The notes below the pieces were generated by a model. The model worked only from the letters and a program-made list of their open reading frames with translations, ran no database searches and was not told the origin of the DNA. Positions 1-7,749 of a DNA stretch of 7,749 bases are shown piece by piece (positions within the stretch are counted from its first letter, which is position 1; each line of letters opens with the position of its first letter). Source of the stretch: a bacterium. Its GTDB lineage: Bacteria > Arandabacterota > Arandabacteria > Arandabacterales > Arandabacteraceae. The DNA is taken from contig JAOZOU010000028.1 of assembly GCA_029933125.1 (NCBI GenBank), positions 1 to 7,749 of the forward strand, read 5' to 3'. Both the position numbers and the translations under genes were made by a program.

Positions 1-150
1 CCTTGAGATCACAATCCCAGGGAAGAGGATCGCGGAGAGCACAACAACGAAGAATCCGGCCTCACGAGGTAGAAATGAGAATGCACCGGCGAGAGAAAGG
101 ATGGCAATGATGCCTATAACGGTGATAGCACCTTTAGCCTTCCGAATCAC
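1..150 (-). CDS. N-terminal part of a membrane protein of unknown function (truncated by window edge)
   Basis: Reading the minus strand from a GTG at 150-148 gives 50 uninterrupted codons to the window edge. A GGAGG ribosome-binding site at 160-156 lies five bases upstream and fixes the start. The translation begins MIRKAKGAITVIGIIAILSL and has two hydrophobic stretches, about residues 8-28 and 33-48, joined by a short polar turn (PREAG). The positively charged N-terminus (R3, K4, K6) followed by a helix suggests that the N-terminus stays in the cytoplasm. The strong ribosome-binding site, lack of stops and membrane-like composition argue that this is real although short. The fold is a helical hairpin of an integral membrane protein, but no family can be named from 50 residues. 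It is transcribed divergently from the gene at 1133. Confidence 0.6.
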   Translation of the reverse strand, partial: MIRKAKGAITVIGIIAILSLAGAFSFLPREAGFFVVVLSAILFPGIVISR

Positions 151-160
151 ACCCACCTCC

Positions 161-974
161 GGCGGTTTTCACCGGATCCGTATGACCGAGCCCCAGCTCA
201 GCACCCAAGCTCCTCCCCCATCAACCTCAGTCGGCGTGTAGCACCGAAATATCGGTGGCGAGCGATAACCTACTGATGCCAAGTTCTAGCGCTTGCCAAG
301 AGGCCAGCATCAACGCAACCGCCCACTTGCAGCAACCGACAGCATAGGGAGTCTTATCCCTCGTGGCCCTTCAGCTCCACCCTCAGTGATCAACGAAGGA
401 GATTCTCCAATGCTATGATTAGGTGGCTGCCACCGATAATCATCTTATGTGACTGCGGTATCTTGCATCAAATTGGTAAAACAACAATCCCAGACCTTCG
501 CCTCATCAAGGAATTTTCAACATCTAGCGGAATTCTGTCTTGAGGCATTGTAATTCAGCCGATAGCGGTTCTCAACCCGTTACAACATCCCTACCGGAGG
601 CGTCTTCCCGATTGACACATTCTGAGATCGGCCCATAAGCAGATGCCTAAGCTCTTCATACCCGGAAGTCTGTTCGGGACTCCCTGAGGGGGAACTCCTC
701 CTGACTGGGTTAGGGGTCTCTGGCAGGGTACCAGCTCTTTTTCAAGTCGTTGTGACGATGGGAATACACATATCGTTTCTTGCCCCATGCCTGGTTCTCT
801 GAATGCTATCCTGGACAACTGACGAGGTTCCCATCTTGACGATGGTGTACAAAGAACCGCTACCCGTGTGAGAAAATTCACAAGAAAAAGCTTCCCAGCC
901 GAACAAAAAGCAAGCTTCTGCGACTATTGCCAATGGCAGGCCGGGATTTGACAGACTTGTGGCCGACACTACGT
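161..974. other. Long stretch without a convincing gene
   Basis: I see no gene I would defend here. The best minus-strand frame starts at a GTG at 969-967 with GGAGG eight bases upstream and runs 75 codons to 742. Its composition is unremarkable, with no family motif, no signal peptide and no conserved-looking pattern. A second minus-strand frame (591-881) looks like chance. A 42-codon plus-strand frame from ATG 415 to the TGA near 540 has AAGGAG about 13 bases upstream, which is too far. The region may hold upstream control sequences for the two divergent genes or the remnant of a decayed gene. Confidence 0.4.
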
Positions 975-975
975 G
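948..975 (+). promoter_or_regulatory. Weak candidate promoter for the leader and secreted-protein gene
   Basis: TTGACA at 948-953 is a perfect -35 hexamer. The only candidate -10 at proper spacing is TACGTG at 970-975 (16-base spacer), which is poor. If used, transcription would start near 982, just before the structured leader. The -35 box is the only strong part, so this is tentative. Confidence 0.2.
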
Positions 976-1010
976 GTCCTCCGACCTGTTTCGAAAGGAG
1001 GTGGTTCACC

Positions 1011-1049
1011 ATGGGCAGAGAATCTTGGATAACCGCTGGTGGGCGGTAG
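1011..1049 (+). CDS. Possible 12-codon leader peptide
   Basis: ATG at 1011 is preceded by AAAGGAGGTG at 994-1003, a nearly full-length anti-16S match with optimal spacing and better than that of the annotated genes. The frame encodes MGRESWITAGGR and stops at TAG 1047-1049. The reading frame covers the 5' side of the bulged hairpin and ends inside it, so translating ribosomes would melt that hairpin, as in attenuation leaders. There is no run of one amino acid that would identify a sensed metabolite. Alternatively, the strong Shine-Dalgarno match may simply be an RNA structural element, with no peptide made. Confidence 0.25.
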   Translation: MGRESWITAGGR

Positions 1050-1116
1050 GAATATCCAATCGGTCTGTAGTCGCTCGACCGGGAAACGACTAAGGTCCAT
1101 GGCTACGTAACTAGAT

Positions 1117-1123
1117 AAGGAGG
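1117..1123 (+). promoter_or_regulatory. Ribosome-binding site of the secreted-protein gene
   Basis: AAGGAGG lies nine bases before the ATG at 1133 and supports that start. The sequence AGGA-GGCG-TCCT (1118-1129) could fold into a four-base-pair hairpin that includes it. Confidence 0.6.
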
Positions 1124-1132
1124 CGTCCTAAA

Positions 1133-2413
1133 ATGAAACATCTGACGGTGTATCTGCTTACAGCTGCGTTTGCGATTGTTAGTCTGAGCACAGTAGCCTA
1201 TCCCATAATGCTAGATTTCTCAACCGATCCTCATATCGAGCATTGGGATCACCCGACCGGAGGAACCTATTATTACATTTCGTTTGCAAATCCTATGGTT
1301 ATCCCCGACGGTGGCTACCTAAGCTACGACTTTTGCGTTACAGATGGAGCCACTCCTGGCAATTGGGGGCACAGCACTCAGTTCGCAATGCTGCCAAATG
1401 GTGAGATAACCAAAGCCGAGTGTCAGGTGTTACTGAACTATGATGACGGGATGTTGTATGGGATTCGATTTTCAACTGCCACTGGTGATAACTGCGGCTG
1501 GGACTCGAACGGTGGAGAGATTGGTGCGGAGTATCATGTAAAGATCAGCCGACATGGCAATATGGCATTCTACCAGCGGTGGGAAGGAGATGAGCTCGTG
1601 GCATCTTGTGAGCTGCCAGCCAAGTGGGATCCCTTCTGGCAGTTCAAGCTGTGTTATGACTATTACACAGGTCCAGGTGGTTATTGCTTGTGGGACAGTG
1701 AGTGCGAGAGAGTCATTTTCCGAGCTGACCGCGGTGGAGGCTATTTCCTGCAGGGCTGGTTTGACAACCTCATGATAATCGATAGCGAGGCTACAGTAGA
1801 TATCGATCCTGACACTCTGAATAAGAAGAGCAGAGGTAGGTGGGTTACTTGCTACATTGAGCTCCCTGAGGGATATGATGTTAGAGATGTAGACATCGGC
1901 AGCATTCTTCTGAACGGGTCAGTAGCGGCGGAATCCCGCCCTGTGGGGTATGGCGACTACGACAGTGATGGTATAGAAGATCTGATGGTCAAGTTTGATC
2001 GCGCGCAAGTTGCAGAGGTGTTGCCAGTTGGTAGCGAGGTCGAGATCCAGATAACGGGTAGTGTCGGTGATGGCGATTTCCTTGGATATGACTACATTCG
2101 AGTCATTGAGCCTCCAGACTCCAAGGATTCACAGGAACCGACCATTGTCTTTGAGTCGAATCCTAATCCGTTCACTAACGAGACCGAGGTACGCCTCAGT
2201 GTGCCCGATGACCGACCAGTCAATGTCGGAATCTATAATGTTGCCGGGCAGCGTGTACGGCTCCTTACACCAGAGATAACGGAAGCGGGGCGAGCAGTTC
2301 TTAGTTGGGATGGAACGGATGATCATGGTAGAAGACTTCCAGCTGGAATTTACTTCTTAAGAGTCGAGACTCATCGGGTGGCTTCGTCGCATAAGATCAT
2401 TATGCTGAAATAA
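1133..2413 (+). CDS. Secreted multi-domain protein with C-terminal FlgD-Ig-like / T9SS-type sorting domain
   Basis: This 426-residue exported protein is probably anchored or secreted at the cell surface; no enzymatic activity is evident. Residues 1-22 form a signal peptide (MKHL start, hydrophobic core, likely cleavage after STVA). Residues about 25-217 are rich in aromatics, glycine and aspartate with alternating beta pattern, resembling a concanavalin-A-like jelly-roll or carbohydrate-binding domain; this is inference. Residues about 222-325 form a second beta domain. It starts VDIDPDTLNKKSRGRWVTCYI and contains a calcium-loop-like DYDSDGIED at 275-283. Residues 343-426 are a typical FlgD-Ig/Por-secretion-like C-terminal domain: NPNPFTNETEVRLSV, then VGIYNVAGQRVRLL, SWDGTDDHGRRLPAGIYFLR and a final KIIMLK. 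That domain is known in type IX secretion clients and in many candidate-phylum surface proteins. Whether a type IX system exists here cannot be seen. The gene stands alone and ends at a hairpin terminator. Confidence 0.85.
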   Translation: MKHLTVYLLTAAFAIVSLSTVAYPIMLDFSTDPHIEHWDHPTGGTYYYISFANPMVIPDGGYLSYDFCVTDGATPGNWGHSTQFAMLPNGEITKAECQVLLNYDDGMLYGIRFSTATGDNCGWDSNGGEIGAEYHVKISRHGNMAFYQRWEGDELVASCELPAKWDPFWQFKLCYDYYTGPGGYCLWDSECERVIFRADRGGGYFLQGWFDNLMIIDSEATVDIDPDTLNKKSRGRWVTCYIELPEGYDVRDVDIGSILLNGSVAAESRPVGYGDYDSDGIEDLMVKFDRAQVAEVLPVGSEVEIQITGSVGDGDFLGYDYIRVIEPPDSKDSQEPTIVFESNPNPFTNETEVRLSVPDDRPVNVGIYNVAGQRVRLLTPEITEAGRAVLSWDGTDDHGRRLPAGIYFLRVETHRVASSHKIIMLK

Positions 2414-2431
2414 ACGTCGTAGGCGGAATAT

Positions 2432-2474
2432 CAGGGACTCTTGCATCTTGGAAGAGCCGGTGCGAGAGTCCCTG
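2432..2474 (+). terminator. Hairpin terminator after the secreted-protein gene
   Basis: CAGGGACTCTTGCA (2432-2445) pairs with TGCGAGAGTCCCTG (2461-2474): 13 Watson-Crick pairs plus one G-T wobble around a 15-base loop. The helix is followed by TTTGAT on the plus strand. The T-run is short but the helix is long and GC-rich, and it begins 18 bases after the stop codon. On the minus strand the helix is not followed by a T-run, so it should act mainly on plus-strand transcription. Confidence 0.65.
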
Positions 2475-2570
2475 TTTGATAGCAGGGTCGGTCTACAAAT
2501 GGTCATCCGGCAAGTTGGTCTGGCCAGCGTATGGATAGATTGGCTGGGTTAGGGGTACTGCTAGCAATTG

Positions 2571-3755
2571 CTACTTCTCAGCTATGGCTTGTTCGAGTGC
2601 CAGGACTGAATAGCTGGTTACGAGGTTGCGGTTGCGTTCCCACCAACGAGAGTTGGTATTTATCCAGGAGCCGTCCTCGTCCTGGAGACTCACGAGCTTC
2701 CTGATAAGATCTTCCCGCCAATTATGGGCAGCACCCGAGGTATCGACAAGCACAGATTCACCATAAGCCGCAAGTGCCTTTGCCATTGCATGGTAGTAGT
2801 AGAAGAGTCCTTGCTTGCCGAGCTCAGGATTCTCCTCGACAGTATAGTTGGATCTTATCCAGTTGTAGGCTGCTTTGACCCGGGGGTCATCCTTGGTCAG
2901 ATTCGCGTAGATTAGACTTCTCATTCCAGCATAGGTCATGGAACCGTACGAGGTGGTACCTCCTGCCTTGCTATATCCGGGATAGTAGACGAAGCCTCCG
3001 TCATCACCAGCCCACGGCTGGTCATTAGAAGCCTTTAGGTTCTGACATCTCTGCAGAAAGAGGATCGCTTTGTCCCAGAAGAGCCCTTTGCCACTCTGTC
3101 CTTCCGTTACGAACGAAACCTTCGGGGCGGATGATTCATCGAGCGGTCCGCCTGACATCTCTCCATGAGGTGCATAGTCTTCGGAGACCTTAAGCGCTTC
3201 GAGCGAAAACTGGAGATTGGACAAATCCGGTCGCCCACTTGAACCATAGCCTATGCCTCCATAGAAACAGCTATCGGGATAGACGCCTTCACCTTCGTCA
3301 GTCTGGAGGTCTATTAGAAATTGTCTTGCTCGCTTGATAGTTTCCTCATATTCGGGGTTCTTGGCTTCTACTAATGCAACGAGACAAACCGAGGTATTGT
3401 AGGCGGGTAATTCCTTGAGATAGATGCCACCGTCAGGTTGCACACATGAGAGGATGAACTCTATACCTCTTTTGACCACTGGACAGTTCCATTCCGTCAG
3501 CGTATCCGGTGCTCGCAGGAACCCTGCCACCGCAAGGGCAGTGATGCCTGGGTGGTGATCCCACGAGCCATCATCCATCTGTTGGTTTTCCAGATACTTG
3601 AGACCAGCTCGAATCGAGTGTTGCGCCTCATAGATCAGCGATTGATCTAGCTCCCGCAGTGACATATCAAGACCCAACAATGCGGCATCGAAGCCAAGCA
3701 ATAACCAAGTGGAAATCAAGAGGAGGCTAGTCCGAAGTTGTATCCTGTGGCTCAT
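2571..3755 (-). CDS. Exported prenyltransferase/squalene-oxidase-repeat (alpha/alpha-toroid) protein
   Basis: The 394-residue product has QW-type repeats of the squalene-cyclase/prenyltransferase fold: QMDDGSW at 59-65, VQPDGG near 105-110 and QDEDGSW at 358-364. The conserved-looking block TTSYGSMTYAGMRSLIYANL (267-286) precedes KQGLFYYYHAMAKALAAYGE (314-333) and the RWWERN...LVTSYSVLAL ending. This matches a large family of exported toroid proteins common in planctomycetes and related bacteria, whose function is not established. At 394 residues it is much shorter than a true squalene-hopene cyclase (over 600) and shows no DXDD catalytic motif, so I would not call it a terpene cyclase. Residues about 8-28 are a signal or anchor segment. 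The ATG at 3755 has AAAGGAG nine bases upstream and lies inside the end of the preceding gene (29-base overlap), indicating translational coupling. Confidence 0.85.
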   Translation of the reverse strand: MSHRIQLRTSLLLISTWLLLGFDAALLGLDMSLRELDQSLIYEAQHSIRAGLKYLENQQMDDGSWDHHPGITALAVAGFLRAPDTLTEWNCPVVKRGIEFILSCVQPDGGIYLKELPAYNTSVCLVALVEAKNPEYEETIKRARQFLIDLQTDEGEGVYPDSCFYGGIGYGSSGRPDLSNLQFSLEALKVSEDYAPHGEMSGGPLDESSAPKVSFVTEGQSGKGLFWDKAILFLQRCQNLKASNDQPWAGDDGGFVYYPGYSKAGGTTSYGSMTYAGMRSLIYANLTKDDPRVKAAYNWIRSNYTVEENPELGKQGLFYYYHAMAKALAAYGESVLVDTSGAAHNWREDLIRKLVSLQDEDGSWINTNSRWWERNRNLVTSYSVLALEQAIAEK

Positions 3756-4566
3756 CCTTCCACACTCCTTTGTCCTTAATGTCCAATGAGTCCAGTAGTG
3801 CGTGAAGGGGAACGGGATCTACCTTGTTTCGCTTGAAGATGAGTACGATCTTGTGGCCAATCTCAGGCAAGACGTCCTTGTTAGCTCCATAGACCGTATC
3901 ATCGGCTCCTGTAGGGAGCGGGTTGTCTATTATTGTGAAGGGATCATGGTAAGTTGTGACAATTGACTGTTCGACTGAGGCTATGAATGTTCCCTCAATA
4001 ATCTCCGATCCCGAGAAGACCCAATGGGTGGGCTGCATCGGCTTCTTACTCACATAGTTGAGCACGAGGTTTTCCCCTCGCATCAGTTTCCACTCATTGT
4101 TCTCAGACCACTCAGTCCAGATCCAAACTGAATCTCCCTGTGGTGTCCTTGGATCTCCCTGGTAGGCAAGGCCTCCGCCCGGTTCGAGACCAAGAAGTAA
4201 CAATGCAAGCTGAATGTGTAGCGGCTCAGCATCAACTACGAGCACACTCTCGTGACGTTTCCCCAACTTGCCACAAGCGAGCAGCTCAACAAGACCTTCA
4301 GTCATATTGACCTTAGCAGGTATGTATAGACATCCTTGAACCCTATCTATGAGAACGTTGCCGATTCGGTAAATGCGATCATTGATTCTTTCGACAACCT
4401 CGGAAGGAGGAGACATTGGCGGAGATGCTTCAGGCGACATATCTGAACCCACACAGGCGAGCAGTATGGATACAAAGACCAAAAACGAGATGTATAGGTG
4501 CGATCCACCTAAGCCAGAGGCAGGCGCAGCAGCTTCTCGTGCTTGTTTGTCAGCGCAACATTTCAA
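3727..4566 (-). CDS. YdjY-domain lipoprotein
   Basis: This 279-residue protein is first in the operon. The N-terminus has a hydrophobic segment (YISFLVFVSILLAC, residues 25-38) ending in an LLAC lipobox, so Cys38 is the likely lipidated residue. A proline/serine-rich linker follows (41-55). Residues about 66-245 match the YdjY domain: KRHESVLVVDAEPLHIQLALLLLG (103-126) and YHDPFTIIDNPLPTGADDTVYGANKDVLPEIG (206-237) are its characteristic blocks. The domain has no established biochemical role. The start is uncertain. The frame opens at a TTG (4566-4564), with CGGAG about 11 bases upstream, leaving an unusually long 24-residue polar stretch before the hydrophobic core; no ATG or GTG in this frame offers a better start. 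Its 3' end overlaps the toroid gene. The shared promoter and overlap suggest the two products act together outside the cytoplasm. Confidence 0.8.
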   Translation of the reverse strand: MKCCADKQAREAAAPASGLGGSHLYISFLVFVSILLACVGSDMSPEASPPMSPPSEVVERINDRIYRIGNVLIDRVQGCLYIPAKVNMTEGLVELLACGKLGKRHESVLVVDAEPLHIQLALLLLGLEPGGGLAYQGDPRTPQGDSVWIWTEWSENNEWKLMRGENLVLNYVSKKPMQPTHWVFSGSEIIEGTFIASVEQSIVTTYHDPFTIIDNPLPTGADDTVYGANKDVLPEIGHKIVLIFKRNKVDPVPLHALLDSLDIKDKGVWKDEPQDTTSD

Positions 4567-4722
4567 AAGCTCAGACTCCGTAATAAGAGCTCATGATTCC
4601 AATCGGGACGATTCGCAGGCATTGCGGAAGTGTCTTAATTCCCGCAGCTCGCCCGGATGTCTATCCCGACAGCCGCAAAGCGAAACCCGCATACTTTGGC
4701 TCTCTATCCTGGAAGCCAGGGA

Positions 4723-4752
4723 ATTTTAGCATATATCCTTGGCGTTGGTCAA
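4723..4752 (-). promoter_or_regulatory. Promoter of the YdjY-lipoprotein / toroid operon
   Basis: On the minus strand TTGACC (4752-4747) is followed after 18 bases by TAAAAT (4728-4723), preceded by TGC as an extended -10. Both boxes are close to the sigma-70 consensus. Transcription would start near 4716, giving a leader of about 150 bases before the TTG start at 4566. The likely end of the IS256 element lies only 15 bases upstream of the -35 box. Confidence 0.55.
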
Positions 4753-4882
4753 GTATATTAGCCCTTTGATAGTGCAACTAAAAGTGTGCGGAATTGATTT
4801 TTTCAGAGGTTGCATGGGGTAGCTCCCGGTTCTTTCCATTGCGTCTCAACTGGTCGTGCTCATATACGGTTGCTATTGCGAA

Positions 4883-4909
4883 CCTGTCTGCGTGGATCGC
4901 ACAGGCAGG
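4883..4909 (+). repeat. Palindromic repeat, copy C (27 bases)
   Basis: Left arm CCTGTCTGCG (4883-4892), loop TGGAT, right arm CGCACAGGCAGG (4898-4909). Both arms are identical to those of the copy at 5903-5929, while the loop differs. It lies near the 3' end of the transposase gene and is translated in frame as LPACAIHADR. Length 27 keeps the frame. Confidence 0.75.
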
Positions 4910-5621
4910 AAGAATTCTCGATGCGCTCTTTCTATCAACGAAGGCACCGATTGGATCGACTCTTCTTTTTATCTCACGGAAGAATCTATCAAGAGGGTTA
5001 TTGGTTCTGATCTTGCTCCACATCCGGCGTGGCATTTCCAGATATGTTAGAGTAAGGTCTATGTCTCTGAGGAAGTTCCTTACAGCCCTGGGATGAGCCT
5101 TGTGCCATTTCTGTCTGAAGTGGGCTATTCTCCTTAAGGCTTCAGCCTTTGAGCGTGCCTGCCAGATCATCTTGGCATCAGTTATGATGAGTCTCTTAAG
5201 AGGATGACCTTTGAGAGCCAGGACGAGGTTTCTCATTTTGTGGAACAGACAACTCTGGATGTTAGCCTCAGGCCAGAGCAATGCTACAGCAGCTGAGATG
5301 GCAGAGGCTCCATCAGCCACAACCACCTTAAGGCAGGAGCCTTTGAGACCTCGCTGCCAGAGACTTTGCAAGAAGGCTTGCCACTCATGTGCATCCTCAC
5401 TCCAGGCATGCCAGAAACCAAGGATTGTGACTCTGCCATCTGTTGTTATCCCCATGGCAAACAGGGTTGGGCGCTTCTTGACTCCCCGCTCCTTTATCCT
5501 CAAGAAGACCCCATCGAGATAGAGCACCTCTATGTCATCTCTAATCGGGCTTGTGAGCCACTGCCTAACAGACCTGTTGAGCCAGGTAATTATCCTTGAG
5601 ACACTCATAGAGGAGAGTCCA

Positions 5622-5650
5622 CCTGCCTGCCTGTGCGTTACGCAGACAGG
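5622..5650 (-). repeat. Palindromic repeat, copy B (opposite orientation, at the frameshift)
   Basis: On the plus strand CCTGCCTGTGCG (5626-5637), loop TTA, CGCAGACAGG (5641-5650). These arms are the exact reverse complement of those in the other two copies, with a three-base loop and an extra CCTG unit (5622-5625). Removing 28 bases here would join SILGT directly to GLSSMSVSRI in one frame. The non-multiple-of-three length explains the broken transposase. Confidence 0.75.
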
Positions 5651-5902
5651 TACCAAGGATGGATCTCAGAGCACGTTTCATCCTCCTTGTGGATATACCA
5701 GAGATGAAGCACTCAAGGACGGCTATCTCAATAGCCCTTACCCTGCGCTTGTAGGGGCTCCAGAGCCTTGTGCGGAAGCGGCTGTTGCGTAGCCTGGGTA
5801 CCTTCAGGTTTGATATCCTGCCCAGGGTGCTCACTATGGAGCGTAGTCTGTAGCCTGCCCGCTCGTCCTGTCTGTTGGGGCTTCTGCCATAGCGCCGGCA
5901 GG

Positions 5903-5929
5903 CCTGTCTGCGGGCTACGCACAGGCAGG
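5903..5929 (+). repeat. Palindromic repeat, copy A (27 bases)
   Basis: Left arm CCTGTCTGCG (5903-5912), loop GGCTA, right arm CGCACAGGCAGG (5918-5929); one more G-C flanking pair (5902, 5930) extends it. It sits in the N-terminal part of the transposase and is read in frame on the minus strand as CLCVARRQA, in a different reading phase from copy C. Confidence 0.75.
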
Positions 5930-6169
5930 CAACCAGCAGGTCACGCTCAGCCTCCATGGTGGTCTCAAGCAACTCTTTGAGTTGGATTCTCATCTGCTTG
6001 GTAATTTCTCCCCAGATGGCATCTTCATCCTTGAGTAGTTCGAGTGCCTGTGCTAAATTATGTTTTGAAAAGTTGAGTTGGTGTGGCATGGGGTATACCT
6101 TGTATAGTAGAAGTCGCCGTTGGCGGCTGTTTCTTTTATGGTGGTTAGTGTCAGTTTGAGTTGGTATCG

Positions 6170-6291
6170 GGAGAAGCCTTGGAGGTACCTTAGGGCGCAG
6201 TGACCCTTCTTAGGAGAATGGCTCTCCCCATGCTTTCCCAGGAATCCTGATGAGCTTCTTAGGGCATCTGACCCTTCATTTCGGTGCAAGG
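6170..6291 (+). ncRNA. Candidate IS110 bridge (seeker) RNA region
   Basis: In the IS110 group the non-coding DNA between the left end and the transposase encodes a structured RNA that pairs with donor and target DNA (established knowledge). This stretch is in the right place and can fold: GGAGA-ATGGC-TCTCC (6213-6227), AGGG/CCCT (6192-6207) and AGGG/CCCT (6261-6275). The two AGGG/CCCT hairpins belong to an imperfect 23-base direct repeat (6189-6211 and 6258-6280). The assignment rests on position and folding potential only; I cannot identify guide sequences. Confidence 0.3.
6189..6280 (+). repeat. Imperfect direct repeat upstream of the IS110 transposase
   Basis: Unit 1 (6189-6211) and unit 2 (6258-6280) share CTTAGGGC, then TGACCCTTC and a final TT, with a one-base length difference in the centre. 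Both units can form a small AGGG/CCCT hairpin. They start 69 bases apart. Confidence 0.5.
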
Positions 6292-7701
6292 ATGGAGTTG
6301 GGAGCAGCAATTGGGGAGCTGTCCCGGTGCCAGGGGAAGAAGGGAGGGATCGATGAAGATATATTTTGGATTGACGTAGGTGGCCACAGCCACACTGTGC
6401 ACTTTATGGATGGTTCAAAGAGACAGTTGATGCCGGAGTTGGTGATAAGCGATGATGTAGACGGTTATGATGAGTTGGTAGCCCGACTCCGGGAGTTGAG
6501 ACAGCGATATCCTGGGGCTGAGATACATGGAGGTGCAGAAGCCACAGGTATATACTGGCGCAATCTGTTCTTCTACCTGAAGCGAGCCCTACCGTGGGTG
6601 AAGATGACACTTGTGAACCCTCTTCAAACCAGGCGGTATAGAGGCCTGCAGTTACGTCGAACAAAGACAGACCGGCAGGATAGTCAGCTGGTAGCGATGT
6701 ATCTTGCCACCTTTGAGCCTGCTGAGACGGAGTTGCCCGATGAGCATCTTGCTGACCTGTGTGAGTTAGTCAGGTACAGACGGGTGAAGTTGAAGGAGTA
6801 TAGCCGGTACCGCAACTATCTTCACAAGTATCTTAAGCAGGCGTTTCCGGAGCTTTGCGGCAAGGTCAGGCGGATGAGCGGTTTGAGGATTCTTGCTGTC
6901 TTGAGCCGGTACCCCACTGCTGGGCATGTGAGGAGGGCAAGCGTGGCAGAGATAGCAAGACTTCCCTATGGGAAGCGATGCTGGCGTGTGGGCAGGGCCA
7001 CCGCTGTGCAATTGAAGAAGTTGGCGGAGCGCTCGGCAGCCAGTTATGTGGGACCCGGGGTGGGATTCACCATTCAGTCCTTAGCTGCCAGTCTTTTGAG
7101 GCTGAGGGAGGAGACAATCGCCTTTGAAGAGAAGATAGATGAATTGTACTGCAAGAATCCTGCTACCAAGCTCATTACCATACCTGGCATCGCTGGGCTC
7201 TCGGCGGCAGTGAGAGAGAGTGAAGTGAAAAACATCAGCAGGTTTAAGACCGCCGAAGACCTGGTGGGCTATGCGGGAGCCTATCCTGAGATACGCCAGT
7301 CTGGGGTATCCTCCAACCCCAAGCCACGTATGACTCACAAGGGAAACAGGTACCTCAATCAGACCATATATATGTGTGTCTTGAATGCCATCTCCCCACG
7401 TGCACCCGAGAGCGCGATCAAGCACTATTACTACAGGCTCATCGCCTCGAGTAAGGACCGTATGGTGGCCATAGGATCATGCATGAGGAAACTCTTGCAT
7501 ATTATCCATGCCATCCTGACCACGGGTAAACCTTACAGGGTCGATTATGAGTTCCCAGTAGGGACCTTCCAGGTCAGATTCGTCGATAGGAAGACTGCCA
7601 GGTACCTTACAGAAGATGAGATATCTACCTCGACAACGGTTATTCCTATCAAATACAAGGGGAAAGTCACCGCCCCAAAAGTCTTAAAAGACTCAAGATA
7701 G
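6250..7701 (+). CDS. IS110-family DEDD transposase/recombinase
   Basis: The frame is 483 codons from ATG 6250. The next in-frame ATG (6292, residue 15) is an alternative that would leave the upstream repeat out of the coding region; neither has a good ribosome-binding site. The N-terminal RuvC-like domain shows the DEDD tetrad: Asp42 in FWIDVGG, Glu97 in GAEATGIYW, Asp141 and Asp144 in RRTKTDRQDSQ. A helical middle follows (about 160-300). The C-terminal Transposase_20 domain runs LITIPGIAGLSAA (308-320), DLVGYAGAYPEIRQSGVSS (337-355) and THKGNRYLNQ (362-371). Ser351 of the QSG motif is the expected nucleophilic serine. All catalytic positions are present and the frame is open, so it may be active. 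At about 470-483 residues it is longer than many IS110 transposases, partly through a 50-residue C-terminal tail. It diverges from the IS256 transposase, with about 160 bases between them. Confidence 0.9.
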   Translation: MSFLGHLTLHFGARMELGAAIGELSRCQGKKGGIDEDIFWIDVGGHSHTVHFMDGSKRQLMPELVISDDVDGYDELVARLRELRQRYPGAEIHGGAEATGIYWRNLFFYLKRALPWVKMTLVNPLQTRRYRGLQLRRTKTDRQDSQLVAMYLATFEPAETELPDEHLADLCELVRYRRVKLKEYSRYRNYLHKYLKQAFPELCGKVRRMSGLRILAVLSRYPTAGHVRRASVAEIARLPYGKRCWRVGRATAVQLKKLAERSAASYVGPGVGFTIQSLAASLLRLREETIAFEEKIDELYCKNPATKLITIPGIAGLSAAVRESEVKNISRFKTAEDLVGYAGAYPEIRQSGVSSNPKPRMTHKGNRYLNQTIYMCVLNAISPRAPESAIKHYYYRLIASSKDRMVAIGSCMRKLLHIIHAILTTGKPYRVDYEFPVGTFQVRFVDRKTARYLTEDEISTSTTVIPIKYKGKVTAPKVLKDSR

Positions 7702-7749
7702 AGGTCTGGTGACCTTCCCCAACCTATAACTATCGCTGAGGCAAGCACC

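Follow-up and report, generated by a model that had tools for sequence, protein, structure and literature searches.

A 24- to 33-nt bulged hairpin inserted into IS256 transposase genes and recurring under many phylum labels

A short bulged hairpin, CCTGTCTGCG-loop-CGCACAGGCAGG, here named E, is inserted DNA. Its insertion is precise, with a purine before it and usually a C after it, and leaves no clear target duplication. Three copies lie in one transposase gene of the window, that is, the whole stretch of DNA analysed, which is the entire 7749-base contig C27 of the source assembly (G000; 3.23 Mb, 176 contigs, 96.7% complete). The other genomes referred to most often are G001, a sister species, and G002, which belongs to another genus of the same family. 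We consider it rather probable that E is a tiny non-autonomous element, moved as single-stranded DNA by a putative HUH-like enzyme acting in trans, and that IS256 elements are hitch-hiking vehicles here.

Three copies of E in one transposase gene

The IS256 copy of the window, its transposase ORFs and the three E copies are positioned as follows.

4768..6234, minus strand: IS256 copy, approximate extent (limits of similarity to G000:C76 and G000:C120)
4778..5656, minus strand: IS256-family transposase, C-terminal part (Transposase_mut, PF00872)
5565..6089, minus strand: same transposase gene, N-terminal part (Transposase_mut, PF00872)
4883..4909, plus strand: E copy 1, 27 nt, loop TGGAT; transposase frame kept, reads LPACAIHADRF on the sense strand
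5626..5650, minus strand: E copy 2, 25 nt, loop TAA, inverted
5903..5929, plus strand: E copy 3, 27 nt, loop GGCTA; transposase frame kept, reads ACLCVARRQA on the sense strand

All three copies are inside the two overlapping ORFs that jointly match PF00872. The original prediction of three palindromes with identical arms, differing loops and an inverted middle copy holds: CCTGTCTGCG and CGCACAGGCAGG are the same in each copy, while no two loops agree. The middle palindrome is real but had been drawn too long (5622-5650); its true span is 5626-5650, and the extra bases are neighbouring native CAGG. A search with the 27-nt pattern, allowing up to three mismatches, gives two matches in the window (the remaining copy has only 25 nt) versus none in 200 shuffles. 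A looser scan with up to five mismatches finds no extra copy in the remaining 6.4 kb, as had been claimed.

With the 25-nt copy 2 taken out, the two transposase ORFs become a single 428-aa ORF, where both 27-nt copies align as added residues without counterpart in IS256 homologues. The window transposase is out of frame because copy 2 has 25 and not 27 nt; this copy probably began with 27 nt and broke the gene through a subsequent loss of 2 nt. A search of viral contigs for relatives of the window transposase found none.

The IS256 copy is directly adjoined by an IS110-family transposase (window 6250-7701; DEDD_Tnp_IS110 and Transposase_20; 483 aa), and this pair recurs, shortened, in G000:C76. 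The C76 relatives of the window IS256 and IS110 [L059, G000:C76:108000-116000, at 3953-4971] have lost internal parts and retain E copy 1. The same is true of a shortened relative of the window IS256 in C120 [L060, G000:C120:37000-45000, at 3767-4174].

E is inserted DNA

An IS256 in G000:C162 carries E in frame within an uninterrupted 409-aa ORF, and the IS256 of G001:C257, 97% identical to it, has E in the same place. The homologous IS256 of G002:C151 (79% amino acid identity), which comes from a genome without any E, is exactly 27 nt shorter at that site. The empty site reads GGAGTT-GCCTGTCTGG, and the filled site reads GGAGTT-G[E]CCTGCCTGG. The original prediction had proposed this comparison with empty-site homologues and had allowed that the repeats might be native IS256 coding sequence; the G002 element, lacking the 27 nt, speaks against the latter. 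This empty site covers one of six IS256 events, and for the remaining events the evidence of insertion comes from protein alignment.

Nested insertions, in which one E has entered another, also bear on target duplication. In five of the six cases the outer copy has the canonical length of 27 or 30 nt, and in the remaining case (L239) it is 31 nt long. Outer copies of canonical length imply that the insertion did not duplicate 2 bp or more; the junction is ambiguous by one base, and a 1-bp target duplication is compatible with the data. DDE elements normally leave a target duplication. This mark of a DDE-moved MITE is missing from E, since no nested insertion duplicates 2 bp or more.

Outside IS256, Pfam-confirmed ORFs that read through E encode a lipid A acyltransferase, HsdS, HsdR (two copies), an SNF2 helicase, a DUF772 transposase, a phage capsid fusion and a phage portal protein; in some of these genes E is near a terminus, and the real start may be downstream. 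Only Pfam-confirmed genes were counted because the ORFs were called mechanically and many of the long GC-rich ones are spurious. Most sampled copies are intergenic or outside long ORFs. The idea of a family of mobile palindromic elements that enter genes is supported.

Anatomy of the hairpin

The outer arms of E, CCTGTC and GGCAGG, enclose, when paired, a CA bulge of 2 nt and an inner stem-loop that varies, and 27- and 30-nt copies are predicted to fold into an outer stem, the CA bulge and an inner stem. The inner stems are related to one another (TGCG..CGCA, TGCGTG..CACGCA and TGCCG..CGGCA). The arms are thus near-invariant and the centre variable, although the conservation of the arms is in part due to sample selection because the search demanded exact or near-exact arms. 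The position flanking E on the left (-1) is a purine at 166 of 194 sites and the one on the right (+1) is a C at 143 of 194, with both features present at 121 of 194.

At 198 of 227 sites the total length is 24, 27, 30 or 33 nt. Selection on coding sequence was considered as the source of these three-base steps and rejected: lengths in multiples of three are found for 106 of 125 copies outside long ORFs versus 58 of 64 others. Since the pattern is equal outside long ORFs, it does not result from selection on single intragenic copies. All six frames are open in 86% of E copies versus 30% of shuffles, an excess that is given no weight because the copies are not independent.

Distribution in the source genome and in IS256

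Copy numbers in the source genome come from pattern searches of the assembly. With up to two mismatches there are 14 matches and none with a reversed-pattern control; counting the 25-nt copy of the window, the total is 15, of which 12 are within IS256-type sequence. This assembly-wide search had been suggested as a check on whether any copies exist beyond the window, which they do. Counting the same site in homologous DNA once, we infer nine insertion events in G000, six of which (comprising the 12 copies) are in IS256-type sequence.

Window IS256: 3 sites; E copy 1 (site 1) recurs at this position in C76 and C120
C162 IS256: 1 site
C42/C164 IS256 group: 2 sites
C42:501468-501521: 2 adjacent copies
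C175:19553: 1 site

Same-site copies form one set in C27, C76 and C120 and another in C42 and C164. At the fetched G000 loci, degenerate copies with up to five mismatches were sought, and none was seen.

An IS256 remnant in C171 [L063, G000:C171:99000-107000, at 3664-3690] has one E. In the C42 IS256 group, two E sites, A and B, are 604 nt apart; the C171 copy has the left flank of A and the right flank of B. Judged against L056 (3254-3280 and 3858-3884), this single copy arose by a deletion of ~600 nt between two E copies. E can therefore serve as a point of recombination.

E insertions are inherited inside IS256, with the same site common to copies within a genome and to the sister species, and IS256 is probably the carrier of E in this lineage. 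In this scenario, IS256 elements that had received E would have copied it and carried it into this genus, and the excess in IS256 would reflect hitch-hiking. Three readings were offered at the outset: an origin of the insertion sequence in a repeat-rich genome, targeting of IS DNA by the repeats, and silencing of the element by them. The first, widened to include uptake of E by the IS before its spread here, fits best because IS256 copies in G000 and the sister species have E at the same site. In G060, the genome with the densest E content, several copies have a common repeated flank, so E has been copied there inside a larger repeat. Both this repeat and the restriction of E-bearing IS256 to G000 and G001 among the sampled sites fit hitch-hiking. 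At the G060 loci L074, L153 and L168 the common flanks are GAGCGATTCTATATTCAGA / CCTGCCTTACAAAATCGCTCAA, and these copies apparently lie within a larger inverted-repeat element.

Active targeting of IS256 transposase genes by E, or its use by hosts to silence them, is by comparison very unlikely. Three divergent IS256 groups carry E, and six of nine G000 events fall within ~10 kb of IS256 sequence, which corresponds to a binomial P of ~7e-14 if placement is random and independent, an assumption that ignores arrival inside IS256 and fails if IS256 copies bring E along. However, a tblastn search with a limited IS256 protein panel detects an IS256 spanning E solely in G000 and G001; the other sampled sites have none. 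Because no sampled E elsewhere sits in IS256, we conclude that E does not target it. Moreover, most sites are intergenic, and the intragenic ones are in capsid, portal, HsdR/HsdS and other genes. Silencing has no general support either: the 27-nt copies keep the reading frame, the 409-aa ORF of C162 is uninterrupted, and in the window the frame is shifted by the 25-nt copy alone.

Distribution across lineages

E is present in at least 115 stretches of a genome contig collection and in 31 stretches of viral contigs. Among the matches listed, the bacterial labels include Brocadia, Lentisphaeria, Kiritimatiellae, WOR-3, Latescibacterota, Methylomirabilota, Nitrospirota, Bipolaricaulota, Planctomycetota, Verrucomicrobiota, several deltaproteobacterial groups and Anaerolineae; one Methanosarcinales archaeal MAG and others are also listed, and Rickettsia is not among them. 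The labels of E carriers span more than 10 phyla, with matching arms, and some of these labels may be wrong because most carriers are metagenome-assembled genomes. In 50 such genomes the number of copies ranges from 1 to 85, and the reversed-pattern control gives 0. Among seven closer relatives, searched with a looser pattern, E is present only in the sister species G001. In that species, two head-to-head copies [L227, G001:C317, at 269-322] are within a short ORF that by eye resembles part of an integrase-type transposase.

The predominance of metagenome-assembled carriers, together with the doubtful labels, is what an artefact (adapter or primer sequence, chimeric assembly or metagenome-bin contamination) might produce, and blastn of E against plasmid and phage record collections gave no match, the query being so short that the sensitivity is uncertain. 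Such an origin is nevertheless extremely improbable. The complete-genome record of Candidatus Brocadia pituitae contains E, as do other non-MAG records, and one insertion is common to two species at 97% identity. In addition, the loops are genome-specific, and the copies are internal, many of them in frame, with dozens per genome.

How E might move

The two junctions of E, R^CCTG on the left and CAGG^C on the right, share the form of the R^C target, and junctions shaped like the target are what single-strand cutting and joining would need. In the model that we favour, E would move as a single-stranded hairpin, its left end cut at R^C and its right end at G^C by a putative HUH-like (Y1-type) nuclease acting in trans. 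The excised E would then be rejoined at an R^C target, and rejoining at such a target would make no duplication. A comparable case is IS200/IS605, elements of the Y1 HUH type with subterminal hairpins that are cut and joined as single strands without target duplication (PMC6006769). E differs in that it encodes nothing, and no Y1 element ending in E was found.

Repetitive extragenic palindromes (REPs) with TnpA-REP (RAYT) are imperfect bulged hairpins of 20-50 nt, mainly intergenic and thought to be mobilized in trans (PMC8266576, PMC3733652, PMC2817692). E resembles them in being an imperfect bulged palindrome of 24-33 nt, mostly outside long ORFs and without target duplication, and its copy number (up to 85 in E-rich genomes, 15 in G000) is also in keeping with a REP. 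Moreover, E. coli TnpA-REP requires the bulge and cleaves single-stranded REP at a dinucleotide (PMC8266576), and REPs inside genes are known (PMC3733652). It is, however, doubtful that E belongs with the REPs and has a RAYT as its mover. Within 10 bases outside E, GTAG occurs at 4 of 207 sites on the left and 5 on the right (expected, 3.0 per side) and CGTC at 3 and 5 of 207 (expected, 5.5), so that neither tag is enriched over expectation on either side. E is mostly solitary, and its arms are near-identical across many phyla. The suggested search for a RAYT did not bring out a link to E: among ~40 Y1 genes (part of the Y1 set in E-rich genomes, and that of G000), one has E within 200 nt. Y1 genes are present in 18 of 20 E-rich versus 37 of 55 E-free genomes, which is no clear excess, and the two sets differ in lineage and kind. 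The sole Y1 (RAYT-like) gene found in G000 [L066, G000:C42:54000-62000, at 3742-4065] is flanked by inverted GGGGTCGGAGCTAAAAAT instead of E; GGGGTCGGAGCTAAAAAT also occurs elsewhere in G000, and together with this gene it is a separate repeat system.

Another mover, be it a DDE transposase, a recombinase or replication-based hairpin copying with microhomology, seems to us somewhat unlikely. The empty-site target has GCCTGTCTGG, which is similar to an E end, and short end-like sequence is commoner in the flanks than at random positions; the G060 copies with a longer repeated flank have, moreover, been copied in larger elements too. Yet the R^C preference itself accounts for much of this flank similarity, and the target duplication expected of a DDE transposase is ruled out at 2 bp or more by the nested insertions.

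Relation to other palindromic repeats and implications

The likeness to Rickettsia RPEs and to REPs that had been pointed out is a fair one with respect to size, hairpin shape and in-frame insertion. RPEs (Ogata et al. 2000, 2002), as two later papers summarize them, are palindromes that are in frame in protein genes and encode extra residues; the first-described RPEs are ~150 bp long and restricted to Rickettsia, and RPE-4 and RPE-6 belong to the CGTC-tagged REPs (PMC10969869, PMC3733652). E also enters coding genes in frame, as is evident from the empty-site pair, the Pfam-confirmed genes and the IS256 alignment. In contrast to RPEs, E is 24-33 nt long, has no tag and occurs in viral contigs as well as under many phylum labels. 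Nor does E share the Rickettsia host that, with the RPE consensus, marks RPEs: its listed carriers belong to other phyla. PARCELs are protein-coding palindromic repeats in distant clades, associated with horizontal transfer and mobile elements (PMC2996958), but they are tandem, domain-forming repeats of 25 residues, whereas E is a single short insertion and usually extragenic. REPs, RPEs and PARCELs come nearest to E, which has part of their defining features. A search of the open-access literature by DNA string, encoded peptide (text only) and topic found no description of E, although one may exist.

To our knowledge, the known REP and RPE families have been described within particular lineages, and a hairpin that keeps its arms under so many phylum labels, in an archaeon and in viral contigs would have an unusually wide range for a mobile sequence. 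We tentatively raise a broader reading, on which we lean slightly towards doubt: E may be an undescribed tiny hairpin that crosses phylum and domain borders, with insertion sequences, MITEs and phages as its carriers and a trans-acting enzyme family new to such repeats as its mover; its three-step lengths and six open frames would allow passage through coding sequence. Given its small size and open frames, proteins, including phage structural ones, gain 8-11 codons, and E therefore bears on how proteins acquire short insertions. It is to be expected as puzzling additional residues in many annotated environmental proteins. The question raised is which enzyme cleaves at R^C and recognizes hairpins of the form CCTGTC-N-CA-GGCAGG.

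Sister forms that have TGCCGTGNCGGCA as inner stems, along with 24-nt forms of E, are present in G038 (at least 16 places), G067 and G077. Their sequences suggest a larger family with common outer arms.
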